Source of the DNA: Anaerolineales bacterium
GTDB taxonomy: Bacteria > Chloroflexota > Anaerolineae > Anaerolineales > UBA11579
DNA length: 64,000 bases
Direction of reading: 5' to 3'
Assembly (NCBI GenBank): GCA_020059485.1
Contig: JAGVCA010000016.1
Coordinates: 115,890 to 179,889, forward strand
In this document: one piece after another, positions 1 to 64,000 of the stretch
Layout: the number at the start of each line of letters is the position of its first letter
How positions within the stretch are numbered: the stretch's first letter is position 1
The notes under the pieces: generated by a model
Told to the model about the DNA's origin: nothing
What the model saw: only the letters and a program-made list of their open reading frames with translations
Databases searched by the model: none
Position numbers and translations under genes: made by a program

Positions 1-138
1 TAGACCGCTGCACACCGGACAAATATTGCTATTGGCCGGATCCCCCCACGAATCGGCCTTGCAGGCGCAGAAGATCTTGGTTTCGGTGTTCAGCTGGATA
101 TGCGTCTCCAGCCCGATAATGGCTTCATACTCAGTCAT
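1..138 (-). CDS. gatB: Asp-tRNA(Asn)/Glu-tRNA(Gln) amidotransferase subunit B, N-terminal fragment cut by window edge
   Basis: Reverse-strand translation from the ATG at 138: [46 protein letters not shown], typical GatB N-terminus with CxC..CPxC; 4-bp overlap with gatA. Confidence 0.93.
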
Positions 139-1739
139 GATAATCCCTCAAGCACTTGCGGCCTGACCTTGCGCCAGGCGGCATCCTCGGTAGCGACCTC
201 AAAGGCCCGCCCGATCCGCAGCAGGGTGGCTTCGTCGTAGTCCCGCCCCAGCAGCTGGATGCCCAACGGTAAACGCTCTTTGCTCAAGCCGCCCATCAAC
301 GACAGACCCGGCACCCCGGCATGGTTGCCGGTCACGGTGAACTGGTCGGCGTACTGCATCAGGACGGTATCGCCATACACATCGCCATAGCCGAAGGCCG
401 GCGTGGGTGTGGCGGGGGTCAGCAGCGCATCCAGCCGGTACTCACCCTGCGGGTCGTAGATCCGCTCAAAATCTCCCCTTATCAGGGAACGCACCCGCAG
501 TGCTCGCTGGTAATACTGCTCGCTGTACTGCGCCGCCGAGACATACATCCCCATCAGGATCCTCAGTTTTGGCTGAGCGCCGAATCCCTCGGCCCGGGTG
601 CGGCGGTACAGTTCATCCAGGTCCTCCGCCGGCACCGGGGTGCGGTAGCCGTATTTGACGCCATCAAAGCGGTGCAGGTTGGAAGCCACCTCGACCCGCG
701 AGATCACAAAATAGGTCGGGATGCCGTACTTGGTGCGCGGCATCGGCACATTCTCCACCACTCGCGCCCCCATCTCGGAGAGGCGGTCGGCAGCCTGTTC
801 GACGGCCTGTTTGATCTCGTCAGAGATCGGCTCTTCTTCCATCTGGCCGCTCTCGTGGTTGAAATATTGGATCTTGAAGAAATCCGGGCTCAGCCCGATC
901 CGCATCCCTTTGACACCAGCCTCGATCTCGGCGGTGTAATCCGGCACCGGGATAGTCACCGCGGTGCTGTCCCGCCGGTCCGGCCCGGCGATCACGCTCA
1001 GCATCATGGCGGCATCGCGCACATTGCGGGCTACCGGCCCCGGGCAATCCAGCGAGGAACCGAAAGCGATCAGCCCATAGCGCGAGACCCGCCCGTAGGT
1101 CGGTTTCAGCCCAACCACGCCGCAAAAGGCGGCCGGCTGGCGGATCGAGCCGCCAGTATCCGTTCCCAGGGAGAGCGCGCCCATCCCGGCAGCCACCGCC
1201 GCCGTGCTGCCCCCGGACGAACCCCCTGGTACTTTCGAGGTGTCCCAGGGGTTACGCGGGGCCGGTTGATAGGCGGAAGATTCCGATGAGGAGCCGTGTG
1301 TGAATTCGTCCAGGTTAACCTTGCCGAGCATCACCGCGCCAGCCTTCTCCATCCGCTCTACCGCCGTAGCAGTATACGGGGCCGTGTAATTTGACAGGAT
1401 CCGGGACCCGGCGGTGCTGCGCGTCCCCCGGACGTTGAAAATATCCTTGACCGTATAAGGCACACCTGCCAGCGGCCCGGGGATTACGCCCTCACTGATC
1501 GATTTATCGACTGCTTGGGCCTGGGCGCGGGCGGTTTCTTCCGTCCGGGTGATGAAGGCATGCACCTTGGCATGATCCTCCGCGGTGATCTCGCCGGCAT
1601 CCAGCGAGCCAGGACGCCCATCGACGAGTTCAATCCGCTCCAGGGTCGATTCCAGCGCCTCAACCGCCGAGATTTCCCGCTTGCGGATCAGGGCCGCCAG
1701 TTCGTATGCAGACAGGTCGCACAATTCCATGGCGCTCAT
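135..1739 (-). CDS. gatA: Asp-tRNA(Asn)/Glu-tRNA(Gln) amidotransferase subunit A
   Basis: 534 aa; amidase signature [60 protein letters not shown]. Confidence 0.97.
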
Positions 1740-2056
1740 TTCAGGTCCTCATGTGGGGTTTCGGGGGCGATGATATACCGGTCGATCACTTCCGGCGCCC
1801 CTTTCAGGATCTCTTCCGGGCGTTCGAAGGGATCGGCGTTGTCCTCCCGGAAAGGCGCGCGGGTGTCGGCAGTATAGGGCACACCATGGGCAGCCGCGGC
1901 AGTCTCCTCATCCAGGGGCACGGCGGCCAGTTCGGCGATCGCGGTCAGCTGGTCATTGAGCTGCCGGCGGATGTATTCCGCCTCCTCTTCCTCCAGTTCC
2001 AGTGCCGCCAGATCGACAAGTTTATTGAACAGGTCTCGGGTGATCTCTTCGCTCAT
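1736..2056 (-). CDS. gatC: Asp-tRNA(Asn)/Glu-tRNA(Gln) amidotransferase subunit C
   Basis: 106 aa, GatC-like (VDLAALELEEEEAEYIRRQLNDQL); 4-bp overlap with gatA. Confidence 0.9.
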   Translation of the reverse strand: MSEEITRDLFNKLVDLAALELEEEEAEYIRRQLNDQLTAIAELAAVPLDEETAAAAHGVPYTADTRAPFREDNADPFERPEEILKGAPEVIDRYIIAPETPHEDLK

Positions 2057-2176
2057 TGTCTCTTCCTCGCAGGTGAAATCTTAAGAAACAAGTATACCAC
2101 CGCCACCCCGCGGCTCAGGCCGCCCCACAGCCCGGCTCCAGGTCACTCTGCAGGACAATTCGGGCAAAGGCTGTCG

Positions 2177-2836
2177 TTAGCCCAACCGCTCTTCGAGGAA
2201 CGCCAGGATCCGCTCCCAGGCCAGTTTGTCCGCCGCGGGATCATACTCCGGCCGGTCGGGCTCCATGAACCAGTGCTCGGTGCCGGGGTAGGTGAAGAAC
2301 TCCACCGGTCTGCCAGCCTCCCGGATCGCGCCTTCCAGCCACTCGACCACTTCCGGGCTATCGAACTGGTCATTCTCGGCGAAATGTCCCTGGTAGGCGG
2401 CCGCAGTCTCCTCAAACGGGTCATCCCCCACGGCATACAACAAGACAACTGCCTTGACGTTTTCCTTGTATGTCCGGGCAGCATGGATCGCGAACCCGCC
2501 GCCCAGAGAACATGCCACAGCCCCAATTTCCCGGCTCGTGACCTGCGGCAAGCCGAGCAGAACATCCGTTGCGGCGGAGGCTATCTCTGCCGCAGCCGCC
2601 CAATCGAGAGAATCGACCGCCTCTTCAGCCTGCTGGATGGTTTTTGCCACCGTGCCGCGGTAGAAATCCGGGGCCAGGGCAACGTAGCCATGTACCGCCA
2701 GTTTTTCGCAGATCGCTTTGAATGATTCGTTCAGCCCCCACCAGGCATGGCAGACCAGCACCCCCGGCCCGCTGCCGCTGTCCGGCACAGCCAGATAGCC
2801 CTTGAAAGTCGAACCCTTGGATTCAAAAGTCTGCAT
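2177..2836 (-). CDS. Dienelactone hydrolase family protein
   Basis: 219 aa; alpha/beta hydrolase with ACSLGGGFA nucleophile region and GTEHWFMEPDRPEYD C-terminus. Confidence 0.85.
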   Translation of the reverse strand: MQTFESKGSTFKGYLAVPDSGSGPGVLVCHAWWGLNESFKAICEKLAVHGYVALAPDFYRGTVAKTIQQAEEAVDSLDWAAAAEIASAATDVLLGLPQVTSREIGAVACSLGGGFAIHAARTYKENVKAVVLLYAVGDDPFEETAAAYQGHFAENDQFDSPEVVEWLEGAIREAGRPVEFFTYPGTEHWFMEPDRPEYDPAADKLAWERILAFLEERLG

Positions 2837-2862
2837 GTCATACCTCCTGAAATGGTTAATCG

Positions 2863-4284
2863 CTATACATCAAAGTACAGGCTCATCTCGTACGGATGCG
2901 GGCGGCGGCGGACCTCATCGGCCTCGCCTCGCCGCTTATAGCCGATCCAGGTCTCGATCAATTCCTCGGTGAACACGCCGCCCTCAAGCAGAAATCCGTG
3001 GTCCGATTCCAGCGCCTGCATGGCTGCCTCCAGCGAGGTCGGCAGCGGCTTGATCCCGGCGCGCTGCTCCTCTGTCCAGGAGAAGATATCGGCGTCGATC
3101 GGCCCGTAACCCAGTTCGGTCGGGTCGATCTGATTGCGGATACCGTCGATTCCGGCCATCAGCATGGCCGCCAGCGCCAGATATGGGTTGCAGGTGGCGT
3201 CCGGCGGGCGGAATTCAATCCGGGCGGAGGCCGGGCTGAGCGCATATTTCGGGATGCGGATGGCGGCGCTGCGGTTGCCGAGCGAATAGAAAGCATTTAC
3301 CGGGGCTTCATAGCCCGGCACCAGCCGGCGGTAGGAATTCGTCCCCGGGTTGGTAAAACCCAGCACCGCCGCCCCGTGGTGCAGCAGCCCGCCGACATAA
3401 TACTGGGCGGTCTTGCTCAGGCAGGCATATCCATGCGCGTCATAGAACAAGTTCTCGCCATCCCGCATCAGCTTCTGGTGGAAGTGCATCCCGCTGCCCG
3501 CCTCGCCGTACAGCGGCTTGGGCATAAAGGTGGCTGCCTTGCCGTACTTCTGGGCGGTCATCTTGGTGATGTACTTGATCATCAGGATCGCATCGCCCGA
3601 TTGCTGCATGCCCATCATCGCCGTCTCGATCTCCATCTGACCGGCGCTGCCGACCTCGTGATGGTGGTATTTGACCGGCACGCCCAGCTTTTCCAGCGCA
3701 TCCATGATCTCGTTGCGCATATTGTGGAAGCGGTCTTTGGGCGGAGCGACATGATAACCGCCATGCAGTGGGATCGTTGCGCCGCGCGTTTCGCTGGTGC
3801 TGGACCAATCCGCCTCATAGGAGAACAACTCATAACCCGCTTTATGCATCAGGTTCTCATAGACCACCTGGTCAAAGACATAGAACTCGAACTCCGGCCC
3901 CCAGGCGCTCTCGGTGGCGATCCCGCTCGTGCGCAGGAAGGCTTCGGCATTGTTAGCGATATTGCGGGGATCATTCTCGAAGGTCTCGCGAGTGTCGGCG
4001 GTCAGGATCTTGCCGATGAAACTTAGCACGGGTGTATCCCAGAACGGGTCAATGAACCCGGTGCTCAGGTCTGGCACCACGACCATATCGCCGGCCTTGA
4101 CCGACTGCAGCCCGACCGATGACCCGTCAAACCCGATGCCGCGCGCCATCAGATCTTCGCCGAAGCGGCTGACCGGGATGGTGATATGGTGCCAGCGGCC
4201 GAGCAGGTCGCAATACTTCAGGTCGACTGCCATGATGTTCTTTTCTTTGATGAAAGCCTGGGCTTGCGCAAGTTTATGGAACAC
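2863..4284 (-). CDS. glnA: Glutamine synthetase, type I
   Basis: 473 aa; DGSSVG, EVGSAGQMEIE, GSGMHFHQKL, NSYRRLVPGYEAPV motifs; GTG start preceded by GGAGG. Confidence 0.95.
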   Translation of the reverse strand: MFHKLAQAQAFIKEKNIMAVDLKYCDLLGRWHHITIPVSRFGEDLMARGIGFDGSSVGLQSVKAGDMVVVPDLSTGFIDPFWDTPVLSFIGKILTADTRETFENDPRNIANNAEAFLRTSGIATESAWGPEFEFYVFDQVVYENLMHKAGYELFSYEADWSSTSETRGATIPLHGGYHVAPPKDRFHNMRNEIMDALEKLGVPVKYHHHEVGSAGQMEIETAMMGMQQSGDAILMIKYITKMTAQKYGKAATFMPKPLYGEAGSGMHFHQKLMRDGENLFYDAHGYACLSKTAQYYVGGLLHHGAAVLGFTNPGTNSYRRLVPGYEAPVNAFYSLGNRSAAIRIPKYALSPASARIEFRPPDATCNPYLALAAMLMAGIDGIRNQIDPTELGYGPIDADIFSWTEEQRAGIKPLPTSLEAAMQALESDHGFLLEGGVFTEELIETWIGYKRRGEADEVRRRPHPYEMSLYFDV

Positions 4285-4374
4285 AGTTCCTCCTCAAAGG
4301 AATATTTTTTCAGCGCGTCCATTTTACCAGCCTGCTGTTGACAATGGGGGAGAAACCGGTATAGACTGAAAATC

Positions 4375-5295
4375 ATGAACAAATGCCTGGTGATCGCCTG
4401 TTGCACCATCCTGGCCGCGCTGGCCTGCCGCCTGCCAACGACCCTTTCCGCCACCCCAACCGAGACCCGCTTCCCGCTGTGTACCCCGCCGGCCTGTGCA
4501 GAAGATGAGACCTACCATTGCCCCGGAGAATGCCCCGGCGGCTGCGGCACGGTCTGTGCCACCCGCACACCTACCAGCCAGCCGGACCGCTGGCGGCCGG
4601 CAGCCGGGATCACCTTCCATATCCAGTTTGAGGGCCAGCCAGACTCTGACCTCCCCGTGGATGTGTACATCCTCGACCTGTTTGAAACCTCCTCCAGCCA
4701 GATCGCCGTTCTGCACCGCCAAGGCAAGGCAGTGGTGTGCTATTTCAGCGCTGGTTCTTTCGAAGACTGGCGGCCAGATGTGGGCTTGTTCCCGACCGAG
4801 ACACTCGGCCGGCCGCTGGAAGGCTGGGAGGGCGAGACCTGGCTCGATATCCGCCAGATCGACCAGCTGGCACCGGTCATGCTGGCCCGGTTGGATCTGG
4901 CGGCACAGAAAGGCTGCGACGGCGTGGATCCCGATAATCTGGACGCCTACGCCAACCCGTCCGGCTTTGATCTGTCTTACGCCAACCAGCTGGCCTACAA
5001 CACCTGGCTGGCAGAGAAGGCGCACCAGCGCGGGTTGGCGATCGGTTTGAAAAATGACCTCGGCCAGGTGGCCGATCTGGTAGACTTGTTCGATTTTTCC
5101 GTCAACGAAGAATGCTACACCTACAAGGAGTGTGGACTTTTGGCCCCCTTCATCCAGCAGAACAAGCCGGTCTTTGGCATCGAGTACGACTTGATGGCGG
5201 GGGAGTTCTGTCCTCAGGCGAATGCTGCTGGTTTCAGTTTCATCCGAAAAAACCTGGCGCTGGATGCCGACGCTGTCAACTGCTGGGAGCAATGA
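4375..5295 (+). CDS. Secreted lipoprotein, endo-alpha-1,4-polygalactosaminidase (GH114)-like
   Basis: 306 aa; N-terminal hydrophobic segment with Cys, then QIAVLHRQGKAVVCYFSAGSFEDWRPD...GVDPDNLDAYANPSGF typical of GH114. Confidence 0.8.
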   Translation: MNKCLVIACCTILAALACRLPTTLSATPTETRFPLCTPPACAEDETYHCPGECPGGCGTVCATRTPTSQPDRWRPAAGITFHIQFEGQPDSDLPVDVYILDLFETSSSQIAVLHRQGKAVVCYFSAGSFEDWRPDVGLFPTETLGRPLEGWEGETWLDIRQIDQLAPVMLARLDLAAQKGCDGVDPDNLDAYANPSGFDLSYANQLAYNTWLAEKAHQRGLAIGLKNDLGQVADLVDLFDFSVNEECYTYKECGLLAPFIQQNKPVFGIEYDLMAGEFCPQANAAGFSFIRKNLALDADAVNCWEQ

Positions 5296-5368
5296 GAGCA
5301 GAACACGGGCTATAATGTAAGCACCTTCTGAACCCAATTCATCCGCCACAAGCAAAGGCCCGGACCGC

Positions 5369-6259
5369 ATGACCCGTGTACTTGTTTTGCACAACCCTGT
5401 CTCTGGCACCCACGAGCCCGATGCCACCGAGGAGACTGTCCACACTCACTTTCAGAAAGCCGGCTGGAACTGCCAGATCCACCGCACCGAGAAGGGCGAT
5501 GGCTTGCCAGACATTGTCTCACGGGCAACTAAGGACGGCGTCAATATCATTGTTGCCGCTGGTGGAGACGGTACGATAAACGACGCCGCCAGCGGGCTTC
5601 TCAACACCGGCGTGCCACTAGGCGTCCTCCCGCTCGGGACCGGAAACGGAATGGCGACCTACCTGAAAATCCCCGAGGAAGTCGAGTCAGCACTGGCATT
5701 GATCACCGGCGAACATGCTATCCGCCGCATCGATGCCCTGGCGTTCAACGGGCGGCACGCACTGCTGAACATCAGCGCCGGACTCTCCACACAGATGATA
5801 AAACTGTCCAAGCGCGAGCAAAAACGCAGCCTGGGAATATTGACTTACTACCTGGCCGGGATCAAGGCGCTGGCCGGAATCCAGCCGGCTGCCTTCGAGG
5901 TCGAGGTGGATGGCAACCGCCAGAGCATCCGGGCTTCCGAGGTCTTCGCGGTGAACACGGTCAACCTCGGCAGTTCTCGCCACTTTCTGGACCTGGACAT
6001 TGAGAACGATGACGGTGTGCTGGATGTTTTCATTTTCCGCTCGAAGACAGCCGGGGCCTACATCCGCCTCCTGGCCAACGTGCTCCTGCGCCGCTCCAAG
6101 GAAGAGTCAGATCTGGAACGCTACGCCGTCCGGGAGCGGCTGGTGATTCGCAGCACCAAACCTGTGCTGGTCCAGGCCGACGGCGACCTGATCGGCAATA
6201 CCCCAATCGAGGTCAGTATCCTCCCAAAGGCGGTCAGCCTGATCGTCCCCAAGAATTGA
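5369..6259 (+). CDS. Diacylglycerol kinase family lipid kinase
   Basis: 296 aa; VAAGGDGTINDAASGL and LPLGTGNGMATYL motifs. Confidence 0.93.
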   Translation: MTRVLVLHNPVSGTHEPDATEETVHTHFQKAGWNCQIHRTEKGDGLPDIVSRATKDGVNIIVAAGGDGTINDAASGLLNTGVPLGVLPLGTGNGMATYLKIPEEVESALALITGEHAIRRIDALAFNGRHALLNISAGLSTQMIKLSKREQKRSLGILTYYLAGIKALAGIQPAAFEVEVDGNRQSIRASEVFAVNTVNLGSSRHFLDLDIENDDGVLDVFIFRSKTAGAYIRLLANVLLRRSKEESDLERYAVRERLVIRSTKPVLVQADGDLIGNTPIEVSILPKAVSLIVPKN

Positions 6260-6381
6260 ATTCCCGGATTGGAAGGCAAGAACAGCAGGGTTAATGTGTC
6301 ATTGCCGGTCGGTGTCTACCTGGCGCAGTTTTCTTATATCTTCTGTGGAATTTGGTCAAATCCGGTATTCTCCGCCATCGG

Positions 6382-7080
6382 TTAGCCCTCAGGCTCTTCA
6401 TCGCCGGTTTTGGATAGATATTCCTCGATCGCCAGTGCCCGCTCGGTCCTGCCCCTGCGCTTATTCACGGCCAAAGAAAGGCGCAGCGGCGGCACCTTGA
6501 TCACCAGCCCGCGCCATTCAACCACTTCCAGGTGCTCCCTGGCGTACGGCCCACAGTCAGCCGGCTCCGGGTCATCCAGGCTCGCCGCAGGGTCCGAGGC
6601 AATATCGATCATTGCATGCCGGAAAACTACCCCGAAATCCTTGGTTACCCATCCGCCAGTATCCACGATCGGCTCGATCAAATAGTCCTGGAACACCTCT
6701 GCCACCCGGTCCACATCAGCGGAATCGATCATGGCGTCGATATCATGCGGCTCTAGCGGGATTCCCCGGATGCAAACTGCACAGCTCCCGGTCAGCCACC
6801 AATCGATCCTGTGCGCCGCCATGATCCCGGCAAACTCATGAAGCGCCTGCTCCCAGGGGATCGGCGCAAAATAACCGATCTGGTCGAACATCTGCGGGGC
6901 ATGTGCGGCGTAATACGCCTTGATCTTATCCAGATATCGGGCACTCTGGGGGAAACGCTTGGTATAGCTTTCGCCTTCCTGGGTGTAAAAAGTCTTCCGC
7001 AGCACATTCGCGTACTTCGGATCGAAGTCCGAGACCCGGAAGACAACCTCCTCGCCTTGTTCTTCAAACGTGATCTTCAT
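6382..7080 (-). CDS. Nucleotidyltransferase-fold protein of unknown role
   Basis: 232 aa; WWLTGSCAVCIRGIPLEPHDIDAMID resembles the NTase GS..DxD core. Confidence 0.5.
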   Translation of the reverse strand: MKITFEEQGEEVVFRVSDFDPKYANVLRKTFYTQEGESYTKRFPQSARYLDKIKAYYAAHAPQMFDQIGYFAPIPWEQALHEFAGIMAAHRIDWWLTGSCAVCIRGIPLEPHDIDAMIDSADVDRVAEVFQDYLIEPIVDTGGWVTKDFGVVFRHAMIDIASDPAASLDDPEPADCGPYAREHLEVVEWRGLVIKVPPLRLSLAVNKRRGRTERALAIEEYLSKTGDEEPEG

Positions 7081-7281
7081 TGCCGCTGTATCTCCTCAGA
7101 TTGTCTGTCTACCTCCGGATTATAACCAAAATCGGAAGAGGAATCGCAACTTGATTCATGGATCGCTTTATCACTCGTACGGCTTGTACCGATCCCTGCC
7201 CAGCTCCCGCCAACAGCCCGACCCGACTTGCCGGGAATGATATACTTTTCAAACCAGAAACAAACTCAAGGAGCAGAATGT

Positions 7282-10200
7282 ATGTCACGCCGAGCATCCC
7301 TTTTCCTCTTTCTTGCAATTTTCTCGATCACCTTGATCGGTTGCAGCCCTGCCCAGCCGGAGGCCAGCCCGACGGTTCCATTAACAGATCTGGGTCCAGG
7401 CCTGTTGATCAGCGAGGTCATGGCGGGGATTGATGGTAACAACCTGTTTGACTTTGTCGAATTGTATAACCCCACTGCGGGCATCATTGACCTCAAGGGA
7501 TATTCGCTCTGGTATGTATTAAATTCTGACGATGAACCGGAACTGCTGCACGTCTGGGACGAGTCCGCCCTGATCCCCCCCTTCGGGCACTATCTCCTCG
7601 GCCAGGCCGGACAGGACATCGGCCTTCCCCCTGACGAGGCGATCGATCTCGCCCTGATCCCGCAGCGAGGCGGACTGATCCTGCACGACCCAACCCGCGA
7701 AACGATTGACAGCCTGGGTTGGGGCCGCGCCCCCGAGGAAGCCGTCGAAGGGCAGCCAGCAGAAGGGCTGGATAACGCCGTTTCGCTTGAGCGCAGCCCG
7801 GGCGGAACAGAAGGCAACTATCTCGACCAGGACAATAACCAGCTCGATTTTAAGATCAACACAATCCCCAGCCCTCAAAACACCGGCAGTCCGCGCGCCC
7901 CGGATAATTTCCCCGGTCTGGCGTTGATCATCGACTCGCCCGCCTCGGCTGCGCCGGGAACGGAGTTTCAAATCGAGCTGCAGTTGGACAATCAGACCGG
8001 TGCTGATCTTGGCCCGGTGACCACCGAATTACGACTTCCGGCCGGATTATCCCTGACTGCCGCCGGGGAAGGTGTCACAGCTACCGAGGACCTGGTGACC
8101 TGGACACTGGCGGATCTGGCTGATGGCGAAAATGCCAGCCAGGCGATCACAGTCGCGGCACCTCTCAGCTATACCGAACTCAGCCTGCACAGCAATCATA
8201 CCTCGGCGGAAGGCTGGCCGGTACCCTCTTTCGCCGCCCCGGCAACTGTGAGCATCACCGGCGGCGCCATCCCGATCCAGACAGCCCGCACGCTCCTCAA
8301 CCAGGAGGTGGTGGTGGAAGGCATCGCCTCAATGTACACAGGCGGCCTGTTTGCTGGCAGCGGCGCGAAATTCTATCTGGCCGATGAGACCGGCGGAGCC
8401 CAGGTGTATGTCGCGGGTGCAGGCAGCACCTTGAATGTCGCAATTGGAGACCGTGTCCGCGTCCAGGGCATAGTCACCCTTTACCGCGGCACGATCGAGA
8501 TCGTACCATCCAATTTTGGGCAGGTAGAAGTCCTGGCAGAAGGAGAGGAATTCTCCCCTCTCCCGGTCTCAATTGCCCAGTCCATTAGCCAACGTGATAC
8601 CCTGGTTGGTCAACTGGTCCAATTGGAAGGAACCATCGCCCGGGCGGAAGAGTTTTCTTACAGTTACGAGCTCGATCTGGTGGACGAAGAAGGCCGGCTG
8701 CTGACCGCCTATATGGACAAATTGACCGAAGCGACCATCGAAACGATCGAATCCGGGCAGCGCTATCAGGTAACCGGCATCCTGGAAGACCTTGATACCC
8801 GGCTGCTTCTCTACCCCCGGCAGCAATCCGATCTGGAACAGATCTACCCTGAGATCCTGCAGATCGAAGCCCACGCGCCCATCACGGTCTCACCGGATGA
8901 GACTTTTGAACTGCGGCTGGAAGTGATCAATCACACCCTTCAACCTGTTTCCGGGGCGGAAGTATTCCTGCCGATCCCGCCCGGCCTGCAGATCGTCGAG
9001 ATCCTGGATGACGGTGCGGTGGTTGACGACCAGATTCTCTGGCAGATTGAGACGATCGAACCAAACGGCGCCTCGCACACCGTCTCCCTGACTGCTGCCT
9101 CGGCTCCTGGCGTCGAATTCCTTACATGGACTGATTACCGCACCACAGCCACCCAGGCCGGCCTGGAAGCCGAAGGAGAAACCAGTTACACCTTCACCAG
9201 CGAAACCCTGCCGATCTGGGCGATCCAGGGACCAGGGCTGCGCTCGCCTTATCACCAGCAATTTTTACAAACTTCCGGCGTGGTCACCGGCGTCTTCCCC
9301 GACCTGGGGGGCTTCTGGATCCAGGAGACCGAGACCGACGCAGACCCCGCCACATCACCTGGCCTGTTTGTCAGTACCGGGCTGGCAGATATTCAGGTTG
9401 AGGTCGGTGACCGGGTGCAGGTCGCAGGCGTGGTGGAGGAATTCTTCCAGCAGACTCAGCTCACGGTGGGTACAGCAGCCAATCTGACAGTGGTGGCCCA
9501 GGGAGTCCCTTTGCCAGCCCCGATCCCGCTTGACCCGCCCGAGTCAGAGGAAGAATCCCTGCTCTATTTTGAGGCTCATGAAGGTGCGCTCGTCACCATC
9601 AACCAGCCGGCCGTGGTCGTGGACCCCAGCGACCGGTATGGCGAATTCGCCTTTGTCCTGGCCTACCACCAGCGCACCCGGCTCTACCGGGGCGAGGAAA
9701 ACGGGATTATCCTGTTGGCCGATGACGGTTCCTCCATCGTGCATGCCGATCAATCCACCCTGCCGGTGGTCGCCGCCAGCGGAGATACCCTCATCGGGAT
9801 CACCGGTCCCCTGGCATTTACCTACGGCAATTTCAAGATCGAACCGACCACACTTCCGGTGATCAGCCCGGCGGCGGTTGAACTGCCATCGATCCCGCCT
9901 TTGAGCGCGGACCAGTTCTCGATCATGACCTGGAATGTGGAAAACCTGTTCGACATCGTGGACCCGCATCCTTCCAGCCCGCCTCTGCCAACCGTATCGG
10001 AATACCGCTGGCAGATCGCCAAAGTGGCCGCCACGATCGAGGCTGCCGGGCTTCCGACAGTGGTCGGTCTGCAGGAGGTCGAGAATATCGGCGTCCTTGA
10101 AGACATTGCCGAGCATGAGGTCCTGCAAGCCTATGGCTACATCCCGGTCCTGCTCGAGGGGGATGACAGCCGCGGGATAGATGTCGGCTACCTGGTGCGC

Positions 10201-10740
10201 GCTGACCAGGCCGGAGTGCTGGCCCAGGCGCAATACCCCGCCCCGGAATCGATTACCAGCCGTCCGCCGCTCCAGATCACGATCCGACTGCTGGGCAGCG
10301 GCCTGGAGTTCGTTGTGATCAACAATCACTTCACCAGCATGAGTGGCGGAGAAGCCGCCACCGAACCGCGTCGGACCGCCCAGGCAGCCTGGAACGCCGA
10401 GTTGGCGGAGGAGATCCTCGCCATCGATCCGGAAGCGTTACTGGCGGTCATCGGGGATCTGAATTCATTCTATGACTCGCAACCACTCGAGGTGTTGGAG
10501 CAAGCCGGGCTGATCCACACCTTTGACCGGCTGCCGGCAGAAGAGCGTTACACTTATGTATTTGAAGGCGTCTCCCAGACGTTGGATCACATCCTGGTCT
10601 CCCCACAGCTCGACCTGTTGATCCAGAGTGTGACGGTGCTGCGCGTCAACGCCGATCACCCGCTCGCTTCACCTGAGGATTTCTCCCCTCGGCACAAATC
10701 CGATCACGATCCGGTGATCGTGGTCTTCTCCATCCCCTGA
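7282..10740 (+). CDS. Secreted multidomain lipoprotein: lamin-tail domain, DUF11-like repeats, OB-fold segments, C-terminal endonuclease/exonuclease/phosphatase domain
   Basis: Start chosen at MSRRASLF.. (AAGGAG at 7268, lipobox LIGCS). ISEVMAGIDGNNLFDFVELYNPT = lamin tail; C-terminal MTWNVENLFD...GLQEVENIG...VINNHFTS...GDLNSF...SDHDPVIV = EEP nuclease. Confidence 0.88.
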   Translation: MSRRASLFLFLAIFSITLIGCSPAQPEASPTVPLTDLGPGLLISEVMAGIDGNNLFDFVELYNPTAGIIDLKGYSLWYVLNSDDEPELLHVWDESALIPPFGHYLLGQAGQDIGLPPDEAIDLALIPQRGGLILHDPTRETIDSLGWGRAPEEAVEGQPAEGLDNAVSLERSPGGTEGNYLDQDNNQLDFKINTIPSPQNTGSPRAPDNFPGLALIIDSPASAAPGTEFQIELQLDNQTGADLGPVTTELRLPAGLSLTAAGEGVTATEDLVTWTLADLADGENASQAITVAAPLSYTELSLHSNHTSAEGWPVPSFAAPATVSITGGAIPIQTARTLLNQEVVVEGIASMYTGGLFAGSGAKFYLADETGGAQVYVAGAGSTLNVAIGDRVRVQGIVTLYRGTIEIVPSNFGQVEVLAEGEEFSPLPVSIAQSISQRDTLVGQLVQLEGTIARAEEFSYSYELDLVDEEGRLLTAYMDKLTEATIETIESGQRYQVTGILEDLDTRLLLYPRQQSDLEQIYPEILQIEAHAPITVSPDETFELRLEVINHTLQPVSGAEVFLPIPPGLQIVEILDDGAVVDDQILWQIETIEPNGASHTVSLTAASAPGVEFLTWTDYRTTATQAGLEAEGETSYTFTSETLPIWAIQGPGLRSPYHQQFLQTSGVVTGVFPDLGGFWIQETETDADPATSPGLFVSTGLADIQVEVGDRVQVAGVVEEFFQQTQLTVGTAANLTVVAQGVPLPAPIPLDPPESEEESLLYFEAHEGALVTINQPAVVVDPSDRYGEFAFVLAYHQRTRLYRGEENGIILLADDGSSIVHADQSTLPVVAASGDTLIGITGPLAFTYGNFKIEPTTLPVISPAAVELPSIPPLSADQFSIMTWNVENLFDIVDPHPSSPPLPTVSEYRWQIAKVAATIEAAGLPTVVGLQEVENIGVLEDIAEHEVLQAYGYIPVLLEGDDSRGIDVGYLVRADQAGVLAQAQYPAPESITSRPPLQITIRLLGSGLEFVVINNHFTSMSGGEAATEPRRTAQAAWNAELAEEILAIDPEALLAVIGDLNSFYDSQPLEVLEQAGLIHTFDRLPAEERYTYVFEGVSQTLDHILVSPQLDLLIQSVTVLRVNADHPLASPEDFSPRHKSDHDPVIVVFSIP

Positions 10741-10760
10741 TCTAGGATCATATTAAAGCA

Positions 10761-10795
10761 AGAGTCCCGCCGGATGACCGGCGGGACTCTTTTTC
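10761..10795. terminator. Intrinsic terminator between convergent genes
   Basis: Perfect 13-bp stem agagtcccgccgg-atga-ccggcgggactct followed by ttttt. Confidence 0.93.
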
Positions 10796-10809
10796 TAACT
10801 GGTTAAGGC

Positions 10810-12243
10810 TTACTGCAGTTCTGCCACATACTCGGCTGCGTCTGCATTCAGCTGGGTCAGGATCGCCAAAATCTCTTCTTCGGTCAGATCCGGATCGTAC
10901 ATCTGAGCAGCAGCACCGTCGATCGCGCGGCGGACCGAAGCCCAGGCCGGGAAGGTCTGGGGTTCAGCCTGACCAGTGCTTGCCAGGTCCAGGGAGGTCT
11001 GGTACAGCGGCTGGGCGGCGATGTAGTCGCCGAGGAAAGCCTCGGTGGTCGACATGGTCGGCAGGTAGCCGCTGGCTTCGATCCAGCGAGCCTGGTTCTC
11101 GGCGGTGGTCAGGAACTTGATGAATAGCCAGGACGCCAGATCCTGTTCCGGGGTGGCGGTCAGGACACCAACGGACTGGGTGAACGCATCCGCGGCAGTT
11201 TGGCCATCAGGCCCAACGAAGGGCAGGAAGCCCCAAACATCATCATTCTCGGCCTCTTCGAAGGCTGCCGCATAGAACGGCAGGCCAGCGGTCGAGGAGA
11301 GCGTGACCAGAGCCAGGCGGTTGGCCTGTTCCGGGTTCGGGTAGCTTTCGGTCTCGAAGGTGCATCCATTGGCTTTCAGGTCATTGATGTACAAGGCCAC
11401 ATCCACAAACGGCTGGGAGGTGAAGTCATAGGCATCACCGGCCTCGTTCAGTTCATTCCCGCCAAAGGCGTACACGAAGGACAGGTAGTTCGATGCGCTC
11501 GGGTACCACACCATGCCGCCGGTGCCATCGTTGTCCGGGTTGTCATCAGCAGCGTTGGCTGCGGCCGCGGCGCACAGCTGTTCCTTCAACTCAGCGCTAT
11601 TGGCCGGAGCGGCGTCGAAGCCGAGTTCCTGTGCCCAGGTGTAGTTATAGGTGATCACGTTGGCAGACTGGCTCAGCGGCCAGGCCAGACGGCGGCCGTC
11701 GAGGGTCATCCCGTCCGCATACGCGCCCGGGTAGATGGAGTCCAGCTCTTCCTGGGTCAGGCCGTACATCGGGTCCATTACCCAGGGAGCCAGGTCAACC
11801 ACTGCGCCGACCGAGTCCCAGTTCAGGAACGAAGAGGTGTAAGCCTGGACGATATTCGGCAGGTCGCCGGAGGTCAGGCCGGCATTGACCTTATCGGCCA
11901 CGTCGTTGTACTGACCCTGGTCAAGGGCTTCGACGGTGATGCCGTACTCGTTGGTGGCGTTGAATTCTTCCACGATGGCATCGATCACCGCTTTGCGGGA
12001 ATCGCCTTCACCGTAGACATGCCAGAAGGTGACGGTGGTGCCGGTGAGGTCCATCATCGGCTCCTCTTCTTCCATCTCTTCTTCGGTGTCGTTGGCCATT
12101 TCATCATCCGTTGTGTTCTCAGTGGTGTTGTTGGCCATATCGTCGGTGGTATTGTCTACCACCTCGTTCGGACCACAGGCGGTCAGGATCAAACCAAAGA
12201 CCAGCACGAGCAGTCCAGCAATGTAAAGTACTCTCTTAGACAT
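10810..12243 (-). CDS. Carbohydrate ABC transporter, extracellular solute-binding lipoprotein (family 1)
   Basis: 477 aa; lipobox LILTACG, TVTFWHVYGEGDSRKAVIDAIVEEFN; Asn/Asp/Glu-rich linker after the lipobox. Confidence 0.93.
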   Translation of the reverse strand: MSKRVLYIAGLLVLVFGLILTACGPNEVVDNTTDDMANNTTENTTDDEMANDTEEEMEEEEPMMDLTGTTVTFWHVYGEGDSRKAVIDAIVEEFNATNEYGITVEALDQGQYNDVADKVNAGLTSGDLPNIVQAYTSSFLNWDSVGAVVDLAPWVMDPMYGLTQEELDSIYPGAYADGMTLDGRRLAWPLSQSANVITYNYTWAQELGFDAAPANSAELKEQLCAAAAANAADDNPDNDGTGGMVWYPSASNYLSFVYAFGGNELNEAGDAYDFTSQPFVDVALYINDLKANGCTFETESYPNPEQANRLALVTLSSTAGLPFYAAAFEEAENDDVWGFLPFVGPDGQTAADAFTQSVGVLTATPEQDLASWLFIKFLTTAENQARWIEASGYLPTMSTTEAFLGDYIAAQPLYQTSLDLASTGQAEPQTFPAWASVRRAIDGAAAQMYDPDLTEEEILAILTQLNADAAEYVAELQ

Positions 12244-12337
12244 TTCTTCTCCTTTTTCAAGTTGTCTTATCGCAGAAAATTCTGCAGTTCCATTGTACCA
12301 AGACTCGCGTCAACGAACCTTAAAGATATTGTTAATT

Positions 12338-13234
12338 TCAGCCTTTCAAACCGCTGCGGGCAATACTTTCGGTGAATTGTTTTTGTGTGAAGAAGTAGAT
12401 CAGCACGATCGGGATGATCGTGATGAAAGCCCCGGCCATCGTCAGGTGGAACTCCTGCCCGGCTTCCGAGACAAAGTTCATCAAGCCAACCGAGATCGGC
12501 CGCCATTCCGGCGTACTCGTAACCAAGATCGGCCACGCCAGTGCGTTCCACGAACCGATGAAGCTCAACACCGTGATCACCATGATCGGGGCTTTGGAGA
12601 GCGGCAGCACGATCTGGAGCAGGAAGCGCAAATGCCCGCCGCCGTCGATGCGCGTGGCATCATAAAGCTCATCTGGCACCTGGGCAAAGAACTGCCTGAG
12701 CATAAAGACGTTGAAAACGCTCCCCATGAACGGAATCGTGAGCGCCGGCCAATTGTTGATCCATGGGATCGGTCCGATCCGGCCCAGCCAGGTCACCGTC
12801 AGGAAGTTCGGGATGATCGTCACCATGGCGGGGATCATCATCGTGCTCAACAACAGTGCAAAGATCGCATCACGTCCCGGGAACTCGATCCGGGCAAAGG
12901 CATAGGCGGCAAAAATACTGAACAGCAGGCTTCCAGCCAGTGTAATCAACGTGATAACCACACTATTGGTGAAATACCGCGAGAACAAGGCCCGCTCCCA
13001 GGCGATGACATAGTTCTCAAAATGCAATTCGGTCGGAAAAAAACGGGAGGTCAGCGCTTCGCCCAGGCTCTTCAGGGAGGTCGCGATCATCCACACAAAA
13101 GGCACGAGTGAAACAAAAGCGCCAATCGAGAGGAAGATATACACCACCGCCTTGCGGACGGTCAGCACCCACTTCAGGCTTCCGGCGCTCGGCAGGGGTT
13201 TGCGTCTTTGCTGGAAAACACTCTTTTTATCCAT
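12338..13234 (-). CDS. Carbohydrate ABC transporter permease (MalG/UgpE type)
   Basis: 298 aa; EAA-loop DATRIDGGGHLRFLLQIVLPLSKAP; multiple TM segments. Confidence 0.93.
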   Translation of the reverse strand: MDKKSVFQQRRKPLPSAGSLKWVLTVRKAVVYIFLSIGAFVSLVPFVWMIATSLKSLGEALTSRFFPTELHFENYVIAWERALFSRYFTNSVVITLITLAGSLLFSIFAAYAFARIEFPGRDAIFALLLSTMMIPAMVTIIPNFLTVTWLGRIGPIPWINNWPALTIPFMGSVFNVFMLRQFFAQVPDELYDATRIDGGGHLRFLLQIVLPLSKAPIMVITVLSFIGSWNALAWPILVTSTPEWRPISVGLMNFVSEAGQEFHLTMAGAFITIIPIVLIYFFTQKQFTESIARSGLKG

Positions 13235-14891
13235 AGAACACCTTCGATCCCTGGACCCGGTTGTTGATATACGTCAGGCTCAGGATAATCGCGAACAGCA
13301 CAAAGGCCATCGCCGATGCGTAACCATAACGCAGTTTCTCGTAAAATTCAGTGAAGATCGCCACGCTGAAGGTATCCACCGTCCCAAGCGCCAGGCTCTC
13401 GCGGAATACCCAGATGGTGGCAAAGGCTTTAAACGTCCCGATGATTCCGATCAGCGAGAGGAAATAGGTAGTTGGAGATAGCAGCGGAAAGGTGATATTC
13501 CTGAAGATGTCCCACTGGTTGGCGCCGTCGATCTCGGCAGCCTCATTCAGCTCTTTGGAGATGTTGACCAGCCCGGCCAGATAGATGACCGTATTATAGC
13601 CAACGTATGTCCAGACCGAGTGAATGATGATGACCACCAGCGCCAGGCTCGGGCCAGCGGCCCAGTCAGGCCAGTCGATCTCCAGGCTCCTGGCAATGAT
13701 CTCAAAGATCCCGCGCGGTTCGAATAACCAGTCCTGCGGCAGCATCCCCAGCCCTTTGAGCAACGAGTTGATCGGGGCCGCCTCGCGGTTGGAAAACATC
13801 TGCTTGAATACCGCCGCGCTGGCGATGAATGGGGTCACGTATGGCAGAAAGTACGCCATCCGGAAAAATTCCGAACCTTTAAGTTTCTCATACAGCAGGA
13901 TCGCCAGGAACATCGAAATAGCCAACTGGAACGGGACAGTCCCGAGTGAGAAAAAGACCGTTACCTTGAGCCCTTTCCACAGGTCCTGATCTCCCGAAGC
14001 CACTATCTGGGGGATCTCGCCCATCAGCAGCCAGCCGCCAACCAGCAGCCCCAATGCCGCCAGGATCCTGAGCCAGAAGCGGCGGTTGCTGGCCTCGTTC
14101 GCCGCCCCGCCCCACAGCTTCCAGGCAACCCCAAACAGGAACAGCCCGCCAGTGATCGAGATCAGCTGCGGCCAGATCCCTGGGTCTTCCCCGGTTTCGA
14201 CAGCCACAGCGTAAGCCGTCAGCACCTCCGAATACGTGAAGTATGCCAGGCCGATACCGGCAGCCAGGGCCAGCCAAAACATCATGAACTGGTTTTGGTA
14301 GGTACTATTGCGCGGCGACCGCCGGTAGAGGAAAAATCCGGATCCAACGATTGCAGACGCGATCAGCAAATAAAAGAACAGATTGAACTCTGGCCTGACC
14401 GCCCGGAATGATTCTCCCAGCAATTGATTGAACAGTTCCCGGGTTTTTTCCCGCCCGACAAGCTTGTCACCGATCGCCAGGAACTCGGGCAGTTGGAACC
14501 ATAAATAGCGCAGCAGCGCCCCAATGACAGATGCGTGCAACAAACCAGGCAGGAGCAGCAACAAGGGCCGATCGCCGTGTTCTTCAGCCATCCGCAGCAC
14601 TTTGCGCACGATCAGATACGCGCCAACCAACGCTAGCAGGGCAATGAAGAACATCAGCACATAGGTCAGCCCTCCGATCGCCCGGGTGTAATTTTCCAGG
14701 GCGATGAAATCAGAGCGCTTGATCCGCCACCTGTGCAGGCTGACATACAGCGCAAACCCGACCGGAAAGATCCCGAAGATGAAGATCAGGATTACAGCGG
14801 GGGCAATATATAGATAACCGGTGAAGTATTCCCGTAGATGCCGGATCCGGCGGGGAGTAAAGACTGCCTGAATGCGTTCGGTTACACCCAT
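13227..14891 (-). CDS. Carbohydrate ABC transporter permease (MalF/UgpA type) with large internal multi-TM insertion
   Basis: 554 aa; C-terminal EAA-loop NEAAEIDGANQWDIFRNITFPLLSPTT; ~230 extra residues between TM1 and the core permease. Confidence 0.9.
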   Translation of the reverse strand: MGVTERIQAVFTPRRIRHLREYFTGYLYIAPAVILIFIFGIFPVGFALYVSLHRWRIKRSDFIALENYTRAIGGLTYVLMFFIALLALVGAYLIVRKVLRMAEEHGDRPLLLLLPGLLHASVIGALLRYLWFQLPEFLAIGDKLVGREKTRELFNQLLGESFRAVRPEFNLFFYLLIASAIVGSGFFLYRRSPRNSTYQNQFMMFWLALAAGIGLAYFTYSEVLTAYAVAVETGEDPGIWPQLISITGGLFLFGVAWKLWGGAANEASNRRFWLRILAALGLLVGGWLLMGEIPQIVASGDQDLWKGLKVTVFFSLGTVPFQLAISMFLAILLYEKLKGSEFFRMAYFLPYVTPFIASAAVFKQMFSNREAAPINSLLKGLGMLPQDWLFEPRGIFEIIARSLEIDWPDWAAGPSLALVVIIIHSVWTYVGYNTVIYLAGLVNISKELNEAAEIDGANQWDIFRNITFPLLSPTTYFLSLIGIIGTFKAFATIWVFRESLALGTVDTFSVAIFTEFYEKLRYGYASAMAFVLFAIILSLTYINNRVQGSKVFYG

Positions 14892-15107
14892 ACTGGCTCA
14901 CCTTTCGGGCTTATAGTTCGATGACCCTGACATTATACCAAGTCTTCAGACTGCCTCATGTTTGACAGTGATCGATCCATTTCATGGTTCGCGAGGCTAT
15001 TCCTATCAATTCTGTCAGGCGTTTACAGTCAATTAGGTAATCAGACCTATTGAACTATACCATCAACTGCCATTACCATTAAGCACATTTGATGAAAGGA
15101 GTAGATA

Positions 15108-15764
15108 ATGGTTAAAAAGATCACAATCCTGGTCACAATGCTGGTATTGACCCTTTCCCTGGCTGGCACCGCTCTGGCAGCAGAAGCGTTCGAAGCGACG
15201 GGCACGGTCATCTCAGTTGGAGTAGATTCCTTCGAACTGGAAACTGGGGAGGGGGTGTTCACTGTTTATCCCCCGGATGGGTTTCTCCTGGCCACGCTGA
15301 TGGTAGGCGCTACCGTTGAAGTGAAAGGTGAGGTCGAAGGCACAGAAGTGACCGCCACCGAGATCATCCTGGAAGATGATGAGGAGGATTCAGAAGGGGA
15401 AGAAGAAGAAGCATCGGGCGGGTTCTTTTGCACCAACCCGGACGCTTACCACCCCTTTGCCCACCGGCTGGCGCTTCAATTTGGCATGCCGTATGAAGAG
15501 GTCATGACCTACTTCTGCGGCGGCGAAGATGGCACCCGCTACGGCTTGGGTGAGATCATGCTGGCGTTGATGACCAGTTCTGCCCTGGAGGACGGCACTA
15601 CTGCTGGCGATCTTCTGGGTCAAAAAACCGAGATGGGTGGCTGGGGTAAAGTCTGGCAATCCCTCGGTTTGATCGGGAAACCCGACCATGCCGGACCGCC
15701 AGAAGGCGCCGGCCCGCCTGACCACGCCGGACCGCCCGACCACGCCGGCCCTCCTGGACCCTGA
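15108..15764 (+). CDS. Secreted DUF5666-like protein with acidic linker and Pro/His/Gly-rich C-terminal repeat
   Basis: 218 aa; signal peptide; C-terminus PDHAGPPEGAGPPDHAGPPDHAGPPGP. Confidence 0.6.
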   Translation: MVKKITILVTMLVLTLSLAGTALAAEAFEATGTVISVGVDSFELETGEGVFTVYPPDGFLLATLMVGATVEVKGEVEGTEVTATEIILEDDEEDSEGEEEEASGGFFCTNPDAYHPFAHRLALQFGMPYEEVMTYFCGGEDGTRYGLGEIMLALMTSSALEDGTTAGDLLGQKTEMGGWGKVWQSLGLIGKPDHAGPPEGAGPPDHAGPPDHAGPPGP

Positions 15765-15783
15765 TCTGTAAACGATCAATAGC

Positions 15784-15814
15784 AAACAGGCCCTCAAAAT
15801 GAGGGCCTGTTTTT
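15784..15814. terminator. Intrinsic terminator between convergent genes
   Basis: aaacaggccctc-aaaat-gagggcctgttt then tt; 12-bp stem. Confidence 0.9.
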
Positions 15815-15834
15815 ATTTATTTTATTCAGGTCAG

Positions 15835-17628
15835 CTAATCCACCGTCAGAGTTTTGCTCAGATTACGCGGGAAGTCCGGGTCGTAGCCCAGCGCCAGGCT
15901 GAGATGATAACTGAGCAATTGCAGCGGGATGACTGTCAGCAGCGCCTCGATCTCCGGGGTCGGTGTTTCCGGCAGGATCATGAACTCATGCCCATTGGCG
16001 CGCAGCCGGGCATCCTCCGGCCCGACCACGATCGCCCAGCCTCCCCGGCAGGTGGCCTCATTGATCCCGCTGACGATCAGGTCCACATCCTCCCGCCCGG
16101 TGATGTACACCACCGGGTACCCCTCCTCCACCGCCGAGAGTGGGCCATGCTTGAACTCGGTCGAAAGCATTCCCTCGCAATGCAGGTAGGTGATCTCTTT
16201 CAATTTCAGCGCACCTTCCAGCGCCATCGGGTAAGTCATCCCGTATCCCAACTGATAGAAGTCCTGCACGCCCACCAGCGAATCCGCCAATTCAGCGGCT
16301 TGCGGGTCCGAAGCGGCGATCGTCTTACGCATCAGTTCGGGAAGGTCGTGCAAAATATCAGTGTCGTGCCCGCCCATCCGCAGTGCCAGGTATAAAAAGG
16401 CGATCATCTGATTGGTGAATGTTTTGGTCGCCGGCACGCTGATCTCATAGCCGCAGCCCAGCGGGATATGATGCTCGCTGACCCGCATCAGGGTCGAACC
16501 GACCACGTTCACCAGCCCAAGCACGCCCATGCCCTTGGCCTCGGCGGACTCGATCGCATTCAGCACATCCTTGGTCTCGCCGCTCTGACTGACGAACATC
16601 CCAACGTCTCCCGGGCCGACAGCTGGCCCGTACTGTGCGATGAACTGGGTCGCCAGCACCGGGATCGTCGCCCTCCCCGCTAACCGGCTGAAATAGACCG
16701 AAGCCAGCAGGCAGGCATGGTAACTCGTCCCGCAGCCCGCCAGGTAGATGTTATCCGCCGCCTTTATCCGCGCCACGATCGCATCCACTTCCTCGGAATT
16801 GTCGAGCAGGTTAAGCAGTTCGCCCGCCACCACTGGCTGTTCGTGGATCTCTTTGAGCATAAAATGAGGGTAATTGCCCTTCTGGGCGGCTTCCATCGTC
16901 TCTTTGACCAGTTCGACCTCGCGCTCGATCACGCTGCCATCCGCCACACTGCGCAGTTCAATCCCGTCTGCCCGGAGAATGGCGATCTCGCCATCCTCGA
17001 TCCGCAGGATCTGACGGGTCAGCGGCAGCAGCGAGGGCAGGTCTGAAGAGACCACTGTGCCATCCTCGATGATCCCGGCCACCAGGCCGGAACCTTTCTT
17101 GATGGCATACAGCACATCCTCGTCCTGCCGGCCGATCACGAAAGCATAATCTCCCTTGAGGTCTTCATACGCCTTGCGGATGGCATCCACCATCCCGAAA
17201 CCTTTGTTCACATAACGCTCAACGGCATGGATGCACGACTCACCGTCATTCTCAGAGCGCACGGTCATGCCCTCGGCCATGAACTGCTTGCGCAGTTCGG
17301 CGTTATTGACCACGTTGCCGTTATGCGCCCCGACCAGATCGCCGTCCGAGTCCAGGTGCGGCTGCGAGTTCACTTTGGAAGGCGCGCCAAAGGTCGCCCA
17401 GCGCAATTGCAGAATGCCGCGCTGCCCGGACATCTCTGCGAAGTTGTACTGCTCTGCAACGGCATCCACCTTACCGGCGTCCTTGCGCAGGTCGATCTCG
17501 CCGGCCGCGTTGATCGTGGCGCAGCCAACCGAGTCATAGCCCCGATACGATAGCATTTTACCGGCCTCGATCAGGGTCGGGCCGAGGTTGGTTTCTTGTT
17601 TGGTGACGATCCCAAAAATCCCGCACAT
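15835..17628 (-). CDS. glmS: Glutamine--fructose-6-phosphate aminotransferase (isomerizing)
   Basis: 597 aa; MCGIFGIV N-terminus, SIS domains, C-terminal LAKTLTVD-like end (LSKTLTVD). Confidence 0.96.
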   Translation of the reverse strand: MCGIFGIVTKQETNLGPTLIEAGKMLSYRGYDSVGCATINAAGEIDLRKDAGKVDAVAEQYNFAEMSGQRGILQLRWATFGAPSKVNSQPHLDSDGDLVGAHNGNVVNNAELRKQFMAEGMTVRSENDGESCIHAVERYVNKGFGMVDAIRKAYEDLKGDYAFVIGRQDEDVLYAIKKGSGLVAGIIEDGTVVSSDLPSLLPLTRQILRIEDGEIAILRADGIELRSVADGSVIEREVELVKETMEAAQKGNYPHFMLKEIHEQPVVAGELLNLLDNSEEVDAIVARIKAADNIYLAGCGTSYHACLLASVYFSRLAGRATIPVLATQFIAQYGPAVGPGDVGMFVSQSGETKDVLNAIESAEAKGMGVLGLVNVVGSTLMRVSEHHIPLGCGYEISVPATKTFTNQMIAFLYLALRMGGHDTDILHDLPELMRKTIAASDPQAAELADSLVGVQDFYQLGYGMTYPMALEGALKLKEITYLHCEGMLSTEFKHGPLSAVEEGYPVVYITGREDVDLIVSGINEATCRGGWAIVVGPEDARLRANGHEFMILPETPTPEIEALLTVIPLQLLSYHLSLALGYDPDFPRNLSKTLTVD

Positions 17629-17718
17629 AATATCTGCTCCTGTGTTCGCTGTAGATAGACGGGGCTGGACGTCGCAGTCCAGCCCCGCTAATGCGCTTGC
17701 CGATTATACCTGAAAAGT

Positions 17719-19416
17719 CTACGCGGTCTCCAGGACCACGCCGTGTTCCTCCGCCATGATCCTGACCGTCCTTTCGATCTCGCCGGCCTTGTAGTCGGTC
17801 GACCAGCCGATCGCTTCGGCGGTCACCGCCGCCAGCTGACTCAGGTTTTCTGCCGTCAGCAATCCCAGCTTGCCGATCATCGTGCGCCGCAGGATCAGGT
17901 CATCCAGGTGGATGACATCCTCCTGCCGGGCGATGAACGCGATCTCTTCCGGCGTATAGCCTGGCACCGTCCATTCTCCGCCCGGCGGATATACCGCCCG
18001 CTGCTGCAGTACCTGTTCAGCCAGGGTGCCATAGCGCTCGACATACCGTTGCACCACGTCCAGGGCCGCGCCGGTTTTCGAGACCAACTCCCGATGATAT
18101 GCAGCCAGCGCTTCTGCGTCCCGCGGCAAGCCCTGGCTGCCACCGATCTCGAGTTCTCGGGTGCTGGCTTTCCGTTTGTAGCCCAGCGCTTCCAGGACGA
18201 CATCCGTGGTCTGCTCAGAGAAGGCGCGGAACGAGGTCCATTTCCCGCCGACCAGCGAATAGATCGGGAATCCGGCCGCACTGCTTGGCGGGGTATGCTC
18301 GATCTTGTGGTCGCGGCTGATCTGGCCGGTAAACCCTTCCGGAGCGTACGGCAGCGGCCGCACGCCAGAAAACCGATAAACGATCTGCGAACGGTCCAGT
18401 TTGATCCCGGGGAAGATCCGCCCGACCATCCCGAAGAAATAGTCCACCTCTTCCTCGGTGCAGCGCACGCTGTCCGGGTCATCCACCCGGATATCGGTCG
18501 AACCGACCATCACCTTGTCCGCCAGCGGAAAGATCAGCACGATCCGGCCGTCTTTGTTCTCGAAGAATAACTCATGGCCCTTGATCTCATCGCGCAGTTC
18601 GGGATGGTCCAGCACCAGGTGCGAGCCTTTGGTTCCGCCGATAAAGGTGGTTTCGAGGCCAATGGCCCGATTGGTGAAGTCGATCCACGGCCCGGTGGCG
18701 TTGACGAGCACATCCGGGATCACCGGGAACTGCTCGCCGGTCATTTCGTCCACCAGCACCACCCGGTTGCCCTCCACCCGGTCCAGCCGGACGTAATTGG
18801 CGGCATACGCCCGGGGTGAGGCGTTGAGCGCATCCTGGACAAGTTCGATGCAGATCCGTTCCGGGCTGGGCATGGCACCGTCGTAATAGGTACCGGTGTA
18901 CAATACCTTTCGGTTCAATTTGGGGAACTTCTTGCGGGACCGGCGCCGGCCCATGAAAACATGCTGCGGGACGGTCTTCTGCTGGCGGGTGAACCAGTCG
19001 TAGAAGGTCATCCCGATCTTGATCACAATTGCCCCGCGCTCCGAGGGTTTATCCAGCCACCCCAGGAATTTTAGCGGAGCATTCAGCAGGCCGGAGAAGA
19101 TCTTGAAGATCGGGAAGACGGTTGGGAGCGGCTTGACCAGGTGCGGCGCGTGTTCGATCAGCCGGTTGCGCTCTTGGACTGCCTCCCGCACCAGGCGGAA
19201 CTCGCCGTTCTCCAGGTAGCGGATCCCGCCGTGCACCATATGGGAGGAGGCCGCACTGGCCCCGGAGCAGTAATCCGCCCGCTCCACCAGCAGCACATCC
19301 ACACCTTGCAGCGCCAGATCTCGAAACGTCCCGATCCCGTTGACCCCCGCCCCGACAACCAGCACGGTGACATTCGGGTTTTTGATGAAATATTCGATGG
19401 TTGCTTCCCGGTTCAT
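17719..19416 (-). CDS. glpD: Glycerol-3-phosphate dehydrogenase, FAD-dependent
   Basis: 565 aa; VLVVGAGVNGIGTFRDLALQGVDVLLVERADYCSGASAASSHMVHGGIRYLE. Confidence 0.93.
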   Translation of the reverse strand: MNREATIEYFIKNPNVTVLVVGAGVNGIGTFRDLALQGVDVLLVERADYCSGASAASSHMVHGGIRYLENGEFRLVREAVQERNRLIEHAPHLVKPLPTVFPIFKIFSGLLNAPLKFLGWLDKPSERGAIVIKIGMTFYDWFTRQQKTVPQHVFMGRRRSRKKFPKLNRKVLYTGTYYDGAMPSPERICIELVQDALNASPRAYAANYVRLDRVEGNRVVLVDEMTGEQFPVIPDVLVNATGPWIDFTNRAIGLETTFIGGTKGSHLVLDHPELRDEIKGHELFFENKDGRIVLIFPLADKVMVGSTDIRVDDPDSVRCTEEEVDYFFGMVGRIFPGIKLDRSQIVYRFSGVRPLPYAPEGFTGQISRDHKIEHTPPSSAAGFPIYSLVGGKWTSFRAFSEQTTDVVLEALGYKRKASTRELEIGGSQGLPRDAEALAAYHRELVSKTGAALDVVQRYVERYGTLAEQVLQQRAVYPPGGEWTVPGYTPEEIAFIARQEDVIHLDDLILRRTMIGKLGLLTAENLSQLAAVTAEAIGWSTDYKAGEIERTVRIMAEEHGVVLETA

Positions 19417-19602
19417 CTATGTTCACACTCCAAGGTGTAACATTATTCCTTTGGGCATCATCTGAATACTATCAGAAAATTTCCTGATGTGTTTCGCCCC
19501 GAAAGAAGCCAAAATGCTAATCAATGACCAATTTATTAAAAAGTGATTGCGCCCCATACAGTAATAATAACGAATATACTATCCAGACAATAAGGCAGGG
19601 AA

Positions 19603-20277
19603 ATGATAACACAAGACCAATTTAATGAAGTATCCGAAGCAGTTTTTATCATCAAATCTGCGGACCAAGATTTTAAAAGGGAGTTTCAACAGGTAGCTCT
19701 CCATGCAAAAATCCCTGCCGGAAAGGATATCTTTGTCGACGGCGATTATCCAGAGTCAATTGCACTGGTATTATCGGGCGTGGTCAGAGTTTATATCATT
19801 GGAGAAAATGGGCGGGAGATCACGCTCTACCGATTTGGGCTGGGAGAATCCTGTGTCCTGACTGCAAATGCGATCCTCAATCAGAGCTCCTTTCCGGCAA
19901 TCGCCTCAGTCGAAGAAGATGTAGAAGCGATCATCATCCCTGGTGAATATTTCAGGAAGTGGGTAAACAAATACGAACTCTGGCGCGATTTTGTTCTGGA
20001 ACTGGTATCAGTTCGCCTAGCTTCGATCATGGTGGTCATCGATCAGATCCTCTTCCAGAGAATGGATCAGCGGGTTGCCAGCTGGCTGTTAAATCATGCT
20101 GATGACCAATTGGTTATTGATGTCACCCATCGCGAGATCGCTTCCGATCTCGGCAGCTCCCGGGAAGTGATTAGTCGGATCCTGGAAGATTTTCGGCAAG
20201 CGGGTTTCATCCTGGCTGGACGAGGGACCATTGAGATCATTGATTTTGAAGGACTAAGATCCAGATCTGTTTTGTGA
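19603..20277 (+). CDS. Crp/Fnr family transcriptional regulator
   Basis: 224 aa; cNMP-binding fold plus C-terminal HTH VTHREIASDLGSSREVISRILEDFRQAGFI. Confidence 0.93.
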   Translation: MITQDQFNEVSEAVFIIKSADQDFKREFQQVALHAKIPAGKDIFVDGDYPESIALVLSGVVRVYIIGENGREITLYRFGLGESCVLTANAILNQSSFPAIASVEEDVEAIIIPGEYFRKWVNKYELWRDFVLELVSVRLASIMVVIDQILFQRMDQRVASWLLNHADDQLVIDVTHREIASDLGSSREVISRILEDFRQAGFILAGRGTIEIIDFEGLRSRSVL

Positions 20278-20349
20278 CTTAGTCACAGACAGATCTGGTA
20301 TTTCGCCCTACAATCAGATCATAAATACCAACTAAAAAAGGAGACTCAA

Positions 20350-20550
20350 ATGAAACGTAATATGTCAAATCTGGATCGGATCATCCGTGTGGTAATCGCA
20401 GGTATCTTTGCCTACCTTTACTTTGGTGGCATCGTGACCGGCGCTCTCGGCATCGTTTTGCTGGCCCTGGCCGCGGTATTCCTGCTCACCTCGCTGGTCG
20501 CATTCTGCCCATTGTATCTGCCATTCAAGTTCAGCACCCATAAACAATAA
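20350..20550 (+). CDS. DUF2892 (YgaP-type) membrane protein
   Basis: 66 aa; MKRNMSNLDRIIRVVIAGIFAYLYFGGIVTG...CPLYLPFKFSTHKQ. Confidence 0.88.
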   Translation: MKRNMSNLDRIIRVVIAGIFAYLYFGGIVTGALGIVLLALAAVFLLTSLVAFCPLYLPFKFSTHKQ

Positions 20551-20603
20551 GCAAGTGAGCATTGGCGTGGGCGGATGGAAAACCATCCGCTCAAATTCTC
20601 ATT

Positions 20604-21107
20604 ATGGACTATACCGAATTTCGACTTCTTTTAGACACATTGAAAGAACCTTTGGTTGTTGCTGTCTGGGCAGACTGGTGTATTCCCTGCAAAACAACCA
20701 AACCGATCCTCGAATCTTTGGCGACAGAATTCGCCGGTTCAGTCGAATTCTTAACAATAAATGCCGATGAATCTCCCGAGATCATCCAACACTACGGCAT
20801 AAGAGGGATTCCAACTGTATTGATCTTGGAGCAAGGTGAGCTGACAGCGCGTATCACTGGGGCCAAAGACCAGGAAATCTATCGGGATGTTTTCGCCTCG
20901 TTAGCCCAAGGGAAGCAGATAGAAATCAAGGTAACAAGCATTGATCGAATGATCCGGATTGGAACCGCAATTGTAATCCTGATGGTCAGCCTGCTGACCT
21001 CAACCTGGATATGGATCCCCTTGAGCGGGCTGCTTGCCTTTTGGGGGCTGTACGACCGTTGCCCGGTATGGAAGGCGCTATCTGGTCGGATCAAAAGGAC
21101 TCCATAA
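20604..21107 (+). CDS. Thioredoxin-domain protein with C-terminal TM segments
   Basis: WADWCIPCKTTKPIL = WCxxC thioredoxin active site; start chosen at MDYTEFRLLL. Confidence 0.88.
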   Translation: MDYTEFRLLLDTLKEPLVVAVWADWCIPCKTTKPILESLATEFAGSVEFLTINADESPEIIQHYGIRGIPTVLILEQGELTARITGAKDQEIYRDVFASLAQGKQIEIKVTSIDRMIRIGTAIVILMVSLLTSTWIWIPLSGLLAFWGLYDRCPVWKALSGRIKRTP

Positions 21108-21235
21108 ATGATCCTGCCAGCAAACCACTTTCGCCAAAGATGAGCAGTCTCGATAGGGCTCATGCAGAAAAAATCGGGTTATTGAGGTAATATTTATAGG
21201 ATTTCTGTTGTCACTAATGGAATGAGGTGAAAGAA

Positions 21236-21673
21236 ATGGACCTGATAGACCGAATTATTACTGCCATCACACAAACCCACCCCCTTCACCCGATGCTGGT
21301 GCACTTCCCGATCGCCCTCAGCGGCGCGGCGTTGCTGTTCATCATCATCGCGATGGTGCGCAAAAACAACGATTTCGAGAAGTTTGCCTTCGCCAACATG
21401 GTGCTGACCGTCTTCGGCGTAATTGCCGCAGGTGCCAGTGGAATGTATGACAACCAGGCAAATTATCTTGGCGATGCCCCCAACGCCAGCCTCAAGATCA
21501 CCCTGGCAGTCGTAATGCTGGCCATCACCCTGATCACCGTCGCCTTGCGGATTCGCAACCGGGAGATCTTTTCCCAGCCTGGCCGGCTGATCTATATCAT
21601 GGGCTACTTCATCAGTTTTGGCCTGGCCCTGGTGCTGGCTTTTCTGGGCGGCGTGATCCTCTATGGTTTTTAA
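21236..21673 (+). CDS. DUF2231-like membrane protein
   Basis: THPLHPMLVHFPIALSGAALLF; 4 TM; ATG at 21236 preceded by GAGGTG. Confidence 0.82.
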   Translation: MDLIDRIITAITQTHPLHPMLVHFPIALSGAALLFIIIAMVRKNNDFEKFAFANMVLTVFGVIAAGASGMYDNQANYLGDAPNASLKITLAVVMLAITLITVALRIRNREIFSQPGRLIYIMGYFISFGLALVLAFLGGVILYGF

Positions 21674-21706
21674 TCTGTAAACATCCCTGAAAGGAACTAA
21701 CCTGAC

Positions 21707-22222
21707 ATGAAACCAACCTTCCACCAACTGATCATCCTGCTGCTTATCCTGACCCTGGGCCTGGCAGCCTGCGCTCAGGCCGCGGAGACCAACAACACAG
21801 CCAGCAACCCCGCTCCGGAAGAGCCTGCCAACCAACAACCCACAGACCAACCGGAAGAGGCGGACGAACCTGAAACCGCCAAGGAGACCCCGGCCGAGGA
21901 ACCTGCACCTGAGCCGACCGAGGAACAGACCACCGCTTCAGGGGGAGTCAGTTTCTCAGCCGATGTGATGCCGATCCTGATGAGCCGCTGCATCACCTGC
22001 CACGGTGGAGACCGGATCGAAGCTGAACTGGTCATGCTGGATTATGACAACCTGATGAAAGGCAGCGAAAACGGGCCGGTGATCATCGCCGGAGACGCGG
22101 CCAACAGTTATCTGGTGGAACTGATCGAAAGCCAGAAGATGCCCAAGCGCGGACCCAAGCTGACCCCGCCGCAGGTCCAGACGATCATCGACTGGATCAA
22201 CCAGGGCGCGCTGAACAACTAA
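21707..22222 (+). CDS. c-type cytochrome-domain lipoprotein
   Basis: 171 aa; lipobox LGLAACA, Pro/Glu-rich linker, single heme motif CITCH. Confidence 0.85.
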   Translation: MKPTFHQLIILLLILTLGLAACAQAAETNNTASNPAPEEPANQQPTDQPEEADEPETAKETPAEEPAPEPTEEQTTASGGVSFSADVMPILMSRCITCHGGDRIEAELVMLDYDNLMKGSENGPVIIAGDAANSYLVELIESQKMPKRGPKLTPPQVQTIIDWINQGALNN

Positions 22223-22238
22223 ACACACCACTCGAACT

Positions 22239-22270
22239 AAAAGCCCCTGCTATACGGGCAGGGGCTTTTT
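22239..22270. terminator. Intrinsic terminator between convergent genes
   Basis: aaaagcccctgc-tatacgg-gcaggggctttttt, 12-bp stem. Confidence 0.92.
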
Positions 22271-22287
22271 GATTGCAATCTGAGGAC

Positions 22288-23565
22288 TTATACCGGCTTG
22301 AGGACCGCCACGGCCACGCCCCGGATGTAGAACCCATCCTGGGTGTTTTCGGAATTGGGCTTGAAATCCCACTCCAGGCCTTCAAACGCCGGGTCGCTGC
22401 TCTCCGCCGCCAGGGTGACCGTTTTCGCCCGGATCGAGTAGCGTTTCAGCGTGGCCCGGCTGACATCCACCCCGATGATCTCGGCAGCCACGATATCCCG
22501 GTTTTCCGCCGCCATCTGCGCCCGCAGCACCACCAGGTCGCCGTTTTCGATCCCGGCCTTGTTCATGCTGTGACCAGCGACCTTCATCACATAGAACTGC
22601 TGGTCGTTGATCAGGTTGACCTGGCGCTGTCCGCCGATCAGGCTCTGGACTCGGTACTCCTGTTCGCCCAGCCGCAGACGGGTCACTTCCAGATGATCGT
22701 CAGCCGGCAGCCCGGTATGGCCAGCCGGGAAGCGCGGCGTGGGTGTAAACGCCAGCGGTCCGGGCAACCCGGCTGGAATTGCATCATACAGCACAAACAA
22801 CTGGATGAAGTGGTCCAACTGCTCTCCCGGCGGCGGCGGTTTCCGAGGAGGGGTTTGCTCTTCTTTCGGTTCGGCTGGCTCTTTCTGCTGCCCCCCGGAC
22901 GCTCCGCCCGGCTTGCGATTCCCGGTAAAGGCTTCCTCTTCTCTGTCTTCCTTGCCGGCCAGGTCCTCCGCAAAGACCGGTTCCGGGTCCGGCAGGTCAT
23001 CAATGACCGCATCCAGTTCGGGCAGATCGGATTGCTGGATGACGAAATTGAGGAACTCCTTCATCAGTGCGATCTGCCGCAGGTACCACAGGTGTTTTTC
23101 CGAGCGGTAACCGGCTTTGTGGGCGATCCTGGTAAATACATCCAGCGCTTCCTGCCAGGCGTCGATCGCCTTGTTATACTTGCGGGGCCCTTGCAGCCAA
23201 TTGATCAAGCCAAACATAAAAGAAACCACCGCATAATGGTGGCTGTCGCCCCGGCTGAGGTTTTCCCGGGATTCGTATAAGAGTTCAAAGGCGAGCTCGA
23301 TCTTGCCATTCACCAGGGCAGCCCGGGCGCATTTCGCCTGAGCCACTCCGGCGTCAAAGTGCTTCATCGTGATGTATTTATCCCGCACCCGCTGGATCTC
23401 AGCCAGCACCCGTGCCTGGTGGCCATCCTCGATAGCCTGATCGAGCACGTTCAGGATGTATTCGACATGCTCACTCAGCCGGATCGGTCCCAGGAATTGT
23501 TCCGGGTGCCACCAGTATCCTTCCGCATATTCGATCCAGGCCAGCGTCCGTTCCTGCTCGCTCAT
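22288..23565 (-). CDS. TPR-like helical N-terminus fused to an S24 (LexA/UmuD-like) peptidase domain
   Basis: 425 aa; C-terminal FYVMKVAGHSMNKAGIENGDLVVLR (Ser) ... SRATLKRYS (Lys) dyad; no LexA HTH at the N-terminus. Confidence 0.75.
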   Translation of the reverse strand: MSEQERTLAWIEYAEGYWWHPEQFLGPIRLSEHVEYILNVLDQAIEDGHQARVLAEIQRVRDKYITMKHFDAGVAQAKCARAALVNGKIELAFELLYESRENLSRGDSHHYAVVSFMFGLINWLQGPRKYNKAIDAWQEALDVFTRIAHKAGYRSEKHLWYLRQIALMKEFLNFVIQQSDLPELDAVIDDLPDPEPVFAEDLAGKEDREEEAFTGNRKPGGASGGQQKEPAEPKEEQTPPRKPPPPGEQLDHFIQLFVLYDAIPAGLPGPLAFTPTPRFPAGHTGLPADDHLEVTRLRLGEQEYRVQSLIGGQRQVNLINDQQFYVMKVAGHSMNKAGIENGDLVVLRAQMAAENRDIVAAEIIGVDVSRATLKRYSIRAKTVTLAAESSDPAFEGLEWDFKPNSENTQDGFYIRGVAVAVLKPV

Positions 23566-24833
23566 TCGTCCTCATCCGCATCGGGGGCGCGGTTGTCATA
23601 CCGGTCGATGTCGAACTTATCCTCGGTCCGGGAGCTGTACAGCCCTGCCCACGTATCCAGGATCTGCGCCGTACGCAGTTTGATCAGCGTGTCCATATCC
23701 TTGGCGTCCTTGATCTGCAGGTCATCCAGGGCAGTCACGATCCCCTTGATCATTTCAGCCTGGGTGCGGGAACGGACAGCATCCTGCCGCGACATTTCAA
23801 AGGCTTTGCTCTCGGCTTCCAGCACCCGGATCTCGCCGCGCTTCGACTCACGCCACTTACCCAGACGATAGCGCTCGATCGGCGTATCCGGGAACTCGAA
23901 CGGTCCCAGTTCCAGCCCGATCAGCCGGGCGCCGATCAGTTTCATGGCGGCGCGCACTTCCGGGCCGGAAAGCGCTTCCTTAACGGCCTGGCGCGAGTCC
24001 ATGCGCAGGTCGGCCGGTGTGACGATCTGATCGACAAAATGGCGATTGATATAACGTTCTGCCGCCACCGTGATCACCCGGTCGATCATCTCATACATCG
24101 AAAGGAAACCTTCCTCGGAGACACGCCGGTTGTAAGCATAATTGCGGACGGATTCAACATACGACTCGCCCTCGACCGTGTTGCCTCGGTCGCGCATCCA
24201 GTCTGGTTCGCGCTCGCGCAGCTTGAACCGCACCTCGATCTCCTCAACCCGCAGCGGGATCCCATCCAGGGTCATCGCCTGCACATCCGTCACCCGGGTG
24301 CGGTGCTCATCCAGGCTGACCACTTCTTTGATGAACTCATAGCGGGAGATCAGGTGATCGCCTTTACCGACCACTTTGGAAAGCCCGGTCAATTTTTCGA
24401 ACATCACAATGCTGTTGTCCTTGATCTTGACCTCACCCGGCCCGCCAATCCTGTCAATCAGATTGACTTCATCTGGTTTGATGTTCAGCTTTCCCTTACT
24501 GACGCTGACCACCGGGGGGAAGAAGCCAAAGAACGAACAGATCATGTGATACTGCAGCGCATCGTAAAAAGAACTCAATTCGTACAGGTCCAGCACATAG
24601 CGGGCGGCTGTGAAATACGAAAACAGGAAGGCCAGCACCACCACCAACACGAACTTCCACCACACCATCCACTCATAGACCTCATTGAGCGAAAAGAACA
24701 CCAGGATGACGCCAAACAGCCCGCCCACCAGCACCAGGATGCGCACCACATACGCCAGGGTCCGTTCCGAGAAGAAGAACTCGACCAGGTAGCGGATCGG
24801 ATTTTGCGCCGGGTTCAGATCAGATTCGATCAT
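23562..24833 (-). CDS. SPFH/band-7 domain membrane protein
   Basis: 423 aa; N-terminal TM segments; EHRTRVTDVQAMTLDGIPLRVEEIEVRFKL; 4-bp overlap with the S24 gene. Confidence 0.75.
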   Translation of the reverse strand: MIESDLNPAQNPIRYLVEFFFSERTLAYVVRILVLVGGLFGVILVFFSLNEVYEWMVWWKFVLVVVLAFLFSYFTAARYVLDLYELSSFYDALQYHMICSFFGFFPPVVSVSKGKLNIKPDEVNLIDRIGGPGEVKIKDNSIVMFEKLTGLSKVVGKGDHLISRYEFIKEVVSLDEHRTRVTDVQAMTLDGIPLRVEEIEVRFKLREREPDWMRDRGNTVEGESYVESVRNYAYNRRVSEEGFLSMYEMIDRVITVAAERYINRHFVDQIVTPADLRMDSRQAVKEALSGPEVRAAMKLIGARLIGLELGPFEFPDTPIERYRLGKWRESKRGEIRVLEAESKAFEMSRQDAVRSRTQAEMIKGIVTALDDLQIKDAKDMDTLIKLRTAQILDTWAGLYSSRTEDKFDIDRYDNRAPDADEDE

Positions 24834-24866
24834 TGAGTCTCAGTCGCTTTCATCGGGTATCCCATC

Positions 24867-26516
24867 TCACTCGCTGAACCATTCCCGCAGTTCGCCCAGC
24901 ATCTTGACCATGTTGGCCATCTCTTTGTTATTCGAGTCGGCAGTGGCATCCTCCAACGCCTGGAAGATCCGCAGGATCATGACCGCCTTCGCCCGGTCGC
25001 TCGACTGCAGCAGATCGCGCAAGGCATAGACGGTATCTTGCTGGACCTGGGCCTTGGCCCGGCTGCGGATCATGGAAGCCTGCTCGGAAAAACCGACTTC
25101 GGTCTTGTAAGCCTCCGAGCTCCAGCGCGCGATCAGGTTTTCAACCGTCTGCTGGCGCACTTCCGGGTTGGTCGGCTGCAGGTCGCTGAACCCCACCTCG
25201 GTCACCGAGATCATACAGCGTCGCAGCGGGCGGGGGTAATTCAGCCGGATCGGCAGTTCGGTCATTTGCTGCAAGTCCTGCAGCCGATCTTTAACCTCGA
25301 TCTTTTGTTTCTTCGGTTTGATCAGCGGGATGTAAACGATATAGCCGGAGTTGCGCACGCGGCGGGCGAAGTCGCGCCGGATCACCTCCATTGGGATCCG
25401 GCGGCGTTCTTCCAGGTATTCTGCCAGGAGAAACCTGGTGCTGGCCGTGGTCTGGCCGCCGGTGCCTTCTTCTGCCTGAGCGGCGGGCAGCCCCTCCTCC
25501 GGCGTGACGAACATATCATCATACGGATATTTGACGATCGCATTGCGGAATTCTTCAATCGCGATCTTGATCGGAAGCTCGGACCAGAGAACCTTTTCAC
25601 CGGTCACCGGCATCAGCGGCTGGTGATCATAACATGCCTGCACCCGATCCTTGTGATACAGGTTCTGGTATCCATACTCGTTCAGGTCCACAAACGGGAT
25701 CTGGTCGATCAGACCGTTCTCAATATCCCGGATGGTCTGGAAGATCTCATTCAGTTCATCCGGCAAAAGGTCGGCTTCCAGCACTTCAAGGACCATATCG
25801 CCGTTAGGGTCGAACTCCACGATCCGCAGGTCTTCCTTGCGCGGCATCTGTCCGGTCGGTTCAAGCGTGACATAGATCAGTTCTGGCGCGGTGCTGATCG
25901 AAAACTCGACCGTGATATCTGTGCTGACCTCGATCCCGTCCCGGGTAATGGCGCGCACATCCCGTCCGGTCCGCACCTGCTGACGCAAGTCCATCACTTT
26001 GTTGACCTTTTGTTTCGGTTTCCAGGTGAAGACAAATCCCGGCCCGTAAACCTTGGAGCCTACCACGACCGCGTTGTTGGAATGGACCAATGCCACGCCA
26101 GGACCTTCCCGGTCCTGTTCACCCAGGTGAGAGACCACCACGCCATCCTGAACAAACACCAGCGGTCCAGACTGCCCGAGCATAAAATAGGAGAAATTGG
26201 CGAAAATATCAAACCTGTCGCGCCAGGTGGAGACCGGCAGCAGGAACTGGGCGTTCATAAAATTGGAGACCAGCACCACGACCACAAACACCACGGCGGC
26301 AAAGATCAGGTGGAAAACGTTCTCGGCGGTCTTCTCTGGCTGCAGCAACCCGGCCTCGACGAGCTGGAAACTCGGGACCCCCAGGTTGGTCAACCGCACG
26401 CCCAGCATCCGGAACAAGTGCGAAAACTCGGGCCAAAAGATTGCCATAGCCAAAACAAGGGCTCCAACGATCCTCAGTACTCTGTTCCTGATCTGTTTCC
26501 GTTTCCGTCTTCTCAT
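24867..26516 (-). CDS. SPFH/band-7 domain membrane protein
   Basis: 549 aa; N-terminal TM segments; GPGFVFTWKPKQKVNKVMDLRQQVRTGRDVRAITRDGIEVSTDITVEFSI. Confidence 0.8.
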   Translation of the reverse strand: MRRRKRKQIRNRVLRIVGALVLAMAIFWPEFSHLFRMLGVRLTNLGVPSFQLVEAGLLQPEKTAENVFHLIFAAVVFVVVVLVSNFMNAQFLLPVSTWRDRFDIFANFSYFMLGQSGPLVFVQDGVVVSHLGEQDREGPGVALVHSNNAVVVGSKVYGPGFVFTWKPKQKVNKVMDLRQQVRTGRDVRAITRDGIEVSTDITVEFSISTAPELIYVTLEPTGQMPRKEDLRIVEFDPNGDMVLEVLEADLLPDELNEIFQTIRDIENGLIDQIPFVDLNEYGYQNLYHKDRVQACYDHQPLMPVTGEKVLWSELPIKIAIEEFRNAIVKYPYDDMFVTPEEGLPAAQAEEGTGGQTTASTRFLLAEYLEERRRIPMEVIRRDFARRVRNSGYIVYIPLIKPKKQKIEVKDRLQDLQQMTELPIRLNYPRPLRRCMISVTEVGFSDLQPTNPEVRQQTVENLIARWSSEAYKTEVGFSEQASMIRSRAKAQVQQDTVYALRDLLQSSDRAKAVMILRIFQALEDATADSNNKEMANMVKMLGELREWFSE

Positions 26517-26632
26517 GATCCTCGCTCTTGGCGTGGGCGCGTGACAGGCTGGCTCCCGGCCTGCCTGAGCAGAAAGCCTGTTCTCATTTTAGAAACTTTT
26601 GGCGCAACCGTCAACAAAAACAGGCTGTCAGT

Positions 26633-28060
26633 TCAGATCCCACCGACGGTCTCGAGCAGCACCTGCCAGATCCGGACCATCGCCCAGGTATCCCGCTGGC
26701 AGTACGCCAACAGGTCCGTCCGGCGTTGATCAAACTCCTCAGGCGGCAGATTCCCCTTCATCATCTCGAGCCAGGCCCGCATTGCCGCGCTGCCCTCGGC
26801 CACCCGCAGATCCTCGTAATCCAGGTCCGCCACCAGTACCGGCAGGACCTTCTTGATCGAGGCGCTGCCGTGAAACCCTGGATGGATGTAATCGCCCTGG
26901 CTGAAGACTTCCATCAGGTCAAAGATCCGTTCGTTGATCTCCGCCAGTCTGTCCGCCACCCAGGGGAAACGCGCAGCCAGCTCCCGGTTGCGGCCAGACT
27001 CGAAGGCCTTCGACCACACCACCACCGAGCCGCGTGTCCCGATCACGGCCAGCAGGCTCTCGACCAGGCCGGCTGCCGGGTCGCCAGGTTCGGTGGCCAG
27101 ATATTCATAATGCCGGCCGCTGTCCGTGGCCGACTCGAAGACATGCAGGGAAAACTGAAAGACCATATGCTGGTACGGCCCATACCCGTCATACCACGGC
27201 AGGGCGGGATTATAGGTCTCGTAATCCAGGAAATACAACGGGTATTCCATCGCGGCCAGCGCAGTCCGGATCGCCCCCTGGTTGATCACCGGCAGACCGC
27301 GCCGGGCGGCATTGGCATGGGCCTGCTGCTTGTCCGAAAGCGGGAAATCGACCGGCAGTTGATCGAGCGCCACCAGGCCGGCATCTTTCAGTTGGCGCAG
27401 TTTAGCCGCACCCAGGCGCGGCAGATCAAAAATAGAATGCTCGGGCAGGCCAGGATGGCACAGATCGAGGCACCGGCAGCCAGCCGTTTTCAGGCAGGTC
27501 TCGATCTCCTCCGGACCGGCGCTGTTGGCCACTGCCCAGGCTGTCGCCCGTCCTGCCTGCACTTCCGGCAGCAGCAGTTCCGTCTCGGCATCCGCATTCA
27601 CGACCACGAACAGCGTATCCAGGTCGATCTCTCCATTTCGGCGATAGTCCTTGTTGATGTGGACGATGTAGCTGTGCCGCAGCGGAAGGTTGCCGGCCAC
27701 CACCAGCCGCTGGAAGGCAGAATCGTAGAGATGCTCCTTTTTGACGGAACTGGCGCTCTTGATCTCGATGATGTCCCAGACGTCCTGGTCAGGATCGTAC
27801 AGGGCAGCATCCAACCGGGCAAAGTACTGCGGCTCGCTGACCGGCATCTGGAAGCGCAATTCCGCCCCAGGATGGTGGCGCGCAGCCCAGCGGCGCAGAA
27901 ACTCGACCGCCAGCGCTTCCACGTCCCGGCCCTGATCCATCATCATCTGGTCAAAATCGTTGGGCTCGACCTTATCCAACCGGTCGTGCTTGGCCGCCCA
28001 CAGGTGCATCGGCGACTCCAGGTACAGCAGGTAATCGGTCTTGGTCAGCAGATCAGTCAT
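26633..28060 (-). CDS. RecB-family-like nuclease with DUF2779/RNase H-like C-terminal region
   Basis: Start at MTDLLTKTDYLLYLESPMHLW; ARLDAALYDPDQDVWDIIEIKSASSVKKEH = PD-(D/E)xK; LYFLDYETYNPALPWYDGYGPYQHMVFQFSLH. Confidence 0.82.
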   Translation of the reverse strand: MTDLLTKTDYLLYLESPMHLWAAKHDRLDKVEPNDFDQMMMDQGRDVEALAVEFLRRWAARHHPGAELRFQMPVSEPQYFARLDAALYDPDQDVWDIIEIKSASSVKKEHLYDSAFQRLVVAGNLPLRHSYIVHINKDYRRNGEIDLDTLFVVVNADAETELLLPEVQAGRATAWAVANSAGPEEIETCLKTAGCRCLDLCHPGLPEHSIFDLPRLGAAKLRQLKDAGLVALDQLPVDFPLSDKQQAHANAARRGLPVINQGAIRTALAAMEYPLYFLDYETYNPALPWYDGYGPYQHMVFQFSLHVFESATDSGRHYEYLATEPGDPAAGLVESLLAVIGTRGSVVVWSKAFESGRNRELAARFPWVADRLAEINERIFDLMEVFSQGDYIHPGFHGSASIKKVLPVLVADLDYEDLRVAEGSAAMRAWLEMMKGNLPPEEFDQRRTDLLAYCQRDTWAMVRIWQVLLETVGGI

Positions 28061-28478
28061 CGTCTCTCCCCTCAAAAGCCGCAATCGCCTCCCGCCATGA
28101 AGCCGGCACCGGCACGGACTTGTCCTGCAGGTAATCGTAGGCAACCATGACCGTCTCCACCGAAGTGTACAATTTCTTGCCGGATGGATCAACGATCACC
28201 TGCTGGAAGGTCAGCGAGGTATTGCCGCAGTAGGCTACCCGCACCCCGACCTTGACCGCATCCTCCAGGAAGATTGGCCGGTGGTAGGTGATTTGCACAT
28301 CCACGATGATCACGCTGGCCTCATCACTCAACCCAACCTGCTTGCGGTAGGCGATCCGGGCGTCCTCCACATAACTCAGGTAACGGGCATTGTTGACATG
28401 CCGCGCCGGCCCCAGGTCGGCATAGCGGATCACCGTTGGGTGGAAGAATTTAAATTCGTCAGGGTTGAAGGTTGGCAT
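28053..28478 (-). CDS. Acyl-CoA thioesterase, 4-hydroxybenzoyl-CoA thioesterase (hotdog) family
   Basis: 141 aa; RYADLGPARHVNNARYLSYVEDAR. Confidence 0.88.
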   Translation of the reverse strand: MPTFNPDEFKFFHPTVIRYADLGPARHVNNARYLSYVEDARIAYRKQVGLSDEASVIIVDVQITYHRPIFLEDAVKVGVRVAYCGNTSLTFQQVIVDPSGKKLYTSVETVMVAYDYLQDKSVPVPASWREAIAAFEGRDDD

Positions 28479-28519
28479 AGGCAGTTAGAAGTAGGTAATT
28501 GTTAGTAGCAAGTAGGTAG
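28478..28519. repeat. Degenerate heptanucleotide array, consensus TAGnnAG (6 units)
   Basis: TAGGCAG TTAGAAG TAGGTAA TTGTTAG TAGCAAG TAGGTAG in uninterrupted 7-bp phase. Confidence 0.75.
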
Positions 28520-28663
28520 CATTGGGATGATCAGTCCATAGTCGCTGGTCGATTGTATCCTGCCTTTATCCCGAATGAGTATCAAACCGATCCCAAGCCG
28601 ATACTGGATAAAAAACTATTGAATTGACACTATCCCCGGCAGCCGATCTCCCTATCCCAGATA

Positions 28664-28716
28664 CTACCTGCTGGTTACTGGTTACTGACTACTATCTACT
28701 TTCGACTGATGACTAT

Positions 28717-28719
<3 letters not shown>
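28664..28719. repeat. Degenerate heptanucleotide array, consensus CTnnCTA (8 units), inverted relative to 28478-28519
   Basis: CTACCTG CTGGTTA CTGGTTA CTGACTA CTATCTA CTTTCGA CTGATGA CTATTTA in uninterrupted 7-bp phase, ending over the ettA stop codon. Confidence 0.8.
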
Positions 28720-30387
<1,668 letters not shown>

Positions 30388-30405
30388 AAAAAGAATTGTA
30401 CCTGA

Positions 30406-30744
30406 CTATCCCTGTCGTCCGCGGTAGATCACGACTTGTGCTTTCTCGATCGTCACCATTCCCTCGGTGATGCACCCATTGATCTTTTCCAGAAAGCCTT
30501 CCAGCCTGTCGCGCGTATCCACGATCTCGATCACCACCGGCAGGTCTTCCGACAGCCGCAGGATCTTGACCGTGCTGATCTTGCTGCTCGGGCCAAACCC
30601 CATGATCCCCCGTAGTACGGTCGCCCCGGCCAGACCGTACTCCCGCGCCTTGAGCACGATCCATTCATACAGCGGCTTGCCCTCGTGTTTATCGCTCTCT
30701 CCAATAAAGATCCGCAGCAGATATCCTTCTTCCATCAACTGCAT
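30406..30744 (-). CDS. DUF190 family protein (FluC/CrcB-associated)
   Basis: 112 aa; LLRIFIGESDKHEGKPLYEWIVLKAREYGLAGATVLRGIMGFG. Confidence 0.93.
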   Translation of the reverse strand: MQLMEEGYLLRIFIGESDKHEGKPLYEWIVLKAREYGLAGATVLRGIMGFGPSSKISTVKILRLSEDLPVVIEIVDTRDRLEGFLEKINGCITEGMVTIEKAQVVIYRGRQG

Positions 30745-30747
30745 CGC

Positions 30748-31131
30748 TCACCTCCCCATCGTCAGGGCGATCATCCGCCCCAGCCACACCGCGCCTAACC
30801 CCAGCACCACCTGCAGGCCGACATTGAGCAGCGCGGCAGTGCTCTCGCCTTCCCGGAACAGGTTGAAAGTTTCGTTCCCAAAGGTGGAAAACGTGGTGAA
30901 CGCCCCCAACAGCCCCACAAACATAAACGACCTCGCCTGAGCGGAAAACAGCCCATACGTCTCCGCTGCCTGAGAAAGCAGCCCGATCAGCAGACATCCC
31001 AGCAGGTTCACTGCCAGGGTGCCATATGGGAATGAAACACTTCGGGACAGGTTCTGTACCAAACCGCTCACGCCATACCGCAGCAACGCCCCAGCAAACC
31101 CTCCCAGACCGATCAGCATCAGTTTGTCCAT
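30748..31131 (-). CDS. crcB: Fluoride efflux channel FluC/CrcB
   Basis: 127 aa; GGFAGALLRY, PYGTLAVNLLGCLLIG, GLLGAFTTFSTFGNET. Confidence 0.96.
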   Translation of the reverse strand: MDKLMLIGLGGFAGALLRYGVSGLVQNLSRSVSFPYGTLAVNLLGCLLIGLLSQAAETYGLFSAQARSFMFVGLLGAFTTFSTFGNETFNLFREGESTAALLNVGLQVVLGLGAVWLGRMIALTMGR

Positions 31132-31141
31132 CGCAATCCGG

Positions 31142-31204
31142 CTCCTAGTAAGAGAATCTAGGAGTCATCAGCGCAGCGGCGGTTAATGGTGGACTCCATC
31201 ACCG
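31142..31204 (-). promoter_or_regulatory. Fluoride (crcB) riboswitch with SD-sequestering expression platform
   Basis: Minus-strand RNA CGGUGAUGGAGUCCACCAUUAACCGCCGCUGCGCUGAUGACUCCUAGAUUCUCUUACUAGGAG, 10 nt before the crcB ATG; matches the remembered crcB-motif layout (GGnGAUGGaGUnCnCC..AAC..GC..GC.GAUGACUCCUA). Confidence 0.93.
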
Positions 31205-31304
31205 ATAAAATTCTATCATAAAGGCCGCACTAAGCCGACCCTTGCCCGCAACCATCCCCCCCGGCTTGTGTTTAACCATCCGAGACCCAATTTAAGGTAA
31301 ACCT

Positions 31305-32906
31305 ATGACTGAACCTACAAAAACTCTGGCGGTCAGCCCGCACCTCTCTGCCAACGGGCATGCCAAGTCCGCCTTACCCCCAGCCTTCGCCCTGACGGAG
31401 ATCCATACCGCCCTGCGGCAAATGGACACACCGTTCGCGGTGATTGAAAAGAACGGTCAGGTTGGCCTGGCCGGGACGGATACCACCGAAGGCCGCCTGC
31501 TGGGCTGGCTGCCGGCTGTCACCCCGGAAACCCTCGGCGACCCGGCTTTCCGTAAGGCTTACGGCACGCGCTATTCGTACTACGCCGGCGCGATGGCCAA
31601 CGGCATCGCCTCCGCCGAACTGGTGATCGCCCTCGGTCAAGCCGGTTTCATGGGCTCGTTCGGCGCAGCCGGCCTCGGTCCGGACCGAATCAACCCGGCC
31701 ATTGACGCCATCCGGGCTGCCCTTGGCCCGGAAGGCAACTACGCCTTCAACCTGATCAACAGCCCGAACGAACCTTCGATGGAAGCCCGCGCCGCCCGGT
31801 TGTATATCGACCGCAAAGTGCGCATCGTCGAGATTTCGGCCTATGTCGATCTGACCATCCCGCTGGTGCACTACCGCCTGGCCGGGCTGGAGGAGAACCC
31901 CGATGGCTCGATCCGCATGCGCAACCGGATCATCGCCAAACTCTCCCGACGCGAGGTCGCCCGGCTGTTCCTCTCCCCCGCGCCGGAGGACATCATCCAG
32001 CACCTGCTGGCCGAAGGCCAGATCACAGAAAAACAGGCCGAAATGGCCCGCCGCGTCCCGGTCGCGGACGACATCACCGTGGAAGCCGACTCCGGCGGGC
32101 ACACCGATAACCGCCCGCTCGTGGCGATGATGCCCGGGATGATCGCACTACGCAATCAACTGCAAGCCGAATACCGTTACCCCGTCCCGGTGCGGATCGG
32201 ATCTGCGGGCGGCATCAACACGCCCGAGGCTGCCCTGGCCGCTTTCATGATGGGCGCGGCTTATATCACCACCGGCTCGGTCAACCAGTCCACCCTCGAA
32301 GCCGGTACCTCCGACCATACCCGCCGCCTGCTGGCCGAAGCCTCCATGGCGGATGTCACCATGGCTCCCTCCTCCGACATGTTCGAGATGGGCGTCCGGG
32401 TCCAGGTGCTCAAACGCGGCACGATGTTCCCGATGCGGGCCCAGAAGCTGTACGATCTGTACACCCGCTACCCGACCTGGGATGACATCCCCGAGGACGA
32501 GCGTGCCAAGCTGGAAAAGACCGTCTTCCGGCGCTCTTACGCCGAAGTATGGGAAGGCACGAAGGCCTTCTTCCAGGAGCGCGACCCGCGTCAGAACGAA
32601 CGCGCCGAAAGGGACCCGCACTATCAGATGGCGCTGGTCTTCCGCTGGTATCTGGGGTTAAGTTCGCGCTGGTCGAACGTCGGTGAAGCCGGCCGGGAAC
32701 TGGACTACCAAGTGTGGTGCGGTCCGGCGATGGGCGCTTTCAATGACTGGGTGCGCGGCACAATCCTCGAATCCCCCGAAAACCGCCGCGTGGCCGATAT
32801 CGCCCTGCAGATCATGACTGGGGCAGCCTACCTTTCCCGGGTACGCGCCCTGCAGCACTTCACCAGCGATCTGCCCCCCGAGATGCAGATATATTTGCCT
32901 GAATAG
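31305..32906 (+). CDS. pfaD: PfaD-type enoyl reductase (2-nitropropane dioxygenase-like, PUFA/polyketide biosynthesis)
   Basis: 533 aa; GQAGFMGSFGAAGLGPDRI, RIGSAGGINTPEAALAAFMMGAAYITTGSVNQSTLEAGTSDHTRRLLAEASMADVTMAPSSDMFEMGVRVQVLKRGTMFPMRAQKLYDLY. Confidence 0.93.
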   Translation: MTEPTKTLAVSPHLSANGHAKSALPPAFALTEIHTALRQMDTPFAVIEKNGQVGLAGTDTTEGRLLGWLPAVTPETLGDPAFRKAYGTRYSYYAGAMANGIASAELVIALGQAGFMGSFGAAGLGPDRINPAIDAIRAALGPEGNYAFNLINSPNEPSMEARAARLYIDRKVRIVEISAYVDLTIPLVHYRLAGLEENPDGSIRMRNRIIAKLSRREVARLFLSPAPEDIIQHLLAEGQITEKQAEMARRVPVADDITVEADSGGHTDNRPLVAMMPGMIALRNQLQAEYRYPVPVRIGSAGGINTPEAALAAFMMGAAYITTGSVNQSTLEAGTSDHTRRLLAEASMADVTMAPSSDMFEMGVRVQVLKRGTMFPMRAQKLYDLYTRYPTWDDIPEDERAKLEKTVFRRSYAEVWEGTKAFFQERDPRQNERAERDPHYQMALVFRWYLGLSSRWSNVGEAGRELDYQVWCGPAMGAFNDWVRGTILESPENRRVADIALQIMTGAAYLSRVRALQHFTSDLPPEMQIYLPE

Positions 32907-32937
32907 ATAATTTGTGGATGGAATGCGACCAGACCGT

Positions 32938-33669
32938 TCAGTCTGTCTTTAGCTGTATGATACTCCCGGCAGTGAGTTCGTCGCCTGAGAAGGCTGCGGC
33001 CAGCGTAAGCACAAAAACCCCCTCTCTGCGCCAGAACAACCGGCAGTGCGGGAAGCCTTCAACCCGGGCCTGATACTTTAGTTGTTCCCAGTCCTCGCCG
33101 CGGCCAACGCCCTCTGCAACAATCTCGATGGCACGCGAATCCAGCCGCAGCCCCTTCTGCCAGGCCTTCAGCACGGCTTCCTTGGCGTTCCAGATCAGCG
33201 TCACGAGCAAATCCCGCGCCTCGCCCTCCAGCGACAATGCCAACTCAGCTTCGTTTGCCGTGAAAAAATCCCGGATGAAGACTTCTTCTCTGGGTTCGAC
33301 CCATTCCAGGTCGATCCCGACCGTGCCTGCCTCACCGGGCAGAAAAGCACACGCTGCCATCCCCCGGCTGTGGGTGATCGACAGGCAGCCAGCCGACTGT
33401 GCGCCGCGCACATACGGCGCGCCCTCCGGGGCATTCTCGATCGCCAGCGCAGTAAAAGGCACCCCTTCCCACGGCATCCCCGGTGCGGTCAGCAGCCGTT
33501 TGGCGGTCCACCGGCCATGCAGCCATTCGTCCCGCCGCTTGGCGACCGCCATCTGCCGCCACTTCTCCAGTTCCGAGGGGTACAGGATCCTGGCGGCAGA
33601 ATCAATCAGGGAGGGGAGCAACTCCCCTCCCTCCAGGTTCCAGTAGATGTGACCGGGGTCAGCCGTCAA
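32938..33669 (-). CDS. 4'-phosphopantetheinyl transferase
   Basis: 243 aa; LSITHSRGMAACAF, VGIDLEWVEPRE, LIWNAKEAVLKAWQKGLR. Confidence 0.93.
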   Translation of the reverse strand: MTADPGHIYWNLEGGELLPSLIDSAARILYPSELEKWRQMAVAKRRDEWLHGRWTAKRLLTAPGMPWEGVPFTALAIENAPEGAPYVRGAQSAGCLSITHSRGMAACAFLPGEAGTVGIDLEWVEPREEVFIRDFFTANEAELALSLEGEARDLLVTLIWNAKEAVLKAWQKGLRLDSRAIEIVAEGVGRGEDWEQLKYQARVEGFPHCRLFWRREGVFVLTLAAAFSGDELTAGSIIQLKTD

Positions 33670-33670
33670 A

Positions 33671-36600
33671 TCAACCCCCCACCAGCCTTCTCAGCGGCGC
33701 ACGCTGGGCCTCGGCGATCTGCAGCGAGGTCTCCGCAGTGCGGTAGTCCTCCATCTCCAGATACACCCGCCCGTTGGCATCCACCACCCGGGAACTGAAC
33801 GAAAGCCCATGCCCATTGTCAGACTTGCGCACCTCGGCAAATACCGGTACGCCATTCACTTCCCGTCGGTACAGACGGACCCGGCCGATCGAGTGTGGCA
33901 GGCTGAGTGCGCCTTTCAGCCCGATCTCCCAGATGCCGGCCGTTTGCAAGCACAGCTCCAGCAGGATCGGAGTGGTATCCAGCGAAACCGGCCGGGAGGT
34001 GATCTCCGGTAAATTGTTGCGCAGTTTCCCCAGCAGCTGGTCGCCGGACTTTTGCACGCCTTCCAGCACCTGGAATGCCGGGCCGTGGAAGTACAGCTCG
34101 TAGATCGTTTCGCCATTCACAGTCTCGCTGCCGTTCCAGATCGGCGGTGTCGAGAGCGATTCCGGCATCGGCTGGTGCGCCGGGCTCAGGTTCACCCTCC
34201 CGGAGAAGTGCCGCACCAGCGCGTCCTTGTCCTTCTCCAGCCGGGATGGCGAGGCTGATTCCAGCGTGACCGCAACAACCAGGCCATCCTGCTCCCACAG
34301 CGGCATCGCCTTCCAGATGATGTGGCGAGGCTCATTGCGGTAAAACTTGAACGGGGTCAGGAACTGGATCTGCTCCAGCCCCATGACGCGGAACCCGCCG
34401 GATGAACCGCTGCCGAGCACGCTGGCGATATGCTGCGCCGCCACGGCAAACCCTTCGATTCCCATCACGCCGGGCAGCAGCGGAGTCCCGTTCATCGTGT
34501 GGTCCCGCAGGAAGGGCTCATCAACCGGGTCCAGTGTGACCTCGAGGGTCACGCCGGCGGCGGGATCAAAGCCCGAGACGCTGCTCAGCATGATATGGGG
34601 CGGGTTGCCGCTGCGCAAGGCCAGGTTGGCAGCCTCAAGGTCAAGGGTAGACTTCTGCTGGTTGATCTCCTCCAGCGCACCGAGCGACCCGGCCAGCAAG
34701 ACCTCGTGCCCGCTGCCGTAAACCAGTTCCTGGTACACCAGCGGCGCGCCGGTCTCCGGAGCGATCATTTCGATCCCGGCCTGCTCCATCAGCCAAGGCG
34801 TGCTGCCCCGGCTGGCCATGCCTACCTCCGCCCAGGCGCCCCAATCCAAAGCGGTCGCCCGCATCCCAGTGTGAGCCTGGGTCAAGATCGAAGCAAACTT
34901 GGCCAGCAAGTCATTAGCGGCAGAGTAGTCGGTCTGACCGGTATTGCCAAACCGCCCGGCGATCGACGAAAACATCACCACCGCCCGCGGCATCACACGC
35001 ACCTGCTGCATGGCCTTGTACAGGTTGACCAACCCAGTGGCTTTTACTTCCACGGTCTGCCGGAATTCTTCCAGCGGTTTGCGCCGCAGCTTGCGGCTGC
35101 GCTCAAACCCGGCGGCATGCAGCAGCACATCGATCCGGCCTTCTTCCTGAGCCACCTTGCGGACGGCCCGATCGACGGCTTCGCGGTCAGTGACATCGCC
35201 AACCAGATAAATTGTTTTACCACCGATCCGCTCGATCTCGGCCATTGCATCGATCGTGGCTGCCGTCCGGGAGAGCGCTTCCAGGCGGTCGCGCACCTGC
35301 ACCGGGGTCGGCTTTTCGCCATCGGGATTGGTCTGGGATAGCCAGCGGGTTTGCAGATCCTGCGGGGATTTCCGCAGCAGTGCCAGGTCCGGGTCATCGG
35401 ACGGGGGGAGCGGTGAACGCCCCATCAGGTAGAACCGGCCCCGGGTCTTCTTCGCCAGGTCCAGCAGGATCGGCAGGGTGATCCCGCCCGTCCCGCCGCT
35501 GACCAGGAAGACCGCACCTTCGGGCAGCGGTTGCTGCTCTTCCAGGTGAAGCGGCCGCTCTGCCAGAGTGATCGAGAAGCGCTGGCCTTCATGGTAGCCG
35601 ACCTCTACCGCGGCTCGATCATGAAGGGTCTCGGATATCAGTGCATCCGCCACGCTGACCGCATCCACGGATCGATCAAAGTCGACCACTTTGGCCAGAG
35701 TCTCGCTTCGTTCCATCGCCAGGGCCTTGGTAAAACCGCTGATCCCGGCCCCACTGGCAGCCGCCCCGCGCTTGTCGTACCCGTGGAAGCCGCCCGTGCG
35801 CGTCGCCGTCACCAGGAAGCAATCCTCAGGAAGGGTTTTCATCAGTTCGAACAAGGGCACCAACCGGTGATCGATCAGCGCATCCCACTGCTGTGGATCC
35901 ATCTCGGCAAAAGCCGGTTCGGGGTCCAGGCCGGTCAGGTAGAAAACGCCCGAGACCGGTCCGCCGGCCAGCCAGTTTTCGGCGCTGGCGATCAGCCGCT
36001 GGACGTTCTCGGCCCGGATGGTCACAGCCTGTACCTTGTGTGCCGCCAGCCGTTTGACCAGCTCGGCAGCCGCGCCGGACTGGTCTTCAACAACCATCAC
36101 CCGGCTGTCCGCATCCAGCTGGACGCCGGTCGGCAAGCACAGGTCGGCACGCGGCCGCAGGATCGGGACCGGCACCCGCCGGGCGATCTCCTGTACCGGG
36201 CTCGTGTTGGTCTCAGCATCATTGGCTGCATGCGTCTCAATTGGGCTTGCATTTTCTACAGCAGGCATTTCAGCCGGCACGGTCTCCACCGCAGCCGGCG
36301 CGCCCAGGTTCTCCATCACGAACCTGATCACCTTTTCAAGCGTGTTGTAGTCCACCAGACGCAGGTCCTCGCGCCGCGGGATGCCGTAGTGCTCACGCGC
36401 TGTGGCGAACAGCTCGGCCTGCTTGACGGTGTCGATCCCCAGGTCAGCCTCAAGGTCCAGGCCCAGGTCGAGGATCTCGATCGGGTAGCCGGTCTTCTCA
36501 CTGACCAGATTGAGGACGAAGTCCTTGACCTGCTCGCGGTCACCGGATGCTGCCGGCGCAGGTACAGAGGCGGGTTCAGGTTTCGACTCGGTGACAGGCA

Positions 36601-39600
36601 CAGGAGCAGCAGGCAATTCAGCCGGCACGGTTTCCACCGCAGCCGGCGCGCCCAGGTTCTCCATCACGAAGCCGATCACCTTTTCGAGTGTGTTGTAGTC
36701 CACCAGACGCAGATCCTCGCGCCGCGGGATGCCGTAGTGCTCGCGCGCTGTGGCGAACAGCTCGGCCTGCTTGACGGTGTCGATCCCCAGGTCGGCTTCC
36801 AGATCCAGACCCAGGTCGAGGATCTCGATCGGGTAGCCGGTCTTCTCGCTCACCAGTTTGAGGACGAAGTCCTTGACCTGCTCACGGTCGGCAGATGCCA
36901 CCGGCACTGCCACCGGTGCAACCACCGGGGTTTCCAGTGTAGTTGCGGGCACCGGCTCAGGTTGGGAAACTGGTTCCGTTGCTACCGGTGCTGCTGCTGG
37001 CGCAGTCTCCACCGCCGCCGCCGCACCCTGATTCTCCATCACGAAGCCGATTACCTTTTCGAGTGTATTGTAGTCAACCAGGCGCAGGTCCTCGCGCCGC
37101 GGGATGCCGTAGTGCTCACGCGCCGAGGCAAACAGTTCGGCCTGCTTGACGGTGTCGATCCCCAGGTCGGCTTCAAGGTCCAGGCCCAGGTCGAGGATCT
37201 CGATCGGATAGCCGGTCTTCTCGCTGACCAGGGCAAGCACATAATCCTTCACCTGCTCGCGGTCGGCAGATGCTGCCGGCGCAGGGACAGAGGCGGGTTC
37301 AGGTTTCGACTCAGTGACCGGCACAGGAGCAACAGGCGTTTCAGCCGTCACGGTTTCCACCACCGCCGCCGCACCCTGATTCTCCATCACGAAGCCGATT
37401 ACCTTTTCGAGTGTGTTGTAGTCAACCAGGCGCAGGTCCTCGCGCCGCGGGATGCCGTAATGCTCGCGCGCCGAGGCGAACAGCTCGGCCTGCTTGACGG
37501 TGTCGATCCCCAGGTCGGCTTCCAGGTCCAGGCCCAGGTCAAGGATCTCGACCGGGTAACCGGTCTTCTCGCTGACCAAGTTGAGGACAAAGTCCTTGAC
37601 CTGCTCGCGGTCAGCAGATACTGCCGGCACAGGTACAGGGGCTTCCGGTGCAGTTGCGGCCACCAGTTCAGGTTGGGGGACAGGTTTCGTTGTCACCGGG
37701 GCTGCTGCTGGCGAAGTCTCCACCACCGGCGCGCCCTGGTTCTCCATCACGAAGCCGATCACCTTTTCGAGTGTGTTGTAGTCCACCAGACGCAGGTCCT
37801 CGCGCCGCGGTATGCCGTAGTGCTCACGGGCCGAGGCAAACAGTTCGGCCTGCTTGACGGTGTCGATCCCCAGGTCAGCTTCCAGGTCCAGGCCCAGATC
37901 GAGGATCTCGACCGGGTAACCGGTCTTCTCACTCACCAGGTTGAGGACAAAGTCCTTCACCTGCTCGCGGTCGGCGGATACTGCCGGCGCAGGTACAGGG
38001 GCGGGGTCGGGTTTCGACGCAGTGACAGGCAACGTAGCAGTCTTCGGTTGGACAGCCGGCGTTGATCCCGCTATTTCAGTCGCTTCTTGCGGCGTGGGGG
38101 CCCATTTACTCGGACCGGTGCCGTACTGCCAGGAAGACCGCAATGGCGTGAGTTGGGGGACGCCCTGATCGGCGACCCGCAGTGTGCGCTGGACGACCTC
38201 CATAGATGCCTCGGGATATCCAGCCGCTGCCGCCAGCCACTTTTGATAGACCGGCTGATCTACCCGGGACTCAGCCCCGGGGATCCGGCGGAACAGTGCC
38301 ATGGCGATCTGAGAACCAAAACCGGCGCCCAGCCGCAGCGCGTAATTAACTTGTTTCTTCCCGGCGTCTCTTGTCAGGTTCAGGTCGCCGAGGTCCGGGT
38401 CGGGCTGGAAATCAGCGTTCAGGTTAGCGATTGGCGGGACGATCGAATGCTCCAGGCCTTTGACCGCCACCACATCCTCGATCCCGACGCCCATGGTATG
38501 CCCGGTGTATCCCTTGGTGTTGGTGATCATCACCTGGTTGGCGCTCTCAGCAAAGGTGCCGCGCAGCGCCTTGATCTCGGCCGCCGCGCTGCCGCCCCGG
38601 GCAGGGGTGTAGGTTTCATGGGACATAAACATCGTCTCAGATGCGATCCGGTGCCGGTCGATCCCAAACAGCCGCTCGGCTTTGTCCATCAGCCGCTGCA
38701 TGATCTCATTGACATGCTCGACCTCCAACCGGGTGCCGTGGTAGGCGCTGTTGGCGATCTCGGTTGAAAGCACCTCGCAAATTCCGCGCATTCCGCGCTC
38801 GTCCACTGCATCCTGCGATTCCACCACCAGGGCGGCCGCACCCATTCCGGGGATCATCCCGTTACGGCGCAGATCAAAGGGGAGCGCTGCCAGACGAAGG
38901 TCCCCCTCCGTGGTGGTCGCGCCGGTCGCCAGCAGCCCGGTCCCCACCCAGGAGACCAGGTCGCCGCTGGTGACGTCATCCCCGGCCACCACGATCACCC
39001 GGCGGGCGCGCCCGGTCCGGATCCAATCTTCGGCGATGGCGATGGCATGGGTGGTGGTAGCGCAGGCGGCATTGACTGCCGTGTTCGGCCCGCGCGCCCC
39101 GATGTACTCGGCGAACTGGGAATGCCCCATATTCAGGATCCGGAAGATGAACTTGCGGTCGAAGCGGTAATTCAGAGCCGCCATTTCTGCTTCCAGGATC
39201 GCAAGCTGCTTTTCAATGGCTGGCTGTTGGGCACCGCTGGTATCCTGCATCAGGTCTCGCAGCAGGTTGATCTTTTCCAGCAGGATCTGATGTTCGCCGT
39301 ACTTGCGGGTCTCTTCCGCCAGCCGGTCCAGGCCGGGGAAGGCAGAACCAAAGATCACACCGGTCTCATCGGCCAGGCCCTCAGGCAGCATCCAGCGCAG
39401 CGGCAGATAGCCGCCGGTGCTGGTCGGTTTGTATCGCATAACAAGGGGGATGCCGGCATCCCGCAGGGCTTCGATCCCCGCGCCGATCGCCAGCTGGGTA
39501 CTGATATCCAGCGCATCGACGCGGTCAGTATTCACGCCGAACTCGTCCGTCAGGTCAAATTTGCCGCGTTGTCCGGCCAGCTTGAGGGTCTGGTCAAGTG

Positions 39601-42600
39601 AGTCGATCATCACCATCTCAGCGCCATTATCGCCCTTTTGGAGGCGAGTGATCCGCCGGTCAAGCATTTCCTGGCGGACATCATCCGGCAGACCTTCGAT
39701 CCGGGATGATCCTTGCAAGATCTCGAGGATATTCTCATCACTGAACACATGCCGGTCGCGTCCCGGCAGACCCAGACCAGCGCCGCTGATGACCACCGAA
39801 CCGGTCAGTGGGGGATACTGGCTGTCCTGCTCGATTCGCGGCTGTTGTCCCGCCTGTAGCGGCGTTCCAGCAGTTACTGCAGCCGCCTGCCCCACTGCCT
39901 GCGTGGTCTGCATTTTCTCCGGGATCCCCAACCCGGCGGCATACAGGCTGCACAGCGCTTCGTGGAAGCTGGTCGTGCCGCCCTTTCGGCCGTGGTTGGT
40001 CGCCACAATCGTAACATCCGGGAACTCTTTCAGGATGTCACGCGACAGCGAACTCAGCACCCGCTTCGGGCCGGATTCAACAAAGATTCGGGCACCCGCG
40101 TCATACAGAGCGCGCACGCCCTTAACAAACTGCACCGGCGAGGCAATATGGTCGGAGAGGAGTTCGAGCATCTCGGCTTGCGAGTCCGGGTACATTTGCC
40201 CGGTCACATTGGCTGCGATCGGCAGGCGCGGAGGCTGCAGATTCATGGTCTCCAGCATCTTGCGCAGCACGGCGCTGGCCGGCGCAACGATCCGGGTGTG
40301 GAAGGCATGCGATACCGGGATCTTGACCGCCCGGATGCCGGCGGCGTCAAAGGCGGCCACGGCCTGATCGACCGCTTCCGTCGCTCCGCCAACCACGCAC
40401 TGCACCGGGCTGTTGATGTTGGCCAGCACCACATAGCCATCGATCCCCGCCAGGATCTCTTCTACCTTCTCGATCGGGGCGGACACAGCTGCCATACAAC
40501 CGTTGTCATCGACTTCCAGTTGGGACATCGCCCGGCCGCGGGCGCTGACCACCTCAAGGCCTTCCTTGAAAGTGATCGAACCGGCCGCTACCAGGGCAGC
40601 ATATTCGCCCAGGCTGTGGCCGATCAGCATATCGGGCCGGATGTGATATGTCTCCATCAGACGGAACATGGCCATATTGGCGGTCAGGATCGAGGGCTGG
40701 GTGATGGTCGTATCGCTGAGCTTCTTCTCGACCTCTTTGATCCGCTCCTCGTCCTCACTGTCCACGAAGATGTAGTCGGTGATGGGGCGGCCGAGGTGCG
40801 GTTCCATGATCACATCCGCCTCGGCATAGGTCTCAGCCACCACCGGAGCCATCTCGGAGATATCGCGCATCATATTGGCATACTGCGAACCCTGCCCCGG
40901 GAACAGGAAGGCGACCTTGCCGGGTGTGCCTTCACCATAGTAGATCCCATGGGCGGTATAGGCTTGCCAGGGCGTATCTGGCGCGCTTTCCAGCGCTTTG
41001 GCGGCCCGGACCATCCGGTCGCGCAGCTGGTCGGCTTCGCTGTAACTGATCGCCAGCCGGAACGTTTTCCGCAGCTGGTCCGGCGAGGGCGGGACACTCT
41101 CCGGCAGCCAACCGCCGGCCACCTGACCGGAAATTGCGTTCAGCTGGGAGGACAGATCGGCCAGGGATTCCCCGGCCAGGAAGACCATCCCGGCAAACAG
41201 GCGCGGGGCGGCAGCGAACTCAGGTTGTGCCGCGGTCGGAGCGGCCGTTGCCATCACCGGGGCAGGTTCTGGCTGGCTTTCCGCCTGAGCGGGCACAGCC
41301 AGGCTGAATTTATCACTGGTCAGCAGCCCGGGGACATATTCCTCCATCACCAGATGGAAGTTGGTGCCACCAAACCCGAACGAACTGACCCCCGCCCGCC
41401 GGACCTCGCCAGCCGGTTTCTCCCACGGCTCGGTTTCCGTGATCACCCGGAACGGCAGTTGGTCGAAGGGAATATCCGGGTTCGGACGATGGAAGTTGGC
41501 CGAAGGAGCCAGCACTTTTTCGTGCAGGCTGTAGATCACCTTCAGCATCCCGGCCGCGCCGGAAGCAGATTTAAGGTGCCCGACATTGGATTTAACCGAA
41601 CCCAGGCCGATCGAACCGGCCGACAGCCCAGCCTGGCCGAAGACTGCCGCCAGGCTCCTGACCTCGACCACATCTCCTACTTTGGTCGAGGTGCCGTGAC
41701 CTTCGATTAAACCGACACTGGTTGGCGACACGCCAACATTCTTCCAGGCCCGTTCGATCGACAACTGTTGGCCTGAGGGGTTCGGTGCCGTGATGCCTTT
41801 ACCCTTGCCATCACTGGAAGAGCCAATCCCGCGGATCACCGCATAGATCTTGTCCTGGGCGCGTTCCGCATCCTCCAGCCGCTTCAGCAGGAAGACCGCC
41901 GCACCCTCACCCATCACAAAACCATTGGCCCCCTCGGCATACGGGCGGGAGCCATCCGCGCTGAGCGCGCCGATCTTGCAGAATTTGACAAACGAGGCTG
42001 CGCCGTTGTTGCGGTCCACGCCGCCGGTCAGCACTGCATCAAACTGATGGTTGAGCAGCCCATCGACGGCACCCTGCAAAGCGGCGAGCGAAGATGCACA
42101 CGCCGCGTCGGTGACGAAATTCGCGCCGGAAAAGTTGAACACATTCGCCACCCGTCCGGCAATGATGTTGGCCAACTCGCCAGGCATCGTATCCTCGGTG
42201 ATCTCAGGGGTGCTGGACCGGATGGAAGATGTTATGCCGTCCACCAGCGCTTGCTGCAGTTCCGGCGAAAGCGTCTGGAAGGCATCCAGATCGGCCAACG
42301 CTTTGGTAAAGCGCGGGATGTGGATCCGCAGGTTGGTGCGGTAATGCTTCTCACCGGCCAGCGAATTGCCGAGGATCACCGCCACGCGTTCCGGGTCCAT
42401 CGGCCGGTCGGGGTAACCGTAATCCAGCAATGCTTCCCGGCTGGCGGCGATAGCCCATTTCTGACTGTCATCCATGCTGTTCAGCACACTGGCCGGGATC
42501 AGGATCCCCCATTTGATCGGGTCAAAATGGAAATCCCGTACCCAGCTGCCGATCTTGCTGTAGGTCTTGTCCGGCGCAAGGGGGTCCGGGTCATAATATA

Positions 42601-42739
42601 AGGAAGGCGGCCAGCGGTCTTCGGGTACATCGGTGATCGAATACCGTTTGGCTTTGATGTTCTCCCAAAAGTCCGGCGCTGAACCGGCTTCGGGCATGAC
42701 GGCCCCTATACCAACGACTGCAATTGCTCTGCTGCTCAT
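33671..42739 (-). CDS. PfaA-like type I megasynthase, domain order KS-AT-KS-ACPx5-KR-DH
   Basis: ORF runs to 42775; start chosen at MSSRAIAVVGIGAVMPE (GGAGAG upstream). KS1 DAACASS/EGHGTSTKVGD/KSNVGHLKS; AT GHSLGEYAA and SHAFH; KS2 NAACATTT/SHETYTPARGG/NTKGYTGHTMG; five ACPs; KR SGGTGGI..YSAAND; DH DHTMNGTPLLPG. Confidence 0.95.
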   Translation of the reverse strand: MSSRAIAVVGIGAVMPEAGSAPDFWENIKAKRYSITDVPEDRWPPSLYYDPDPLAPDKTYSKIGSWVRDFHFDPIKWGILIPASVLNSMDDSQKWAIAASREALLDYGYPDRPMDPERVAVILGNSLAGEKHYRTNLRIHIPRFTKALADLDAFQTLSPELQQALVDGITSSIRSSTPEITEDTMPGELANIIAGRVANVFNFSGANFVTDAACASSLAALQGAVDGLLNHQFDAVLTGGVDRNNGAASFVKFCKIGALSADGSRPYAEGANGFVMGEGAAVFLLKRLEDAERAQDKIYAVIRGIGSSSDGKGKGITAPNPSGQQLSIERAWKNVGVSPTSVGLIEGHGTSTKVGDVVEVRSLAAVFGQAGLSAGSIGLGSVKSNVGHLKSASGAAGMLKVIYSLHEKVLAPSANFHRPNPDIPFDQLPFRVITETEPWEKPAGEVRRAGVSSFGFGGTNFHLVMEEYVPGLLTSDKFSLAVPAQAESQPEPAPVMATAAPTAAQPEFAAAPRLFAGMVFLAGESLADLSSQLNAISGQVAGGWLPESVPPSPDQLRKTFRLAISYSEADQLRDRMVRAAKALESAPDTPWQAYTAHGIYYGEGTPGKVAFLFPGQGSQYANMMRDISEMAPVVAETYAEADVIMEPHLGRPITDYIFVDSEDEERIKEVEKKLSDTTITQPSILTANMAMFRLMETYHIRPDMLIGHSLGEYAALVAAGSITFKEGLEVVSARGRAMSQLEVDDNGCMAAVSAPIEKVEEILAGIDGYVVLANINSPVQCVVGGATEAVDQAVAAFDAAGIRAVKIPVSHAFHTRIVAPASAVLRKMLETMNLQPPRLPIAANVTGQMYPDSQAEMLELLSDHIASPVQFVKGVRALYDAGARIFVESGPKRVLSSLSRDILKEFPDVTIVATNHGRKGGTTSFHEALCSLYAAGLGIPEKMQTTQAVGQAAAVTAGTPLQAGQQPRIEQDSQYPPLTGSVVISGAGLGLPGRDRHVFSDENILEILQGSSRIEGLPDDVRQEMLDRRITRLQKGDNGAEMVMIDSLDQTLKLAGQRGKFDLTDEFGVNTDRVDALDISTQLAIGAGIEALRDAGIPLVMRYKPTSTGGYLPLRWMLPEGLADETGVIFGSAFPGLDRLAEETRKYGEHQILLEKINLLRDLMQDTSGAQQPAIEKQLAILEAEMAALNYRFDRKFIFRILNMGHSQFAEYIGARGPNTAVNAACATTTHAIAIAEDWIRTGRARRVIVVAGDDVTSGDLVSWVGTGLLATGATTTEGDLRLAALPFDLRRNGMIPGMGAAALVVESQDAVDERGMRGICEVLSTEIANSAYHGTRLEVEHVNEIMQRLMDKAERLFGIDRHRIASETMFMSHETYTPARGGSAAAEIKALRGTFAESANQVMITNTKGYTGHTMGVGIEDVVAVKGLEHSIVPPIANLNADFQPDPDLGDLNLTRDAGKKQVNYALRLGAGFGSQIAMALFRRIPGAESRVDQPVYQKWLAAAAGYPEASMEVVQRTLRVADQGVPQLTPLRSSWQYGTGPSKWAPTPQEATEIAGSTPAVQPKTATLPVTASKPDPAPVPAPAVSADREQVKDFVLNLVSEKTGYPVEILDLGLDLEADLGIDTVKQAELFASAREHYGIPRREDLRLVDYNTLEKVIGFVMENQGAPVVETSPAAAPVTTKPVPQPELVAATAPEAPVPVPAVSADREQVKDFVLNLVSEKTGYPVEILDLGLDLEADLGIDTVKQAELFASAREHYGIPRREDLRLVDYNTLEKVIGFVMENQGAAAVVETVTAETPVAPVPVTESKPEPASVPAPAASADREQVKDYVLALVSEKTGYPIEILDLGLDLEADLGIDTVKQAELFASAREHYGIPRREDLRLVDYNTLEKVIGFVMENQGAAAAVETAPAAAPVATEPVSQPEPVPATTLETPVVAPVAVPVASADREQVKDFVLKLVSEKTGYPIEILDLGLDLEADLGIDTVKQAELFATAREHYGIPRREDLRLVDYNTLEKVIGFVMENLGAPAAVETVPAELPAAPVPVTESKPEPASVPAPAASGDREQVKDFVLNLVSEKTGYPIEILDLGLDLEADLGIDTVKQAELFATAREHYGIPRREDLRLVDYNTLEKVIRFVMENLGAPAAVETVPAEMPAVENASPIETHAANDAETNTSPVQEIARRVPVPILRPRADLCLPTGVQLDADSRVMVVEDQSGAAAELVKRLAAHKVQAVTIRAENVQRLIASAENWLAGGPVSGVFYLTGLDPEPAFAEMDPQQWDALIDHRLVPLFELMKTLPEDCFLVTATRTGGFHGYDKRGAAASGAGISGFTKALAMERSETLAKVVDFDRSVDAVSVADALISETLHDRAAVEVGYHEGQRFSITLAERPLHLEEQQPLPEGAVFLVSGGTGGITLPILLDLAKKTRGRFYLMGRSPLPPSDDPDLALLRKSPQDLQTRWLSQTNPDGEKPTPVQVRDRLEALSRTAATIDAMAEIERIGGKTIYLVGDVTDREAVDRAVRKVAQEEGRIDVLLHAAGFERSRKLRRKPLEEFRQTVEVKATGLVNLYKAMQQVRVMPRAVVMFSSIAGRFGNTGQTDYSAANDLLAKFASILTQAHTGMRATALDWGAWAEVGMASRGSTPWLMEQAGIEMIAPETGAPLVYQELVYGSGHEVLLAGSLGALEEINQQKSTLDLEAANLALRSGNPPHIMLSSVSGFDPAAGVTLEVTLDPVDEPFLRDHTMNGTPLLPGVMGIEGFAVAAQHIASVLGSGSSGGFRVMGLEQIQFLTPFKFYRNEPRHIIWKAMPLWEQDGLVVAVTLESASPSRLEKDKDALVRHFSGRVNLSPAHQPMPESLSTPPIWNGSETVNGETIYELYFHGPAFQVLEGVQKSGDQLLGKLRNNLPEITSRPVSLDTTPILLELCLQTAGIWEIGLKGALSLPHSIGRVRLYRREVNGVPVFAEVRKSDNGHGLSFSSRVVDANGRVYLEMEDYRTAETSLQIAEAQRAPLRRLVGG
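36310..37965 (-). repeat. Five tandem ACP-coding repeats inside the megasynthase gene
   Basis: Five near-identical copies of ...LDLGLDLEADLGIDTVKQAELFA(S/T)AREHYGIPRREDLRLVDYNTLEKVI; Thr codons at 36428, 36776, 37151, 37499, 37859 (spacing 348, 375, 348, 360 bp). Confidence 0.97.
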
Positions 42740-43060
42740 AATGCTGCTCTCCAATCCTGAGATTACCGGCTTCAATCGGCCAAGGGCAAAACGATCCTAT
42801 CCGCCTGGAAAAGCAAGGCGTTGCCCGGATCAAGTTAAGAATGATGTGGAAACTATCAAACCGTATTGAAGCAAGTTCATCCGGTAAATTATTATGGTTC
42901 AGACAGGTGTATATTCCTGCCGCCTTACAAGATTTCAAAACCCCGATCCAATTAAACAGTTGCGGCCGACTGAAAGCCTTGATTGCCCGGATTGCCGTAA
43001 CCCAAACCGGCATCCGGGGTTTTGCATAATTGACACCAACCATAAAGAACTCAGAAGAAC

Positions 43061-44605
43061 ATGACCGAACCTAAACAGATCGACCAACTTGCCGCCAAGG
43101 CCAGGCTGGGGGGCGGCCAGCCGCGGATAGAAGCCCAGCACGCCAAAGGCAAACTTACCGCCAGAGAACGGCTGAAACGGCTGCTGGATCCCGGATCCTT
43201 TGTGGAAACCGACCTGTTTGTGCTGCCAATGGGGCAAATGGCAGGCAGGAATGGATCGACCGAAAACCACACCGATGGCGTCGTGACCGGCTGGGGCAAG
43301 ATCGACAACCGATTGGTATATGTCTATGCGCAGGATTTCACCATCCTGGGCGGCTCTCTGGGCGAAGCCCACGGCCTCAAGATCGCCCGCCTGCTCGATC
43401 TGGCCCACCAGAGCGGCGCGCCGGTCATCGGCCTCTACGATTCCGGCGGCGCCCGCATCCAGGAAGGAGTCGACTCCCTGGCTGCCTGCGGCGAGATCTT
43501 CACCCGCAACGTGCGCTCATCCGGGATCATCCCCCAACTGGCTCTGATCATGGGGCCTTGCGCCGGCGCGGCGGTCTATTCTCCAGCTCTGATGGATTTC
43601 GTCTTCATGGAAGAGCAGAACGCCTACATGTTCCTGACCGGCCCGGATGTCGTTAAGGCTGTCACGCACGAAGACGTCGATTTCAATACGCTCGGCGGCG
43701 CAAGGCTGCATGCCGGCCAGAGCGGTGTGTCGCATTTCCTGGCGGGAAATGAAGCCGAAATGCTGGATCAGGCCAGAGGGCTGCTCTCGTACCTGCCGTC
43801 CAACAACCTGACGCCTCCACCCTACCAGCTGCCGTCAGATGACCCCAAACGTCAGACGCCCGAACTGTCCCGGATCGTCCCGCTGGAAGAGAACCAGGCC
43901 TACGATGTGGTCCAGGTGATCGAAACGATCGCCGATGATGGCCTCTTCCAGGAAGTGCACCGGGACTTCGCCCGCAATATCGTGGTTGGCTTTGCCAGGA
44001 TGGACGGACATCCGGTCGGGTTCGTCGCCAACCAGCCGTTGGTGCTGGCCGGCGTGCTGGATATCGACGCATCCGATAAAGCAGCCCGATTCATCCGCTT
44101 CTGCGATTCCTTCCACATCCCGCTGGTAACACTGGTGGACACGCCGGGATTTTTGCCCGGCACCGCCCAGGAAGCCGGCGGCGTCATCCGCCATGGTGCC
44201 AAGATGATCTTCGCTTACGCCGAGGCCAGTGTGCCAAAGGTCTCTCTGATCCTGCGCAAAGCCTTCGGCGGGGCGTACATCGTGATGAGTTCCAAACATC
44301 TGCGCGGAGATATCAACTTTGCCTGGCCGCAGGCCAACATTGCCGTGATGGGCCCGGAAGGGGCAGTCAATATCCTCAACCGGCGCGAGCTGGCCGAGGC
44401 TGACGACCCCGATAACATGCGGAAGGAAAAGATCCAGGAATACCGGCAGAAATTTGCCCATCCCTTCACCGCGGCCGCCCGAGGGTATGTCAATGATGTT
44501 TTCGACCCATCCGAAACCCGGATCAAATTGATCCAGGCACTGGAAGGGCTGCAGGACAAACGTCAGGCCACCGCAGCCCGTAAACACGGCAACATCCCTT
44601 TGTAA
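43061..44605 (+). CDS. Acyl-CoA carboxylase carboxyltransferase (beta) subunit
   Basis: 514 aa; GLYDSGGARIQEGVDSL, VDTPGFLPGTAQEAGGVIRHGAKMIFAYAEASVPKVSLILRKAFGGAYIVMSSKHL. Confidence 0.95.
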   Translation: MTEPKQIDQLAAKARLGGGQPRIEAQHAKGKLTARERLKRLLDPGSFVETDLFVLPMGQMAGRNGSTENHTDGVVTGWGKIDNRLVYVYAQDFTILGGSLGEAHGLKIARLLDLAHQSGAPVIGLYDSGGARIQEGVDSLAACGEIFTRNVRSSGIIPQLALIMGPCAGAAVYSPALMDFVFMEEQNAYMFLTGPDVVKAVTHEDVDFNTLGGARLHAGQSGVSHFLAGNEAEMLDQARGLLSYLPSNNLTPPPYQLPSDDPKRQTPELSRIVPLEENQAYDVVQVIETIADDGLFQEVHRDFARNIVVGFARMDGHPVGFVANQPLVLAGVLDIDASDKAARFIRFCDSFHIPLVTLVDTPGFLPGTAQEAGGVIRHGAKMIFAYAEASVPKVSLILRKAFGGAYIVMSSKHLRGDINFAWPQANIAVMGPEGAVNILNRRELAEADDPDNMRKEKIQEYRQKFAHPFTAAARGYVNDVFDPSETRIKLIQALEGLQDKRQATAARKHGNIPL

Positions 44606-44632
44606 TTATCCCTATATTTACAGGAGCATCCA

Positions 44633-46132
44633 ATGAAAGTATTAGTCGCCAACCGAGGAGAGATTGCCATTCGAGTGATGCGCGCCTGCCGGGAGCTGGG
44701 CTTCTCAGCCGTGGCAGTCTACTCCGATGCCGACCGCGGCGCTTTGCACACCCGATATGCAGACGAAGCAGTACATATCGGCCCGGCTGCTGCCCGCGAC
44801 AGTTACCTGAATATCGACAAGGTGATCGCAGCCGCGCTCGAAAAGAAGGCCGACGCCATCCATCCCGGATACGGTTTCCTCTCCGAAAACCAGGAATTTG
44901 CCGCCAGGGTGGAAGCAGCCGGCATGATCTTCATCGGCCCGCGCCCGGAAACGATCGCCATGACCGGCGACAAACTGGAAGCCCGCCGGATCGCCCGTTT
45001 GGCAGGTCTGCCGGTACTCTCCGGCCCGGACGTGCCGATTGGTGAGGGCAATGAAGATGACCTCAACCGGATGGTTGCGGAGCAAGACGAGTTCCCGGTG
45101 ATAGTCAAAGCCATCCTGGGCGGTGGTGGGCGCGGCATCCGCCTGGCCCACAACAAATCCGAACTCAAGAAGATGATCCGCCAGGCGCAGCGCGAATCGA
45201 TGAGCTCATTTGGCGCTGACGGCATCTATCTCGAACCCTTCATCGACCGGGCCCGCCATATCGAGGTCCAGATCATCGGCGACGGCCAGGGGAACGTACT
45301 GGTATTGGGCGAACGCGAGTGCTCCATCCAGCGCCGCCGCCAAAAATTGATCGAGGAGGCTCCCGCCCCCAACCTGAGCAGCGAACAACGGCAGCAGGTC
45401 CACGCCTATGCCCACCAGCTCGGCGTCGCCCTGAACTACCGCAGCCTGGGGACAGTCGAGTTCCTGCTTGACCGCAAAGGCAATTTCTATTTCATCGAAG
45501 TCAATCCCCGCATCCAGGTCGAACACCCGGTCAGCGAGGTCGTGCTGGGTATCGACTTGCTCCGGCTGCAGCTCCGATTAGCCTTGACCGGCGATATGAA
45601 GTACACCCAGGACCAGATCGTGGTGCGCGGCGCGGCCATTGAGGCCCGCATCCTGGCAGAGGACCCGGCCAACGACTTCATGCCAGCAACTGGCCGCATC
45701 GCTTACGTCCAGGAACCGGACGGGCCCGGCATCCGGGTGGACAGCGCCATATTCCAGGGAATGGAGATCACCACCGATTACGATTCGCTGATCGCCAAGG
45801 TGATCGTGTGGGGCGAGGACCGCGAAGCCGCCATCGGCCGCCTGACCCGTGCGCTGCAGGAGTTCCAGATCAGCGGCGTCCCAACGTCAATGGATTTCAT
45901 CACCCGGATCATCTCGCAAGAGAGTTTCATCCACGGCCGGGTGGATACCACCTTCCTCGACACTTTCAAGCCCCGCATGGCAGACCGTTCTGAGGCACTG
46001 GAAAAAGTGGCCGCGATTGCGGCTGCGCTGGCCATGCACCGGGAGAAACACCGCCGCCAGACAGTATCCGCTGCGCCAGAGAGCAACTGGCGCAAGACCG
46101 CCTGGGCCGAGCAGATGCGCGGGTTGATCTAG
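44633..46132 (+). CDS. accC: Biotin carboxylase subunit of acyl-CoA carboxylase
   Basis: 499 aa; MKVLVANRGEIAIRVMRACRELG, GGGGRGIRL, EVNPRIQVEHPVSE. Confidence 0.95.
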   Translation: MKVLVANRGEIAIRVMRACRELGFSAVAVYSDADRGALHTRYADEAVHIGPAAARDSYLNIDKVIAAALEKKADAIHPGYGFLSENQEFAARVEAAGMIFIGPRPETIAMTGDKLEARRIARLAGLPVLSGPDVPIGEGNEDDLNRMVAEQDEFPVIVKAILGGGGRGIRLAHNKSELKKMIRQAQRESMSSFGADGIYLEPFIDRARHIEVQIIGDGQGNVLVLGERECSIQRRRQKLIEEAPAPNLSSEQRQQVHAYAHQLGVALNYRSLGTVEFLLDRKGNFYFIEVNPRIQVEHPVSEVVLGIDLLRLQLRLALTGDMKYTQDQIVVRGAAIEARILAEDPANDFMPATGRIAYVQEPDGPGIRVDSAIFQGMEITTDYDSLIAKVIVWGEDREAAIGRLTRALQEFQISGVPTSMDFITRIISQESFIHGRVDTTFLDTFKPRMADRSEALEKVAAIAAALAMHREKHRRQTVSAAPESNWRKTAWAEQMRGLI

Positions 46133-46151
46133 CCCCGCCCGAAAGGCGAAT

Positions 46152-46640
46152 ATGTCCGTTTACCGGATCTTCATCGGAGAGAACGAGTACCAGATCGAGA
46201 TCACCGAGACCGGCATCCGTATCAATGGAGAGGAGATCGAAGCCGATCTGCTCCAATTGAACGAAGCCGGCCTTTATCTGTTGAACCACGGGGACGACAA
46301 ACTGGAACTGCATCTGGCATTTCTGGGCAAAAACACCTACGTGGTGATGGCAGATGGCCAGCAGATCGAAGCCCAGGTGGAAACGAACCTTAGCCAAGCC
46401 CGCCGCACCACCGGCGCGCTGAAAGATGCCAAATCCATCACTGCCCCGATGCCGGGCATCGTGATCGAAGTGCCGGTCAAGCTGGGAGATACTGTCCGGG
46501 AGGGGGATGTGGTCTGTATCCTGGAATCAATGAAAATGCAAATGGTCATTCAGGCGCCATCCGCCGGGACAGTGGTTGAACTGGCTGCCAAACCGGACAC
46601 CAGCGTCAATAAGGACGAATTGCTTGTCAGGTTGGAGTGA
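46152..46640 (+). CDS. Biotin/lipoyl carrier protein subunit of acyl-CoA carboxylase
   Basis: 162 aa; biotinylation motif CILESMKMQMVI. Confidence 0.93.
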   Translation: MSVYRIFIGENEYQIEITETGIRINGEEIEADLLQLNEAGLYLLNHGDDKLELHLAFLGKNTYVVMADGQQIEAQVETNLSQARRTTGALKDAKSITAPMPGIVIEVPVKLGDTVREGDVVCILESMKMQMVIQAPSAGTVVELAAKPDTSVNKDELLVRLE

Positions 46641-46647
46641 TCTTCGA

Positions 46648-47586
46648 TCAGTCCGGGTCCTGACGCTGGTCGGCCGGAATGAACCGGACCAGACCGAAAC
46701 GGGTCAGTCCGACAGCCCCCAACGAAGCGATCGACAGCGGTATGATCAAAATCCCAGCCCCAAAGCCTGGGAGTACCGCCAGGACACCCTGGACCAGCAG
46801 CAATACCACCATCCCGGCTGCCGCCTGCAGCGGCAAAGAAGAAAGCCGCGACAACCGTCGGGCTAGCAATTTTCCGATCGCCACCCCTGCGGCTACCCAT
46901 CCAAACAGAACGGCAATGCCCAGCAATGCCAATCCCAGCATGGACACGGGAAACAGGATCACGGTAAACATCATCTGCACGATCAAGCTCAAGCCCACCA
47001 GAAAGATTAATATCCCCAGAGCCAGCGAGGGTAGCCAATGCTCAAATAGCGCAATCGCAACACGCTTCAGCGGCGCGGACAGACCTCTCCCCAGGGCAGC
47101 AGCCAGTAGCACCAGAAATACCGCCTGTCCAAGACGCCAGCCGGGCGAGGCGTCCGTGATAAAGTTGCGCTGTCCCTGATCCGGCAGTTGGCTGGCGCTC
47201 TCCAACAGTTCGCCTCTGATATATGCCGAGGGATCAACAGTTGCGTTACTACCGCCCAGGAGTACGTCTCCGAAGATCTCAGCAGTCGGGCCGATTCGCA
47301 GATCCCCAGAAAGGGCGGATATATCGCCTTCCACTATTCCATCGATCCAGACCGTACCGCCGATCTGGTAAATATCCCCGACCAGAGTGCCGCCGCCTTT
47401 GACCGTCAAGCTGCCAGTCCCAATTGCCACTAAGGCAGACTCCTGCTGGCCTGCCGGGATCACCAAATCGCCATCCAGGACTAGTTTGGCGCTGTAGACC
47501 CCGGCTTGCTCGCAACCCGATAACCATGCTGCCAAACAGATCAAGATTGCCGTTATCAGTAGATGACGTATTCGGTATGACTTCAT
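46648..47586 (-). CDS. Bactofilin-like (polymer-forming) lipoprotein with C-terminal membrane domain
   Basis: Start chosen at MKSYRIRHLLITAILICLAAWLSGCEQ (lipobox); repetitive beta pattern VKGGGTLVGDIYQIGGTVWIDGIVEGDISALSGDLRIGPTAEIFGDVLLGG; C-terminal TM region. Confidence 0.68.
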   Translation of the reverse strand: MKSYRIRHLLITAILICLAAWLSGCEQAGVYSAKLVLDGDLVIPAGQQESALVAIGTGSLTVKGGGTLVGDIYQIGGTVWIDGIVEGDISALSGDLRIGPTAEIFGDVLLGGSNATVDPSAYIRGELLESASQLPDQGQRNFITDASPGWRLGQAVFLVLLAAALGRGLSAPLKRVAIALFEHWLPSLALGILIFLVGLSLIVQMMFTVILFPVSMLGLALLGIAVLFGWVAAGVAIGKLLARRLSRLSSLPLQAAAGMVVLLLVQGVLAVLPGFGAGILIIPLSIASLGAVGLTRFGLVRFIPADQRQDPD

Positions 47587-48848
47587 ATCTGTGTCACTTT
47601 CTGCTTCGAAAAAAATGCCAGCAGGATGAGGGCGATAAAGGCCAAGAAGGCCAATGAATCCACAATATTCAGATGCCTGTCGAGGGGCATCTGGTTCGCC
47701 TCCCAGTACACTGCCAGCGCGGTGCTTATAAAGGTGGCAAACCAGCCGGAAAAAGCAACCCCAATGCCTGTGTTGAAGCCGGCGTTTTTCGGCGTGGAGA
47801 GATCTGCCCACAACGCAAAATTCACAACTGTGTAGATCGAGACGGCTACGGCATACAGAACAGGCATCGACAGCGGCAAGGACTGACCTGCAAACCGCAG
47901 TGAGAAGGTGTACATCAGGTGAACAAGGGCAAAGATCCCGAAGATCCAATAAAACAAGCTGCGGACATCCAACGCATCATAAAGCACCCCTGCCGCCAGC
48001 GCGCCAACTACATGGGTGATACCCAGCACCGCGCGGATCCACAATTCGTCAGACTGCCAAGCACTGGCCATGAAAAGCGGCGTTTCCAGCATCCGTAAAA
48101 AACCGAGGCTGTCGATAAAGAACACCACGAACATCAGAAGAATAAAAGCAAACAACGGGCTGTTGCTGAATTTACGTCCCTGATTGCGCAAAGCATAACG
48201 CCCCCGAAAATATGCCTGATCCAGATGCCGCAACTCAAAATATCCCCAGAAAGGCCAGGGCAGGAATGCCAACAGGCCCAAGACTGCCGCTCCGGGCGGC
48301 ATGATCCATAATAGCGGTTGAGTCAGTGCCTCAAGCGTCCAATTTGAGGGCAATAGATTGGCAGTCAGATACGCGATCGAAGTGATCAGGGCGGCCGCCT
48401 CCCCGCGCCACCGGCGTGGTACCAGGTCGACCGTCATACTGAATGTAACCGGCACACCCACACCCAGCGCAACCGCACAGACAACCAACCAGATCAGAAA
48501 AACGGCCTCGTCGCGGATGTGTAGGGAGAAGAAGGTCAGCCCAGTCTGGGCTGCGACCACTGCGAAAGCCAGGCGGGCCCGCAGCCGCAGATTGGATCCC
48601 CAGGCGCGCCTCCTCGACCACCAACCAACCGAAATCGCGATCCCCGCAGTCAGAATCGCCAGCAAAGCCATATGCCCTGCCACCCGGGTCCTCGGTAAAT
48701 CCAGCACCCGCTCTCCCAGATCGATCAGACCCAATTGCACAAAGGTCAGGTTGTAATAATACCCGACCGCCATGATGCCAATGAAAAAAGCTGCCCCAAA
48801 AAAGTCGTGCAGTCTGCTTGGTTGGCTGGGTTGCTGGGTCATTAACAT
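47583..48848 (-). CDS. MFS-type transporter
   Basis: 421 aa, about 12 hydrophobic segments; 4-bp overlap with downstream gene. Confidence 0.75.
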   Translation of the reverse strand: MLMTQQPSQPSRLHDFFGAAFFIGIMAVGYYYNLTFVQLGLIDLGERVLDLPRTRVAGHMALLAILTAGIAISVGWWSRRRAWGSNLRLRARLAFAVVAAQTGLTFFSLHIRDEAVFLIWLVVCAVALGVGVPVTFSMTVDLVPRRWRGEAAALITSIAYLTANLLPSNWTLEALTQPLLWIMPPGAAVLGLLAFLPWPFWGYFELRHLDQAYFRGRYALRNQGRKFSNSPLFAFILLMFVVFFIDSLGFLRMLETPLFMASAWQSDELWIRAVLGITHVVGALAAGVLYDALDVRSLFYWIFGIFALVHLMYTFSLRFAGQSLPLSMPVLYAVAVSIYTVVNFALWADLSTPKNAGFNTGIGVAFSGWFATFISTALAVYWEANQMPLDRHLNIVDSLAFLAFIALILLAFFSKQKVTQI

Positions 48849-48859
48849 CCTGAATATGA

Positions 48860-49879
48860 TTAGATCGACTGGGTAGACAGGTCCTTGCCCGGGCGCAGCA
48901 CTTTGGCAAAAGATTCATACTGGCGAGTGACAGACATCCCGGCTTTTTCATACAGTCTGGTTGCTCCGGTCAGGCTGGCGGTATCCACATCCAGCCCAAC
49001 CCGCTTGGCCTCTTTGTCGTATAGCTTTCGGAAGGAATGCCGCAGCAATGCCAGTCCCAGGCCGCGCTTGCGCCAGGCTCGGCGGACCCCAAGCACATTG
49101 ATATACCCCATCTCAGGGTCCTCGACAGTGGTGGTAGCGCACAGCGAAAATCCGGCCACTTCGTCCCCATCCATGGCCACAAACTGCACTTCCGGATCAA
49201 AATGCGGGTCCTTGTCCATCATATACTGCAGCGCTTCCATGATCTTGTCCAGCGGCTCTTCCACATACCCAAAGTGGTCCTGGAAGGAATCCTGGTAAGC
49301 CAGCACCACCTGTTCCAGTTCCGTTTTCTGGTCAAATGGCCGGATACCGATCCCGGCCGGGATCTCCGGTTCGGCCGGCCGTTCGCCCAGTTCGATCACC
49401 ATCTCTTGAAAATAACGGACGACCGCCATCCCATGCCGGGCATAAAGATCACGGGCAAAAGCATCCTTCGTATCAATACCGCAGCGCATCAACACCTCAG
49501 CATCGGGCGGCGCTTGGTCAATGTATTGACGGGCACGCGCTTCTCCCCATGCGAGAATGGCATCTGGAAGCGCTCCTAGCTGATGGTCCGGGAGCACCCG
49601 CAGCTGGTGGCGGACGTGAACATACGGCGCATGGCAGTTGACCGAGCCATAGCCTACCAGTTCGCCGCCAGGGGAAAACACCAGGCGGACATTCTTAAGC
49701 CGGTCAAAATCCGGTGACTGCCACAGGTTCTCGAAATCGATCGGTTCCGCAACATTCCGACCGCTGATCAATTGGGAACAATGGTTGAACAGCCCAGCGA
49801 CCGCCGGAGCATCTTCAATCTCCGGGGTCCGCACAGAATAATCAGTCAAATTTGAGAAAGCCTGATCCGGGTTCGTCAT
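48860..49879 (-). CDS. GNAT family N-acetyltransferase (tandem GNAT)
   Basis: 339 aa; INVLGVRRAWRKRGLGLALLRHSFRKLYDKEAKRVGLDVDTASLTGATRLYEKAGM. Confidence 0.9.
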   Translation of the reverse strand: MTNPDQAFSNLTDYSVRTPEIEDAPAVAGLFNHCSQLISGRNVAEPIDFENLWQSPDFDRLKNVRLVFSPGGELVGYGSVNCHAPYVHVRHQLRVLPDHQLGALPDAILAWGEARARQYIDQAPPDAEVLMRCGIDTKDAFARDLYARHGMAVVRYFQEMVIELGERPAEPEIPAGIGIRPFDQKTELEQVVLAYQDSFQDHFGYVEEPLDKIMEALQYMMDKDPHFDPEVQFVAMDGDEVAGFSLCATTTVEDPEMGYINVLGVRRAWRKRGLGLALLRHSFRKLYDKEAKRVGLDVDTASLTGATRLYEKAGMSVTRQYESFAKVLRPGKDLSTQSI

Positions 49880-49951
49880 TAGGTCCTCCTGGTCCGGGTT
49901 GGTTTTTTCGCATTTATACCAGAAAACCTGTCATTCGGTGACTCCTGGCAT

Positions 49952-51118
49952 TCAGCGTAACCTGGCAAATCCAGCCGTCAGTTTTTCCAGCGCCAGTTCA
50001 ATATTCTCAAGCGAATTGGCGAAACACAGTCGCAGATACCCTTCACCATACCGGCCAAAGGATCTCCCCGGCAAGAGGGCAACGCCAGCCTCCTCCAGCA
50101 GGAATTCAGCAATTTGGTCGGATGTCCGTCCGAAGGAGGAAACATTCGGGAAGACATAAAACGCACCCTGTGGGACCCGGCATGACACACCGGGGATGCC
50201 ATTCAGGCCAGCCACCAGCACATCCCGCCGCTTGCGGTAGATCGCCACCATCTGCTCGACCTGTTCCTGGTCTCCCAGGACGGCCTCCACGCCCGCCACC
50301 TGGGTAAAATCGGCCGTCGAACCAACCGAATGGGTCTGCAGCAAGGCCACCCGCTCGGCCAGCGCCACCGGCATGATGCCATACCCCAGCCGCCAGCCGG
50401 TCATCGCATAGGTCTTGGAGAACCCGTCGCAGATGATCGTCCGCTCAAGCATTCTGGGGAGCGCGGCGATCGTCGGGGCGGACCCACCGTACACCAGCCG
50501 AGAGTAGATCTCGTCCGAAAGCACCCACAGGTCGCGTTCAATGGCGGCCGCGGCGATATGCTCCAGGGCAGACAGCGGCATCACACCCCCGGTCGGGTTG
50601 CTGGGTGAGTTCAGCAGGATCAATTTGGTCCGCTCGCTCAGCAGCCGATCAAAGGCCGCCAGGTCGAACGAGAAATCCTGACCTTCGACCAGGGGTACCG
50701 GCACCGGCACGCCGCCAGCCACCTCGATCATCGCCTTATAGGTCGGAAAGCCCGGATCCGGGTAGATGACCTCATCGCCGGGTTCTACCAGCGCCAGGGT
50801 CGGGAAGAATAGCGCCGGTTTCGCACCCGGGCCAACCACGAACTGGGCCGGATCGAAGCGCATCCCGCGGCGGCGCCCGGCATCTTCAGCCACGACCTCG
50901 CGCAGACGGCGGCTGCCGGCTGTCGAGGTGTAGCGGGTGTGTCCATCCCGGATCGCCTGGATGCCGGCATCGGCAATATTCTCAAAGGTCGGGAAGTCCG
51001 GCTGACCGATCTCCAGGTGGATGATCGATCTTCCCTGTGCTTCCAGTTTTTGGGCTTTTTCCAGTACGAAGTAAGCGCCTTCGGGGGCCAGGGATTGAAC
51101 TCGTTTAGCAAATGCCAT
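49952..51118 (-). CDS. Class I/II pyridoxal phosphate-dependent aminotransferase
   Basis: 388 aa; LNSPSNPTGGVM, DGFSKTYAMTGWRLGYG. Confidence 0.93.
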   Translation of the reverse strand: MAFAKRVQSLAPEGAYFVLEKAQKLEAQGRSIIHLEIGQPDFPTFENIADAGIQAIRDGHTRYTSTAGSRRLREVVAEDAGRRRGMRFDPAQFVVGPGAKPALFFPTLALVEPGDEVIYPDPGFPTYKAMIEVAGGVPVPVPLVEGQDFSFDLAAFDRLLSERTKLILLNSPSNPTGGVMPLSALEHIAAAAIERDLWVLSDEIYSRLVYGGSAPTIAALPRMLERTIICDGFSKTYAMTGWRLGYGIMPVALAERVALLQTHSVGSTADFTQVAGVEAVLGDQEQVEQMVAIYRKRRDVLVAGLNGIPGVSCRVPQGAFYVFPNVSSFGRTSDQIAEFLLEEAGVALLPGRSFGRYGEGYLRLCFANSLENIELALEKLTAGFARLR

Positions 51119-51233
51119 ACCTGCTCCTGTGATCGGAAACTGCCGTAATGTAGAGAATGGAGGTATCTGGGATTATAATAGCTCTGCGCAAGTAACCGGG
51201 GAGGAACTCCCGAATCAATGTCCGGAGGAAACC

Positions 51234-52091
51234 ATGACAGAACGAAAGAAAGTAACCCTGACAACACTGTATAGCAAAGCCGAAAAGGGTGAACCGATCA
51301 GCTGGCTGACCTGTTACGATTACCCGACCGCCTACCTACAGGAGCAAGCGGGGATCGATATGATCCTGGTTGGCGACAGCCTGGGGATGACCATGCTCGG
51401 CTACGACAGCACCCTGCCGGTCACCATGACCGATATGATCCGCCACACCCAGGCCGTGCGGCGCGGCGCGCCGACCGCCTTTCTGATCGGCGATATGCCC
51501 TATATGAGTTACCAGGCCAGCACCGAGGACGCCGTCCGCAACGCCGGCCGGTTCATGGCCGAAGCCTCCTGCGATGCCATCAAGCTGGAAGGCGGTCGTG
51601 AAATGGCCGACCGCATCCGGGCGATCGTGGCTGCCGGCATCCCGGCCTTCGGACATCTCGGCCTGACTCCGCAGAGCGTTGCCGCCCTGGGCGGATTCAG
51701 GCTGCAAGGCAAAGGCGCCGCCCAGGCCAAACGGATCGTGGAAGACGCCCAGATCCTCGAAGAAGCCGGTGCCTGCGCCATCCTGCTTGAGCTGGTCCCC
51801 GACCGGGTGTGCGAGCTGATCACCAAACGCGCCAAAAATTCCCTGATCATGAGCCTCGGCTCAGGGCCGAATGCCCACGGCCAGCTGCTGATCTACCACG
51901 ACATGTTCGGGCTGTACCCCAAATTCACCCCCAAGATGGCCAAAGTATACGGCAATGCCGGCGAGGTGATCCTCTCCGGGCTGCAGGCCTACAACCAGGA
52001 AGTCAAGGATCAAACCTTCCCGGCAGCCGAGAACTACTTCGGCATGAAAGACGATGAGTTCGAAGCGCTGGTTAAGTCTCTCGACAACTAA
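51234..52091 (+). CDS. 3-methyl-2-oxobutanoate hydroxymethyltransferase-like (PanB family)
   Basis: Start at MTERKKVTL; VGDSLGMTMLGYDSTLPVTMTDMIRHTQAVRRGAP, GHLGLTPQSV, LELVPDR; the usual IGIGAG segment reads MSLGSG. Confidence 0.85.
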   Translation: MTERKKVTLTTLYSKAEKGEPISWLTCYDYPTAYLQEQAGIDMILVGDSLGMTMLGYDSTLPVTMTDMIRHTQAVRRGAPTAFLIGDMPYMSYQASTEDAVRNAGRFMAEASCDAIKLEGGREMADRIRAIVAAGIPAFGHLGLTPQSVAALGGFRLQGKGAAQAKRIVEDAQILEEAGACAILLELVPDRVCELITKRAKNSLIMSLGSGPNAHGQLLIYHDMFGLYPKFTPKMAKVYGNAGEVILSGLQAYNQEVKDQTFPAAENYFGMKDDEFEALVKSLDN

Positions 52092-52118
52092 ACACAATGC
52101 ATTTCAGGAGATGAGCAC

Positions 52119-52745
52119 ATGGATTTAAAATCAATTTTCAACTCGGTCCTTGAGGGGGATGCCGAAGCTGTGCGGACCGGCGTCAATCAGATGCTGGAAA
52201 GCGGCGCTTCGGCAGAGTCGATCCTGCATGAAGCCTTGATCCCGGCGATGGATGAAGTCGGCAAGCGCTTTGAGGAAGGCGACTTCTTCGTCCCGGAGAT
52301 GCTGATCGCCGCGCGCGCCATGCAATCCGGCCTCGGACTGCTCAAGCCCCATCTGGCCGAGGGCGATGTCCAGTCTTCCGGTAAGGTCGTGATAGGCACG
52401 GTCAAAGGCGACTTGCATGACATCGGGAAGAACCTGGTAGCGATGATGCTGGAAGGCGCTGGTTTTGAGGTTGTCGATCTCGGCACCGATGTCGACCCGA
52501 CCAAATTCATTGAAGAGGTCCGTAATGGGGCCCAGATCATCGGGATGTCCGCCCTGCTGACCACCACGATGAACAATATGAAAGCCGTGATCGAAGCCAT
52601 TGAGGATATCGGGATGCGCGAGCAGGTCAAGATCATGATCGGCGGCGCGCCGGTGACCGGCGAATATGCCAAATCGATCGGCGCAGATGGTTTCGCCTCC
52701 GACGCTTCCAGCGCGGTGCGCCTGGCGAAAGAGCTGATGGGCTGA
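52119..52745 (+). CDS. Corrinoid protein of a methyltransferase system (MtbC/MttC-type B12-binding)
   Basis: 208 aa; GTVKGDLHDIGKNLVAMMLEGAGFEVVDLGTDV (DxHxxG base-off cobalamin motif). Confidence 0.94.
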   Translation: MDLKSIFNSVLEGDAEAVRTGVNQMLESGASAESILHEALIPAMDEVGKRFEEGDFFVPEMLIAARAMQSGLGLLKPHLAEGDVQSSGKVVIGTVKGDLHDIGKNLVAMMLEGAGFEVVDLGTDVDPTKFIEEVRNGAQIIGMSALLTTTMNNMKAVIEAIEDIGMREQVKIMIGGAPVTGEYAKSIGADGFASDASSAVRLAKELMG

Positions 52746-52777
52746 ACCGCCTGAGGCATTGAGGAGAACGCCCCCAC

Positions 52778-53629
52778 ATGGAAACCAAGCTCAGTTACAA
52801 AGACAACCAGGTCATCATCAGCCCGGATCAACCGTTCAAGATCATTGGCGAACGGATCAACCCCACCCGCCGCAAAAAGCTGGCCTCCAGCATGGCTGCC
52901 GGCGATTTCAGCCTGGTGCAGGAGGACGCCCGCCTCCAGGTGGCAGCCGGAGCGCACATCCTGGATGTAAATGCCGGTGTGCCCGGCGCGGATGAACCCG
53001 CCCTGATGCGCGGCGCAATGCAGGCTGTGATAGAAGTGGCCGAAGTGCCATTGTGCTTCGACAGCGCCAACCCGGATGCGCTCAAAGCCGCCCTGGAACA
53101 CTACCCCGGCAAGGCATTGATCAACTCGACCACCGCCGAAGAAGAGATGATGGGCCGGATCCTGCCATTGGCCAAGGAGTACGGTGCGGCAGTCATCGGG
53201 GTCATCACTGATGATGCCGGCATCCCGGCCACGCCTGAGGACCGCCTGGCGACCGCCAAAAAATTGATCGACCGGGCCGCAGATTACGGTGTGCCCAAAG
53301 AGGACATCATCATCGACGCCCTCGCCCTGACGGTCGGCGCGGACCACAATGCCAGCCGTGTCACCCTGGCCTCGATCGCCCTGATCCGCCGTGAACTGGG
53401 CGTGAACATCAACCTGGGTGCCAGCAACGTCTCCTTCGGCCTGCCCGACCGGGAATATATCAACACTGCCTACCTGGCGCTGGCGATCGCCAACGGTCTG
53501 ACCACGGCTATCACCGACCCGACCAAGCAGGAGATTTCCCTGACCATCATGGCCTGCGACCTGCTGATGGGCCAGGACGAATATGCCATGCGCTGGATCA
53601 GAGCCTATCGCAAGCGCAACCAGGCCTGA
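52778..53629 (+). CDS. Methyltetrahydrofolate:corrinoid methyltransferase (DHPS-fold, AcsE/MtgA-like)
   Basis: 283 aa; IIGERINPTRRKKL, GAHILDVNAGVPG, CFDSANPDALKAAL, NLGASNVSFGLPDREYIN. Confidence 0.92.
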   Translation: METKLSYKDNQVIISPDQPFKIIGERINPTRRKKLASSMAAGDFSLVQEDARLQVAAGAHILDVNAGVPGADEPALMRGAMQAVIEVAEVPLCFDSANPDALKAALEHYPGKALINSTTAEEEMMGRILPLAKEYGAAVIGVITDDAGIPATPEDRLATAKKLIDRAADYGVPKEDIIIDALALTVGADHNASRVTLASIALIRRELGVNINLGASNVSFGLPDREYINTAYLALAIANGLTTAITDPTKQEISLTIMACDLLMGQDEYAMRWIRAYRKRNQA

Positions 53630-53653
53630 TCTTCTCCGCGCCCGACTAACGAC

Positions 53654-53686
53654 AAAACGCTTCCCGACAACGGGAAGCGTTTTTTT
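53654..53686. terminator. Intrinsic terminator between convergent genes
   Basis: aaaacgcttcccg-acaa-cgggaagcgtttt then ttt. Confidence 0.93.
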
Positions 53687-53702
53687 CTTGATCCCTGAGG
53701 GG

Positions 53703-55025
53703 TCAGTCGATCTGAGTGAGCAGCGTTTCCACCTGCTCCAGTAGGTCGGACATCTCGTGCTGGCGGTAGATGGCCGCGGCCTGCTCCAGGTGTTCGCGGG
53801 CCTCCTGCGGCTTGTCCAGATCCAGCAAGGTCATCCCCAACATCACTCCCTGCTCGGCCTGCAGGCGGAATAGCCCCTGCGCTTCTGCCACCTCGATTGC
53901 CTCGCGGGCATACTTCATGGCTTCTTCCAGCTCGCCAAGTTCGGCCTTCACCGCGCTCAACTTGCCGCCAACCTCCGCCAACCGGGGGGCATTCTGCATC
54001 TGGGCAGCAAGTTGGTATGCCTCGGTCAACAATTCTTCTGCCTTCTGCAGATGGCCGCCAAAATAAGCGGCCAGGCCCTGCTGGGCGATCAGTTCCATCT
54101 GCCATTCCCGATCGTGGACTTCCTTCGCCAGCGCCAGCCCGCGTGCCAGGATCGGTTCGGCGCGATCGAATTCTCCCTGTTCCAGTAAATAGTTGCTCAA
54201 GTAGCGAATATTTTCCGCCTCTGCGCCTGGGTCATTGATCTCGCGCGCCAACCGCAACGTCTGTTCGCCATTGAATAAGGCCATCCCCAGATCCGCTTGC
54301 CGGATGCTGAGTTGCGTGAGTTGCTCAAAGGCAGCGAATTGGATGTTTTGGTTTTGCAGCCGAGCCCCAATGTCGAGGGCGTTTTTAAAGTGTTCTTCCG
54401 CCGCGCCGAAATCATCCGAGCCCAGGTAGATCTGCCCAATTGCCACCTGGTACTGGCTGTTTGCTTCCTGGTTGTTCAGGGCTTTGGCAGCCTCCAGGGC
54501 GATCGAAAAAGATTCCATCGCTTTGTGCGGCTGTTCCATCGCCAGGAAGAGACCGCCCATTAACCCTGAAATGTGCATCTCGCGTTGGTTGTCGCCAATC
54601 TCCGAAGCCTGCCGGTAAGCATGCTGCAGGTCTTTGACCGCTTTCTCAGGCTCGCCGATCCCCAGTTGCAGCTTTCCGAGCTGGGTGTAGGCATCAATCA
54701 TGATCGGAATATGACCGATCTTCTCTGCGAGCTTGCGGGACCGGTTGAATGCCTGGAGAGCCTGCCGGGTATTCCCGATCCGGTTCAGACACAAACCCTT
54801 GACTCCCTCCAAACGGGCCAGGTTGACCTGGTCCTGCATTTCTTTCGCCAGTGAAAGCCCTTCTTCCACATTCGTCAATGCCTTGGGCGCATCCCCCTGC
54901 TTCAGGTACAACGAAGCCAGGCGGGTCAGGCTGTCGAGCAAGCCAGGTTTATCCTGCCCGGCGCGTTGTGTTTCGATCTGTTCAAGCAATCCTTGGACAG
55001 CCTGATCTTCCTCTTTGTTCATCAT
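53703..55025 (-). CDS. TPR repeat protein
   Basis: 440 aa; repeated helical TPR units (A.AL..Y...A....D). Confidence 0.85.
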   Translation of the reverse strand: MMNKEEDQAVQGLLEQIETQRAGQDKPGLLDSLTRLASLYLKQGDAPKALTNVEEGLSLAKEMQDQVNLARLEGVKGLCLNRIGNTRQALQAFNRSRKLAEKIGHIPIMIDAYTQLGKLQLGIGEPEKAVKDLQHAYRQASEIGDNQREMHISGLMGGLFLAMEQPHKAMESFSIALEAAKALNNQEANSQYQVAIGQIYLGSDDFGAAEEHFKNALDIGARLQNQNIQFAAFEQLTQLSIRQADLGMALFNGEQTLRLAREINDPGAEAENIRYLSNYLLEQGEFDRAEPILARGLALAKEVHDREWQMELIAQQGLAAYFGGHLQKAEELLTEAYQLAAQMQNAPRLAEVGGKLSAVKAELGELEEAMKYAREAIEVAEAQGLFRLQAEQGVMLGMTLLDLDKPQEAREHLEQAAAIYRQHEMSDLLEQVETLLTQID

Positions 55026-55039
55026 GGGGATCTCTCCAA

Positions 55040-55288
55040 TTAAGGTGTTGGTGTGACTGACAACTCGTTGGCTTCCTGGGAGGGCGTCGGTTCCATCTGA
55101 TTCCAGTTCTCATACGCTTCAGGATCGACCTCAAAATTTTCCAAGGTTGGTCGGACAAACGCCGGGTTGGCATCACCCCCATCGCCTAGCAAGGCGTCCA
55201 CCCATTGAAAGGCAACCAGGAGTACAGAGATTGCTACAAATCCGAACAGAAGAATATTCTTCAGCCGGTTTCGGGAGTTTTTCGCCAT
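55040..55288 (-). CDS. Small single-TM hypothetical protein
   Basis: 82 aa; MAKNSRNRLKNILLFGFVAISVLLVAFQW; overlaps the end of the RdhC-like gene. Confidence 0.6.
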   Translation of the reverse strand: MAKNSRNRLKNILLFGFVAISVLLVAFQWVDALLGDGGDANPAFVRPTLENFEVDPEAYENWNQMEPTPSQEANELSVTPTP

Positions 55289-56511
55289 TTCTTCCAGACC
55301 TCCAATACCCAGCGGCGGACCTCGGTGATCACATCATAAACCGGGTCCAATGGACAGAGAAAATTGCAAAACGGGCGATACATCACCAGGCTGGCAAGTA
55401 CCACCAGGATCAAAAAAATGAACTGAATGGTGGTGCCTTTCAGGTCAAACAATGTGGCAAATGGTTCGTATCCGGCCACGCCCGGCTGGCGCAAGGCCAG
55501 GCCCAGTACCACAGCCGTGAATGCCAGCCCGCGTTGCAACCAGGTGAACAGGTCACGGTATTCGCGCGGTTTGTACAGCCTGGCATTGGTCAATTGCGCC
55601 AGCAGTTCCTGGAATGCGCCAAACGGACAGAACCAGGCGCAGTACGGGTTTTTGGCGTCCACCGTCGTGACGAACAGGATCCCGCCGATCAGGATATACC
55701 AGTACAGGTTGGATTGCCAGTCCGGCCAGAAACCGCTGAGCAGCGAGATCACCATAGAGATCGTAAACGGTGCGGTGTAGATAAATCCGACCACCACCAG
55801 GCCGGTCAGCAGCGTTCCCCAGCGAATACGCTTTTTCCACTGGCTGCTGCGGATCTTATGCCCAAAGTATCCAGCCGTGTACAACCCCAACAGGCTGATC
55901 TCCGGCCAGCCGAACTTGATCGGTTTCTTTTCGGGCGTAAGAGGCGCATCCAGTCCATCCCTGGCGATCAACCGGACCGCTTCGCGGGCCGCGCCAGCCA
56001 CCCCCTCCGCGCTCAGTGTCGCCCCAGAGACCGCATCCACCCCGTTCCCGATCGTCAGGTCAGCGGTAAATTGCTGGCCGGTGAACTGATCGACCAATCC
56101 GGCGTTATCGATCAGGCGGAAAAACCCGGGCGACTCTCGCTGCTGCACCAGATACACGCCGATGATCTCACCGGCGGGATCGATCCCCACCAGCATCTCG
56201 ATCGGCCCGGCATAGCCAGCCGCTTCGGCAGCAGCGGCATAACCGACGATCTCGCCATCCGCATCATATCCCACAAACAGCCTGCTCTCGCTCTCCACCC
56301 TGACCGTCCCGGGCAGGACCTCAGGAACCAACGGCAGTATCTCCACGCCGCTGTTGAAATAGCCGAACAGCCAGGCAACCAGGGCAATGGCGAAACTCGC
56401 CACCAGCACTGCCCGGCGCTGTCGAAGGTCCTTTTGTCTCCGGGGAGCAAGGCCTGGTTCAATATTGGTAATTGCGATCAGGTCTTCGGTCATGTTCGGA
56501 TTTTCTCTCAA
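55261..56511 (-). CDS. RdhC/NosR-like membrane protein with FMN-binding domain and 4Fe-4S motifs
   Basis: 416 aa; flavinylation-type motif DAVSGATLSAEGV; multiple TM; CAWFCPFGAF and CNFLCPLDPV. True start may be MTEDLIAI at ~56493. Confidence 0.82.
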   Translation of the reverse strand: MRENPNMTEDLIAITNIEPGLAPRRQKDLRQRRAVLVASFAIALVAWLFGYFNSGVEILPLVPEVLPGTVRVESESRLFVGYDADGEIVGYAAAAEAAGYAGPIEMLVGIDPAGEIIGVYLVQQRESPGFFRLIDNAGLVDQFTGQQFTADLTIGNGVDAVSGATLSAEGVAGAAREAVRLIARDGLDAPLTPEKKPIKFGWPEISLLGLYTAGYFGHKIRSSQWKKRIRWGTLLTGLVVVGFIYTAPFTISMVISLLSGFWPDWQSNLYWYILIGGILFVTTVDAKNPYCAWFCPFGAFQELLAQLTNARLYKPREYRDLFTWLQRGLAFTAVVLGLALRQPGVAGYEPFATLFDLKGTTIQFIFLILVVLASLVMYRPFCNFLCPLDPVYDVITEVRRWVLEVWKKWRKTPETG

Positions 56512-56524
56512 TTGATAAGAAACA

Positions 56525-56555
56525 AAGAGGGAGGGATGTTGACACCCTCCCTCTT
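56525..56555. other. Stem-loop between rdhB-like and rdhC-like genes
   Basis: aagagggaggg-atgttgaca-ccctccctctt, 11-bp stem; no strong U-tract. Confidence 0.65.
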
Positions 56556-56589
56556 CATTATAATCTACGCCAGTCTTTTGCAGCCAGGT

Positions 56590-56796
56590 TTATCCCTTGG
56601 GGGTGCGGACGATCCAGACAACGACGCCTGCGATCAGCAGCACAAAGAATACCACCCAGAAGATCACCGTAGCGGTCGACTGAAGTTCCCGCGCGCTCAT
56701 CAGCGCATTCTGCAGCATAAAGATCTCAGCCAGCAGCCACAACAGCCACAACAGCCATTCTACGACAGGACGAGGTTTGATATTGATCCCAAACAT
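56590..56796 (-). CDS. Small membrane protein, candidate reductive dehalogenase anchor (RdhB-like)
   Basis: 68 aa, mostly hydrophobic helices; directly abuts the rdhA-like gene. Confidence 0.65.
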   Translation of the reverse strand: MFGINIKPRPVVEWLLWLLWLLAEIFMLQNALMSARELQSTATVIFWVVFFVLLIAGVVVWIVRTPKG

Positions 56797-58212
56797 TTAA
56801 CCCTCCAATACCGATGCATCGGTGCTGAAACCATATTCCGGCAGATCCAGGTTCCACCACTCTTCCGGGTCAGCCTGAACGCCGTAGCCAAAAGCGTCGT
56901 CCATCGAGCGATAGAAACCGTCCAGGGCCGGCATGGTGGCGATACCGAAGCGCACCCAGTCGTGGATCCAGGCCTTGTCTTCTTTCGAAAACGGACACAC
57001 CGCAAAACAGATCGTGCAGTTGTTGGTGGATGTGCCGTTCCAGTAGGTCATGCACTTGACGGCATCTTCAAACCATGCCTTATGACCGGGGACATTCCAC
57101 CCGCCAGCGATCTGCCAGGTGGGTTCATCCTCGAAGGAGAGGGCTCCGGACGGGCAGGCTTCTGCGCACTTCTTGCAAGATTTGCAGAATTCCATGATCC
57201 CGGCATCGATCGGTTTGTCTTCGGCCAGCGGCAGGTCGGTGATGATCTTGAAAATGCGGACCATCGGGCCGTATTCGGGGGTGATCACCCGATTCATGCG
57301 GCCCATCTCGCCCATCCCGGAGAGCACGGCATATGCAGGGGTAACTGCCAGCGCATTGATCGAGGCTTCACCCAGCGCCTGGTAACCCAGACCGCGCAGA
57401 AATTCCTGCGTCACGCCCTGAGTGCGGCGGCTCCGGCCGTAGGTGGCCAGTGTCGTTTGGCAAGCGGTGTGGGTCGGAGAGCGCCGCAGCGTCTCAGCAG
57501 ACATCTGCATCGCATAGCAGACTACCCATTCACACTTCTTGGGGATATAACGGGCGTTCTCATCCTCGTAGGCCTGCTCTTCATCTGTGAAGATCAGTTC
57601 CTTGCCATCCGGATCATGCGAGTAAATGAACTTGCGGGTGTCATCGGTCAACTTGTGAATGGTAACCGTTGCCGCGCCGAAGTGCCGCATGGCCGCCCGG
57701 AGCATCTTGGCGGCTTCTTCCGGTGTGCCCGTCCACTTGGGAACACCAAGGGTTTCGGGGGTGTCGGCTTTTTGCGGGCCGAGGAAATATGTCTCGCCGC
57801 GCAGGTCCCACATCTGGGCATTGTAGATTGCCTGGTCTTTGTGAGAATAACCCGGTGTGCCGTTCGCGAGGCGTTCGGCTTTCAGTTTGGCGCCGCTTTC
57901 GGCCAATTGTCCGGGCAGGTCTGCCCCGCCGTGGATGCCCAAACCAGGACCGCGCACGGTCACAGTCTGCTCGCTGAAGCGCTCGTACACATTGTAGTCG
58001 ATCTCGGTGGTCGGCTCGTCAACCGTCTTCACCCACCAGGGGCGTTTTGGTCGGCCGGCCGGGTCTGAGAATTCCGCTTTCGACATCTTTCGGGCGGCAG
58101 GGGCGCTCTGGGGAGCGGCGGCAGTCGTCGCAACTGCAGCTGTACCCAGACCCAAACCCGCCAAACGCAGGAATTCCCGACGGCTAAGCTTTCTCTTCGT
58201 TTTATCTTCCAT
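56797..58212 (-). CDS. Reductive dehalogenase catalytic subunit-like protein (TAT-exported, two 4Fe-4S motifs)
   Basis: Start chosen at MEDKTKRK (AAGGAG upstream). TAT motif SRREFLRLAGLG; CKSCKKCAEACPSGALS and NNCTICFAVCPFSKED; WIHDWVRFGIATMPALDGFYRSMDDAFGYG C-terminus. Confidence 0.87.
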   Translation of the reverse strand: MEDKTKRKLSRREFLRLAGLGLGTAAVATTAAAPQSAPAARKMSKAEFSDPAGRPKRPWWVKTVDEPTTEIDYNVYERFSEQTVTVRGPGLGIHGGADLPGQLAESGAKLKAERLANGTPGYSHKDQAIYNAQMWDLRGETYFLGPQKADTPETLGVPKWTGTPEEAAKMLRAAMRHFGAATVTIHKLTDDTRKFIYSHDPDGKELIFTDEEQAYEDENARYIPKKCEWVVCYAMQMSAETLRRSPTHTACQTTLATYGRSRRTQGVTQEFLRGLGYQALGEASINALAVTPAYAVLSGMGEMGRMNRVITPEYGPMVRIFKIITDLPLAEDKPIDAGIMEFCKSCKKCAEACPSGALSFEDEPTWQIAGGWNVPGHKAWFEDAVKCMTYWNGTSTNNCTICFAVCPFSKEDKAWIHDWVRFGIATMPALDGFYRSMDDAFGYGVQADPEEWWNLDLPEYGFSTDASVLEG

Positions 58213-58372
58213 TGTACAAATCTCCTTGCAGACCATGAGTAGTGGCAGTGGTCTATCACCATCATGATAGCAAAGAGCATTAATTTTGTATGTCAGGGGA
58301 AACAAGCGATCAAGGTCAGGAAATCCACCAAATCATGTGGGGTTTTTCCTGACAAACGGTTCAGGCAGGGAT

Positions 58373-59035
58373 TCAGTCTTTCAAATTATCAAGGATCCCC
58401 AATTTGACCGCGAAACGGACCATCTCGCTGCGGTGCTCGATCTCGAGCTTTTCGAAGGCCCGTTGCCGGTAGGTGTCCACTGTCTTGGGGCTGATGATCA
58501 GTTTATCGCCGATCTCCCGGCTGGTGAACCCCATCGCGGACAGTCTGAAAACCTCTTGTTCGCGTTCGGTCAGATCCTGGAAGCGGATCTCCTCACTGGT
58601 GCCTTCTTCCACATAGGTCGCGATCAGCGCGGTCGCCGCCACCGGATGCAGGTAACGTTCTCCGGCATGGACCGTACGGATGGCATCCAGCAGGCTTTCA
58701 TGGGTAGTGGATTTAGGCACATAGCCATCGGCGCCGGCTTCGATCGCATTAATCACAAATTCCTTGCTGGAATGCATCGACAGGACCACAACTTTCATCA
58801 GAGGCATCTGCTGTTTTAACTGGCGTGTGACCTCGATCCCGCTGATATCCGGCAACCCCAGGTCCACGATCGCGACATCCGGCGAGATCGAAGCGACCAA
58901 TTCAACCGCCCGCTGCCCGGTAGCCGCCTCGCCGACCACGGCCAGGTCCGGCTCGGATTCCAACAGCAAGCGCAGACCATCGCGCAGCACCTGATGGTCA
59001 TCCACCAGCATCACCCGGATCCTGTCAGATCGCAT
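58373..59035 (-). CDS. NarL/LuxR-family response regulator
   Basis: 220 aa; receiver MLVDDHQVLRDGL and HTH LTEREQEVFRLSAMGFTSREIGDKLIISPKTVDTYRQR. Confidence 0.96.
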   Translation of the reverse strand: MRSDRIRVMLVDDHQVLRDGLRLLLESEPDLAVVGEAATGQRAVELVASISPDVAIVDLGLPDISGIEVTRQLKQQMPLMKVVVLSMHSSKEFVINAIEAGADGYVPKSTTHESLLDAIRTVHAGERYLHPVAATALIATYVEEGTSEEIRFQDLTEREQEVFRLSAMGFTSREIGDKLIISPKTVDTYRQRAFEKLEIEHRSEMVRFAVKLGILDNLKD

Positions 59036-60650
59036 TCTGCATCTCCAACTCTGGCAGCGGTACGCGCACCTCGATGGTCGTGCCGGCCCCGACGCGGGAG
59101 TACATTTCCAGCCGCCCGCCGATCAATTCCGCTCGTTCATTCATACTAATCAAGCCGAGGTGACGCCGCCCGTCCTCTGGCCGCACTTCGACCGGGTCGA
59201 ATCCGCGCCCGTCATCCTCGAGCTTGAGATACACCAGGTTCTCGCGCGGCTCAAGTTCGATCACCACTTTCTCCGCTTCAGCATGCCGGACGACATTGGT
59301 CAGCCCTTCCTGCACGATCCGGTACAGCACCATCTCGATGTTCAGCGGCAACTTGGTTTCGATCCGGTTCTTGACCTTGATGCGCAGCCCGGTCTGGCTG
59401 GCGATCTCATCAGCCAGCCCAACAATCGCCGCCCCCAGCCCGAATTCCTCCAGGGCGGGCGGGCGCAGGCTGTACGAAAGATCGCGGATCTCCTGGATCG
59501 TGCCGGAAACCAGCCCCTGCATCTCCGTCAGCTTGGTTTTCAGTGCATCCTGCTCGCACATGTTTTCCAGCGCTTTCAGGCGGATCAACAGGCTCGTCAG
59601 GCCCTGGCCGGCCTGGTCGTGCAGTTCGCGGGCCAGATGGCGGCGCTCGTCCTCCTGCGCAGTCACCAGCGATTCCAGAAGCAGCTGGCGGGCGGCTTCC
59701 TTCTCTCTCAATTTGATCCGCAGCCAGGCATTGGCAACCACCTCGGAGATCTTGGTTCCAATTGCCTCTAGCAACGCGATTTCATCCTCACGCAGTTCGC
59801 GCGCCTGCGGGAATGCCAGGTTGATAACCCCAAACTGGATATTGCGCGCCTCGATCGGGATCGTGATATGTTGGGCAGCCACACCTTGCAGCCCACGGCC
59901 TTCGAGCAGCCGACATTGCTCAACCATGATCTCCCCACCCAGCACGCCAGCCTCCAGGGCCCGCTGGCTCTCACATGGCTGCCCGCCATCCGTCTGCAGC
60001 AGGGCCGGCTGGACCGCCTCGGGGACGCCGCGCCAGCTCGCCAGGTGCATTTTGTGGACCTCGGGGTCATACAGATACACCCAGCCATATTCCAGGCCGA
60101 GCAGGTCGAGCATGCTTTCCAGCGTTAGAAACAGGACATCATGGATCTCGGATTCCCGATCTGCCGCCAGGGCGATGCGGTTAACCGCTTCCAACTGGCG
60201 GTTGGTCTCTGAGAGGTCTTCCTGGATCGCCACGAAATTGTCGATCATCTGGTTGACCGATTCGGCCATCGAACCGATCTCATCTCTGGCCCAGACTTCC
60301 GCTCGCAGGTGATATTCACCTGCAGCCACCCGCTTTGCGGTCTGTTTCAGTGTGTCGATCGGATTGGTCAGAATATAGACCAATAAAAGGAGCAGGATGA
60401 TAGAAAGGAAGGCAGCGATCCCGGTCACAAACATCACACTGCGGCTGCCGGCGTTCATCGCGGCTTCTACCCGCGTATCGGTCAGAATATACGAAAGCCA
60501 GTCCGCTAAGCCGGTCGTGATCCAGTAATTCAGGCTGAACCCAAGGATCAGCACCGGTAGCACTCCGATCCCGATGATCTTCCAGCGGATCGGGACCGAG
60601 AGCACCAGTTGTCTGATCGTTCGTTGGATCAGGTCAAAGAAATTGTTCAA
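59025..60650 (-). CDS. NarX-like sensor histidine kinase (TM-HAMP-GAF-HisKA_3-HATPase)
   Basis: 541 aa; LARELHDQAGQGLTSLLIRL, NVVRHAEAEKV, DDGRGFDP; 11-bp overlap with the response regulator. Confidence 0.95.
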   Translation of the reverse strand: MNNFFDLIQRTIRQLVLSVPIRWKIIGIGVLPVLILGFSLNYWITTGLADWLSYILTDTRVEAAMNAGSRSVMFVTGIAAFLSIILLLLLVYILTNPIDTLKQTAKRVAAGEYHLRAEVWARDEIGSMAESVNQMIDNFVAIQEDLSETNRQLEAVNRIALAADRESEIHDVLFLTLESMLDLLGLEYGWVYLYDPEVHKMHLASWRGVPEAVQPALLQTDGGQPCESQRALEAGVLGGEIMVEQCRLLEGRGLQGVAAQHITIPIEARNIQFGVINLAFPQARELREDEIALLEAIGTKISEVVANAWLRIKLREKEAARQLLLESLVTAQEDERRHLARELHDQAGQGLTSLLIRLKALENMCEQDALKTKLTEMQGLVSGTIQEIRDLSYSLRPPALEEFGLGAAIVGLADEIASQTGLRIKVKNRIETKLPLNIEMVLYRIVQEGLTNVVRHAEAEKVVIELEPRENLVYLKLEDDGRGFDPVEVRPEDGRRHLGLISMNERAELIGGRLEMYSRVGAGTTIEVRVPLPELEMQNAI

Positions 60651-60740
60651 AGCTGGCCTCCACTCCGCGGGCAGGAAACCCTGTGCGGCAACAGTTCAAT
60701 GGTGTAGCGATTATATCGGTAAAACGCGCCGATCTGCGCG

Positions 60741-62516
60741 CTACAATGGCCAGATCTGCGGAACCATCAGGGTGGCGATCACCAGAATTAGAACTGTCAG
60801 CAGGATCCCGACCTTAGGAAAATCGGTAAACTTATAATTCCCCGGCCCGTACACCAGCAGCGCTGCCGGTTCCAGCGGGGTCAGAAACGAGCAGCTGGCC
60901 CCGACCGCGATCATCACCGCAAAGGTGCGCGGATTCAATCCCAATTGCAGGGCCAGCTGGATGGCAATCGGGACAACCACCACAGCCGCCGCCTGGTTAG
61001 ACATTGGCTGTGTCAGCAGCATCGAGAGCAGGAAAAATCCGACCAGCAGCCACATCGGGTCCAGCCCAGCAGTCAGGTTGGCGATCTGTCCGGCCAAAAA
61101 TCCGGCTGTGCCGGTCACCTGCATAGCCTGGCCGATCGCCAGCATGCTTCCGATCAGGATCAGCACGCGCCATTCCACACTGCGATAAGCCTCTTCCGGA
61201 GTGATGATCCGGGCTGTGAATGCAAAAAATGCGGCGGTCAACACCGCTACACCAAGCGAGACGATATTCAATGCCGCAAGCAGGATCGGTACCAGAAAGA
61301 GTGCTCCGGCCAATACCGCCTGGCGGCCGCGCAACTCCCGCCACCGCACCGGCCGGATCAATCGCAGCGTGTTCTCCCGGTCCAGGATCATTAGCTTACT
61401 GCGGTCACCCTGCACCAGCAGTTCATCGCCGGCAGCCAGACGGATCAACGCCAGCTTTTCCCGGATCACCGCGCCGCTGCGGTTGATGCCCAGCACCTGC
61501 AGGTTGTAACGTTCCCTGAATTTAAGGTCAACCAGGGTGCGTCCGATCATCCGTGAGTTGGGCAGGAGCACCACCTCGAACAGACCAACAGCCTCTGACT
61601 GCAGCTCGTCGTCCTGGATCTTGCGGCGCGGTTTGTGTTCAATCCCTGCGATCGCATCGATTTGAAGCAGGTTGTCACGCGAACCTTCTACCAACAACAA
61701 ATCCCCGCTCTGTAATTCAAGTTCGCTGCGCGGCACCAGGTATCTCTCATCTTCCCTGACGATGCGCAGCACGGTCAATCCCAGGTCATGCCCGAGGCCG
61801 CTTCGCTCCAGAGACTGCCCCACTAGTGGGGAATCAGGCAAGATCTCGATCTCGGTCAGATAAGGCTGCATGTCGAATTCCGCCGTGGATTCTTCCACGA
61901 AACCCCGGTCGGGGATCAGATGGGTACCGATCACCATCATATAGATGATCCCAACTACCAGGATCGGCAGGCCGACCAGGGTCAGCTCGAACATCCCAAG
62001 CGGTGCCAGACCGCCAGTCACCATCAAACCGCTGATCACCAGGTTGGTGGATGTCCCGATCAGGGTTACCGAACTGGCCAGGATGCTGGCAAAAGCCAGC
62101 GGCATCAACAGCCGGGAAGGACTGATCTTCATCTGCCGGCTGATCGATAGTACGATCGGCAGGAAAAAGGCTGTTGCCCCCGTGTTGCTCATAAACGCGC
62201 TCAGGGCTGCTGCCGCGACCATGATTAGCAGCACAAAGCGCGAGGCATCCGTCCCAACCCGGGAGAGGATCTCACGACCGAGGTAATCCACCACCCCGGT
62301 CTGGATCAATGCTGCAGTCAGGATCAGGAGGCCAAGGATCATCAGTACGACCTCACTGCCGAAACCTGCAAAGGCCTGCTCCGGGCTGATCAGACCCCCC
62401 AGCGTAACCAGCAGCATCAGCCCCAGGGCTGTCACATCCGGCGGGACGCGTTCCAGCGAGAAAAAAACCACCGCCAGGACCAACACACCCAGCATGAACC
62501 CGATCTCAAAGGTCAA
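60741..62516 (-). CDS. SLC13-family permease with TrkA-C domains
   Basis: 591 aa; N- and C-terminal permease halves flanking two TrkA-C-like segments (EIEILPDSPLVGQSLERSGLGHDLGLTVLRIVRED..). Confidence 0.88.
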   Translation of the reverse strand: MTFEIGFMLGVLVLAVVFFSLERVPPDVTALGLMLLVTLGGLISPEQAFAGFGSEVVLMILGLLILTAALIQTGVVDYLGREILSRVGTDASRFVLLIMVAAAALSAFMSNTGATAFFLPIVLSISRQMKISPSRLLMPLAFASILASSVTLIGTSTNLVISGLMVTGGLAPLGMFELTLVGLPILVVGIIYMMVIGTHLIPDRGFVEESTAEFDMQPYLTEIEILPDSPLVGQSLERSGLGHDLGLTVLRIVREDERYLVPRSELELQSGDLLLVEGSRDNLLQIDAIAGIEHKPRRKIQDDELQSEAVGLFEVVLLPNSRMIGRTLVDLKFRERYNLQVLGINRSGAVIREKLALIRLAAGDELLVQGDRSKLMILDRENTLRLIRPVRWRELRGRQAVLAGALFLVPILLAALNIVSLGVAVLTAAFFAFTARIITPEEAYRSVEWRVLILIGSMLAIGQAMQVTGTAGFLAGQIANLTAGLDPMWLLVGFFLLSMLLTQPMSNQAAAVVVVPIAIQLALQLGLNPRTFAVMIAVGASCSFLTPLEPAALLVYGPGNYKFTDFPKVGILLTVLILVIATLMVPQIWPL

Positions 62517-62519
62517 CTG

Positions 62520-63890
62520 TCATGCCTCCACTTTAGCGAGCGGCTTTATTTTTCCCGGGCCATTCCTGGAAAGGACCACCCAACCCAACCCGGCGGAGAT
62601 AGCTGAAGCCGCCAGGATTCCGACCTTGGCGTAGCCCAGCAGGACAGGATCGGAAAACGCCAGGTTGGCGATGAACAGCGACATGGTGAAACCGATCCCC
62701 GCCAGCAGGGAAGCGCCATAGATCTGCCGCCAGGAAACACCTCGGATCTTGTTTGAAAGTTTCAGCCGGGTCACCAGCCAGGCCATAAAGGTGATCCCGA
62801 TCTGCTTGCCGGCAACTAGGCCGAAAATGATCCCGAGCGTGATCGGGTGAGTCAGTGCGGTTAGGATGTTCGTCCGCAAATCGACACCGGCATTCGCCAG
62901 GGCAAAGACCGGCATGATGAAGTAAGCCACCCACGGGTGCAGTCCGTGCTCCAATTGCTGCAGCGGCGCTTCAACTGCATTGGTGCAATCCTCGATACTC
63001 TGTAACAGCGCACGCTGCTTTTTGGTCGTAAAGGTCGCACCATCCCGAATGCCATCTCTCTCAAACATATCCAAAAAATGCCTGACCTGGTCAACAAAAC
63101 CTTTTCTGTCGATCAAGGTGGTAGCTGGAATCGTGATCGCCAGAAGGACGCCTGCAATCGTGGCATGTACCCCGGATTTCAAAAATGCCAGCCACAACAC
63201 GATCCCAAGCAAACCATAAGGCAATGGTTTTCGGACGCCGATCCACTGCATGAACATTAAAACGGCAAAAACCACCCCGGCCACGGCCAGACTGGCCCAA
63301 ACAATCTTCTCGGTATAGAAGATCGCGATCACCAGCACCGCGCCTAGGTCGTCTACAATTGCCACGGCTGTCAGGAAGATCTTCAACTGCAGGGGAGCGC
63401 GTTTCCCTAACAAAGCCAGGACGCCCAATGCAAAGGCAATATCGGTGGCCATCGGGATGCCCCAGCCAGATTGTCCGCTTCCGGTGGCGTTGAACAGCAG
63501 ATATATCGCTGCCGGGAAGACCATCCCGCCAACAGCTGCGGCGATCGGGAACAGGGCTTTCTTAAGTGATGTCAGTTCGCCAATCAACAGCTCCCGTTTG
63601 ATCTCAAGCCCGACAACAAGGAAGAAAACTGCCATCAGGCCATCATTGATCCACAGCAATAGAGGTTTGTTGATCTCAAAGGTCCCTACACCGACTTGCA
63701 ACGGGGTATTCCATAAAGCGGTGTAGCTTTCGGACCAGGGCGAATTGGCCCACACCAGTGCGATCAGCATAAAGCTGATCAACAGGATGCCGCTGAATGA
63801 TTCTGCCTTGAAAAACTCTTGGAAAGGCATGGTCAGCCTTTCTCTCGGTGGTTGAAGTCGGAATGTTTTTAGTGGTTTAGGTGTTTCCAT
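62520..63890 (-). CDS. nhaA: Na+/H+ antiporter NhaA
   Basis: 456 aa; GLEIKRELLIGELTSLKKALFPIAAAVGGMVFPAAIYLLFN, GWGIPMATDIAFALGVLALLG, LAIVDDLGAVLVIA-like (VAIVDDLGAVLVIAIFYT). Confidence 0.97.
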   Translation of the reverse strand: METPKPLKTFRLQPPRERLTMPFQEFFKAESFSGILLISFMLIALVWANSPWSESYTALWNTPLQVGVGTFEINKPLLLWINDGLMAVFFLVVGLEIKRELLIGELTSLKKALFPIAAAVGGMVFPAAIYLLFNATGSGQSGWGIPMATDIAFALGVLALLGKRAPLQLKIFLTAVAIVDDLGAVLVIAIFYTEKIVWASLAVAGVVFAVLMFMQWIGVRKPLPYGLLGIVLWLAFLKSGVHATIAGVLLAITIPATTLIDRKGFVDQVRHFLDMFERDGIRDGATFTTKKQRALLQSIEDCTNAVEAPLQQLEHGLHPWVAYFIMPVFALANAGVDLRTNILTALTHPITLGIIFGLVAGKQIGITFMAWLVTRLKLSNKIRGVSWRQIYGASLLAGIGFTMSLFIANLAFSDPVLLGYAKVGILAASAISAGLGWVVLSRNGPGKIKPLAKVEA

Positions 63891-64000
63891 ACAATTTCCC
63901 TACATGCTATTGATTGACAAACGAGCATCCGATCAGATGCTGACCGGGTCTTTTTGATTGGCGAAAATGGATCAACCTGTCCAGCGTTGAACGCTGCAAA

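Follow-up and report, generated by a model that had tools for sequence, protein, structure and literature searches.

To our knowledge, proven organohalide respiration in the Chloroflexota is confined to the Dehalococcoidia. The rdhAB genes of Dehalococcoides and Dehalogenimonas, which come with histidine kinase (HK) and response regulator (RR) genes, represent the quinone-independent group of reductive dehalogenases (RdhA), and the pceABCT genes of Desulfitobacterium and Dehalobacter encode PceA2B2, a menaquinol:organohalide oxidoreductase. In PceA2B2, the first transmembrane helix (TMH1) of the anchor makes the contact between both PceB subunits (PMC10624902). A hairpin between pceB and pceC has been published for Desulfitobacterium and Dehalobacter (PMC8905343), where PceC is far scarcer than PceA (PMC10624902). 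Without experimental proof, rdhA has been reported before in the Anaerolineales (PMC4959059) and, in the account that PMC9303371 gives of Fincker 2020, in the Anaerolineae.

The window, that is, the whole stretch of 64,000 nucleotides analysed here (Anaerolineales bacterium, contig JAGVCA010000016.1), holds a locus of this kind. The initial annotation had described an rdhABC-like gene set in three minus-strand ORFs running from 58212 to 55261; all three are intact at those positions, and their sequences support the set as a genuine one. The cassette, however, is bigger than first described, with HK and RR genes upstream and orf82 and a gene for a tetratricopeptide repeat (TPR) protein downstream, in the order HK, NarL-type RR, operator, rdhA, rdhB, hairpin, rdhC, orf82, (apbE), TPR. 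Its features are as follows:

59025..60650, minus strand: sensor histidine kinase (HAMP-GAF-HisKA_3-HATPase by Pfam, 541 aa) at the start of the cassette; in the cassettes compared, its ortholog also precedes rdhA.
58373..59035, minus strand: NarL/FixJ-type response regulator (Pfam Response_reg and GerE, 220 aa), with orthologs 52–61% identical adjoining rdhA.
58291..58354, minus strand: predicted operator of heptamer half-sites, seen in 10/10 orthologous promoters.
56797..58212, minus strand: rdhA, corrinoid/Fe-S reductive dehalogenase with a Tat signal (471 aa), assigned from profiles, motifs, PDB alignment and fold model.
56590..56796, minus strand: rdhB-like membrane anchor (68 aa), with orthologs 39–56% identical right after rdhA in related loci.
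56520..56560, minus strand: hairpin of 15 pairs in the rdhB–rdhC gap, a candidate terminator/attenuator or processing site; orthologous gaps hold hairpins of differing sequence.
55261..56493, minus strand: rdhC, NosR/RnfG-like flavoprotein (410 aa) with an FMN-binding domain, SGATLS at 156 and CX3CP at 285 and 376.
55040..55288, minus strand: orf82, small single-TM protein overlapping the rdhC end, conserved in related-locus searches.
53703..55025, minus strand: TPR-repeat protein (Pfam, 440 aa), a cassette member lying downstream of rdhC/apbE in orthologs and also found in the second rdh locus.

Each of the known systems shares part of this arrangement. Like the loci of Dehalococcoides and Dehalogenimonas, the cassette has an RdhA with a Tat signal, from a clade nested among RdhAs of apparently these genera, rdhB directly downstream and a two-component regulator nearby (PMC13390414). 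Unlike them, it includes rdhC, orf82, apbE and TPR genes in its full form, a NarL-type regulator with a HAMP-GAF kinase, and an Anaerolineae host; its anchor has two transmembrane helices, in contrast to three in the Dehalococcoides loci examined. With pceABCT it shares the A-B-C order, the flavinylation motif of the C subunit, the quinone-pocket residues and the B–C hairpin (PMC8905343), but its RdhA falls in another clade, no pceT chaperone was seen, and the anchor lacks the first helix, the one making PceB–PceB contacts (PMC10624902). Sulfurospirillum pceAB provides the best solved RdhA match by sequence and fold, a two-TM anchor (PceB of 74 aa) and an adjacent HK/RR pair; unlike the window, it has norcobamide genes adjacent, no adjoining rdhC or apbE, and an OmpR-type RR acting on CTATW direct repeats (PMC7755780). 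The Anaerolineales single-cell genome An-B22 carries an rdhA in the same order of bacteria (PMC4959059). However, that gene is closest to archaeal RdhA and neither rdhB nor a regulator was found there (PMC4959059), whereas the window has a complete cassette, regulated and resembling the Dehalococcoidia type.

Several lines of evidence identify the RdhA. The search with RdhA profiles proposed in the initial annotation gave 292.8 bits for NCBIfam TIGR02486 (cut-off 160.35; E 4.5e-87, far beyond chance), and PF13486 gave 125.4 bits (cut-off 24.3; E 3.5e-36). The motifs listed there are also in place, namely the Tat signal SRREFL (residues 10–15), whose RR-x-F is kept across RdhA orthologs, and the Fe-S motifs CKSCKKCAEACP and CTICFAVCP. 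The cysteines C343, C346, C349 and C353, together with C387, C399, C402 and C406, make up two 4Fe-4S motifs and are invariant in 68 sequences, with the exception of the nearly invariant C399. The catalytic Tyr/Asn/Arg of Sulfurospirillum multivorans PceA (Y246/N272/R305) align with Y258/N286/R319, which are kept throughout the Anaerolineales clade save for a gap at R319 in L011, where rdhA is split between frames. Among PDB sequences, the protein matched Sulfurospirillum PceA (184 bits) better than Desulfitobacterium PceA (127), NpRdhA (89) and QueG (41). An AlphaFold model of the protein without cofactor, built from the 68-sequence alignment (mean pLDDT 87.7), has PceA entries as its best PDB matches (TM 0.72 on the query for 4ur3), followed by DhPceA and NpRdhA, with QueG at 0.34; the nearest solved relative is 24–27% identical in the structure alignment. 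Loss of the cobamide-binding residues had been named at the outset as evidence against the reading; in the model, the fold is that of cobamide-bound PceA and NpRdhA, and the catalytic residues are in place. In DhPceA, the menaquinone pocket contains the polar residues K489, H495, R499, D515 and Y520 (PMC10624902); in our reading of alignments with PDB relatives, these correspond to K410, H417, R421, D438 and Y443. They do not prove quinone use, since quinone-free organisms share some of them (PMC10624902).

The hydrophobic 68-aa candidate anchor noted at first does abut rdhA, starting at the base after its stop codon. It matched no NCBIfam or Pfam family and no PDB relative was found for it. 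Two hydropathy peaks correspond to two TM helices, versus three in the Dehalococcoides-type RdhB. RdhBs widely conserve an EXE motif in the loop that joins their last two helices; in the window this motif reads ELQ, with the second Glu lost, the only such copy in a subclade whose other members keep E-x-E. The protein is called RdhB-like because, although EXE is absent, its homology to the anchors of related loci is clear. Two-helix anchors of about 68–79 aa accompany the 14-row RdhA subclade that includes the window, and its three sister RdhAs have three-helix, Dehalococcoides-like RdhBs. The helix missing from the two-helix anchors is the counterpart of TMH1 of PceB.

RdhC holds both features initially ascribed to it, a flavinylation motif (DAVSGATLS, fitting [S/T]G[A/S]TX[S/T]) and two CxxxCP motifs (CAWFCP and CNFLCP, at 285 and 376), and it satisfies the published motifs of the RdhC family (PMC5928378). 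FMN_bind (E 3.2e-15) and Fer4_5 (E 3.4e-14) were both matched over cut-off, and the RnfG, NosR and NapH models under theirs, as expected from the mixed architecture of RdhC. The protein shows six hydropathy peaks, one of which (98–116) falls within the FMN domain, and ends at residue 410, without the C-terminal 2x[4Fe-4S] of NosR/NapH. The overlapping orf82 is conserved over its first 59 residues, followed by a Pro/Thr-containing tail, and had no family match in NCBIfam and Pfam profile searches.

In most orthologous loci, orf82 and the TPR gene flank apbE, which encodes the flavin transferase. It is missing from the cassette in the window and in the relative G008, and both genomes carry apbE in a second rdh locus (G000:C27 and G008:C5, respectively); most simply, the two RdhCs of each genome would share one ApbE. 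This second locus has a different RdhA type, and here too rdhC and apbE are grouped with a TPR gene and an ORF for a small membrane protein. The recurrence of TPR and small proteins beside rdhC makes a functional link to RdhC likely. In the window genome (L036:3280-9060) it comprises rdhA, a 97-aa RdhB-like protein with a GENE motif, TPR, rdhC, a small TM ORF and apbE. Its rdhA has no in-frame Tat signal, and a Tat-like peptide, SRRDFLKIAGL, is encoded immediately before it in a different frame, which suggests a frameshift or an assembly error.

Upstream of rdhA, the predicted operator has half-sites TGTCAGG (58354-58348), CCTGACC (58320-58314) and CCTGACA (58297-58291), with start-to-start spacings of 34 and 23 bp. 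The heptamer TGTCRGG or CCYGACA occurred in 10/10 rdhA promoters examined, which are not ten independent events because some come from close relatives; simulated promoter sets held a mean of 0.59/10 and a maximum of 4 (first-order Markov, 2000 runs). The inverted half-sites stand exactly 34 bp apart in seven promoters, that of the window among them, or 12 bp apart in L039 and L047, with further copies at 22–23 bp, spacings near multiples of the helical turn. The paired pattern was absent upstream of the HK genes and of the rdhA genes outside the ten, and it had one other occurrence, probably by chance. The heptamer operator is predicted to be the binding site of the RR. It was also considered as an RNA hairpin and rejected: four of five folded upstream regions lay within two SD of shuffles (L032 alone reached -4.3), and changes in the half-sites fit a DNA heptamer better.

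In every ortholog, the rdhB–rdhC gap folds into a GC-rich hairpin, with a sequence that differs from locus to locus. Stem length surpassed no fewer than 98% of simulations in 7/10 regions, L028, L029 and L030 being the exceptions; for the 15 pairs of the window, 0/300 simulations were as good. Whole-region folding z-scores are modest (-0.95 to -2.55).

The cassette recurs in nine other Anaerolineae genomes, with RdhAs 55–61% identical, and its closest named relatives are Anaerolineae, Anaerolineaceae and Chloroflexota MAGs. The RDH cut-off was passed by 18 of 301 sampled Chloroflexota genomes. RdhAs of the window clade were present in nine of 101 searched genomes, its own included; the other RdhA matches there were mostly more distant RdhA-like proteins or weak QueG-like ones. 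HK, RR, rdhA, rdhB, rdhC, orf82 and the TPR gene stand together in loci of several families, with HK and RR swapped in L032 and orf82 not detected in all of them. In two related genomes, at L010/L046 and L011 (G064:C183 and G076:C162), rdhA is split into two frames by what looks like a frameshift, real or assembly-made, and in two relatives (G030:C185:2792-3412 and G003:C53:13401-14021) tatC lies between two rdhA genes.

In a quick tree with SH-aLRT support and without bootstrap, the window RdhA belongs to a 10-row clade (96) inside a 17-row Anaerolineales clade (99), on an end branch of 0.47, long for its clade. A phylogeny against Dehalococcoidia RdhAs had been suggested initially, and the window clade is indeed nested among RdhAs that probably belong to that class (Dehalococcoides, Dehalogenimonas): these come from genomes of 1.4–2.1 Mb, mostly assembled as one contig and rich in rdhA genes. 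The window has no sufficiently close relative for a dN/dS comparison. Between the two nearest pairs of orthologs elsewhere, dN/dS was 0.037 and 0.047 for rdhA, 0.07–0.08 for rdhC and 0.16–0.17 for rdhB; in these pairs the cassette is under strong purifying selection.

Nothing around the cassette pointed to a recent island insertion: the window holds no tRNA, and GC content does not shift markedly at the locus. On the other strand, panB, an MtgC-like corrinoid protein gene and a methyltetrahydrofolate:corrinoid methyltransferase gene adjoin it in a row (51228-53629), a possible corrinoid-dependent demethylation system. Genes for a CitMHS/SLC13-type transporter with TrkA_C domains and for an NhaA Na+/H+ antiporter precede the HK gene on its strand (60741-63890).

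The genome assembly comprises 2.2 Mb in 63 contigs. Searches recovered CobS, TatC, one ApbE, the complex I subunit NuoH, UbiA-family prenyltransferases and two rdhA genes over cut-off. MqnC, MenD, COX1 and NiFe hydrogenase were not found, nor any menaquinone pathway or oxidase, absences that are weak evidence because the assembly is 70% complete. Several cassette-bearing relatives have MenD, COX1 and hydrogenases, and haem-copper oxidases are present in most of the cassette-bearing relatives.

With reasonable confidence, we read the locus as encoding a membrane-anchored, exoplasmic reductive dehalogenase, most likely serving organohalide respiration or at least the disposal of electrons onto organohalides. 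Of its parts, dehalogenation itself is likely, and support of organohalide respiration is probable. RdhA would bind a cobamide and two 4Fe-4S clusters, be exported by Tat and dock on RdhB at the membrane's outer face. Electrons would enter by the RdhA/RdhB interface, by RdhC or by both, with the ApbE encoded at the second rdh locus attaching the FMN of RdhC. From there they would run over the two clusters to the cobalt for removal of the halogen, with Tyr258 as the presumed proton donor supported by Arg319. The heptamer operator is probably where the HK–RR pair induces rdhAB; the hairpin may keep RdhC under the level of RdhAB. The ELQ anchor, the cassette without apbE, the long RdhA branch and the donor enzymes not found in the genome count against this explanation.

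An improbable but better-surviving alternative is that a working dehalogenase serves detoxification, or makes halogenated substrates degradable, rather than conserving energy. Obligate organohalide respirers carry many rdhA genes, versus two in this genome; respiratory donor enzymes were not recovered here, and organohalides would not be the sole acceptor of most cassette-bearing relatives, given their haem-copper oxidases. However, export by Tat, anchoring in the membrane and an RdhC ready for flavinylation are features of respiratory enzymes, whereas NpRdhA, a catabolic enzyme, is found in the cytoplasm and depends on NADPH (PMC10624902).

A non-halogenated substrate for this RdhA-family enzyme seems quite unlikely. 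The sequence does not reveal the substrate, the nearest solved relative is distant, as given above, and the RdhA relatives in the phylum are mostly known from sequence; against this, the enzyme retains the fold of RdhA together with the catalytic Tyr, Asn and Arg of PceA, and the characterised RdhAs that we know of are dehalogenases. Equally low odds are given to decay, in which a formerly functional cassette is losing its parts, as the change from EXE to ELQ, the loss of apbE, the long branch and the second rdhA with its Tat peptide in another frame would have it; yet all window ORFs are intact, the catalytic and cluster residues complete, the operator and hairpin kept, and apbE exists at the second locus, an arrangement shared by G008. 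A QueG-like epoxyqueuosine reductase, the homology that the initial annotation had named as refuting, is rejected as having a negligible chance, since the weak profile match (TIGR00276, 37.6 bits) is far under the 200-bit cut-off, the fold is much closer to PceA than to QueG, the protein has a Tat signal and rdhBC partners, and a separate QueG-like weak match lies elsewhere in the genome (G000:C60).

Returning to the exoplasmic dehalogenase, we tentatively propose, as a rather doubtful extension, that the Anaerolineales cassette is a distinct respiratory form. Here, a Dehalococcoidia-type RdhA would be combined with an anchor that lost its dimer helix, a gained RdhC-orf82-ApbE module, a TPR maturation/assembly factor and its own NarL-type operator, and the flavinylated RdhC (with orf82) would be the obligate entry point for electrons.

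No description of the complete regulated cassette with ApbE, orf82, TPR and operator, and no organohalide or rdhA report for Anaerolineaceae MAGs, was found in the open-licence literature searched. With a conserved rdhABC that is regulated and under selection, Anaerolineae MAGs would add to the candidate cyclers of natural and industrial organohalides, and the cassette offers defined genes and an operator for testing. It also bears on the role of RdhC, as this clade pairs an anchor without the dimer helix with a linked group of rdhC, orf82 and apbE.
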